Shown here: one piece after another, positions 1 to 32,880 of the stretch
How the letters are laid out: every line of letters begins with the position of its first letter
How positions within the stretch are numbered: position 1 is the stretch's first letter
Source of the DNA: a virus
IMG/VR virus record: IMGVR_UViG_3300017765_000018
Coordinates: 1-32,880 of that record
DNA: 32,880 nt
Strand: one strand, 5' to 3'
Made by a program: the position numbers and the translations under genes
Notes under the pieces: model-generated
What the model was told of the DNA's origin: nothing
Databases searched by the model: none
The model's input: the letters and a program-made list of their open reading frames with translations, nothing else

Positions 1-1073
1 CCGACTGCAAGATTAGCCGTCATTGTTTGTTGGTCTACGACGCGCACCAACCCATTCCTGTCGGGCAGTCTTATGGTGCGATTTTCAAGAGTTGGCGTAA
101 TGGGATAGAGGCTGGTGTTGAAACTGCCGTTGTACTGATACCAGATAAGCTGGTTTTCTGCACTAAAGTACAAAGCGTCGTTATCAAATATATAGGTGGC
201 GGTGCTTGACCCAGCTTTCATTTGGTTAAATTGTATTCTACCATCTTCACTGCCGTCTGTTACATCCCGTGTTATAGAATAAATTTCATTATAAGTAGTT
301 GTTTCGCTGGCACTGTTTGGTGCTTGAAAAAAAATAATTGAGGTTGTGTCAAAATCTGCAACATCGCTAGTGTTGTTGCTGCGGAGATAAACAGCTGGCC
401 TGCTGTCTGTATCGTCACCCTGAATAATTAAATTATTTGTATCTATAACGCCATTGGTGCCGTCAGAGTAAATCTCCATGTCATCGCCAGCACCAAACTT
501 TAACTTGGCGTTGTCGGCAAACTCTAAAGCATCGTCACTAGCATCCCACACAACATTGTAGTTTGCGCCTGTCAGGGTCAGGTCATCTGTAAAGGTAATG
601 CCTGTGCTGGTCGTCTCTAGGCGGTCAGTGTTGTTATAAAACAACTTGACATGACCGTCACTGCCGCCGAACTCAGCCATTTTGTTGGCGTTTTCTGCGC
701 GTTCAATAAGCAAGTTATTTGGGGAGGTGCGATAAACTATATCAACGCCATTTGTGGTGCTTGAATAGTCAGAGCCGTCTCGGTAGCGCATGAAGTTGGG
801 TCCACCGCCGCCTATATCCAGAACAGGAAGGGTGCCATTGCTGTTGGCTATGATTTGTTCGCCGCTGGTCATTGTGACATCGCCAGTGAACGTGCCGCCA
901 GAAAGGGGCATAAATGAGCCGCCGCTGGAAATCTCTTTCACAGTGCCGTCTGAATGTTTGGTAAATAGCTTGGCGTCAGCGGTATTAACTGCCAATTCTC
1001 CGACTGACAGATCACTCGCTGATGGTGTGTCGCTTGCTGTTGAGGAGCGTTTTATCTGAATGGTGTTAGCCAA
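1..1073 (-). CDS. Tail fibre-like structural protein (partial, runs off left edge)
   Basis: The frame is open from a TTG start at 1073 to the window edge, giving 357 codons of an incomplete protein. The start is fixed by an in-frame TGA two codons upstream and an AGGGG ribosome site that overlaps the end of the upstream gene. The N-terminus (MANTIQIKRSS...SVGELAVN) is clearly related to that of the fibre-like gene at 1460-2587. The rest is rich in Gly, Asn, Asp and Thr, with beta-type segments such as TFTGDVTMTSG, TSTGITFTDDLTL and YRDGSDYSSTTNGV, typical of trimeric phage fibres. It is the furthest downstream gene seen in the late minus-strand operon. A receptor-binding or baseplate fibre role is inferred; no enzymatic motif is visible. 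Confidence 0.75.
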   Translation of the reverse strand, partial: MANTIQIKRSSTASDTPSASDLSVGELAVNTADAKLFTKHSDGTVKEISSGGSFMPLSGGTFTGDVTMTSGEQIIANSNGTLPVLDIGGGGPNFMRYRDGSDYSSTTNGVDIVYRTSPNNLLIERAENANKMAEFGGSDGHVKLFYNNTDRLETTSTGITFTDDLTLTGANYNVVWDASDDALEFADNAKLKFGAGDDMEIYSDGTNGVIDTNNLIIQGDDTDSRPAVYLRSNNTSDVADFDTTSIIFFQAPNSASETTTYNEIYSITRDVTDGSEDGRIQFNQMKAGSSTATYIFDNDALYFSAENQLIWYQYNGSFNTSLYPITPTLENRTIRLPDRNGLVRVVDQQTMTANLAV

Positions 1074-1082
1074 TGTTCACCC

Positions 1083-1460
1083 CTACTTTTTGCTTGGCCG
1101 TCCTCTTTTTCGCGGACGGGTTGCTTCAAACTTTTCTTTCCACACAAGGCCGTTTTCACGTTCCATCTGTAGTGCTGTTTTGAGGCTTGCAACCTCACCC
1201 CTGATAGTAGACAGAGCGACAAGCAAGTCAGCGTTTTGATCTTCAAAGGCATCCTTGTTTGTGGACATGGCTTTCAACTGAGCCTGCGCCTCGCGTACCT
1301 GTTTCTTCTGCGTCTCATAACCAGCCAGAGCCTGTTCGTATTGAGCTATGGTGGCTCTTGCTACTTTTAGACTTGCGGCGGCTTCCAGATATTTGCCAAT
1401 GATCTCACCCAAGTATTCTTCCTGCGCTTTTGCTAACGCTTCTACAACAGTAGTTTCCAT
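1083..1460 (-). CDS. Coiled-coil protein with basic RGRP-type tail
   Basis: The 125-residue protein is mostly alpha-helical: residues 1-115 are rich in Ala, Glu, Gln, Lys and Leu with heptad-like spacing. It ends in a very basic tail, TRPRKRGRPSKK, an AT-hook-like RGRP motif also found at the end of the gene at 3308-3625. Its ATG overlaps the TAA of the upstream fibre-like gene by one base (TAATG), so translation is probably coupled. Position between two fibre-like genes suggests an assembly chaperone or minor structural protein. The family is not recognised and the function is unknown. Confidence 0.7.
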   Translation of the reverse strand: METTVVEALAKAQEEYLGEIIGKYLEAAASLKVARATIAQYEQALAGYETQKKQVREAQAQLKAMSTNKDAFEDQNADLLVALSTIRGEVASLKTALQMERENGLVWKEKFEATRPRKRGRPSKK

Positions 1461-2587
1461 TAATAAGTGCCACCATCAATCGTTTTGTTATCAAGGGTTT
1501 GCGCGTGACTTGCGAATACAAAGGTGTCATTGCCGCTGAGTAATGGCAACGTGACCGTCCTGTCTGCCGCCAACTCTGAAACAGCAAACACATATTGATG
1601 ATCTGCGCTGGTGTCATTAATTTGCGGCGTTGTCATAACTGGGCTGGTAAGTGTTTTGTTGGTCAGCGTCTGGCTGTCACTTGTTCCCACAATCGTGCCG
1701 CTGGGGGCGTGTTGCCCGTCTAGCAAATCAGCGTTGAGGTTTGTCACCGCCGTGGTTGATGCAATGACTAACGGCGCGGTGCCTGTGGAAAGGGTGCTTG
1801 TGATCTGACTTGAAGCTGAGATGGTAGCTGTGTTCACTTGTGAATTTATGTGAAGATTGCTGAACTTTAGTGAGGCTGTACCAAGGTCTTGACCCGCATT
1901 GGTGGCAGGCGCAAACGCAGTGCTTGTAAGCTTCAATTCATCAGAGCCAGCAATCTTGATATCTATCTGGTCATCAGTGCTTGCGTGGATGCTGGTATCC
2001 GCATCGGCATCAAGGATAAGCTCTGTGCCGTTCATATCCAGACTTGTGGCTATGGTTGCGGCGGTGATGGTGGGCGACCCAGCAAGGTTACCTTCAATAT
2101 TAGCTATCAGGGTCTGCTTGTTAAAACCTGTGCCGCTCTTATTAACTGTGGATGTTGGCTCTGCTTGAAGGCCATCAAACAGGATGAACTTTCCAGAATC
2201 ATCCGCATCTCTTGCAAAACCCGCAAACTTGGTTGTGGCTGATTCCACATATTTGCCATAGAAGCCAAGGTCAACAGAGTTGGTCGTATTGTCTTTTGCC
2301 AGTTTAAACAGCGGGTCAGCAATTGAGACTGTAGTGGAGTCAATGGTCGTGGTGGTGCCTTCAACATCCAGATTACCAGTGATAGTCAGGTCGCCCGTGA
2401 AGGTGTCATTCGTGTTGCTTCTGAGGAACGCCCCCTCACCGCCTATCAAGCGGATGTTATCTGATGCATCACGATAGAAAAGTATCTGCGTTGCTTCAGT
2501 GAACGCTAATTCACCCTGCGCTATGTTAGAAGTAGTTGGCGCATCTGAGTCTGAGGTGTTCCGTTTTATCTTAATTGTGTTCGCCAT
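1460..2587 (-). CDS. Tail fibre-like structural protein
   Basis: The 375-residue protein begins MANTIKIKRNTSDSDAPT, followed by IAQGELAFTEA and an aromatic/aspartate stretch (ILFYRDASDNIRLIGG). This N-terminal module is shared with the gene at the left edge, and I recall it from fibre or baseplate proteins of marine phages. The body carries repeated beta segments (DTFTGDLTITGNLDVEG, IEGNLAGSPTITAATI, DSQTLTNKTLTSPV, HAQTLDNKTIDGGTY) that are typical of trimeric fibres. It ends in DGGTY, and its upstream neighbour ends in DAGTY. Start and stop overlap the flanking genes (TGATG upstream, TAATG downstream). A virion fibre is likely; the receptor is unknown. Confidence 0.8.
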   Translation of the reverse strand: MANTIKIKRNTSDSDAPTTSNIAQGELAFTEATQILFYRDASDNIRLIGGEGAFLRSNTNDTFTGDLTITGNLDVEGTTTTIDSTTVSIADPLFKLAKDNTTNSVDLGFYGKYVESATTKFAGFARDADDSGKFILFDGLQAEPTSTVNKSGTGFNKQTLIANIEGNLAGSPTITAATIATSLDMNGTELILDADADTSIHASTDDQIDIKIAGSDELKLTSTAFAPATNAGQDLGTASLKFSNLHINSQVNTATISASSQITSTLSTGTAPLVIASTTAVTNLNADLLDGQHAPSGTIVGTSDSQTLTNKTLTSPVMTTPQINDTSADHQYVFAVSELAADRTVTLPLLSGNDTFVFASHAQTLDNKTIDGGTY

Positions 2588-2943
2588 CAGTATGTCCCCG
2601 CGTCAATTTCCTGAGTATAAACCCATTCATCACTAGAATTGCTAAACACTATAAAATCGCCGTCAGACGGCGCTGATGTTGGAACGTCCTTGCCCCCTAT
2701 GGAGCTTGTGCCAGACGGCCCCTGTGGGCCTTGTGTGCCGACTGAGACTACTTCTATAGCGGTAGATAGCACCTCAACTCTGTTTTCTACGTTTTCGATA
2801 GACACAGCATTGGTTGACTGCGTGACAGTCAGATTCGTCTTGTCAGCTATAGTAACCTGATTGCTGGTTTCGGATATCTCAATGACATTGCCAGTTTCGA
2901 CAACAACACTTGTGATTGAATCCGTAACGGTAACATCGTTCAT
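2587..2943 (-). CDS. Small structural protein with collagen-like segment
   Basis: The 118-residue protein has an N-terminal half made of short alternating beta segments rich in Val, Thr, Asn and Ser (VTIADKTNLTVTQSTNAVSI). A short collagen-like run with Gly-X-Y triplets follows (GTQGPQGPSGT, residues ~70-80). The C-terminal tail ends EWVYTQEIDAGTY, echoing the IDGGTY end of the next gene. It overlaps the upstream gene by ATGA and the downstream one by TGATG. Collagen-like triplets are common in phage fibres and spikes, so a fibre adaptor or short fibre is the best inference. Confidence 0.7.
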   Translation of the reverse strand: MNDVTVTDSITSVVVETGNVIEISETSNQVTIADKTNLTVTQSTNAVSIENVENRVEVLSTAIEVVSVGTQGPQGPSGTSSIGGKDVPTSAPSDGDFIVFSNSSDEWVYTQEIDAGTY

Positions 2944-3290
2944 CGTGTCACCTCTCTGACGATACTGTAGCTTCCCTCAATCAGACGGGTAACAACACCG
3001 CCAGATGATATAAGCTCCAGATCATACACGCCATTGCCAGCGGTCAGCGCGGCTGTATCTGATGCTGAGACTGTAAGCGTGACTGTGCCTGCGCCGCCGC
3101 CTAACGCAATGCGCCCATTCTCTGTTGTCAGTGTAAGGATTGCAGAGGCGTCTTCAATAAATGTCCGCAACGACATTCTCGCGGTGTAACCCGTAAGATT
3201 GATGGCACTGCCAGCGGAGTCTTTGTATGTGATGACAAGAGAAAAGGTTGAACCTTGCTCAATCGTTAAGCTGAAATTCCCTGCCGTCAT
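2940..3290 (-). CDS. Phage structural protein, beta-sandwich type
   Basis: The 116-residue protein has the pattern EQGSTFSLVITYKDSAGSAINLTGYTARMSLR at its start, then an all-beta body, and ends with LIEGSYSIVREVTR. I recall this pattern (a glutamine-glycine start, D-x-x-G-x-x-x-x-LTGY, and a final -G-x-x-x-V--EVTR) from many small phage proteins encoded just upstream of fibre genes, resembling the N-terminal fold of BppU-type baseplate proteins. The frame overlaps the next gene by four bases. It is probably a baseplate or fibre-attachment component. Confidence 0.7.
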   Translation of the reverse strand: MTAGNFSLTIEQGSTFSLVITYKDSAGSAINLTGYTARMSLRTFIEDASAILTLTTENGRIALGGGAGTVTLTVSASDTAALTAGNGVYDLELISSGGVVTRLIEGSYSIVREVTR

Positions 3291-3307
3291 CTGACCATTC
3301 CCCTACG

Positions 3308-3625
3308 CTATAAAGATTTTTTGGGACGGCCACGCTTTTTAGGCGCTTGCCCACCTTCCCACGCTTCATTTACGTCTGGTGTGCTTGGGTCATCGCCTTT
3401 TAGTGTGCCGTCGTCGTTTCTAGCCCTCTGTGGGGCGTCTGCCTTGGTTTCTGTAGGCTGAACCACCTTGGTTTCTTCTGCAAGCCCACGGGCCAAGAAA
3501 TCGGCATTACGGGCCTTCTCCCAATCATGACTGTCAGAAAGCTCCTCACCTTCTGCATATGTGCGGGTGACTGACCCCATCGCGTTTGCCACGCCAACGG
3601 CTGGCCTGATCATTCTTATAGCCAT
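3308..3625 (-). CDS. Small protein with basic RGRP-type C-terminus
   Basis: The 105-residue protein starts MAIRMIRPAVGVANAMGSVTRTYAEGEEL, then has SHDWEKARNADFLARGLAEE and a hydrophilic linker, and ends in QAPKKRGRPKKSL. The tail matches the AT-hook-like tail of the gene at 1083-1460. It follows a predicted terminator by about 16 bases and is preceded by a GAGAG ribosome site. Small proteins with this layout lie downstream of capsid genes in other phages, but I cannot assign a role. A DNA- or head-associated minor protein is possible. Confidence 0.65.
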   Translation of the reverse strand: MAIRMIRPAVGVANAMGSVTRTYAEGEELSDSHDWEKARNADFLARGLAEETKVVQPTETKADAPQRARNDDGTLKGDDPSTPDVNEAWEGGQAPKKRGRPKKSL

Positions 3626-3640
3626 CTAGCTCTCAGATGA

Positions 3641-3671
3641 AAGAAAGGGGGCAAGGCCAAACCCTGCCCCC
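3641..3671 (-). terminator. Hairpin with T-rich tail inside the late operon
   Basis: Read on the minus strand, a 10-bp stem (GGGGGCAGGG / CCTTGCCCCC, one G-U pair) with a 5-nt loop TTTGG is followed directly by TTTCTTTC. It lies just after the stop codon of the capsid-associated gene and before the next small gene. It would reduce transcription from the head genes into the fibre genes. Confidence 0.6.
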
Positions 3672-3676
3672 GCTGT

Positions 3677-4153
3677 TTAGGCGTTGTGTGCTGTGAACGC
3701 ATTATCACCAGTGTGACGGGCGTGACTCTTGATAACCGTTGTCCCCAGCGGTGTACCGTTAGAGTGTGTGCCAGTCTTGGCAATAGTGGTGCGGATGTAC
3801 CGCTTTCCACCGCGATAACCAACCCGATAAGTTGCGCCCGTCGAGTCAGGGTTGCCGCCTGTGCCAGCGGTGCCTGTCCCGTCGATTTTCAAGAAAACGC
3901 CATCAGCGGCGATAGTGCCGTCAACGATGTCTGCTTGAGCCGCATCAGTAAAGGTTGAATTATCATCAGAATGCTCTAGCCCAATTTCAAAGAAGACTGA
4001 ACCAGACAGGGTATCCCCTTCCGCGCCAATGGTGACAAGAACTGTTGCGCCTTCATAACCCTGAAGGTCAACACCTGTACCATTTGAAGCGGCTGTGGTT
4101 ACAGCACTCTTGTGAGATAGGGCGGTTGCGATGCTATTTGAAAGGTCTTTCAT
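3677..4153 (-). CDS. Head-associated (decoration-like) protein
   Basis: The 158-residue protein sits immediately downstream of the major capsid gene and is preceded by a very strong ribosome site (AAGGGGGG, 5 bases before ATG). The sequence is all-beta in character: LQGYEGATVLVTIGAEGDTLSG, FFEIGLEHSDDNSTFTDA, then YRVGYRGGKRYIRTTIAKTG. I recall similar proteins right after HK97-type capsid genes. The strong ribosome site and the following terminator suggest high expression, as expected of a head decoration or abundant virion protein. A tail-tube role is less likely, given the length and position. Confidence 0.7.
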   Translation of the reverse strand: MKDLSNSIATALSHKSAVTTAASNGTGVDLQGYEGATVLVTIGAEGDTLSGSVFFEIGLEHSDDNSTFTDAAQADIVDGTIAADGVFLKIDGTGTAGTGGNPDSTGATYRVGYRGGKRYIRTTIAKTGTHSNGTPLGTTVIKSHARHTGDNAFTAHNA

Positions 4154-4165
4154 GTCATCCCCCCC

Positions 4166-5386
4166 TTATGCACTGATGGTTTGAGTACGCAGGGCTTCAG
4201 CCAGCACAACCTGACCGCCAACCCGTGAACGAGCAACGTAACGAACATTGCCTGAAGTTGCCTGTGTGAATGGATCACGCATGACCGACAGGGACACTCT
4301 GTCCACAATCATATAGCCACGGGCGAAATCACCAAACGCGACAGGCTTGGCAGAACCAGCCACATCAGGCATATCTGGCATTTCCACATAGGGATATCCC
4401 AGAATGGTGTTTGGCACACCAGCCGTCAGCATCATGCCAGCTTGGAACACATACTGACCCCCGCCATCTTTCAAGCCACGGATTGCGGCGAGAGTGGTGC
4501 GGTTGAAGATAAATGTTCCATTCGTTCCATACGGAGTTTTCACCGCATGAACCAGATCAATCAGACCATCGCCAGTCAGAAGCGTTCCAGAACCAGAATT
4601 GGTGGTGCCAACGCTTGAGTTGGTCAGGACACCCTCTGGCTTTCCAACTGAGTCACCAGAGATAAAGGCGTTGCCCTCGTTCTTAGCAAACTGGGTTGAA
4701 AACTCTTCCTGCATCTCAGATTCAAGATTAAACACAGAATCTTCAAGCATCTGATTAGAGATATCGACCAACGCATATTGCTCGTGGGTTGGTATCTCTT
4801 CCAACTGAGTGGTGTAGCCAGTTGTCTCAGACCGTGTGCCTTGTTCAGCCACCCAAGCGGCAGAGAAGGTTGCGGTGCGAGATGGCATCTGAATCGACTT
4901 CTGGCTGGTCTGGCGAACACGAGCAATAGTACGCATTGGCGAGATTTCAGTCAGGGTCTTGATCAGTTCGTTGACATACTCAGGCGGGGCAAGGAAGCCA
5001 GCTTGGGTATCATCCGAAACCGTCAGAGCCTTGATCTCTTCTGGCTCAAGCCCTTGCTTGTCTTTGCGTAGCCACTTGTCAAACGCCTTGACAGCAACGT
5101 CCACTTGATCAGTTTCCATGCTGACCTCTGGCCGCTTTAGAAGAGCTTCCATGTTCTCTAGCTTTTCGCCAAAGCCCTTTTGCTCTTGCTGTGCAAGTGT
5201 CAGCTTCTGGTTAATGTCTTCAAAGCGGTCAAGATCAGCTTCAATGTTTTTCAGCTTTTCATCAACCAGCGGGTCAGACGAACCCTTTTTCTCGATTTCA
5301 GCTAGTCGAGCATCATTGGTGGCTTTGAATTCCTCAAAAGCCGTAGCCATGCCCTCGACTGCTGTTTTGATATCCTCAGACATCAT
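4166..5386 (-). CDS. Major capsid protein, HK97 fold
   Basis: The 406-residue protein has the classical HK97-family layout. Residues 1-115 form a charged coiled-coil scaffold-like (delta) domain, presumably removed by the upstream protease. The capsid fold starts near residue 125 (DDTQAGFLAPPEYVNELI) and continues with SPMRTIARVRQTSQKSIQMP, AAWVAEQGTRSET, EQYALVDISNQMLEDS, FISGDSVGKPEGVL, LAAIRGLKDGGGQYVFQ and ending ARSRVGGQVVLAEALRTQ. These are hallmarks of the phage_capsid family. The start overlaps the protease stop (TGATG); initiation could be at either of two adjacent ATGs. Confidence 0.96.
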   Translation of the reverse strand: MMSEDIKTAVEGMATAFEEFKATNDARLAEIEKKGSSDPLVDEKLKNIEADLDRFEDINQKLTLAQQEQKGFGEKLENMEALLKRPEVSMETDQVDVAVKAFDKWLRKDKQGLEPEEIKALTVSDDTQAGFLAPPEYVNELIKTLTEISPMRTIARVRQTSQKSIQMPSRTATFSAAWVAEQGTRSETTGYTTQLEEIPTHEQYALVDISNQMLEDSVFNLESEMQEEFSTQFAKNEGNAFISGDSVGKPEGVLTNSSVGTTNSGSGTLLTGDGLIDLVHAVKTPYGTNGTFIFNRTTLAAIRGLKDGGGQYVFQAGMMLTAGVPNTILGYPYVEMPDMPDVAGSAKPVAFGDFARGYMIVDRVSLSVMRDPFTQATSGNVRYVARSRVGGQVVLAEALRTQTISA

Positions 5387-6267
5387 CAGTCTCCTTTTAG
5401 GATGTTGGTGAGTTTGGCGATTGAATCAATCACCCCTGTCTGCTCATCGCCAACCTCTCGCTGGTCTAAAGCCTTTGCCACGGCCCCTGCCGCTACTTTT
5501 GATTCTGTGCGTGATAAACCGCCTTCCTCGCGAAGGAACGACTCCCACTCACGAACCGACCTAGCCTCTGATTTCACAGAGCGTATCCTTGCTCTGGTGT
5601 TCATCGGAAAGGTAACCGCGCTGATCTCCATTAGATCAACATCTTTCAACAAGCGTTTTTTGCCGCGCTCATCGTAAGAATATCCCTTGGCGTCTACGCG
5701 ATAGCCCACTGACAAGCCATCGATAGCGCCCATCTTCATAAGCTCATAAACCTCGCGACCCTTCTGGGTCTGCATGGCAAGCTGGCCTTTAACATAAAGA
5801 CCTTTTCTGTCTTCTCGAATGTCGGTGTAAATGCCGATTGGCGTTTTGGTATCGTGCTGGAATAGCATTTTGACCCGCTTGGGGTCTTTGTTTCTCAGTG
5901 ATTTTTCAAATGCGCCTTGCACAACGACATCATTGCCCAAATCCTTATTGCCGAAAACGCTGGCGTAACCCTCAAACTGACCTTTTTTCTCATCGTCATC
6001 GTCATCAGTGTACGCTTTCAATTCAAAATCTGCGGCCAGATCAAGCGTCCCAGTCTGAAATTTCACCTCTACTTGCGCGTCTTCAGTCTCGACATCAGTG
6101 ATCTCATTCATTTGAGTCCCCTTTTTACCACCATCGCGGAAACTGCCAAGACATACAGCGACCCTCTGGTCACGGCGGGAATACTCAGCTTGCATGGTAT
6201 CACTGTCCATGCACCGCTCCATGAAATCCGATTCGCTTTCGCCAGCACTTGGCTTTGGAATTGGCAT
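5386..6267 (-). CDS. HK97-family prohead protease
   Basis: The 293-residue serine protease processes the capsid scaffold domain during head maturation. The core runs from about residue 95 (GQFEGYASVFGNKDLGNDVV) to 230. The expected catalytic elements are visible: His138 in LFQHDT, Ser186 in GLSVGY, and an acidic residue in the LMEISAVTFPMN strand (Glu214). A ~50-residue N-terminal extension (MPIPKPSAGESESDFMERCM...QRVAVCL) resembles a short Cys-containing module I remember from many phage head proteins. The ATG has a good AGGAG site and lies 20 bases downstream of a predicted promoter, so this gene may start a separate minus-strand transcript. Confidence 0.94.
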   Translation of the reverse strand: MPIPKPSAGESESDFMERCMDSDTMQAEYSRRDQRVAVCLGSFRDGGKKGTQMNEITDVETEDAQVEVKFQTGTLDLAADFELKAYTDDDDDEKKGQFEGYASVFGNKDLGNDVVVQGAFEKSLRNKDPKRVKMLFQHDTKTPIGIYTDIREDRKGLYVKGQLAMQTQKGREVYELMKMGAIDGLSVGYRVDAKGYSYDERGKKRLLKDVDLMEISAVTFPMNTRARIRSVKSEARSVREWESFLREEGGLSRTESKVAAGAVAKALDQREVGDEQTGVIDSIAKLTNILKGD

Positions 6268-6287
6268 AGCTACTCCTAGTTTGTGAA

Positions 6288-6316
6288 AGCATACGCTAAG
6301 TTAAGCCATATAACAA
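6288..6316 (-). promoter_or_regulatory. Predicted promoter for protease/capsid transcript
   Basis: On the minus strand TTGTTA and TATGCT are separated by exactly 17 bases, 20 bases before the protease ATG. Each box matches 4 of 6 consensus positions. A dedicated promoter would be needed here because the plus-strand cassette separates these genes from the upstream part of the late operon. Confidence 0.45.
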
Positions 6317-6351
6317 TATGCGAGAAAAATGAGTTTGATGTCGTTTTTGTT

Positions 6352-6380
6352 GTTGACAATAGTAACCCCTACATTAAGAT
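6352..6380 (+). promoter_or_regulatory. Early promoter with shared operator (copy 1)
   Basis: TTGACA, a 16-base spacer and TAAGAT. The box lies inside GTTGACAATAGTAACC, one of six copies of a conserved 16-bp site in the window. It lies about 33 bases before the ATG of the first cassette gene. Confidence 0.75.
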
Positions 6381-6412
6381 GTAAGGACATTCAGATAACC
6401 ACGGAGATTGAA

Positions 6413-6913
6413 ATGCAAGACCAGATCAACAAAGCCTTCAAGGAACTCAACGCTCAGATGCTGGAGCGTCAAATGGCTTGGGCTATGGCCGCAAAGGATG
6501 CCTTGACCAACTTTGACGCCGCTGACCATGAAGACCTTGAGCACGCCAAGAGCCACTTTGGTGAGTGGAGCATGGAATACCGCCACCGCGTCTCGACCCG
6601 TAAAATTGAAATCTGCGGCGGTCAAAAATGGTGGGAGCAAATGTACGGTAGCAACAAGCAGATGCTGGCTGAGTTTGTAGCCAAAAACATTGCTGGCGTC
6701 ATTGAGAGCCGTGACAACCGTATCATTGCCGCTCTTACCAAGGCAGGCATCACCGAAATCCCTGAGTTCACCCTGACCCATAGCAGTAACGGCTATGAAG
6801 GGATTTTCAACGTAGCTGGCCACACGGTCAGCATTTGCACCATTCTTGCTGGCGGCTACAACATCCAGTGCCTGCACCAGCGCACTCTCATCAAAGTAAA
6901 GGCGGCGGCCTAA
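6413..6913 (+). CDS. Hypothetical early protein, 166 aa
   Basis: The start is the ATG 6 bases after the shared leader AACCACGGAG and about 25 bases downstream of the predicted transcription start; an upstream in-frame ATG lies before the promoter and is rejected. The first 60 residues are helical and charged (MQDQINKAFKELNAQ, LEHAKSHFGEWSMEYRHR). Then come an aromatic patch (GGQKWWEQMYGS) and a C-terminal alpha/beta part ending TVSICTILAGGYNIQCLHQR. No known family is recognised. It heads the early cassette inserted in the late operon. Confidence 0.75.
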   Translation: MQDQINKAFKELNAQMLERQMAWAMAAKDALTNFDAADHEDLEHAKSHFGEWSMEYRHRVSTRKIEICGGQKWWEQMYGSNKQMLAEFVAKNIAGVIESRDNRIIAALTKAGITEIPEFTLTHSSNGYEGIFNVAGHTVSICTILAGGYNIQCLHQRTLIKVKAAA

Positions 6914-6942
6914 CGGCCCCGCCATCGAAAGGGAGATATCTG

Positions 6943-7257
6943 ATGGGAGAGCATATTCAAAGGTTTGAGGTGGGCAGTGTCTACTACTGTCGCTCTGGCT
7001 ATGATTGGGACTGCAAGATTTTCTTCAAGGTTCTGAATCGCACCGCCCAAACCGTGACGCTACGCAACATCGAATTTGATCTGATGGGCAACGAAACTCA
7101 GGGCGGCTGGCGCGATGACGCAACTTGCCGCGTGAAGGTCAACACCAACTTTTCATTTGTGGACGCTGGCGACAGCACACATGAGCTTGTGATGCCGCTG
7201 GGCAGATATGCAGAGGCACCAGTGCTGACAGCACAGCCATATCGAAAGGTTGCATAA
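6943..7257 (+). CDS. Hypothetical early protein, 104 aa
   Basis: The start is ATG preceded by AAAGGGAG at a good distance; a longer open frame begins inside the upstream gene and is unlikely. The protein looks like a small beta-barrel: RFEVGSVYYCRSGYDWDCKIFFKVLNRTAQTVTLRN is followed by an Arg/Asp-rich turn and VKVNTNFSFVDAGDS. I recall similar small proteins in other phages, without known function. It lies 29 bases after the previous gene and is probably cotranscribed with it. Confidence 0.7.
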   Translation: MGEHIQRFEVGSVYYCRSGYDWDCKIFFKVLNRTAQTVTLRNIEFDLMGNETQGGWRDDATCRVKVNTNFSFVDAGDSTHELVMPLGRYAEAPVLTAQPYRKVA

Positions 7258-7272
7258 AGTGCTATTTATGCT

Positions 7273-7303
7273 GTTGACAATAGTAAACACCGCATGGTAG
7301 AGT
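7273..7303 (+). promoter_or_regulatory. Early promoter with shared operator (copy 2)
   Basis: TTGACA, 18-base spacer, TAGAGT. The -35 box lies inside a full GTTGACAATAGTAAAC copy. It drives the second half of the cassette. Confidence 0.75.
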
Positions 7304-7339
7304 CTTTGCATCATCAATAGTGTAACCACGGAGGTTCCC

Positions 7340-7531
7340 ATGACCAAGTTTTCAGTTTCACAAGATGCAATTGTTCGCGACGACGCCTCATTCATCAATG
7401 GTCGCAAGATCACCATCAAGGACGTTCTCGTTTATGAGGGTCGCGCCATCTACACGATTGAGTATCGCGCTTCAGAGACTGGCACATGGACGAGCGCGGT
7501 TCGTGAGGATCAACTTGAGGCGGCAAGCTAA
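7340..7531 (+). CDS. Small early protein, 63 aa
   Basis: The 63-residue protein (MTKFSVSQDAIVRDD...VREDQLEAAS) starts 6 bases after the shared AACCACGGAG leader and just downstream of an operator-promoter. The pattern of short beta strands (KITIKDVLVYEGRAIYTIEYR) suggests a small barrel such as an SH3- or tudor-like fold; this is only a shape impression. No family is recognised. Confidence 0.7.
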   Translation: MTKFSVSQDAIVRDDASFINGRKITIKDVLVYEGRAIYTIEYRASETGTWTSAVREDQLEAAS

Positions 7532-7539
7532 CCGCCTCA
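7516..7539 (+). other. Intergenic hairpin
   Basis: TGAGGCGG and CCGCCTCA form an 8-bp perfect stem with an 8-base loop, spanning the stop codon of the 63-aa gene and ending just before the next AACCACGGAG leader. There is no T-run, so it is more likely an mRNA processing or stability element than a terminator. Confidence 0.45.
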
Positions 7540-7558
7540 CCAAACCACGGAGACTGCA

Positions 7559-7951
7559 ATGACCAATTCACTCGACCTTCCAACCTTCCTGCGGCGCGGC
7601 CACCCCGACTGTATCGTTAAAGGCGCTACAAGCCTCGCTGAACAGGCACCGCGCATTGAGGTGGCACCTAGTAAGCCCCGCATGACAGCGGCCTCTAAGG
7701 GCCGTCTAGCGGCCAGCATCATCGCCCATGTTCAGAAGGGGCATGACACGTTTGGCAAACTGCGGAAGGTGCTACCCGCATCGCAAGACCGTGAGATCAA
7801 GTCGGCTATTCGGTACGCCATGAAATGGATGCCCATGCTTGAGCGGCGTGGCACTAGGCGCAAGCCGCAGATGATTCGCTACCAAGCACGGCTGACCCTG
7901 ACGGGCAGAACATATTCCGTGGTCAAGTACACTCAGAAAGGGGGGCAGTGA
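7559..7951 (+). CDS. Hypothetical basic early protein, 130 aa
   Basis: The start follows the shared AACCACGGAG leader by 6 bases. The protein is basic. Residues ~45-100 (AASKGRLAASIIAHVQKG, FGKLRKVLPASQDREIKSAIRYAMKWMPMLERRG) read like a winged-helix DNA-binding domain, with a C-terminal beta pair (YQARLTLTGRTYSVVKY). A nucleic-acid-binding role is an inference from shape and charge. It is followed after one base by a small cysteine-rich gene. Confidence 0.7.
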   Translation: MTNSLDLPTFLRRGHPDCIVKGATSLAEQAPRIEVAPSKPRMTAASKGRLAASIIAHVQKGHDTFGKLRKVLPASQDREIKSAIRYAMKWMPMLERRGTRRKPQMIRYQARLTLTGRTYSVVKYTQKGGQ

Positions 7952-7952
7952 C

Positions 7953-8129
7953 ATGGGAAGCAAGTGCGCTGTATGCGATGAGCGTAACGCAACGATCTAT
8001 GACGCAGAGGCCGATGATATGTATTGCGGCGGCTGTTATGAACAAAAGCGGTATGAAGAGGATGTCTGCTATTGCGACGAATACTCTTCCTGCCTGCCAT
8101 GCATAGAAAGGGGGAAATCGCCATGCTGA
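7953..8129 (+). CDS. Cysteine-rich zinc-binding microprotein, 58 aa
   Basis: This short frame is supported by a ribosome site (GGGGGG) and its tight position one base after the previous stop. The protein has nine cysteines in 58 residues. C5-x2-C8 and C25-x2-C28 make a classical four-Cys zinc site (KCAVCDER...YCGGCYE). C39-x-C41 and C47-x2-C50 make a second set, and Cys58 is the last residue. It is strongly acidic between the knuckles. Zinc microproteins of phages often bind host proteins or RNA polymerase; the target here is unknown. Confidence 0.65.
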   Translation: MGSKCAVCDERNATIYDAEADDMYCGGCYEQKRYEEDVCYCDEYSSCLPCIERGKSPC

Positions 8130-8203
8130 TCGCGGTGAAGATTTTCTTTGGTGTGCTGGGAGCGGCTATGGTCATCTCCCTGCCCATCCTTCTTATCTGG
8201 TAG
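8123..8203 (+). CDS. Single-pass membrane microprotein, 26 aa
   Basis: The ATG overlaps the end of the cysteine-rich gene (ATGCTGA) and has GAAAGGGGG upstream. The whole product is one hydrophobic helix (MLIAVKIFFGVLGAAMVISL then PILLIW), enough to span a membrane once. Its 3' end overlaps the convergent minus-strand gene by 11 bases. It could be a tiny membrane effector, a holin-like peptide, or a non-functional frame. Confidence rests on the ribosome site and coding overlap only. Confidence 0.45.
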   Translation: MLIAVKIFFGVLGAAMVISLPILLIW

Positions 8204-8402
8204 CCTTTGGGGTCAGACGCACTTTTGCGTCTGGCCTCATTTGCCTTTGCTCAATGACGCTACGCAAATCAAGCTCCGCGTTGTCCTTTTCCTCAATGCT
8301 GAATCCCAAAGCGAAAAATTCAAACTCATCCATCTGTTCTTTGCTTAGATCGCCGCCTGTTTTTAGAACCAACTCGTTTGCCTTATCGTAGAATATCGTC
8401 AT
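8193..8402 (-). CDS. Small acidic protein, candidate immunity partner of the MuF-zincin
   Basis: The chosen ATG (MTIFYDKANELVLKT) has GAAGG at a suitable distance. The frame is open five codons further up to another ATG that overlaps more of the upstream gene. The 69-residue product is acidic in its middle (DLSKEQMDEFEFFALGFSIEEKD). It overlaps the end of the MuF-metallopeptidase gene by about 20 bases, so translation is coupled. Small acidic genes placed directly after polymorphic-toxin genes are commonly their immunity proteins; that role is inferred from position alone. It is convergent with the 26-aa microprotein. Confidence 0.65.
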   Translation of the reverse strand: MTIFYDKANELVLKTGGDLSKEQMDEFEFFALGFSIEEKDNAELDLRSVIEQRQMRPDAKVRLTPKATR

Positions 8403-10350
8403 CCGCATCCTTCCCATCCAGAATGTTTTCCATCATCGTGATAAACTTGGGATCAACCTTTTCACGATCACCCTTCCAGTAATTTGCATTATTCTCAGCG
8501 AACCATTCATGCCCGTTATAATTTCCATAATCTGACCATGTTTGCTTCGCCAACTCTGTGTCTTTCAACTTGCCGCTTCGACCACCGCCATAAAGCAAGC
8601 GTTCTGTCTGTAGTCGATCCAGCCACTTATCCAACGGCCTATCTGTCTCACCCCAATATGGGTCACGCTTTGAGTCTGGGTTTCTTGCCCTCATTATTGA
8701 GAATGAGGTGTTTGTTTTCATCAAATATGTCTGATGTATTTGGTGGCCGACCTCATGATACATCGTGTGACGCACTCGATCTAACGGATCAGCCACATAT
8801 TCTTTTGAACTGAATGGCCTTTCACTAATAGGCTTGGAAGGATTCCATTCGGACACTGGCATGTCAGGGTTTTCGGGTGCCAGCAACTCATCTCGTTTAT
8901 TCCTGTTTTTGACAATCTTGGAATACAGTCGTTTGTTTTTACGGCCCAGTTGCTCATATTCATCTCGACGAACCCGTTGATATTCAAAATAGTCATCCAA
9001 GCTAGGGAACTCTGATCTCTTGGCGTCGTTGAATTCATCGAATAGCACGTTCATGCGCTCTTGGTTCGATCTGTATTCATCGACTGTGGGCTGTATGTCA
9101 TCAGCCAATTTTTGAACCGCTCGTTGCTTTTCCGCTGGCGACATTCCAATATTTTTGCTCAGTCTTTTGGCCACAAGATAATTCACATATTCGGGATTTA
9201 TGTGAAGAATCCCATCTCCCATTGCCATGTTATGCTTCTTTGAAGGCGCGATCTTTATGCCCCTGATGCGAGGAACATTGACCTGATCTGTGATCTGATC
9301 AATCTCTCGCTTCAGCGCCAAGATTACCGTGGCTGACTCATCTGATATCACACGCCCCATCGTTACCTTGCCAAAGTCAGTCACTTTCGCGCCACTGAAA
9401 TGAGTTACGTTCCTGTTTAGATATCTTGAGTCTTCATTGGCTTCAGCCAGTTCTTGATTAAGCGTCTTCTCGACCTCTTTTTTGCTGATGATCTTCAGTG
9501 TCGCCAAATCTGTCGGCTGGATTGGAGCGTTTCTATTGCGCTCTGGCAACGGCTCCTTGATTGGCTTTTGAGCCACTGGCGTATCGTCATCGACAAACAC
9601 ATCATCTTCTGGCGTCACATACAGCGTGACGCATCGACAGTTGATGACGTTCTTAGCCCCACCACGAGGGTCACCTGTGTAGCCCATAGCCACACCGCCC
9701 ACGATAAAGTCTTCATCAAGCTCAACCTCTGTCCCGTTAGCCGCCGCGTGGGTTGATCTGGTGCGTAGGTCAGCGGTAGCCACCCACCGTTTCTTCTGAT
9801 TGGGTATCTCTAGGCTGGCGTTGACCTCATGGTTGGCGTAGCTGGCCGCACCGTGCGTCTCTGTCCGTGCAATGGTGGCTGATCGATACTTGCTGAATGT
9901 CCCGCGCTGACTTTCAAAGATGGAATCAGCAATGGCCTGAACGCCAAGCCCTTCCTGTTCCCCCGCCAATATTACCCTGCGGATTTGATTCATTGTGGTG
10001 TTGCTGATCTGGGTGATGCGGACAGAGCCGATGTCAGTGACGTATTGCTGAATCAGAACCTCAAACTCGCTCTCTGCCTTACGCTGTCTCAGTATCCTCA
10101 AGCCAAAGGCATCGATAACGGCCCTGTAATGGCCCGTAAGTAGGGCCGCACACTTGTTTGCTAGGTCAGGGGGTGTTCTGGTCAGACGGCCTGCACTGCG
10201 GTATTCCTTACGGGCCTGCGATCCAGTCTCTGCAAACAGCGTTTGCATCTGCAATCTTAGCTTTCTCTCAAAGCCAAGGCGCAGTCTTGTCTGTTCTATG
10301 AATTCCTTGCGAACCGATATCCGCGTTCGATAAGCCTTTGACGCCAGCAT
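8383..10350 (-). CDS. MuF-type minor head protein fused to a zincin-like metallopeptidase domain
   Basis: The 655-residue protein has an N-terminal helical region (1-110) and a MuF/SPP1-gp7 head-morphogenesis domain at about 110-250: YRSATIARTETHGAASYANHE, then WVATADLRTRSTHAAANG and the typical NCRC end (Cys238, Cys240). A long charged linker follows. The C-terminal domain has a zinc-peptidase signature HEVGH (532-536) and, 80 residues later, NGHEWFAENNANYW, where Glu615 is a likely third zinc ligand. MuF proteins with variable C-terminal toxin domains are a known class in phages. It follows the portal gene by a TAATG overlap, the normal MuF position. The protein is probably in the virion and possibly injected; the protease substrate is unknown. 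Confidence 0.85.
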   Translation of the reverse strand: MLASKAYRTRISVRKEFIEQTRLRLGFERKLRLQMQTLFAETGSQARKEYRSAGRLTRTPPDLANKCAALLTGHYRAVIDAFGLRILRQRKAESEFEVLIQQYVTDIGSVRITQISNTTMNQIRRVILAGEQEGLGVQAIADSIFESQRGTFSKYRSATIARTETHGAASYANHEVNASLEIPNQKKRWVATADLRTRSTHAAANGTEVELDEDFIVGGVAMGYTGDPRGGAKNVINCRCVTLYVTPEDDVFVDDDTPVAQKPIKEPLPERNRNAPIQPTDLATLKIISKKEVEKTLNQELAEANEDSRYLNRNVTHFSGAKVTDFGKVTMGRVISDESATVILALKREIDQITDQVNVPRIRGIKIAPSKKHNMAMGDGILHINPEYVNYLVAKRLSKNIGMSPAEKQRAVQKLADDIQPTVDEYRSNQERMNVLFDEFNDAKRSEFPSLDDYFEYQRVRRDEYEQLGRKNKRLYSKIVKNRNKRDELLAPENPDMPVSEWNPSKPISERPFSSKEYVADPLDRVRHTMYHEVGHQIHQTYLMKTNTSFSIMRARNPDSKRDPYWGETDRPLDKWLDRLQTERLLYGGGRSGKLKDTELAKQTWSDYGNYNGHEWFAENNANYWKGDREKVDPKFITMMENILDGKDADDDILR

Positions 10351-12599
10351 TACTTTTTGCTTTTGAGCGGATGGCCTGACGGCAACAGATCAAGATCGAA
10401 CTTGCCACTGCGGAATCTGCCACGACGCACCGCAAACAAGAAAGCGTTGATTCTGGCAATCGCCCACTGGTCTGGCCCCGTGACATTGGGTCTTACGGAC
10501 TGCGGATTAGTTCTGTATGCCCCGACACCCCTACGGAACACGGCCTCTAGCATTCTCTGGGTGACACGCTTGCCCTTCTTGTCGCCGTGTTTGTCGTTGT
10601 GTTCCTTGACCTTGTTGGCGATTGTCTTTTTGACCCTAGCTGATACATCAGCCTTTGCCTCTCCATATGGCAACGGGTCACACCCGTCACAGCATGGAAG
10701 CATGATGGCTTCGATCTGTTTCTGTTCATCGCGTTCCTTGTCCAGTTTGGCAACCGTTCTTCTGGCCCATGTCTGGCCCGAATCTCCTCCCCAAAGCAAC
10801 CAAGCGATTTTTCCTGCGGAAGGGTAGCCTTCCTCGCCCTGTCTGAACCCCTCTGCCCGTTTGTCTACTTCGTGACGGCTAAAGAAGCTGTGCATTCGCC
10901 TGACTGTTCGCGGCGATAAATTCTCTCTTGAGACAAGCTGGACCGCCCTTGCGACTCCGACCTCTGTCCCACCTCTGTTGAATTCCTTTCGCATGGCAAG
11001 GCCGCGCTCTGCCTCTTTCGCCATTGATTCTGTTGGTTTTGTATCAACATCAGATTCCGCCTTTGCATCGTCATCAAGCTCATCCTCTTTGCCTTGATCA
11101 TTGCGGGTGTCCTGCTTTGGCGTCTCAAGGTCATCACCCGTCAATCTGGTGTAGTCCGCATGGGACGCGCACGGCATATAGACCGTGCCATTGTCTGTGT
11201 CGTGGGAGTGTGTGCCTGTGCAACCTATTTCTTCCGCACGTTCTGTAGCCTCTGCCTCAGTTGTGAAAACGTCTTTTTCAACCTCACTTTTAAAAGCAAG
11301 GCCCATATCATAAGCCTGTTTGCCATCTTCCTCTGCCTCTTCCCCTTCCGCTGGCGCGACCTCTGCCGATCCCAAGGGAAAAAGATTAGCCGCGATAAAG
11401 ACATCATCCCCGCCCCTGATAGGCTCTAAACCAAGCCGCTCCCTAGCCTCATTGCGTGAAATAATACCCTCACGAACCGCTGACACCACGTTCTCATATA
11501 CCCGACGCCGCCGCTCGACCATCGCGGGGATCGACTCAAAGTCATATGCAATGGTGATATCGTCACCGTACATCGGCGCAAGCCACTCGTTTAAATCGGA
11601 TTCCACCCGCCTCGCCAACGGTATGATCGTCTCCTCGTATAGTGCAAGTCTTGCCTCTTGGACGTTGGCGTAAGTCTGAGCGTCTGGGATGCCTATCAAC
11701 TGGCTAGGCACACCGAAACAAAGCGCGATATCCTTGGCGCTGATGTTCTTTTGTTGCAAGAAATCCATGTCTCTGGGTGACAGGCCCATCTCTTTCCAAT
11801 CAAAATCACCCTCAAGCAATAACGGCTTGCCTGCATTATCGACGCCTTGAAACCTTTGTCTCAGATCGTCGTTGAGTTGCTGGCGCTGTCCGTCCGTTAG
11901 CTGAATGGACATACCCCTGTCATTGGCTGGCTTAAACACAATAGCACCTGTTGGCCTCGCCCCGTTCCGCAACAGAGCGATGTTGTGCTTATTGATCTCG
12001 TTATGGTTGTCGATATCTACAGCCGCCGCCATGATTGGCGAAAGGCCATAATAGTCATCAAGAGGATTCCACATCTTCATGTGCTTGATGTCAGATGCAC
12101 CCGTCTCTGGGTCAACGACGTACTCTTTGACAATTCTGCCGCTCAACACATACTCGTACCCGCTGGGCAGTGATGTCTTGCTTGGCTTTACCCTGACACG
12201 ATCTGGCCGTAACAGGTGAAGCTCCCTTGGCAATCCAGCCACATCAGTGCGTATGGCGTAGCTGTTGCCACCCAGAAGTAGGAAAGAATACAACGATTGA
12301 AAGTATTCAACCCCTGCCTGTTGGGCATTTGGCCGTCCCAGCAGTGACAGGATAGGGTGTTGGTCTAGTTCTATGTCGCCCTGAAAAGCCCTGAATGGGA
12401 TAGATGCGGCACCGTTGGCGATCTCATTTACACATCGAAACACGATGGCGTTCTGTTGATAGCCCTCTGCGGCATAACTTTCGTATGAATCCCTGCGGTG
12501 GTGATAGTTGGTGGTTGTCGTCAGAACAACCTGTGGCGCTTCTTTAGTCTCTGGTGGTGTTACCAGAAATCCCTTAAAAAAATCTGCAATGGTGGCCAT
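10350..12599 (-). CDS. Portal protein (HK97-type) with extra C-terminal domains
   Basis: Residues 1-400 match HK97-family portals: NAIVFRCVNEIANGAASIPF, LLLGGNSYAIR, ELHLLRPDRVRV, KHNIALLRNGARPTGAI, KDIALCFGVPSQLIGIPDAQTYAN, and a clip/wing region to LGLEPIRGGDDVF. Beyond the usual ~400-450 residues there are about 300 more. These include an acidic linker with GCTGTHSHDTDNGTVYMPC, a segment with RRMHSFFSRHEVDKRAEGF and GYPSAGKIAWLLWGG, and a basic end (KGKRVTQRMLEAVFRRGVGAYRT...SGKFDLDLLPSGHP) that I recall as a DUF5824-like domain of phage structural proteins. The portal ring is the DNA gate of the head. Stop and start codons overlap both neighbours (TAATG). Confidence 0.93.
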   Translation of the reverse strand: MATIADFFKGFLVTPPETKEAPQVVLTTTTNYHHRRDSYESYAAEGYQQNAIVFRCVNEIANGAASIPFRAFQGDIELDQHPILSLLGRPNAQQAGVEYFQSLYSFLLLGGNSYAIRTDVAGLPRELHLLRPDRVRVKPSKTSLPSGYEYVLSGRIVKEYVVDPETGASDIKHMKMWNPLDDYYGLSPIMAAAVDIDNHNEINKHNIALLRNGARPTGAIVFKPANDRGMSIQLTDGQRQQLNDDLRQRFQGVDNAGKPLLLEGDFDWKEMGLSPRDMDFLQQKNISAKDIALCFGVPSQLIGIPDAQTYANVQEARLALYEETIIPLARRVESDLNEWLAPMYGDDITIAYDFESIPAMVERRRRVYENVVSAVREGIISRNEARERLGLEPIRGGDDVFIAANLFPLGSAEVAPAEGEEAEEDGKQAYDMGLAFKSEVEKDVFTTEAEATERAEEIGCTGTHSHDTDNGTVYMPCASHADYTRLTGDDLETPKQDTRNDQGKEDELDDDAKAESDVDTKPTESMAKEAERGLAMRKEFNRGGTEVGVARAVQLVSRENLSPRTVRRMHSFFSRHEVDKRAEGFRQGEEGYPSAGKIAWLLWGGDSGQTWARRTVAKLDKERDEQKQIEAIMLPCCDGCDPLPYGEAKADVSARVKKTIANKVKEHNDKHGDKKGKRVTQRMLEAVFRRGVGAYRTNPQSVRPNVTGPDQWAIARINAFLFAVRRGRFRSGKFDLDLLPSGHPLKSKK

Positions 12600-13921
12600 T
12601 AGCTAATTCTCCAATACGCCTTCCCACTGGACTGGCTAAGTTCGGTAAGCGCCCAGACTAGGGCGTCCAATCGGTCAGGCGACTTTTTGCTTGTGGGCGA
12701 ATATGAACAAAGCTGATCTTCAAGCTCCTTGAACATTCCCACATGGCTAACCTTACCCTGTTCGTACAACGCCGCTATCGGCTCCGCTCTGACCAGCTTA
12801 CCCCTCGACGCCCTGACAGGGGTGTAAGGCACTGTATTGTCAATGTTTCTTAGTAATCCCTCAACCAAGTCACCGCCGTTGTTAACCTCTGCGACTATAC
12901 GGTCAGCCTGATATTTGTAAAACATATCAATAGCCAGCCTACCCCACCCATCAGGTGACATCCTAACAGAACAATCGTCAACGACATAGTAGCGATTGTC
13001 GAACCCCTTGCCAGCCACGATGATGCCCGTTTCATCTGAATCTTCACTGGCAGTCACGGCAGGGTCTATGGCCACAACAATCCGCTCTAGCTCTGGCAGG
13101 CTATCCTTCTGTATCCGTGACCTTTCGAGGAATCCATATGACCATAGCGCCCCCTCAATGTCCTGAAGAAGTTCTGCATAAAGCTCCTGACGCCCTAGTC
13201 TAGTGCCAGCATATCGCTCACGCAGTTGCTTCAGGGCGCTCTCAGCTAGGTTAGCATCGTTCTCAAACGTATTACCTTGAGTGAGATGGACATCAACGCC
13301 ATCGCGCTTGAACAGATTCAGGATGATCTCTGTAGGTCTTGGGGTTGTGGTGATGATCAGTTGCGGCTTATCGCCCAGACGCAGGCCAAACATCATCTGG
13401 TCATAAGCATCGGGATAGCGCCATGCGGCTAGTTCGTCAGCCCACACCCTATGAAACTGTGGGCCTCTGAGGCGGTCTGGCTCTATGGCGGCATAGCCTT
13501 GGATCACTGAGCCGTTCCACAAGCGCAACTCCATCGCCGTGCGGTTGTATGCACTGCCCTCGCCCTGCCACAAGCAACCCTTGGGAACGCAGTTCAGCAA
13601 TCCGCTTGGGCCTTCAAAGCAGACGCGCCGCAGATCGCCCTGTGTGGGGGCTACAACGCCGCACCGTGCCTCTGGGTTAGCCATAGCATATCCAACGATG
13701 TCTTGAGCGCCTGTGCGTGTTTTACCCCACCCACGGCCAGCTAGGATGCACCACACAGACCAATCGCCCTCTGGTGCTTTCTGCTTCTGTCGTGCTTGGG
13801 ATGCCCACTTGACTTGCGCCGCAAAGGCTTGGGCCTCTTCTTCAGTGAACGTGTCAGTGAGCCTCTTCAGCTTTGCAAGCTGATCAGGGGCCAAGCCGTT
13901 GAGAAATCCATCTGGGGCCAT
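12599..13921 (-). CDS. terL: Terminase large subunit (ATPase/nuclease)
   Basis: The 440-residue DNA-packaging motor has all expected motifs: Walker A GRGWGKT at 62-68, Walker B with catalytic acid VWADE at 159-163, and a coupling motif IITTTPRPTE near 190. The C-terminal RNase-H-like nuclease has a first acid in VVAIDPAV (Asp286), a second in RIVAEVNNGGD (Glu345) and a final acid in SPDRLDALVWAL. It cuts and pumps DNA into proheads through the portal encoded downstream. It overlaps the small-subunit gene by TGATG. Confidence 0.96.
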   Translation of the reverse strand: MAPDGFLNGLAPDQLAKLKRLTDTFTEEEAQAFAAQVKWASQARQKQKAPEGDWSVWCILAGRGWGKTRTGAQDIVGYAMANPEARCGVVAPTQGDLRRVCFEGPSGLLNCVPKGCLWQGEGSAYNRTAMELRLWNGSVIQGYAAIEPDRLRGPQFHRVWADELAAWRYPDAYDQMMFGLRLGDKPQLIITTTPRPTEIILNLFKRDGVDVHLTQGNTFENDANLAESALKQLRERYAGTRLGRQELYAELLQDIEGALWSYGFLERSRIQKDSLPELERIVVAIDPAVTASEDSDETGIIVAGKGFDNRYYVVDDCSVRMSPDGWGRLAIDMFYKYQADRIVAEVNNGGDLVEGLLRNIDNTVPYTPVRASRGKLVRAEPIAALYEQGKVSHVGMFKELEDQLCSYSPTSKKSPDRLDALVWALTELSQSSGKAYWRIS

Positions 13922-14358
13922 CAGGACTGCCTGTGTTTCACCATGTCATTCAGGATGTTGAATGCTTCAGAGAGCGCCTGACTGGACTTATCCTCAGTCA
14001 CAACGTCATGCTTATCCCTCTGTCCTAGCAGTTGCTTTCCTAACCAGATCGCCATCGTGGGGTTGTCATGGTCGTTCATAATCTGCATCTGCTTGCGCCT
14101 GACAGATAGCTTGCCCACCTCGCGGCCTTGGTCTATCGCCGCCCTGACTTTTGGGTCATTGGTGTATCGATCCTCTAGAGTCCTAAGTGGAACCTTAAAA
14201 AACGCCGCGATTTCAGGCATGGTGCAATTCAACGCACTCAGGCTCTCCAGTTGCGCGATATCTATGTCAGCCTTGGGCCTGCCCACTGGACGTTTTGGCC
14301 CAGTGTCAGCCTTTGGCTTGGGTGGTCTACCCCTTGGTCGCTTGGCCTTTTCGGTCAT
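13921..14358 (-). CDS. terS: Terminase small subunit
   Basis: The 145-residue protein lies directly upstream of terL. It has two basic AT-hook-like segments (KRPRGRPPKPK and KRPVGRPKAD, residues ~6-30). A helix-turn-helix of terminase type follows (LESLSALNCTMPEIAAFFKVPLRTLEDRY), then a helical oligomerisation part (AAIDQGREVGKLSVRRKQMQ, NPTMAIWLGKQLLGQRDK). This is the usual layout of DNA-recognising small subunits, with an unusually basic N-terminus. Overlap with terL indicates coupled translation. Confidence 0.85.
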   Translation of the reverse strand: MTEKAKRPRGRPPKPKADTGPKRPVGRPKADIDIAQLESLSALNCTMPEIAAFFKVPLRTLEDRYTNDPKVRAAIDQGREVGKLSVRRKQMQIMNDHDNPTMAIWLGKQLLGQRDKHDVVTEDKSSQALSEAFNILNDMVKHRQS

Positions 14359-14400
14359 CTTTTTTTAATACCACGAAAATTGAGCCATAAATACTCCAAC

Positions 14401-14429
14401 ACTATAAGCACATTTTGATCTGTTTTCCA
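14401..14429 (-). promoter_or_regulatory. Possible late promoter upstream of the terminase genes
   Basis: On the minus strand TGGAAA and TATAGT are separated by 17 bases, about 40 bases before the small-terminase ATG, in the only non-coding gap (about 100 bases) between replication and packaging genes. The -10 box is good and the -35 box weak, as expected if a late activator is needed. The rest of the gap shows nothing else recognisable. Confidence 0.4.
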
Positions 14430-14461
14430 GTATCAACAACAAGATGTGGTATCGCTAGGCA

Positions 14462-15628
14462 TCACAAAAGGTCTGGTTGCACCCATGTCTTGTTGATTCT
14501 GTCTGTGGCTATATCGAAATATTCCTTTTCGCGCTCTATGCCAATGAACTCCATGCCCTCTGTTTTTGCCGCCAGACCTGTTGACCCACTGCCCATGAAC
14601 GGGTCAAGCACCGTTCCCCCCTTGGGTGTTACAAGCCTGCACAGGTATCTCATAAGCTCGACGGGTTTGACTGTTGGGTGAGTGTTGTTTCTGTCCTGCC
14701 CGTTCTGGGTGACACTTTCCTCACGCTCTGCGGTGGATGTCTTGGGGCAATAGAAATATCTGGCCCATTCTTCTTGCAGGCCATCGTGGATTACGTTTGC
14801 TGGGTATCTGCTAAAATCATCATCTGGTGTGACCGCTTTTGTCTTCTTCAAAGTTCCATAAATTTTGTTATTCCTTTTGATTTCTTGGACAAGACTTTTA
14901 GTGCCGCCATCGCTTCCTATCCTGCACCCATCAATATTCAGCGCCCCTGTGCCATGCTTGACCACGTTATCTGCTACGGATTTCTCAGAGATTGGCTTCC
15001 TTGCAAGCACTATAGGTTCATGGGCTGGCTTTAGTGCTGTTCCCCAGCCTTCCCATTGTTGAGCCTCAAGTGTAGCGGGAGCGGTAATAGCACATTCTGC
15101 GTTGGGATCATGTAAATTTCCATATATGCTATTTGTTCGTCCATTATCGGCTAACGAATAGCCAGCTTGCCCAATCTTGCTACCTATAACCTCACGCTCA
15201 ACCCCAGCCGCCTTATCTATTTGCTTGCCAATATTCAGGCTTTTGGGGAAGCCAGAGCCATATATCCACATGATCTGGTCACGGATTTCAAACCCTGCAT
15301 CCTCTATTGCGACGGCCATGCGGTGATATGTGCGACTGCCAGAAAACGCCAGTAGATGCCCCCCTGCTTTCAAAAGATCAAAGCACAACGCCCATGTCTC
15401 TGCGCGGAACGCTATGTCTCCCCCATCCCATTCTTTGCCCATAAAGCCGCGTGACGCCCTTGCAAACGCCCCGTCTGTGCCATGCTGGGCTGGGGCAGAG
15501 CCTTCTTTGCCAAACCGCTCAGTGATCGATGTGAGGTGATATGGTGGGTCAGTGACGACAGCATCTACCTTTACGCCGTCATCAATCAGCCTTTGCATTT
15601 CCTCCAAGCAGTCACCGTTGATTATCAT
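14462..15628 (-). CDS. DNA methyltransferase, beta class (N6-adenine or N4-cytosine)
   Basis: The 388-residue enzyme has motif IV DPPY at 27-30 near the N-terminus and the SAM-binding motif FMGSGSTG at 344-351 near the C-terminus. This order defines the beta class of amino-methyltransferases. Preceding motif I is HPTVKPVELMRYLCRLVTPKGG, typical of phage and restriction-type enzymes. The middle (100-300) contains a long target-recognition region (GSGFPKSLNIGKQIDKAAG, EPIVLARKPI). No restriction endonuclease is nearby, so it probably protects phage DNA or regulates phage processes. Target site unknown. Confidence 0.93.
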   Translation of the reverse strand: MIINGDCLEEMQRLIDDGVKVDAVVTDPPYHLTSITERFGKEGSAPAQHGTDGAFARASRGFMGKEWDGGDIAFRAETWALCFDLLKAGGHLLAFSGSRTYHRMAVAIEDAGFEIRDQIMWIYGSGFPKSLNIGKQIDKAAGVEREVIGSKIGQAGYSLADNGRTNSIYGNLHDPNAECAITAPATLEAQQWEGWGTALKPAHEPIVLARKPISEKSVADNVVKHGTGALNIDGCRIGSDGGTKSLVQEIKRNNKIYGTLKKTKAVTPDDDFSRYPANVIHDGLQEEWARYFYCPKTSTAEREESVTQNGQDRNNTHPTVKPVELMRYLCRLVTPKGGTVLDPFMGSGSTGLAAKTEGMEFIGIEREKEYFDIATDRINKTWVQPDLL

Positions 15629-15911
15629 CGGGCCGCTCCATGATTACTGACCAGAATCCGTGATGCCCCTTGATTGGGGTGGGGCAGACATAGCCCATGC
15701 GCTCATATTGTGGGATTTGGTCGTGCGGGACATATCGGAACACCCTGACCTTGGCATTGACCGCCGCTGTGTGGGGTGGTGACTTGAGCCGCTGTCGAAA
15801 CACAAAATCTTGCCACCGACACCAAAAACTAACCACCAATCGGTTTGCAGTTGTTGTTAAAGTTACAAGTTGGGTAACGGCCCAAGTCAATTTCCAGATT
15901 ACCATTTGCAT
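15612..15911 (-). CDS. Small phage protein upstream of the methyltransferase (start uncertain)
   Basis: The C-terminal ~45 residues (VFRYVPHDQIPQYERMGYVCP, then GHHGFWSVIMERP) look like a real conserved phage protein; I recall similar short His/Trp-containing proteins next to methyltransferases. The frame overlaps the methyltransferase start by 17 bases. The annotated ATG at 15911 has no ribosome site. A GTG within AAGGTCAGGGTG would give a 43-45-residue protein, and a TTGACA box lies just upstream of 15911. The hydrophobic N-terminal part may therefore be untranslated. Confidence 0.55.
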   Translation of the reverse strand: MQMVIWKLTWAVTQLVTLTTTANRLVVSFWCRWQDFVFRQRLKSPPHTAAVNAKVRVFRYVPHDQIPQYERMGYVCPTPIKGHHGFWSVIMERPDDNQR

Positions 15912-15935
15912 GACGAATCTGTCAATTAAACGAAA

Positions 15936-15963
15936 GTGAGGGAGGCGACCAAACCCCCCTCAC
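15936..15963 (-). other. 10-bp hairpin in non-coding gap
   Basis: On the minus strand GTGAGGGGGG and CCTCCCTCAC pair over 10 bp (one G-U) around an 8-base loop. It lies in the gap between the 70-aa gene and the small gene upstream of the methyltransferase. No T-run follows. On the other strand the same place has an AACCACGA sequence like the early leaders, but no convincing gene follows it. Confidence 0.4.
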
Positions 15964-16056
15964 AACCACGAAGACCACAACAACGTGGAGATGCTGTTGG
16001 ATCGACGAGCGAATGATACCACACGGCTAGATTCTGTCCAAGATTTAATGATGTCA

Positions 16057-16269
16057 TCACTTGCCACCTCTTGCTTCATATTCTTCACGACTTACAGGCT
16101 CATATCGACTGTCGCTTGATTTAAGTTTCTGTTCCAATTTATTTAACTGGTCATAAAGAGCCATATCGGAGGGGCAAAGAACCTTTTCACCCATTAAAAC
16201 AGAAGCTGTTGGCTTGGCTTCTTCTATAAGTTTGTAAATGATGTCTCGCTCTTTATTATTTAGCATCAT
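16057..16269 (-). CDS. Hypothetical small protein, 70 aa
   Basis: The ATG overlaps the upstream gene's stop by four bases (ATGA), and the helical charged sequence (NNKERDIIYKLIEEAKPT, LYDQLNKLEQKLKSSDSRY) suggests a small coiled-coil protein ending EEYEARGGK. Two adjacent ATGs are possible. No family is recognised. It is the last gene before a roughly 145-base gap holding a hairpin. Confidence 0.6.
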   Translation of the reverse strand: MMLNNKERDIIYKLIEEAKPTASVLMGEKVLCPSDMALYDQLNKLEQKLKSSDSRYEPVSREEYEARGGK

Positions 16270-17042
16270 CTATACCCCCTGCTGTTTGGCAACCCATAGT
16301 TCCTTTTCGGGTCATTGCGCCTGTTGGTTCCGTATTTTTCTTTGCGCTCTATGTATGAAACCACTGACCTGTTGCCGACCTCATGCATCTTGCCTGTGAC
16401 CGTGTTGGTGATTTCAAAGTATGGCACCCATTCCCCCATCGTGCTTTTGCCGCTGTTGCTTTTATAGGTGCCGTCATACAACTGCTTTCTGACTGACCAA
16501 TGGCGGCATGTCATGGTGTGACAGCCCTTGCCAAACTTTAACCAAAACAGCCTGTCCAAGAACCACGATGACATCAATTCATGTGCCGTCAGTAGGTCTG
16601 GGTTGTCTGCCACCGCTTGCAACCGCTCCTGAAAGATAGGCCAGTTCTCAAACCGTACCTTACGGGTGCATATCACGGGCTTTGCATCGCGCTTGGCTTT
16701 ACGCGCCGCCGCACGTTCATCTCGTTTCCTAAAATCTTCCATCATGCTGTGATATGATGCCTTTGCTGATTTGGCGTCATCTATGAACATCGGGGTGAGG
16801 CAGTCTGGGCAATTCGGATAGTAGACATCATCATAAGTCTCAACTACATACCATCCTGCTTTTGTCGGATGTGGTCTTCTTTTCCCATTCGGAACCTTGT
16901 GGCCGTAACCCTGCTTCTGATAATATCCATAAAACGTCTTGCCACACATAAAGCATCCAAGGTGACGCCGCTTTTCAAACAGCGGTGCCAACATCTTGTC
17001 TTTAAGCTGTTGAAGCTGTGCAAATCCTGACGCCATGATCAC
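16266..17042 (-). CDS. Hypothetical protein with two CxxC zinc motifs, 258 aa
   Basis: The protein has C30-x2-C33 (GCFMCGKTF) and C78-x2-C81 (PNCPDCL), probably one four-Cys zinc site. A Lys/Arg-rich helix follows (RKRDERAAARKAKRDAK), then an aromatic C-terminal half with CHTMTCRHWSVRKQ. It overlaps the primase-helicase gene upstream by ATGA, so it belongs to the replication transcript. It could be a nucleic-acid-binding replication accessory factor. I do not recognise the family. Confidence 0.7.
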   Translation of the reverse strand: MIMASGFAQLQQLKDKMLAPLFEKRRHLGCFMCGKTFYGYYQKQGYGHKVPNGKRRPHPTKAGWYVVETYDDVYYPNCPDCLTPMFIDDAKSAKASYHSMMEDFRKRDERAAARKAKRDAKPVICTRKVRFENWPIFQERLQAVADNPDLLTAHELMSSWFLDRLFWLKFGKGCHTMTCRHWSVRKQLYDGTYKSNSGKSTMGEWVPYFEITNTVTGKMHEVGNRSVVSYIERKEKYGTNRRNDPKRNYGLPNSRGYR

Positions 17043-18766
17043 AACACTCCCATGACTGGGCGATATATATGCTGAGTGACATCATAATTAAAATAAGCCT
17101 CACCTATCGCGCCATATAACCCCTGTTCCCTGACCTTTCGGGTTATCACCCTAGTCTGATCGGTTTCAAAATCCCTGTGTATCACCAGCCCCACATCGGT
17201 CATGTTGTTCCAATGGGCTGACCCACTTACATCATACAGGCTTGGCGGCGGGATGATACCCTCTTGATTTCTTTGCATTTTGGCAGGGTGGGCGACCATC
17301 CACATACAGACATTATGACTCCGACAGAATTGCTTGCAGGCAGATATCAAATCCCTGATGTGTTCATCTTCTCGCTTGTTGCCCTCGCGGCTGGCATCGA
17401 TCTCGTTGTAAGGGTCAATCACTATCCCTTTCACACCATGCCGCAAGCAGGCCGCTTTGGCCTTGCCAAGTAGCCAGTCAATGCTTGGAATCGTGTCGCG
17501 GCTTTCGATGAAATAATATTTTTCATCCAGAAACATCATGGCATCGCCCAACTCCTCGCGGGTCATGCGGTCACTGGGGCCATCGTCAAATGGCTTGCAA
17601 ACAACCTTCTCTGATAACCGCCTGATGTGATTTGCCGTTGAGTGTTCAGGGCTAAAGACCGCAAACCGCCAGCCCTCATTACGGGCGAGATTGACGGTTA
17701 GCTGATCCAGAAAGTTGGATTTTCCATGATTTGGCACCCCTGTCACCAGACAGAATGTCGATGGCATCACCTTGTAGATTTCATCAAGATTATCAAACCC
17801 TGTACTGATAGCCTTCTGGACGTTCCCAGAATAGATGTCCTGCACCTCTCGCTGATAATCTTTGACCGTGTAGATTCCATCAATGGGGAACGGCGTGGCG
17901 TTTTCGATGACCTCGACCACGACCTCTGCGCCGTGATGAACCAGACACTCATTGGCGTCTTTGGTTTGAATATCGTGTAGATTAGGCCACTCGACAGTCC
18001 AGCAACGATCCTTTCCAAAGCGGTGAATTAGTTCTAGCTGTAGCGCCTTGCCTGCGGCATCACAATCGCCAGCCAGAATGACCTTTTCTGCGTTGTTCAA
18101 CCATTCACAGTTTTGTAGGGCCGCGAATCTTTTGTCATTCGCGTCAAACTTGGCTTCCTTTGGTGCGCCGTCAGGCAGAGTGACAACATGGTCAAACCCA
18201 GCCTCTACAAGAGACAGCACATCCATCTCGCCCTCAACAAAGATCACCTCTTTGGGACCGCTCTTGTCCCAGTGAGCCTTGACGCTATCGATATTGTATA
18301 GCGTCCTTTCGGCGTCTTTTTCCTGACGGAACCGCTTGTCTTTGGTGCGGTGCTTAATGTTTACCAGTTCACCGTCTTTGTAATACGGGAACGAAACACA
18401 ACCCTCTGGCCCGTTCCCCAGATGCTGTTCAGACCTGTAAATCTGAAATCTTGAAACCGTGGACTGCGATATGCCCCGTTTTGCAAACCACGCCGCCGCC
18501 TGATCGTTTACAGACTGACCTTCTGGCTTGGATGGCCTTTTAAACGCCCTCAGACGCCCGTACACGGGCCTTTCGGCCCCACCAGCCCCACCAACCCACT
18601 CGCAGTGATGGCATTTCCATACGACGCCCCCATCAGGTTTTATCGTGACCGACAAGCACGGGTCTGTTTTGTTGCGCCTGCCACTTGAACATTGGGGGCA
18701 TGTGGTTTTGTGATCACCCTCTGAATAAGAACGTAATCGGATTCCTTGATCAATTAACTCCTGCAT
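17039..18766 (-). CDS. Primase-helicase (T7 gp4 / Twinkle type)
   Basis: The 575-residue replicative protein has three parts in order. The first is a CHC2-like zinc ribbon (C23-x2-C26, C52-x2-C55). The second is a TOPRIM primase core with the glutamate in FVEGEMD (about 178) and the aspartates in AGDCDAAGK (234, 236). The third is a RecA-like helicase with Walker A GVPNHGKS (343-350) and Walker B GIVIDPYNEID. The helicase end has MVAHPAKMQRN and VSGSAHWNNMTD, as in Twinkle and T7 gp4. It unwinds and primes at the phage fork. The gene is next to the HTH replication protein that may load it. No DNA polymerase is seen in the window. Confidence 0.94.
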   Translation of the reverse strand: MQELIDQGIRLRSYSEGDHKTTCPQCSSGRRNKTDPCLSVTIKPDGGVVWKCHHCEWVGGAGGAERPVYGRLRAFKRPSKPEGQSVNDQAAAWFAKRGISQSTVSRFQIYRSEQHLGNGPEGCVSFPYYKDGELVNIKHRTKDKRFRQEKDAERTLYNIDSVKAHWDKSGPKEVIFVEGEMDVLSLVEAGFDHVVTLPDGAPKEAKFDANDKRFAALQNCEWLNNAEKVILAGDCDAAGKALQLELIHRFGKDRCWTVEWPNLHDIQTKDANECLVHHGAEVVVEVIENATPFPIDGIYTVKDYQREVQDIYSGNVQKAISTGFDNLDEIYKVMPSTFCLVTGVPNHGKSNFLDQLTVNLARNEGWRFAVFSPEHSTANHIRRLSEKVVCKPFDDGPSDRMTREELGDAMMFLDEKYYFIESRDTIPSIDWLLGKAKAACLRHGVKGIVIDPYNEIDASREGNKREDEHIRDLISACKQFCRSHNVCMWMVAHPAKMQRNQEGIIPPPSLYDVSGSAHWNNMTDVGLVIHRDFETDQTRVITRKVREQGLYGAIGEAYFNYDVTQHIYRPVMGVL

Positions 18767-18772
18767 CAGTCA

Positions 18773-19405
18773 TCATCCTGCTAGTTGGTTGCGGTTCGTG
18801 CTTATTGCTTGTGCTTCCTGCACGGTTTCCCAACGCCTTTGGTTCAACCAAGTGGTCGCGTGGGCTATGAATGTTTTATCTTTACCGTGGCAGGATCGGG
18901 CAAACATCTTGGTCGCGGTCACAAGATCGTCTTGGTCAATCAAAGGCTGGGCCTTGACCCATGCCTCAAAAGCCTTTTTCTTGGAACCGTCGTTGCGCGG
19001 ATATAAATCCCACCACTCTAAAAATTCCTTGGGGTAGACATTTTTGTCACCCCTCTTTGATTCCTTATTAACGGGTATATCTCTGATAGTATTGGGGGTC
19101 ATTTTTGTCACCCCCACCCCGTCATTTTTGTCACCCCTGTTCGTGATAATTGTGAAACTGTTGCTGGTCTGTTTGCCGTCTTTACTAAAGCGTGGCGTCA
19201 CCCTCACAAGGCCGTCCTCGACAAGAGTTTTGATGGCACGTTTGATGGTGCGCTCATCACAGCCACACAAGTCAGACAGCTTTGAATTTGACGGATAGCT
19301 TGAATAATTATCATCAGCGTAGTTCGCCAGCATGATCAAAACGAGCTTGGCGGTAGGCGTTCTGCAACGCGATTGAGCGGCAATTTTCAGGGCATCCCAA
19401 CTCAT
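18773..19405 (-). CDS. Helix-turn-helix replication initiator-like protein
   Basis: The ATG before SWDALKIAAQ is preferred because GGAG lies 6 bases upstream; two earlier ATGs lie within that ribosome site. Residues 1-80 form a winged-helix domain (TAKLVLIMLANYADD, YPSNSKLSDLCGCDERTIKRAIKTLVEDGLV) of the kind found in phage O-like and plasmid replication initiators. A linker carries repeated RGDKN and GVTKMTP stretches. The C-terminal part (FLEWWDLYPRNDGSKKKAFEAW, ATTWLNQRRWE) is like helicase-loader or DnaT-type regions. It lies upstream of the primase-helicase, and its linker DNA holds iteron-like repeats. Confidence 0.82.
   Translation of the reverse strand: MSWDALKIAAQSRCRTPTAKLVLIMLANYADDNYSSYPSNSKLSDLCGCDERTIKRAIKTLVEDGLVRVTPRFSKDGKQTSNSFTIITNRGDKNDGVGVTKMTPNTIRDIPVNKESKRGDKNVYPKEFLEWWDLYPRNDGSKKKAFEAWVKAQPLIDQDDLVTATKMFARSCHGKDKTFIAHATTWLNQRRWETVQEAQAISTNRNQLAG
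19040..19137. repeat. Iteron-like repeats, possible replication origin
   Basis: ATTTTTGTCACCCC occurs three times without mismatch, starting at 19040, 19101 and 19124, inside the linker of the replication-initiator gene. Copies 1 and 3 are read in one frame (Gly-Asp-Lys-Asn) and copy 2 in another (Val-Thr-Lys-Met), so the conservation is in DNA rather than protein. An A+T-rich stretch (19055-19093) separates copies 1 and 2. In lambdoid phages the origin iterons lie inside gene O in the same way. Confidence 0.6.
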
Positions 19406-19488
19406 ATTCATCTCCATTGGTCATCGTGGTTCAGAGACACTAATAGATTTTTTAGGCCCGTCGCAACAACTTTTCTAAATTATCGACT

Positions 19489-19508
19489 ATCGTGATGACT
19501 ACCACGAT
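19489..19508. promoter_or_regulatory. Inverted repeat in divergent control region
   Basis: ATCGTG and CACGAT arms are separated by 8 bases, between the minus-strand replication gene and the plus-strand promoter whose -35 box begins 11 bases further on. It is a possible operator for divergent control. The same CACGAT word also occurs in the leader of the replication gene. Confidence 0.4.
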
Positions 19509-19517
19509 GATTAGGCT

Positions 19518-19547
19518 GTTGACAATAGTAAACAGTGAGACTAGAAT
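19518..19547 (+). promoter_or_regulatory. Early promoter with shared operator (copy 3)
   Basis: TTGACA, 17-base spacer, TAGAAT: the best consensus match of the six. The -35 box lies inside GTTGACAATAGTAAAC. It drives the 398-aa early gene. Confidence 0.82.
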
Positions 19548-19579
19548 CTCAGAGAATGACCAACTTAGTGGAGAACGAA

Positions 19580-20776
19580 ATGACCATGACGGACAAGTAC
19601 GATCAAGCCATATCATCGCTGAAGACAGGCATTGGGGCCATCCAGCCCACCCTGTCCAACGTGCTATTGACCGCCTTGGCAAACCCCAAGCGGGGCATCT
19701 ACGGATATCAGCAAGGCAAGTATGCAGAGGCCATGCGTCGGAACGTACAAGCCAACATAGCGACATCTCAAAAGTTTGTGGTGAGCAACAGCCTAGTCGA
19801 ACATGCCTATCTGGCGTCACTCGCCAAGCCGCAGACTCTTGTCAACATGCTGGAGCGTGCCAAGCCTTGCTTCAGCAATATGTGGATTGAGTGGGATGAA
19901 GATTTCAGGCAGGACATCATCAACCGTGAAATGAAAAAGGCTGGCCTGACGCATGACGAGTCCAAGGCCGATGTTGCAGATCGAATTGGCTATCACATCA
20001 TGGAGATCAACGGTCAGCCCATGTTCACAAACTACATGGTCGTCAGAGATGATTTTGATGAAGCCAAAAACGTCAATGGGCCAAAGGCTGATCAGGTGGT
20101 CGGGATGCCAATCGGATTCTATATGTCCAACGACGGGCCATTCACGCATCATGAACTAGATCAAAAGTTTGATGCATCTGTACCAGATGATCGTGCCTTT
20201 GAAATGGACATGGACATGACATCATCAGCTTTGATCGGCGCTTGGTATCTGGATGAGTGGGAAAAGAAAGGCAAGATGGACGCCGCGCTGGAACGCTGTT
20301 TCATGCAAGTACAAAGCGCCCCGATGCATTGGTCGATGCCAGCCAGAAAGTTTGATGAAGGCTGGTCGCCCCGCGAAATGACTGAATACAAGGCACGGGC
20401 GCTGATGTCTCAAGCTGGTGATGGGCGGTTCCTGATCGCGTTGCTGGGATTGTTGAACTATGATCTCATAGCCCATGAAACAGTTCAGCCAGCCAAGCAA
20501 ATTGATCAAATCAAGTTTGGCCGCAAGGTGCCAAAAAATGAGTACAAGGTGGTCACTATCAATCTGCCCAAGCCGCGCGGCAAACGCATATATGACCAGA
20601 TGTTCACGGGGCATGGCACACCCAAGCGGGAACATTGGCGGCGCGGACACTGGCGCACCCTCAAAGACGCGAGGGGCAATGTCAAGAAACGGGTATGGAT
20701 AGGTGAGATGAAAGTGGGTGATCCCGCTTTAGGCACCATCATCCATGATTACGAATTGAAGTCTAAATCGATTTAG
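19580..20776 (+). CDS. Hypothetical early protein with C-terminal RGHWR motif, 398 aa
   Basis: The start has GTGGAG 6 bases upstream and lies 32 bases after the promoter; a longer frame starts inside the promoter and is rejected. The N-terminal half is helical (SSLKTGIGAIQPTLSNVLLT, NSLVEHAYLASLAKPQTL). The middle contains acidic and Met-rich segments. The C-terminus has HWRRGHWRTLKDARGNVKKR, WIGEMKVGDPALGTIIHDY, a signature I remember from hypothetical phage proteins with no assigned role. It is the first gene of the early region. The function is unknown. Confidence 0.78.
   Translation: MTMTDKYDQAISSLKTGIGAIQPTLSNVLLTALANPKRGIYGYQQGKYAEAMRRNVQANIATSQKFVVSNSLVEHAYLASLAKPQTLVNMLERAKPCFSNMWIEWDEDFRQDIINREMKKAGLTHDESKADVADRIGYHIMEINGQPMFTNYMVVRDDFDEAKNVNGPKADQVVGMPIGFYMSNDGPFTHHELDQKFDASVPDDRAFEMDMDMTSSALIGAWYLDEWEKKGKMDAALERCFMQVQSAPMHWSMPARKFDEGWSPREMTEYKARALMSQAGDGRFLIALLGLLNYDLIAHETVQPAKQIDQIKFGRKVPKNEYKVVTINLPKPRGKRIYDQMFTGHGTPKREHWRRGHWRTLKDARGNVKKRVWIGEMKVGDPALGTIIHDYELKSKSI
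20763..20776. repeat. Perfect 14-bp palindrome at a stop codon
   Basis: CTAAATCGATTTAG ends exactly with the TAG stop of the 398-aa gene, between convergent transcription units. There is no loop or T-run, so it is not a typical terminator; a protein-binding site is possible. Confidence 0.4.
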
Positions 20777-20796
20777 GGGCGGAAACTCCGACAAGG

Positions 20797-20991
20797 CTAA
20801 TTTCTGGAACACCTACGCTTCCCTTCTTCAGCGTGGTGAAAGCAGTACCATGTACGCCCAAAGTCAAAAGAGAACGAGCCGAACTCTGTCTCACAAATCT
20901 CACACTTACGCGCTTGATGCACCTTCTGCTTTGGTCTGTCATAGCGGGTGTCAAAGGTTTTGGTTCGTTTGATTTTGTGACGCCTTACTTG
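20797..20991 (-). CDS. Zinc-finger frame without a clear start
   Basis: A frame open from just inside the end of the EF-hand gene to a TAG encodes a conserved-looking zinc finger: RKCEICETEFGSFSFDFG followed by RTWYCFHHAEEGKRRC. There are paired cysteines, then Cys-x-His-His and a final Cys. There is no ATG. The only usual start is a GTG at 20922, giving 41 residues, with AGAAG overlapping it. A competing frame here (63 aa with ATG) has no such pattern and is probably a shadow. This may be a short GTG-started gene or the decayed end of a longer one. Confidence 0.4.
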   Translation of the reverse strand, partial: QVRRHKIKRTKTFDTRYDRPKQKVHQARKCEICETEFGSFSFDFGRTWYCFHHAEEGKRRCSRN

Positions 20992-21299
20992 TTACGGGAC
21001 ATCCAAGCAGATGAGCCAAAAAACGCGCCGACAATACCAGCGCCCGAAATGTAGAAAAGATTGCTCAAATCAGCCAGTGCCTGCACCCGCTCGACTGACA
21101 CGACGAACATCGCCGCTGTGAACGCACCCATTCCGACCAGTGTTGCCGTGGCCATCCGACGTTGCGCCCGTAGTTTCCGCAACTCGTGTTCAGCCTGCCT
21201 AATTTCTTTGGCGTGGGCGAGTTCTTCATCTGTGATTTCACCATCGCCGTCCAGATCATACTGAGCATATTCGGTGTCCTTTTCAAATTTCTTGGTCAT
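20985..21299 (-). CDS. EF-hand membrane protein
   Basis: The 104-residue protein has a canonical 12-residue calcium-binding EF loop from Asp15 to Glu26 (DLDGDGEITDEE), a charged helix (AKEIRQAEHELRKLRAQRR) and two hydrophobic segments (ATLVGMGAFTAAMFVVSV and FYISGAGIVGAFFGSSAW). It is very similar to small EF-hand proteins I recall from marine phages. It overlaps the upstream membrane-protein gene by ATGA and is translated from the same transcript. The pair may act together in the inner membrane; function unknown. Confidence 0.8.
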   Translation of the reverse strand: MTKKFEKDTEYAQYDLDGDGEITDEELAHAKEIRQAEHELRKLRAQRRMATATLVGMGAFTAAMFVVSVERVQALADLSNLFYISGAGIVGAFFGSSAWMSRNK

Positions 21300-22041
21300 T
21301 CCATTGCCTCTTTGATTGCCTTGAGAGTCTCCTGCACCGTCATTTCTTTCTTGGCCTTGGGGTCATACTTGCATTGAAATTCGTGTGGGATGTGATCCGA
21401 CTTTTTGAACACCATAGATTCGACGGTATTGTTAGCGCCCCTGTAAACACAAACGATGGTGTTCTTGTTCATTGACTCACACTTAGCCTTTCGACAGGTG
21501 GTCATGATGTCGGCGGCGCTTGCTGTGTGCGCCTTCAAGAGCAACACAAATCCAATCAGAACACCGCCACCCAAAATTACCAAAAAAATCCAAGCAAAAA
21601 TCTCGACAAATTTTCTACGCTTTTCACGCTGGGCATAGAGTGTTTCTTGACGTTGCTTTCTGATCTTGGCTTCAGTTGAAATCAAATTATTCCATGCCTT
21701 CTGACCAAGCGTAAGCTGTATGAATTGTCTAAGTTCCTCGCGCTGTTTTTGAGCTTTTCGTTTTGAGGCGAAGATAGACAGCGCCTCTTCTTCAACTGAT
21801 TTTCCAGCAAAGAGCTTGCGAAATATAGGGGGATTTTTGGCTTCTCGTTCTGCCTGATCCAGATCAGAGAGCGCACCCATCCACCGTCCGATATCGGACA
21901 TCATCGATTCTACATCGCGTCCTGCTTGCCACGCCCCCCTCTGAACTAAGCCAGAGGGGAGCGCGGCCCTATTGCAAAACCCTTTTTGATGGTGGTGAAA
22001 GCCGCGCTTGCGGTAGCCATCGCCGTGACAGGATCAACCAT
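21296..22041 (-). CDS. Membrane protein gene split by a 47-nt hairpin insert (possible recoding)
   Basis: Reading from ATG at 22041, 24 codons give MVDPVTAMATASAAF and TTIKKGFAI, then the frame passes into a hairpin and stops at TAG. The remainder continues in the -1 frame from GGA at 21922: GRDVESMMSDIGRWMGALSD, KNPPIFRKLF, a coiled coil, one transmembrane helix (FAWIFLVILGGGVLIGFVLLL) and a Cys-containing tail (TTCRKAKCESMNKNTIVCVY). I recall homologues in which GF-x-x-GRD is continuous. Joined, the protein would have about 232 residues. If no recoding occurs, only a 202-aa protein from an internal ATG at 21904 with a weak ribosome site would be made. The partner EF-hand gene follows by overlap. 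Confidence 0.7.
21923..21969 (-). other. 47-nt hairpin insert inside a coding sequence
   Basis: In the coding-strand RNA, a 16-bp uninterrupted stem (positions 21952-21967 with 21928-21943, two G-U pairs) closes an 8-base loop that contains the UAG stop. On the opposite strand the two G-U pairs become A-C mismatches, so the fold suits this mRNA. The insert begins with a GGG glycine codon and is followed by a GGA glycine codon. A G GGU UUU heptamer (21976-21982) lies 8 bases upstream of the stem. Confidence 0.7.
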
Positions 22042-22103
22042 AAATACAAACTCGTTAAAGCCCGTATGGACTAGGTGAAGCGCCATCTGGCTGATTTAGC
22101 TTA

Positions 22104-22430
22104 TCAAAAAAACTCAGTAATTAAAACGGGTGGGTCATAGGTTTCCAGTATCTTTTTCTTCAGCCGATACACAGATGTTATGGTTGCCTTGCTTTTGACA
22201 TCCTCAATGACCCGATTTCCTGACTTGGTAAGGTAACTGAAATCGGCAACATACTTGCCGACCTTGGTGCCGTTCACCATCAGCGGAAACTCAGGTTGCA
22301 GTCTCAGGTTGGAGATGTGTCCCGCCTTTTCCAACAGCACAAGATCACTATACCTTGCCGCCTCTTTCTTTGAGTCAAAGGTGATACCATCGAGGACTGT
22401 TTTTTGAGCGTTGTATTTGTTTCGGCGCAT
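22104..22430 (-). CDS. DUF1064-type phage endonuclease
   Basis: The 108-residue protein matches the DUF1064 family: NKYNAQKTVLDGITFDSKKEAARYSDL, LRLQPEFPLMVNG, YVADFSY, then VIEDVKSKAT. Asp63 with Asp77-x-Lys79 form a PD-(D/E)XK-like active site, typical of small structure-specific or Holliday-junction-type nucleases. The ATG at 22430 is preferred to a TTG one codon earlier. It is transcribed away from the adjacent early operon, with the operator-promoter of the exonuclease gene just behind it. The gap of about 60 bases downstream holds nothing recognisable. Confidence 0.82.
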   Translation of the reverse strand: MRRNKYNAQKTVLDGITFDSKKEAARYSDLVLLEKAGHISNLRLQPEFPLMVNGTKVGKYVADFSYLTKSGNRVIEDVKSKATITSVYRLKKKILETYDPPVLITEFF

Positions 22431-22456
22431 CAAAATTCTCGATCATCAAAAATAAA

Positions 22457-22486
22457 GTTGACATTAGTAACCGCGCAGATTAAGGC
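22457..22486 (+). promoter_or_regulatory. Early promoter with shared operator (copy 4, divergent)
   Basis: TTGACA, 17-base spacer, TAAGGC. The site reads GTTGACATTAGTAACC, the most diverged of the six copies, and the -10 box is the weakest. It drives the recombination genes. Confidence 0.6.
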
Positions 22487-22514
22487 TTATGGCATAACCA
22501 CGAGGACCAACAAA

Positions 22515-23288
22515 ATGAAATCAGTATTCAAAAAGCACAATGTGCATCATTTGTCACCATCCACAATCAACCTGTGGATCAGCCAGCCAGCCCTATGCCT
22601 GTTGAAGGTTGCAGGGCTGACTGACAACGAGGCGGGGCCGTCTGCATGGCGGGGATCAGCCGCTGACCGCGCAATCACCAAAGCAGTATTTGAGCCTGAC
22701 ACCAGCCACGATGAACTGGTTAATCATGCTCTGAGCGTCTTTGATGACTATCAGACCAAAGCCAGCAACGAACATGATTCAGAGAAGATTGGCAAAGAGC
22801 GTGACAACATTTCAAAATATGTTGAGGTAGGTACAAAGTTCTATCGCGCCATTGAGGACACGCCTGTAGAGGAACAGGGCAGGGTCAGGGTCAACATTGG
22901 CGACATAGATGTGCCTTTCCTTGGGTTCTTTGATCTTCTTTACGATGACAAGGTGCGCGACATCAAGACTGTTGGCAGGGCTGTGTCATCACTGACCAAC
23001 GCCGCCAGCCGTCAGGGTTCGCTCTATGCGCTGGCTACGAGACGCGAGGCATGGATCGATTACATCACCCCGAAAGAGGTGTTATCCTACAAAATCCCAA
23101 ATCCAGAATTCCACATCAGACAGTTGGAGAAAGCCGCCAATGGCCTGAAAACCGTGCTGTCTCACTCAGACGACATCATAGAGTGTTGTCAGCTTGTCTA
23201 CCCCGACCTAGATCACTGGATGTGGTCGGACACCATGAAGAACATCGCAAAGGACGTTTGGCAAATGGAGATGCAAAATGAAATCTAG
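22515..23288 (+). CDS. PD-(D/E)XK exonuclease (RecB/Cas4-like)
   Basis: The chosen ATG follows the AACCACGAGG leader. The 257-residue protein has the RecB-nuclease order. An N-terminal motif LSPSTINLWISQPALCLLK is followed by a GSAADRAI helix near 48. The catalytic core has Asp140 (FLGFFDLLYDD), Asp149-x-Lys151 (VRDIKTV) and a Q-x3-Y motif at 167-171 (RQGSLYA). Phage nucleases of this type resect double-stranded ends for annealing-based recombination. The stop overlaps the ERF gene start by 11 bases, giving a classical exonuclease/annealase pair. Confidence 0.85.
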   Translation: MKSVFKKHNVHHLSPSTINLWISQPALCLLKVAGLTDNEAGPSAWRGSAADRAITKAVFEPDTSHDELVNHALSVFDDYQTKASNEHDSEKIGKERDNISKYVEVGTKFYRAIEDTPVEEQGRVRVNIGDIDVPFLGFFDLLYDDKVRDIKTVGRAVSSLTNAASRQGSLYALATRREAWIDYITPKEVLSYKIPNPEFHIRQLEKAANGLKTVLSHSDDIIECCQLVYPDLDHWMWSDTMKNIAKDVWQMEMQNEI

Positions 23289-23997
23289 TGAAAACATAAA
23301 CGAGCTTTTGACCGCCTTACATACAGCCCGTAAGGGTTTCAAGGAACTAGAGAAGCACGGCCAGAATCACTACTTCAAAAACAAAGCTGGCAAGCCTCAC
23401 CTATTTTCTACTCTGGATGATATTTTCAACGCCTGTAAGGATGCCCTCTGGGAAAACGGCATTGAGGTATTCTATAGCACCACGTTTGATGGAACGTATA
23501 ACGTAGTCAGCACCACACTGGCTCACATTGCCAGCGGCCAATGGATGCAGTCGGATACGGCGATTGGTGACAGCGCCACCAAGCCGCAGGAAATCGGTTC
23601 GGGGATCACTTACATGCGCCGCTATCATATACAGGCGATGCTGAATCTTGAGGCTGATTTTGAGGACGATGGCAACATCGCGCATGGCAGGTCGGGCGAT
23701 AGCATAATATCACCGCCTAGAACGCCCAACAAAGCCCATACAGCGGCCTTTGACTATGCGGGGCCACCATACAGGGTCTTTGAAGGAGACGCGGAGTCTA
23801 CGCGCTTTTCAGAGGTCAAGACTTGGGGCCGACACATGAAGAATCACGGTTCTGCCGCAGACATCAAACGACGCAAAGCTAATCCTCTGAACATTTCAGA
23901 GGTCAAGCGCATAAGATCAGAAGTCGCGCATCACGATACAACTGAGGCCCAGAAGGCCAAGATGTTAGAATCTATAGATGGGCTGGGCATGACATGA
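23278..23997 (+). CDS. ERF-family single-strand annealing protein
   Basis: The 239-residue protein has an ERF core: an N-terminal helical part (ELLTALHTARKGFKELEKHG), then HLFSTLDDIFNACKDALWENGIEVF and the signature EIGSGITYMRRYHIQAML followed by LEADFEDDGN. ERF proteins form rings that anneal complementary strands. The C-terminal 90 residues are variable, with helices (LNISEVKRIRSEVAHHDT). It overlaps the upstream nuclease and the next small gene by ATGA, so all are translated together. Confidence 0.9.
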   Translation: MKSSENINELLTALHTARKGFKELEKHGQNHYFKNKAGKPHLFSTLDDIFNACKDALWENGIEVFYSTTFDGTYNVVSTTLAHIASGQWMQSDTAIGDSATKPQEIGSGITYMRRYHIQAMLNLEADFEDDGNIAHGRSGDSIISPPRTPNKAHTAAFDYAGPPYRVFEGDAESTRFSEVKTWGRHMKNHGSAADIKRRKANPLNISEVKRIRSEVAHHDTTEAQKAKMLESIDGLGMT

Positions 23998-24257
23998 AAA
24001 CAAAGAAGGTCACAAAACTTTGGAAGGGCAAATTTGTTTCAGTGCGCGACTATGAGGTTGACGCCGCCATCAAGAAGGGTGGCTTGAAAATATTGCACGG
24101 CGACAAATCGATGACACTAACGATTGACGAGTTGAAAAACCTCAAAACCACGTTAGGCCAGACCGTCACGGGTAAAGTGACTGGTAAATCATACAGGCTC
24201 TTTGATATCGCTTGGACGCCGCTGGCTGAAGATTCACAACAGGAGAAATTGATATGA
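23994..24257 (+). CDS. Hypothetical small protein in recombination operon, 87 aa
   Basis: The basic protein (MKTKKVTKLWKGKFVSVRDYEVDAAIKKGG...) is rich in lysine, with short beta and helix elements (MTLTIDELKNLKTTLG). It overlaps the ERF gene (ATGA) and the SSB-like gene (ATGA). The family is not recognised. Its place between an annealase and an ssDNA-binding protein suggests a DNA-binding accessory role. Confidence 0.7.
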   Translation: MKTKKVTKLWKGKFVSVRDYEVDAAIKKGGLKILHGDKSMTLTIDELKNLKTTLGQTVTGKVTGKSYRLFDIAWTPLAEDSQQEKLI

Positions 24258-24640
24258 GTGACGGCTACGATAACACGAATTCTGGACTACTGTTCCCAGC
24301 TAACGGCTCACAAGTCGTCAGGCAGGGCAAGATCGATATTGAAGGCGAGGAACATAACGTCATCATCGTCAAATGTACAACGGCCAAGGGCAACACCGTG
24401 TTTGAAATACACAAACAGGTAGGGGTTATGTTTGAAGCCGACGCCGACAAGGATTTTGATTCGCAGGGAAGCATCGACATTGGCGATGGAAAGATGAATG
24501 TCTGGGCGCGAAAAAAGACCAGCGCCAACGGTACGCCCATGACAGCCATCAGCATGGCTAGGCCCAAGCAGGAAACGCAATCAATCCCTATGGTGGCAGA
24601 CACACCTGATCTGGATGGTGTCGATGATATCCCGTTCTGA
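24254..24640 (+). CDS. SSB-like protein with acidic DDIPF tip
   Basis: The 128-residue protein begins MSDGYDNTNSGLLFPANG and has a beta-rich body (QGKIDIEGEEHNVIIVKCTT, MNVWARKKTSANGTPMTAIS). It ends in an acidic stretch and tip DTPDLDGVDDIPF. The DDIPF end is the hallmark tail by which bacterial SSB recruits repair proteins. The gene lies directly after ERF and before an HNH nuclease, so it probably coats ssDNA for recombination. The N-terminal fold is not a textbook SSB, but the context is strong. Confidence 0.72.
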   Translation: MSDGYDNTNSGLLFPANGSQVVRQGKIDIEGEEHNVIIVKCTTAKGNTVFEIHKQVGVMFEADADKDFDSQGSIDIGDGKMNVWARKKTSANGTPMTAISMARPKQETQSIPMVADTPDLDGVDDIPF

Positions 24641-24951
24641 TGGCAAAGCGATACCAGAACAAAAAGCATTTGGAATGGATACACTCGCAGGGGTGTATCC
24701 TTCAAACCAATAGAGATTGCTTGGGGCCGATACAGGCGCATCACTTGCTGAAGCCGTGGGAAGGCGTCAGAGGCGTGGGGTTAAAGGCCACTGACAGGAA
24801 TGTCGTGCCGCTGTGTTTGCGCCATCACATCATGCTTCACAAGCGTGGGAATGAGCTTGCGTTTTTTGATGAGCAAACTGGCAACCCTGACACTGGGAAA
24901 CAAAACGCTGAATCCTTTTGGGAAAATAGCCCTCACAAGGAAACAAAATGA
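24640..24951 (+). CDS. HNH-type nuclease (DUF968-like)
   Basis: The 103-residue protein has Cys19 and Cys27 (GCILQTNRDC), His34-His35 (QAHHLLKPW), then VVPLCLRHHIMLH with Cys59, His62-63 and His67: a zinc-stabilised HNH-like core resembling DUF968 and other phage recombination nucleases. The start overlaps the SSB-like stop (TGATG). It may resolve or nick recombination intermediates; substrate specificity cannot be read from sequence. Confidence 0.82.
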   Translation: MAKRYQNKKHLEWIHSQGCILQTNRDCLGPIQAHHLLKPWEGVRGVGLKATDRNVVPLCLRHHIMLHKRGNELAFFDEQTGNPDTGKQNAESFWENSPHKETK

Positions 24952-25271
24952 TTCTCGACGCTGATATTGAAAAGGCCGTTGACTGGTTGCGTGACAACGC
25001 AGAGGACGCGGCTAAGAGCAAGGCTTACAGGGTTTATTTGGAAGAATACCGAAAGTCCCTCAAGGCCATCATCATGGCTGAACACAAAGACAAACCAGTG
25101 TCTGCCCAAGAGCGTGAAGCGTACTCTGATCAACGGTATATCCAGCATCTGGACATATTGCGGATCGCAGTTGAGGAAGATGAAAAGAAAAGATTTCTGC
25201 GGATAGCGGCAGAAGCCAAGATTGAAGCGTGGCGCAGTCTTTCTGCAAATCACAGGGCGGTGAAGCTCTGA
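24948..25271 (+). CDS. Helical phage protein, 107 aa
   Basis: The start overlaps the HNH gene by ATGA. The protein is almost entirely helical and charged: MILDADIEKAVDWLRDNAEDAAKSKAYRVYLEEY..., IAAEAKIEAWRSLSANHRA. I recall similar proteins beside recombination nucleases in many phages, without known function. It is the last gene of this operon; a strong terminator follows about 60 bases later. Confidence 0.72.
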   Translation: MILDADIEKAVDWLRDNAEDAAKSKAYRVYLEEYRKSLKAIIMAEHKDKPVSAQEREAYSDQRYIQHLDILRIAVEEDEKKRFLRIAAEAKIEAWRSLSANHRAVKL

Positions 25272-25330
25272 TTTATTGGTTGTGGATTTTTATCGAATTA
25301 TACTAGCATGGGCCTTCCTCCCTAAACTGG

Positions 25331-25357
25331 CCCTGCTACACAAGCGGGGTCTTTTTT
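25331..25357 (+). terminator. Rho-independent terminator of the recombination operon
   Basis: CCCTGCT and AGCGGGG pair (7 bp with one G-U, extendable to 9) around a 5-base loop ACACA, followed by TCTTTTTT. The next operator-promoter starts 11 bases after the T-run, separating two transcripts cleanly. An additional GGGCC/GGCCC pair lies just upstream. Confidence 0.85.
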
Positions 25358-25367
25358 GTCAAAGGGT

Positions 25368-25398
25368 GTTGACAATAGTAAACAAGCCACGATATAAC
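25368..25398 (+). promoter_or_regulatory. Early promoter with shared operator (copy 5)
   Basis: TTGACA, 18-base spacer, TATAAC, inside a full GTTGACAATAGTAAAC copy. It lies directly after the terminator. Confidence 0.8.
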
Positions 25399-25430
25399 TC
25401 TATTATCGAAACCTAGCCACGGAGATCAAA

Positions 25431-25940
25431 ATGAGCGTTTTATACAAATTCACAGACAACGAAACCAACATGGACTGGCATGTGCGCCTTGTATTCAAGG
25501 GTGACAGGTATGGACTTGATATGTGCCTGACGCACGATGAGGATGACATGCTGGTCGAGTTCTACGATTGCCGCTACGACTTTGAGCGTGATGTTGACGG
25601 CACCGTCTTAGGCCAGTTTGTCAGCCGCTACTATTTCAAAACACTGCGGGAAACTGATTGGACACAACAGGGCGGCTTGAATCTTCACGGCGGTGTAGAT
25701 AGCTGGTCCGTTGGTTCAGCCCTGATGGTCAACTTGATGATCCTGATTCACCGTCAGCCAGAGTGTCAGCCAGAGCTTATGGAAGCCGCCCTGCAAGCTG
25801 AAGAAAAGGCCAGTGATGAACACCACGATATGCTCACCTTTGTTAGCAAAAAGTTGAAGGAAGGCTCTGACATCAGCGACCTGATAGAGCGGATCGATGG
25901 ATATCTGAACGGCGGTAATATCGACAAGGCAACAGCCTAA
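25431..25940 (+). CDS. Hypothetical early protein, 169 aa
   Basis: The protein starts 6 bases after the GCCACGGAG leader. The N-terminal 75 residues look like a beta-rich domain (MDWHVRLVFKGDRYGLDM, MLVEFYDCRYDFERDVDG). The C-terminal part is helical and acidic (ALMVNLMILIHRQPECQPEL, MLTFVSKKLKEGSDISDLIERID). It is a single-gene transcript bounded by its own promoter and terminator. No family is recognised. Such monocistronic early genes often encode host-takeover proteins, which is only an inference. Confidence 0.75.
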   Translation: MSVLYKFTDNETNMDWHVRLVFKGDRYGLDMCLTHDEDDMLVEFYDCRYDFERDVDGTVLGQFVSRYYFKTLRETDWTQQGGLNLHGGVDSWSVGSALMVNLMILIHRQPECQPELMEAALQAEEKASDEHHDMLTFVSKKLKEGSDISDLIERIDGYLNGGNIDKATA

Positions 25941-25950
25941 CCACAAGACC

Positions 25951-25976
25951 AGCCACCCCTTCATGGGGTGGCTTTA
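25951..25976 (+). terminator. Rho-independent terminator
   Basis: A perfect 9-bp stem (AGCCACCCC / GGGGTGGCT) with a 5-base loop TTCAT is followed by TTAAC; the T-run is short. It lies 10 bases after the stop of the 169-aa gene and 24 bases before the next operator-promoter. Confidence 0.75.
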
Positions 25977-25999
25977 ACACATGGGAGACGACATTGACT

Positions 26000-26030
26000 G
26001 TTGACAATAGTAAACAGTTAGTGGCAGAAT
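26000..26030 (+). promoter_or_regulatory. Early promoter with shared operator (copy 6)
   Basis: TTGACA, 18-base spacer, CAGAAT, inside a full GTTGACAATAGTAAAC copy, 46 bases before the ATG of the 263-aa gene. Confidence 0.78.
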
Positions 26031-26075
26031 CGCAGTATTGAACAACCACGATTCGCAACCACGGAGAACTGACCA

Positions 26076-26867
26076 ATGACTGACCACGCAATCGACATCG
26101 ATACCGCTAAGTATTTCATCGCCACTGGTGAAGGCAACGGCATATTCACTTTGCGGATGCGCGACGGCTTTGATGTTTATGGTGATGAGAAAACTGTCTA
26201 TGTCTGCAATCTTTCTAAGGATGCAGACACTGCCATTCTCAAAGCGCGGTCTGTTATCGCGGAACGTGGCCATAACCCCTGTGAGCTTCTTGAGACTGTT
26301 GAGAGCATCAGCGCACATCAGTTTGAAACTTGGGGCGAGTGTGACCCAGAGCGCATTGCAAACATCAAAACAGCCAACAATGGCCTGATGCCTTGGGGTA
26401 AGTATTGGGGTCAGAAGATTGCGTCAGTGCCTGTCGAATATTTTGTCAACTGGATGTTCAACGGCAACATTGATGCGCCATGCGCTGATGTGGTCAAAGA
26501 GACGATCAGGCAACAAGTTCTCTTGCGCCGCGATGAGTTCATGGCCGTGGTTGAGGCCAACAAGGCGGCTGAAGAAAAGCGTCAGGCAGAGATTGAGGCC
26601 AAGCGCAACAAGTCAAACCACGTTGGCAACATCAAAGACCGTATCGACATCACCGCCACAATCACATTTGTCAAAGCGATTGAAACACATTTTGGCGTTT
26701 CACTTTTGACAATCCTTGAAAATGAACAGGGCGACGTTTTCAAGTATTTCGGTAGCGCCGACCTTGGTGACAAGGACGACACCATCACGATCAAGGCTAC
26801 CGTCAAAGACCACGCAGTATATGACGGTGTTAACCAAACCGTCATCTCACGCCCGAAAACAAACTAA
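26076..26867 (+). CDS. Early protein with DUF3820-like and OB-like regions, 263 aa
   Basis: The start follows the AACCACGGAG leader. Residues ~105-130 (MPWGKYWGQKIASVPVEYF, VNWMF) match the short FGKY-type motif of DUF3820-like domains, often linked to exonucleases. A helical linker with EEKRQAEIEAKRNKSNHVG follows. The C-terminal 85 residues (DRIDITATITFVKAIETHFG, TIKATVKDHAVYDG, QTVISRPK) look like an OB-type beta barrel that I recall at the end of other phage proteins. A nucleic-acid-related role is likely; the exact function is unknown. Confidence 0.72.
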   Translation: MTDHAIDIDTAKYFIATGEGNGIFTLRMRDGFDVYGDEKTVYVCNLSKDADTAILKARSVIAERGHNPCELLETVESISAHQFETWGECDPERIANIKTANNGLMPWGKYWGQKIASVPVEYFVNWMFNGNIDAPCADVVKETIRQQVLLRRDEFMAVVEANKAAEEKRQAEIEAKRNKSNHVGNIKDRIDITATITFVKAIETHFGVSLLTILENEQGDVFKYFGSADLGDKDDTITIKATVKDHAVYDGVNQTVISRPKTN

Positions 26868-26875
26868 AAGGAACC

Positions 26876-27091
26876 ATGAAGATGACATCACCGATTCACA
26901 TTGACGACATGCCTGTTGGCACCCAGAGGTTCAGGGAGTCTTTGAGGCTCATAGCCGCAAACCCACGCCCTGATATTATTCAAACCGCCATAAGCCATCT
27001 TTCAGAGGATGAGTGCGTGACCCTGTTTAATATAATCACGGACATGGAGCATTTTCTGAGAGATCGCCAGATGGCTTTCCAGAGGATTTAG
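26876..27091 (+). CDS. Hypothetical small protein, 71 aa
   Basis: The start has AAAGGAACC immediately upstream. The protein is helical (GTQRFRESLRLIAANPRPDI, LFNIITDMEHFLRDRQMAF). It ends two bases before the HTH gene, so both are likely cotranslated. It could be a cofactor or antagonist of the regulator next door, but no family is recognised. Confidence 0.65.
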   Translation: MKMTSPIHIDDMPVGTQRFRESLRLIAANPRPDIIQTAISHLSEDECVTLFNIITDMEHFLRDRQMAFQRI

Positions 27092-27092
27092 C

Positions 27093-27290
27093 ATGACGCC
27101 TAACGAGTTCAAAACAATCCGATTAGGGCTAGGGCTATCTCAAACAGAGATGGCGAAACTGCTTGGCTACACAACCCGCGCGATGATCTCACGACTTGAG
27201 GGGGGTAGTAGAGTCATAACACCACGAATGGCCTTGACCATAAAACTGTTGATGGAGAAGAACGATGATAAGTTGGCACAACGCACCTGA
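27093..27290 (+). CDS. Cro/CI-type (XRE) regulator
   Basis: The 65-residue protein is a single XRE helix-turn-helix domain: FKTIRLGLGLSQTEMAKLLG, then YTTRAMISRLEGGSR and ITPRMALTIKLLM. The size and lack of a dimerisation/cleavage domain resemble Cro rather than CI. It is the only classical small DNA-binding regulator in the early region, hence the first candidate to bind the 16-bp operator-like sites at the six promoters; this is untested. The ribosome site is AGAGGA. It overlaps the next gene. Confidence 0.85.
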   Translation: MTPNEFKTIRLGLGLSQTEMAKLLGYTTRAMISRLEGGSRVITPRMALTIKLLMEKNDDKLAQRT

Positions 27291-27483
27291 GTATTCGCGC
27301 AAGGGATACATCTACAAGCCAGACATTCATGAAGATGAGGAAGGCATCCGAAAGGCAAGCCATCGTTGTGTCAATCGTGTTGACCCTAACGATGAGATGG
27401 TAGCGCCCGACTCGCCTTATAATTGGATGACTCAAGAACGATTCAATGAGTTTGTTGATATGATGGTGAGGGCAAGATCATGA
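27265..27483 (+). CDS. Hypothetical small protein, 72 aa
   Basis: The start has GGAG 8 bases upstream, inside the end of the regulator gene. The protein is acidic and rich in Tyr and Asp (YIYKPDIHEDEEGIRKASH, DPNDEMVAPDSPYNWM) and ends with a helix (ERFNEFVDMMVRARS). The stop overlaps the start of the lipoprotein gene. No family is recognised. Confidence 0.7.
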   Translation: MISWHNAPEYSRKGYIYKPDIHEDEEGIRKASHRCVNRVDPNDEMVAPDSPYNWMTQERFNEFVDMMVRARS

Positions 27484-27719
27484 AGAGGCTTGTGATATTA
27501 TCGGCATTGTGTCTGGGCGCTTGTAGTGGCTATGCACCGCTTGTTGACCTTAGAAGCAGTGGCGACAAAGCCGCAGTGTATCAACGTGACGTTATGGAGT
27601 GCAAACAGCTTCTGGCCGATAACTTGACTATCTGGCAGAAGGCCGTCTTAGATCAAGATGTGATGTTGAATAGATGCTTGAAGGGTAGAGGACACTCTAT
27701 TCTGACAGGGAGAGTCTAA
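27480..27719 (+). CDS. Small lipoprotein
   Basis: The 79-residue protein has a lipoprotein signal: MKRLVILSALCLGAC with lipobox LGAC (Cys15 as the acylated residue). The mature part has SGYAPLVDLRSSG and two cysteines (Cys41, and Cys66 in NRCLKGRG). It resembles small cell-envelope lipoproteins; in phage lysis regions such proteins can act as outer-membrane spanins. It lies upstream of a membrane protein and a cell-wall hydrolase with overlapping codons (TAATG), which supports a role in lysis. Confidence 0.75.
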   Translation: MKRLVILSALCLGACSGYAPLVDLRSSGDKAAVYQRDVMECKQLLADNLTIWQKAVLDQDVMLNRCLKGRGHSILTGRV

Positions 27720-27898
27720 TGTTACGCATTAGTTGGTTCTTTCGGCTTATGACAATATTGGCTTTTGCTTTCGGGCTGTATCTTGTGACCATGATGTTGT
27801 TCATAATTGTCATGAACAAACTGTTATCCTGCAATGACTATATTTATGACCCCATGAAACAATGCGTAACCATACCGCAAATGCTTGGGCTTGGGTGA
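27719..27898 (+). CDS. Small membrane protein, 59 aa
   Basis: The frame has start/stop overlaps on both sides (TAATG before, TGATG after). Residues 10-35 form one long hydrophobic segment (LMTILAFAFGLYLVTMMLFI), followed by a short soluble tail with two cysteines (SCNDYIYDPMKQC). It lies between a lipoprotein and a SleB-type hydrolase. It could be a holin-like or spanin-like partner; no family assignment is possible from sequence alone. Confidence 0.65.
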   Translation: MLRISWFFRLMTILAFAFGLYLVTMMLFIIVMNKLLSCNDYIYDPMKQCVTIPQMLGLG

Positions 27899-28323
27899 TG
27901 GTCATGTTCCTAGAACCAATAACCTGTCTGGCGATGGCTATATATTTTGAGGCACGAGGTGAGCCGACTATCGGTCAAATGGCTGTTGCTCATGTAATCA
28001 TGAACAGAGTTGAGAGCGATGATTTCCCTGACACGGTTTGCGGCGTGGTGACAGAAGGCGAAACATATATCACCAAGCCCGATCTGCCGATCAGGCACCA
28101 ATGTCAGTTCAGTTTTTATTGCGACGGCAAATCCGACAAGCCAACAGATGAAGATGCCTTGCACTGGGCCACATCTATTGCGTGGGGGGTTTATCATAAG
28201 CAGATTTATGATCCGACGAATGGAGCGGTGTATTATCACGCTGATTATGTTCAACCTGATTGGGCTGAAACAAAGCGTCCAGTGCGTCAGATTTCCAGAC
28301 ATATATTTTATAAGGAGAATTAG
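27898..28323 (+). CDS. SleB-type cell-wall hydrolase (Hydrolase_2)
   Basis: The start overlaps the previous stop (TGATG); a longer frame starts inside the upstream gene and is less likely. The 141-residue protein shows the Hydrolase_2 pattern: CLAMAIYFEARGEPTIGQMA with catalytic Glu18, VAHVIMNRVESDDFPDTVC, and CQFSFYCDGKSD. These enzymes cleave peptidoglycan glycan strands. It is one of two cell-wall-degrading enzymes in the window; the other, a GH24 lysozyme, is on the opposite strand. Confidence 0.88.
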   Translation: MVMFLEPITCLAMAIYFEARGEPTIGQMAVAHVIMNRVESDDFPDTVCGVVTEGETYITKPDLPIRHQCQFSFYCDGKSDKPTDEDALHWATSIAWGVYHKQIYDPTNGAVYYHADYVQPDWAETKRPVRQISRHIFYKEN

Positions 28324-28899
28324 ATGGCTTTAGCTATTCCACCAAAGTTGCGTGAGCTTGATGTTGGCGTCATGGCGGCTGATCAGATCAATAAAAAAAC
28401 CTGTGACGCACTTATAGGTCTACATGAAGATTCTAAAAATATTGCGGTGCAGGGGCGGATTCAACATGACAACACCAACGTGGTTGAAATGAACGTCCGA
28501 CAAACTGAGGTGTTCGTCATCGATGAATATTTCAAATGGGTGGATGAACTGATTGTTAATTGCGCGATTGAAGCCAACAAGCAATTCAACTTCAACCTGA
28601 CTGGCCTGCTTGAGCGGCCACAACTTTTGAAATATGCCGCGCCGTCGCAGGGCTATGATTGGCACTTGGACATTGGCCTTGGTGATTCTTCAACTAGAAA
28701 AATCAGCATATCGATTCTCTTAAATGACGATTACAAGGGCGGCGATCTTGCGTTCTTCACAGATGGCGAGAGCCACATCAGCCCAGATCGGGGAACTGCC
28801 GTAGCGTTCCCGTCCTATTTGCCGCATCGGGTGACACCGCTGACAGAAGGTACAAGATGGTCACTCGTTTGCTGGATAGCTGGAGAGCCTTTCAGATAA
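28324..28899 (+). CDS. 2OG-Fe(II) oxygenase (prolyl-4-hydroxylase/PKHD type)
   Basis: The 191-residue protein has a complete facial triad: His114-x-Asp116 (YDWHLDIG) and His168 (YLPHRVTP), with Arg178 (TRWSLVCW) to bind 2-oxoglutarate. Surrounding strands (SISILLNDDYKGGDLAFF, GTAVAFPSYLPHR) fit the P4Hc/PKHD fold. Such oxygenases hydroxylate proteins or nucleic acids, and marine phages often carry them. The AAGGAG site is strong. It is the last plus-strand gene, four bases from the convergent minus-strand cluster. Confidence 0.9.
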   Translation: MALAIPPKLRELDVGVMAADQINKKTCDALIGLHEDSKNIAVQGRIQHDNTNVVEMNVRQTEVFVIDEYFKWVDELIVNCAIEANKQFNFNLTGLLERPQLLKYAAPSQGYDWHLDIGLGDSSTRKISISILLNDDYKGGDLAFFTDGESHISPDRGTAVAFPSYLPHRVTPLTEGTRWSLVCWIAGEPFR

Positions 28900-28903
28900 G
28901 ACA

Positions 28904-29137
28904 CTATCGGTCTTTTTCAAACATCAGCCCCGCCAGCGTCGTCAGCCTGTCCTTTTCTCTGATGCCCCTGTCAGTCAGCCTTAGAACGCCACCTGTTCGC
29001 TCTACAAACCCGTCTTTCATAAGACCGCTCAAAATGTACTCATAAGGCTCCCTGTCCCCTAGAACGGCGATTAATCCACCAAGGCGCACATTCTGCGTAT
29101 TAGACAGAAAGCTCACCTTGTGAATCTTCTTGCTCAT
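28904..29137 (-). CDS. Small winged-helix-like protein, 77 aa
   Basis: The sequence VRLGGLIAVLGDREPYEYILSGLMKDGFVERTGGVLRLTDRGIREKDRL reads as a winged-helix domain: three helices and a two-strand wing with LRLTDRG, as in many small DNA-binding proteins. The start overlaps the holin gene by ATGA. It may be a late-gene regulator or a lysis-associated protein. No exact family is recognised. Confidence 0.7.
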   Translation of the reverse strand: MSKKIHKVSFLSNTQNVRLGGLIAVLGDREPYEYILSGLMKDGFVERTGGVLRLTDRGIREKDRLTTLAGLMFEKDR

Positions 29138-29520
29138 TTCTTGCCGAAAAACTTTGTCGCTGATCTTACGGCAAAGCTGGCGCTTACGATGACGCCCAAG
29201 GTATATTGATAATAGTCAGGCATGGCTTCTAAGGCATCAAAACCTTGCGCCACAATCTCCCTGCCCCAATCTCCACAAAATGCCAAAATTAGGGGAATCG
29301 AAAACAAAATTGTCAGCCACTCGTCTTTCCAAGAGTTTTGACTCCCCTTGGCCATGATCTTTTCCCAGCCAGCTTCATGTGTAGCCGCTGAGACTAGCAC
29401 GGCGGCTTCCGCTTCAGCCCGTGCAACCTTGGCCTTGGCTGTAGCGGCTTTCTCTTCTGCTTTACCTTTTAGCCAGCCGCCAGCAAGCTCTGTTATGGCT
29501 GGGATCAATGCCTGTATCAT
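29134..29520 (-). CDS. Holin of the 3TM type
   Basis: The start is the ATG overlapping the nuclease stop (ATGA), giving MIQALIPAITELAGGWLKGK; a longer frame would begin inside that gene. An Ala/Glu-rich helix (AEEKAATAKAKVARAEAEAA) is followed by NSWKDEWLTILFSIPLILAF and a second hydrophobic segment (YYQYTLGVIVSASFAV). This matches the layout of the phage holin 3TMs family, including the S-W-K-D-E motif before the membrane segment. It would permeabilise the inner membrane for the GH24 lysozyme encoded upstream. Confidence 0.82.
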   Translation of the reverse strand: MIQALIPAITELAGGWLKGKAEEKAATAKAKVARAEAEAAVLVSAATHEAGWEKIMAKGSQNSWKDEWLTILFSIPLILAFCGDWGREIVAQGFDALEAMPDYYQYTLGVIVSASFAVRSATKFFGKK

Positions 29521-29903
29521 ACGATGCCCCTGATCTGTTTCAGCGCCTGTAAATCTTTCTCTCGACTGCCGCCATCGTAAGTCCACGCAAACCCACGAGT
29601 AACCATTTCTTTATTGATATCCATGTGACCACAAATGAAATGGCCAAGCATTCTGCCATATTTGCCGTCTTTCTCTGTCTGCACTTTGAGGCTTGGACAA
29701 TCCGCAAGGCGGCGCTCTAAAAACTCTTTTGCGTCCATCCCCAATTCTTTTTCTTCCAGATTCGTCGTCCTGCTTTCTGGCGCGTCAATACCAGCCAGCC
29801 TGACACGCTCTTTTTTGGTAAGGCTGAATCCAAGATCTATGATGACATCCACTGTGTCACCATCGACAACTTTAACTATTTCTTTAATTTTATATTCATA
29901 CAT
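29517..29903 (-). CDS. Staphylococcal-nuclease-like (SNase) nuclease
   Basis: The 128-residue protein has the SNase catalytic set: VVDGDTVDV, RVRLAGIDAPE (Arg35, Asp40, Glu43) and KYGRMLG (Arg84), with the OB-fold strand pattern of the family. There is no signal peptide, so it probably acts inside the infected cell, for example in host DNA degradation. It is placed in the lysis cluster between the holin and a small gene. Confidence 0.9.
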   Translation of the reverse strand: MYEYKIKEIVKVVDGDTVDVIIDLGFSLTKKERVRLAGIDAPESRTTNLEEKELGMDAKEFLERRLADCPSLKVQTEKDGKYGRMLGHFICGHMDINKEMVTRGFAWTYDGGSREKDLQALKQIRGIV

Positions 29904-29928
29904 GACTGGATAAGAACCACTCCTGATT

Positions 29929-30156
29929 TCACAATTTCCAAACCCTATAGCCGCCGTCTGGCGTTTGCCGAATCCTCATGGTGAAGCCTCTGTTCCTGCC
30001 TGCATGGTAAGCATTCTGGGCCTGCCTTTGCGTCTCTACAGAAAAGCTCTCTCCTTTCTGCATATATTTTATAAAACCCCAGTTTTGCCTTTTTCTTCTT
30101 TCGATCTTCGCAATTTCAGATATTGGCACAGCCCCTGTGATGATAGGCTTTGTCAT
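29929..30156 (-). CDS. Hypothetical basic protein, 75 aa
   Basis: The protein (IERRKRQNWGFIKYMQKGESFSVETQRQAQNAYHAGRNRGFTMRIRQTP...RVWKL) has a basic N-terminal half. Its C-terminal half has the pattern F-x-M-R-I-x-x-x-x-G-G-Y-R-V-W, resembling small phage DNA-binding or Arc-like proteins that I have seen in marine phages. It lies between the lysozyme and the SNase genes. The function is unknown. Confidence 0.7.
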   Translation of the reverse strand: MTKPIITGAVPISEIAKIERRKRQNWGFIKYMQKGESFSVETQRQAQNAYHAGRNRGFTMRIRQTPDGGYRVWKL

Positions 30157-30164
30157 TGAAGACT

Positions 30165-30593
30165 TCAGAATTCTTCGCTGTCGTCACCAGTGCGAATCAT
30201 CTCCGCGACTCTGACAGCCCGCGCCCCGACCTGTTTGGCATACTTGGAATCGAGTAATTCGTCGGCGGCTGTCTGATAGTCTCGTCTTTGTAAGCCGTCC
30301 AGAGTTTTGACGAATCCGTGAAGGCGCGGCATACCCATGTTGAACACCAAATCTGCCAAGGCTCTTTGTCTAACCTCTGACATGTCTCGCCACCAAGGCA
30401 GGGTCTTATCAAGCTCATCCTCTACAATCTTGATATCGTTTTGCAGAAGATAATCGACCTCTTCATCTGACAAGCCTCGCTCACGCAGATTCCTACCCAC
30501 GCCTATAGTTTCAATTCCCAAATGGTCTTTGTAGACCAAATTCTTGACGCCCTCATGGAAACGCAACTGCGTTACAAATCTATTGATATTCAT
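30165..30593 (-). CDS. GH24 (T4-type) lysozyme
   Basis: The 142-residue endolysin has the T4-lysozyme catalytic triad with exact spacing: Glu14 (FHEG), Asp23 (VYKDHLG) and Thr29 (IETIGVGRN), the same 9- and 6-residue gaps as in T4. Further family features are DELDKTLPWWRDMSEVRQRALADLVFNMG and a typical C-terminal helix. It has no signal peptide, so it needs the downstream holin. It cleaves murein glycan bonds. Confidence 0.94.
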   Translation of the reverse strand: MNINRFVTQLRFHEGVKNLVYKDHLGIETIGVGRNLRERGLSDEEVDYLLQNDIKIVEDELDKTLPWWRDMSEVRQRALADLVFNMGMPRLHGFVKTLDGLQRRDYQTAADELLDSKYAKQVGARAVRVAEMIRTGDDSEEF

Positions 30594-30602
30594 ATCTGCC
30601 CC

Positions 30603-30833
30603 CTAGTCTTTGCCCAGCACACGATCAAGTTTGTCCTCAACACGATGCAATGCATCCATCACCGCTCTCATATCGTCCTTCATGTCAGACCTTGTGGCGT
30701 AATCTTCGCGCGTCCTGTTTAACAAAATCTCAACCCGTTTCAATTCTTTGGATTGTGTGCCAAGAAACCAGCCGCCACCCAAAATAATTACGCCCATGAG
30801 GCCATCGATAATATGCACTAAATCAATACCCAT
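30603..30833 (-). CDS. Membrane-anchored coiled-coil protein (XhlA-like)
   Basis: The 76-residue protein has one N-terminal transmembrane helix (IDGLMGVIILGGGWFLG) followed by a heptad-patterned helix (RVEILLNRTREDYATRSDMK, AVMDALHRVEDKLDRVLG). This resembles XhlA/haemolysin-like lysis partners. Its start overlaps the tail-protein stop (TGATG), and it is directly upstream of the lysozyme. It may work with the holin; alternatively it is an inner-membrane spanin subunit. Confidence 0.75.
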   Translation of the reverse strand: MGIDLVHIIDGLMGVIILGGGWFLGTQSKELKRVEILLNRTREDYATRSDMKDDMRAVMDALHRVEDKLDRVLGKD

Positions 30834-31459
30834 CAGAACGCCTCTTGGCAGGCAAACGTGATTCCATATTTACTAACATGGTCTGCATCCCAGCCCAGTT
30901 CGTCACTGGTCATTCGCATCAGACAGCGCGGATTAGATATCACGATGGCCGCGCTACTGCTAACCGCAACCTTGACCTTTGGCTCAATCTGGACTGATAC
31001 AATACCAGAGCCATTGCTGTCTGCGTCATCCACAACCATATGCAGTTTTGACGATGCGGCACTGCCCAACTGTATATAATCGCCAGCCTTGAAGATACCT
31101 GTCACGCTGTTCTGCCCTGTACTGATCGTCAGCGTGAAATCGCCCACACTCGCGTTTGCGCTGAGTGTATTTGACCCCGTGATAGAACCTTGGGCTGACT
31201 TGGCATCTGGATCGCCTAACAGAAACGTGCCAACGCGCCCATGCAATTTCATGAAGAATGCTTCCCATGCCGCCGCTTCAGAGCGCATCATCGGTGGCAG
31301 GCTTATCTCTGCCGTCCAAAGCGCGTAATCATACTCAAAGACCTGTTGCTGGCCCGTGAACGGCGACTCTGCCATTGCGTTTTGCCTGATAAGACGCCAA
31401 GACGAATTGCGAAACGCTGGGGTGGCGGGATGGTTTAGGGGATATGTTGGTGCCGCCAT
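30833..31459 (-). CDS. Minor tail protein
   Basis: The 208-residue protein lies immediately after the tape-measure gene. It starts with an extended N-terminus (YPLNHPATPAFRNSSWRLIR) and EYDYALWTAEISLPPMMRSEAAAWEAFFMKLHGRVGTFLLGDPD, followed by a beta domain (VGDFTLTISTGQNSVTGIFKAGDYI...VDDADSNGSGIVSVQIEP). I recall this type from proteins encoded next to tail-tip genes in siphoviruses of proteobacteria. It is probably a distal-tail or tail-tip connector. The exact family name is not certain. Confidence 0.75.
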   Translation of the reverse strand: MAAPTYPLNHPATPAFRNSSWRLIRQNAMAESPFTGQQQVFEYDYALWTAEISLPPMMRSEAAAWEAFFMKLHGRVGTFLLGDPDAKSAQGSITGSNTLSANASVGDFTLTISTGQNSVTGIFKAGDYIQLGSAASSKLHMVVDDADSNGSGIVSVQIEPKVKVAVSSSAAIVISNPRCLMRMTSDELGWDADHVSKYGITFACQEAF

Positions 31460-32880
31460 TTATCTGCCAAACGCAGAGGCCACTTGACCACCACGCCTTC
31501 TGCTTTCTACGACTGCCTCAAGGGCTTGCTGTTTGAACACGGGCATCATTGTCATAATTTCGGCCCTTACCGTCTGCGATACGCCAGCGTCAATGTTGAT
31601 TGATTGATTCACCACCGCACCCGACTGCCCAAGCATGTTCTTGGTGTCGTGGTTGTTTCTTATCACCCCTGCGGATGATGGCACGAACAACTCTGGGCCT
31701 CGCTCACCGACCAGCGTTGGCCCCTGAACACGACCACCCCCTGCGCTTGCGCCTAGTTTTGGCAACGGGATAGTCTGCAATTCCCCAGATGTGCCGCTTA
31801 AACTGAATACGCTATTCATGATGCGGTTGATCACCGCAAGCTCAAAGGCTTTGGATATCATCGTTTTGGCAAAGCTACTGAAGATATTTTGCAAGGAATC
31901 CAAGTTCATCTTGCCGCTAACAACCATATCAGCAAATGAAGCACTGATACCTCTTGACATCGATGCTAGTGATGAATGCATTTCCTTAGTCATCGGGTCC
32001 AATTCTTTCGCCTTTGATTCAAATTTATGTATTTCATCTGTGATCACACCAAAGGAATCAGCCACCATCATGGTTGCCGCTGTGGCTTCCTCTTCAAACT
32101 TATCTATTTCTTGCGTAATCAAACCAAAGGAATCAGCCACTATTACGGTTGCTTTCGCCGCTTCTTTATTTGCCTCTTCAAACTTTTCTATTTCTTCAGT
32201 GACCACTGCAAATGAATCTGCGACTAGCATGGTCGCATCTGCGGCTTGTTCACTTGCCACGCTGTTAAATTCTAAGGCATTTAATTCGGCTGATGCCTTT
32301 TTTGTTGCGGCTGTTGCATCAATCTGGGCCTGCAATCTTTCTTCTTCTCTGATCAGGCGCAGAATCTCATTGAGTTGATCATCAGTTGCCGACGTCAAAT
32401 CTCTCGTAACTTTCAGCGCCCTTAATTCCGCTGACGTTCTGCCATCAATTTCATCGTTCAACAATCGAACTGCAAACCGCTGATCATTTAAGGCTTTGGT
32501 GACCTTATTTTCTGACTTGATTTGACCTTTTGTTTTTGTCTGTGTCCCACCACCAGAATCACCTGTTGGCGCATCCAGTGTGTCAGCAAGTTCTGAATTA
32601 AGTTTTTGAGCGTCTGTTGTAAGGACCGAAATTTCTGTTTGTAGCTCAACGATGTTGTTTTTGAGTCTTTGTAAGCCGCCCAAGGCGGCATTGCCTGTGG
32701 CATCCCCGCCCTTCGCCATGGGGAATAAAAGGGACATTACGTCATCTTTTGTTAATCCCTCTGTCGCCTTTTGCAAATCTTTTCGCGCTTGTGCTAATTT
32801 AATTGTCTTTTCTGTTAGTTCTGCCTCTACAGCCGTCAAATCTCTGAGTATGTTTTCCTGTGGCCTTCCAACCTCATCAA
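31460..32880 (-). CDS. Tape-measure protein, C-terminal part (runs off right edge)
   Basis: The frame stays open to the window edge, so the TTG at 32839 is not a real start. The C-terminus has the tape-measure signature: helices with FADMVVSGKMNLDSLQNIFS and FAKTMISKAFELAVINRIM, then GGRVQGPTLVGERGPELFVP and an end rich in Gln and Val. The N-terminal part is coiled-coil (ARKDLQKATEGL, LQTEISVLTTDAQKLNSEL). Three tandem 25-28-residue repeats (VADSF-x-x-(I/V)T-x-EI-x-KFE) lie in the middle. The tape measure sets tail length. It is followed directly by a minor tail protein. Confidence 0.88.
   Translation of the reverse strand, partial: DEVGRPQENILRDLTAVEAELTEKTIKLAQARKDLQKATEGLTKDDVMSLLFPMAKGGDATGNAALGGLQRLKNNIVELQTEISVLTTDAQKLNSELADTLDAPTGDSGGGTQTKTKGQIKSENKVTKALNDQRFAVRLLNDEIDGRTSAELRALKVTRDLTSATDDQLNEILRLIREEERLQAQIDATAATKKASAELNALEFNSVASEQAADATMLVADSFAVVTEEIEKFEEANKEAAKATVIVADSFGLITQEIDKFEEEATAATMMVADSFGVITDEIHKFESKAKELDPMTKEMHSSLASMSRGISASFADMVVSGKMNLDSLQNIFSSFAKTMISKAFELAVINRIMNSVFSLSGTSGELQTIPLPKLGASAGGGRVQGPTLVGERGPELFVPSSAGVIRNNHDTKNMLGQSGAVVNQSINIDAGVSQTVRAEIMTMMPVFKQQALEAVVESRRRGGQVASAFGR
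32011..32236 (-). repeat. Three tandem repeats in the tape measure
   Basis: Units begin AT-x-x-VADSF and end EI-x-KFE, with periods of 28 and 25 residues. Copies 2 and 3 share an identical 18-base stretch (around 32123-32140 and 32048-32065), which indicates recent duplication. Tape-measure repeats add fixed increments to tail length. Confidence 0.8.

Follow-up and report, generated by a model that had tools for sequence, protein, structure and literature searches.

A hairpin insert at a conserved glycine codon of a phage membrane-protein gene, a candidate for translational bypassing

To our knowledge, efficient translational bypassing in bacteria and their viruses has been firmly shown only for gene 60 of phage T4, with other phage cases being suspected. 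Gene 60 undergoes programmed bypassing of a 50-nt coding gap (PMC11194080; PMC5009743). The gap in the terminase gene of the Streptomyces phage Hau3 is much shorter than the insert described here (PMC5009743), and in the mycobacteriophage Corndog it is an inserted HNH gene, hundreds of bases long, that interrupts the tape measure gene (PMC4351075). In the mitochondria of Magnusiomyces capitatus, the inserts known as byps are found at 81 places in 12 genes (PMC5009743).

We analysed a 32,880-nt stretch of viral DNA (IMG/VR virus record IMGVR_UViG_3300017765_000018, positions 1 to 32,880; hereafter the window) in which a phage membrane-protein gene on the minus strand (22041 to 21296) has 47 additional nt at the codon for Gly 24 (Table 1). 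On the sense strand the gene runs from ATG 22041 to AAA AAG GGT TTT GCA ATA, followed by the insert and then by GGA CGC GAT GTA GAA. The insert (GGG...GCA, 21969–21923) is alien to the family sequence, which resumes at GGA 21922 as GRDVESMMSDIGRWMG... and continues to the stop codon at 21296.

The original prediction had expected an unbroken join in homologues, and had likened the junction to the matched glycine codons and gap of about 50 nt in T4 gene 60. All three parts of this were upheld. When the uninterrupted homologue L002 was compared with the window by tblastn, its residues 1–24 matched upstream, ending on GGG, and its residues 24–230 matched downstream, starting on GGA. Residue 24 is matched on both sides, so GGG and GGA both correspond to the single homologous residue G24, and the gap between the two segments measures 47 nt. 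Further relatives were taken from IMG/VR, with 52 fetched first and then 80 with alignment, of more than 560 that exist; apart from the window, L020, L001/L065 and L003, the alignment rows that too narrow a search pattern had marked as broken were judged continuous by eye. Nearly all of these relatives read ...KKGF(A/Q/S)(I/V)GRD(V/I)ES... unbroken. Many N-terminal positions are invariant across the homologues, and the N-terminal segment is also present in the isolated Roseobacter phages CRP-603 and CRP-6 and in Limnohabitans phage DC31. No second intact copy of the gene was found in the carrier sequence examined.

Table 1. Features of the interrupted gene and its surroundings (window coordinates)
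Feature	Position	Strand	Basis or remark
5′ coding segment, 24 codons, MVDPVTAMATASAAFTTIKKGFAI	21970..22041	-	alignment with uninterrupted homologues
Predicted helix 1 of the protein (same as 5′ coding segment)	21970..22041	-	L002 model
GGG, proposed take-off Gly codon (G24 of homologue L002), at the stem base	21967..21969	-	5/5 distinct carriers
Insert (putative coding gap), 47 nt, from take-off GGG up to the last base ahead of landing GGA	21923..21969	-	not in L002 and others
5′ arm of 17-bp stem	21951..21967	-	fold and compensatory changes in 5 carriers
Zero-frame UAG stop in the hairpin loop	21946..21948	-	same position in 5/5 carriers
3′ arm of stem	21928..21944	-	fold and compensatory changes in 5 carriers
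Tail AAGCA, stem to landing site	21923..21927	-	variable sequence and length; family 2 CACAA, CACACAA
GGA CGC GAT, proposed landing codon (Gly GGA) with the codons that would be read next	21914..21922	-	carriers 5/5, uninterrupted homologues 0/72
3′ coding segment, GRDVESMMSDIGRW..., downstream ORF to stop	21296..21922	-	ORF list
Internal ATG, rival start codon	21902..21904	-	AGGA 15 nt upstream, poor SD spacing
AGCGCGGC, 8-nt perfect complement of the stem 5′ arm	22001..22008	-	family 1 only
DUF1064 gene, directly upstream of the interrupted gene	22104-22433	-	matches PHROG for Holliday junction resolvase

In a structural model of the L002 protein (mean pLDDT 74), G24 is predicted to lie in the turn between helix 1 (residues 3–23) and helix 2 (residues 27–52). 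A fold search with the protein gave no significant match. Members of the same gene family lie near an M15 peptidase (endolysin-like) gene in other phages (L144:4000–6000, L142), a location that may hint at a membrane-protein role in or near lysis. The contig that carries a further relative, L140, has been assigned to a Verrucomicrobiales MAG and matches IMG/VR contig 2816332360_000001 in length and range; a phage contig has probably been binned into this MAG.

Inserts at this glycine codon were found in five distinct phage genomes (six contigs), which belong to two divergent families. The carriers of family 1 are the window and L020/L055, which share 99.97% identity, together with L001 and L003 (nearby nucleotide identity to the window about 90 and about 84%, respectively), and each has an insert of 47 nt. 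The family 2 carriers, G002 (L144) with 49 nt and G001 (L146/L156) with 47 nt, are 90–93% identical to each other over most compared stretches. Their version of the gene is divergent and has different neighbours (tail fibre, M15 peptidase). Every carrier comes from a metagenomic contig; the carriers are presumably marine, judging from their relatives among Roseobacter phages rather than from sample records. An assembly artefact, named in the original prediction as a way in which it could fail, is ruled out, because other samples yielded independent contigs with the insert whose nucleotide identity is about 84–90%.

Pattern scans of IMG/VR placed the element only at this codon, and the other matches to its core were intergenic hairpins or chance. 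Records that were truncated when stored may escape such scans, as did G001, which one scan overlooked and another recovered. Several candidates for further copies were rejected: L058 is intergenic, L145, L147, L148 and L150–L154 are intergenic hairpins followed by T-rich stretches, and L149, L057 and L059 bear no relation to the insert. As for further carriers, L159, L160 and L162 proved to be uninterrupted relatives and L161 was unrelated. One intergenic hairpin, CCCCTCTGGCTTAGTTCACCAGGGGGGTTTTTT, is conserved in contigs L145, L148 and L151–L154 and has the apical sequence CTCTGGCTTAGTTCA in common with the insert; this hairpin resembles an ordinary terminator.

The 16-bp arms and 8-nt loop described in the original prediction are exact in the sequence. 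Folded as the sense RNA, the insert gives 17 bp and a 6-nt loop, CUUAGU, at −36.3 kcal/mol (z = −5.9). None of 200 shuffles folded as stably, and no 45-nt segment of the whole contig, with both strands considered, is more stable than this hairpin. The predicted preference for the sense strand was also borne out: the antisense reaches only −28.0 kcal/mol, because the G-U pairs turn into A-C there. The UAG of the loop (21948–21946) is in frame with the upstream ATG. At the stem base, the third G of the take-off codon is paired in family 1, and the whole GGG in family 2.

We found no match to the insert among Rfam families, nor any DNA-level match in known phage records or plasmids. The former result bears on the possibility that the insert is removed from the mRNA, either by splicing or by cleavage and religation at the base of the hairpin. 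The insert is precise and hairpin-sized, and removal would tolerate changes in its length too. However, it belongs to no Rfam family, and we know of no self-splicing or tRNA-endonuclease type element of such a size in phages. We therefore consider RNA removal very unlikely.

Two further pairings upstream of the take-off codon may be relevant. In the predicted folds of both families, the GGYUUUGC stretch before the take-off codon pairs with the tail and landing site, which, as far as prediction goes, would bring the two glycine codons close together. Secondly, a complement of the 5′ arm as good as AGCGCGGC occurred in none of 59 non-carriers and arose in 6% of synonymous recodings; the upstream complement extends to 8 bp in family 1 but to only 5 bp in family 2. 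Pairing of AGCGCGGC with the emerging 5′ arm, in family 1 only, would be a possible and no more than suggestive counterpart of the T4 5′ stem-loop, which refolds behind the ribosome.

Across the five distinct carriers, 100% of the cells in the stem were paired, with three pairs altered on both sides and five altered on one side. The covariation score of 0.365 dropped to 0.141 or less with the partner slid, and was matched in 3 of 500 shuffles, in a test that ignores relatedness and has in effect two families. Pairing thus appears to have been kept through compensatory changes, though the lower stem differs, and the support for this is good but not that of a large sample. Both the take-off codon, GGG, and the position of the zero-frame UAG, 7 codons downstream of it, are common to all five carriers.

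With an insert of 47 nt the downstream ORF is in another frame, relative to the upstream ORF, than with an insert of 49 nt. The tails of G001 and G002 are one CA unit apart (CTCACAA and CTCACACAA), giving a 2-nt difference in the gap, and the downstream ORFs of both are intact despite this indel. This would fit a resumption of translation that is independent of frame. In L001 and L003, moreover, there is a UAG in the resumption frame as well, 3′ of the zero-frame UAG. These observations bear on programmed −1 or +1 frameshifting, which the original prediction had listed as a way of joining the two frames. The resumption frame is open through the insert in the window alone; with UAGs in both frames of L001 and L003 no single shift works there, and inserts of 47 and 49 nt require different shifts. 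Frameshifting is therefore excluded as a shared mechanism, and we regard it as extremely improbable. Judged from these sequences, the gap is one that is absent from the homologues and that would not be decodable by a single frameshift.

Downstream of the insert, the window and L001 differ by 54 synonymous and 15 nonsynonymous changes, which suggests that the downstream ORF is under purifying selection. In the 42 codons around the insert there were 6 synonymous and 0 nonsynonymous differences between the same two genomes, and the substitutions in the 5′ segment among the family 1 carriers were all synonymous. Codons 6–24 together with the 11 after the insert are nearly frozen, with 0–1 of 20.7 synonymous sites changed, as compared to a changed synonymous proportion of 0.35–0.37 in the adjacent DUF1064 gene. 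A similar frozen stretch is present in family 2. As a proof of constraint this synonymous suppression is not decisive, since it is also seen in some insert-free pairs, and recombination of the gene start is an alternative that can explain part of the low divergence. In the middle of the L003 gene (L003:1030–1420, window about 21836–21470), identity to the window falls to about 63–71%, compared with mostly 80–97% in the flanks, and this divergent part is likely to be a recombination patch inside the interrupted gene. Elsewhere, between converging genes at window positions 20790–20796, L001 and L003 have about 140 nt that are absent from the window.

The same data allow us to weigh whether the gene is simply decaying, or has been inactivated by a neutral palindromic insertion (selfish DNA). 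The insert does carry a stop codon and does shift the frame. Against this, it persists in five distinct genomes, nonsynonymous change downstream is well below synonymous change, further stops or frame breaks are absent, and the N-terminal segment has acquired only synonymous substitutions within family 1. A freshly broken gene, also among the original options, is therefore unlikely, and loss of the protein by either route seems to us improbable.

All five carriers resume at GGACGCGAT, a 9-mer that was found in none of 72 distinct uninterrupted homologues. Its single codons are common among these homologues (GGA in 14/72, CGC in 15/72 and GAT in 26/72), and the chance of a shared 9-mer is about 2e-4, given two independent acquisitions and codons drawn independently. 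For these reasons, GGACGCGAT would either belong to a landing signal or have moved together with the hairpin as one unit. Immediately 3′ of the 9-mer the carriers keep the codons of their own lineage, G001 being like the insert-free L116 and G002 like L123.

There has been at least one independent acquisition of the insert, and probably there were two. Because two divergent phage families have the hairpin at one and the same site, the hairpin and the landing 9-mer may together be a small mobile or recombining unit. A link with the neighbouring nuclease was rejected, as the DUF1064 (Holliday-junction resolvase-like) gene is also upstream in L002, which has no insert, and no homing endonuclease was found among the scanned ORFs around the family 2 gene. 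A wider and distinctly tentative proposal is that marine phages harbour a family of small bypass elements that are mobile. A 47–49 nt hairpin, accompanied by its landing site GGACGCGAT, would spread between phages, always entering a conserved membrane-protein gene at one fixed codon, and would stay harmless by virtue of a Gly-to-Gly hop, with the long perfect hairpin replacing the stop codon and nascent-peptide signal of T4.

Our preferred explanation is that the insert is a translational coding gap, which ribosomes would bypass from Gly GGG to Gly GGA; we give this a probability of roughly 0.55. Ribosomes would translate the 24 codons and then Gly GGG, where a very stable hairpin of the mRNA begins. 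From there the peptidyl-tRNA-Gly would leave GGG, the hairpin of 47–49 nt would be skipped, and re-pairing on the glycine codon GGA of GGACGCGAT would allow decoding to restart, yielding the family sequence ...GFAI-G-RDVES.... Ribosomes that did not hop would stop at the UAG in the loop. Both GGG and GGA can be read by tRNA-Gly(UCC). We infer the hop itself, glycine as the take-off residue and the hairpin as the driver.

Several lines of evidence favour bypassing. Both glycine codons match G24, as in the T4 gene 60 arrangement, and the same codon was hit in each of the five distinct carriers from two divergent families. The stem pairing is conserved with double-sided changes, and the landing 9-mer is confined to carriers (5/5 versus 0/72). 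The gap length varies with the downstream ORFs intact, and L001 and L003 have UAG in the resumption frame. The N-terminal residues are largely invariant and present in isolated Roseobacter phages, the codons around the insert show synonymous differences only, and there is no second intact gene copy in the carrier sequence examined. A hop of this kind explains the matched glycine codons, the constant GGA landing and the fact that the upstream segment stays coding. Other take-off sites fit poorly. Take-off at the last codon before the UAG (GCU or ACU) with landing on GCA was rejected, L001 having ACU, and family 2 having CAA before GGA; a hop from GCA to GCA, conceivable in family 1, would cost the protein a conserved residue, and family 2 offers nothing equivalent. 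Counting against bypassing, the strongest signals of T4 are missing, GGG and GGA are synonymous rather than identical, the stem of 17–20 bp is much longer than the take-off hairpin of T4, and low synonymous divergence near the insert is also seen in some insert-free pairs.

The original prediction had also offered internal restart in place of bypassing. Here the gene would be split by an intercistronic hairpin: the 5′ ORF would yield a peptide of 31 aa that terminates at the UAG, and the remainder of the protein would be made by internal initiation or termination–reinitiation at ATG 21904, as in T4-type gene 43A/43B and Aeh1 nrdA. Phage precedents with intercistronic sequence are known (PMC2988022), the ATG is available in all carriers, and a variable gap length is compatible with this arrangement. 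The conserved 9-mer offers AGGA as a possible weak SD, and the SD energy calculated for ATG 21904 is −4.1 (contig median −5.85). However, this AGGA is the only SD-like sequence and, at 15 nt from the ATG, is too far away for a normal SD, and the ATG is simply the codon for Met 30 of the native protein. The first 29 or 30 residues, which are among the most conserved in the family, would be missing from the product. Furthermore, neither the fixed CGCGAT after GGA nor the matched glycine codons at the same homologous residue would be accounted for. On the sequence evidence a split gene would thus fit less well than bypassing, and we think it unlikely, if well short of negligible. The part of the original prediction that put bypassing forward stands as the better fit compared with internal (re)initiation, but the two are not separable by sequence alone.

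A literature search found no report of the element among open-licence papers. If bypassing is confirmed, this would be the second case from nature, and its signals would differ from those of T4. Natural variants in gap length and stem, and uninterrupted homologues as controls, are already at hand. Such a case would reveal the features that are needed to leave one codon and land 47–49 nt away, and would show whether such inserts are mobile.

Among known systems, the terminase of Hau3 and the tape measure gene of Corndog are alike in that coding continuity suggests bypassing. The T4-type split genes 43A/43B share an insertion that divides a conserved phage gene into two ORFs; unlike these, the present gene has no well-placed SD for the second ORF, its first product would have only 31 aa, and the flanking codons are matched glycine codons. 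The byps of Magnusiomyces capitatus are also short inserts that are skipped in translation and proposed to be mobile, whereas here we found one site in one gene family, in a bacterial phage and not in mitochondria.

The closest resemblance in arrangement is to T4 gene 60: a phage gene with a gap of ∼50 nt that is absent from homologues, out-of-frame resumption, a glycine codon on both sides with landing on GGA, and a hairpin that has the take-off codon at its base and contains an in-frame UAG. The differences lie mainly in the signals. Here the take-off GGG is followed by a sense codon (CCG or GCT), with the UAG 7 codons later, and the stem has 17–20 bp where that of T4 is short. Where T4 has an SD-like sequence, 6 nt before the landing codon, the carriers have AAGCA, CACAA or CACACAA, and they lack the KKYK nascent-peptide signal ∼30 residues before take-off; their nascent chain at take-off has only 25 aa (24 in family 2), ending KKGFAIG or KKGFAVG. 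The gene is also a different one, and the gap length varies between relatives. The element would therefore best be described as T4-like, rather than as a member of a T4 gene 60-type cassette, and it would work like gene 60 if bypassing is the correct explanation.
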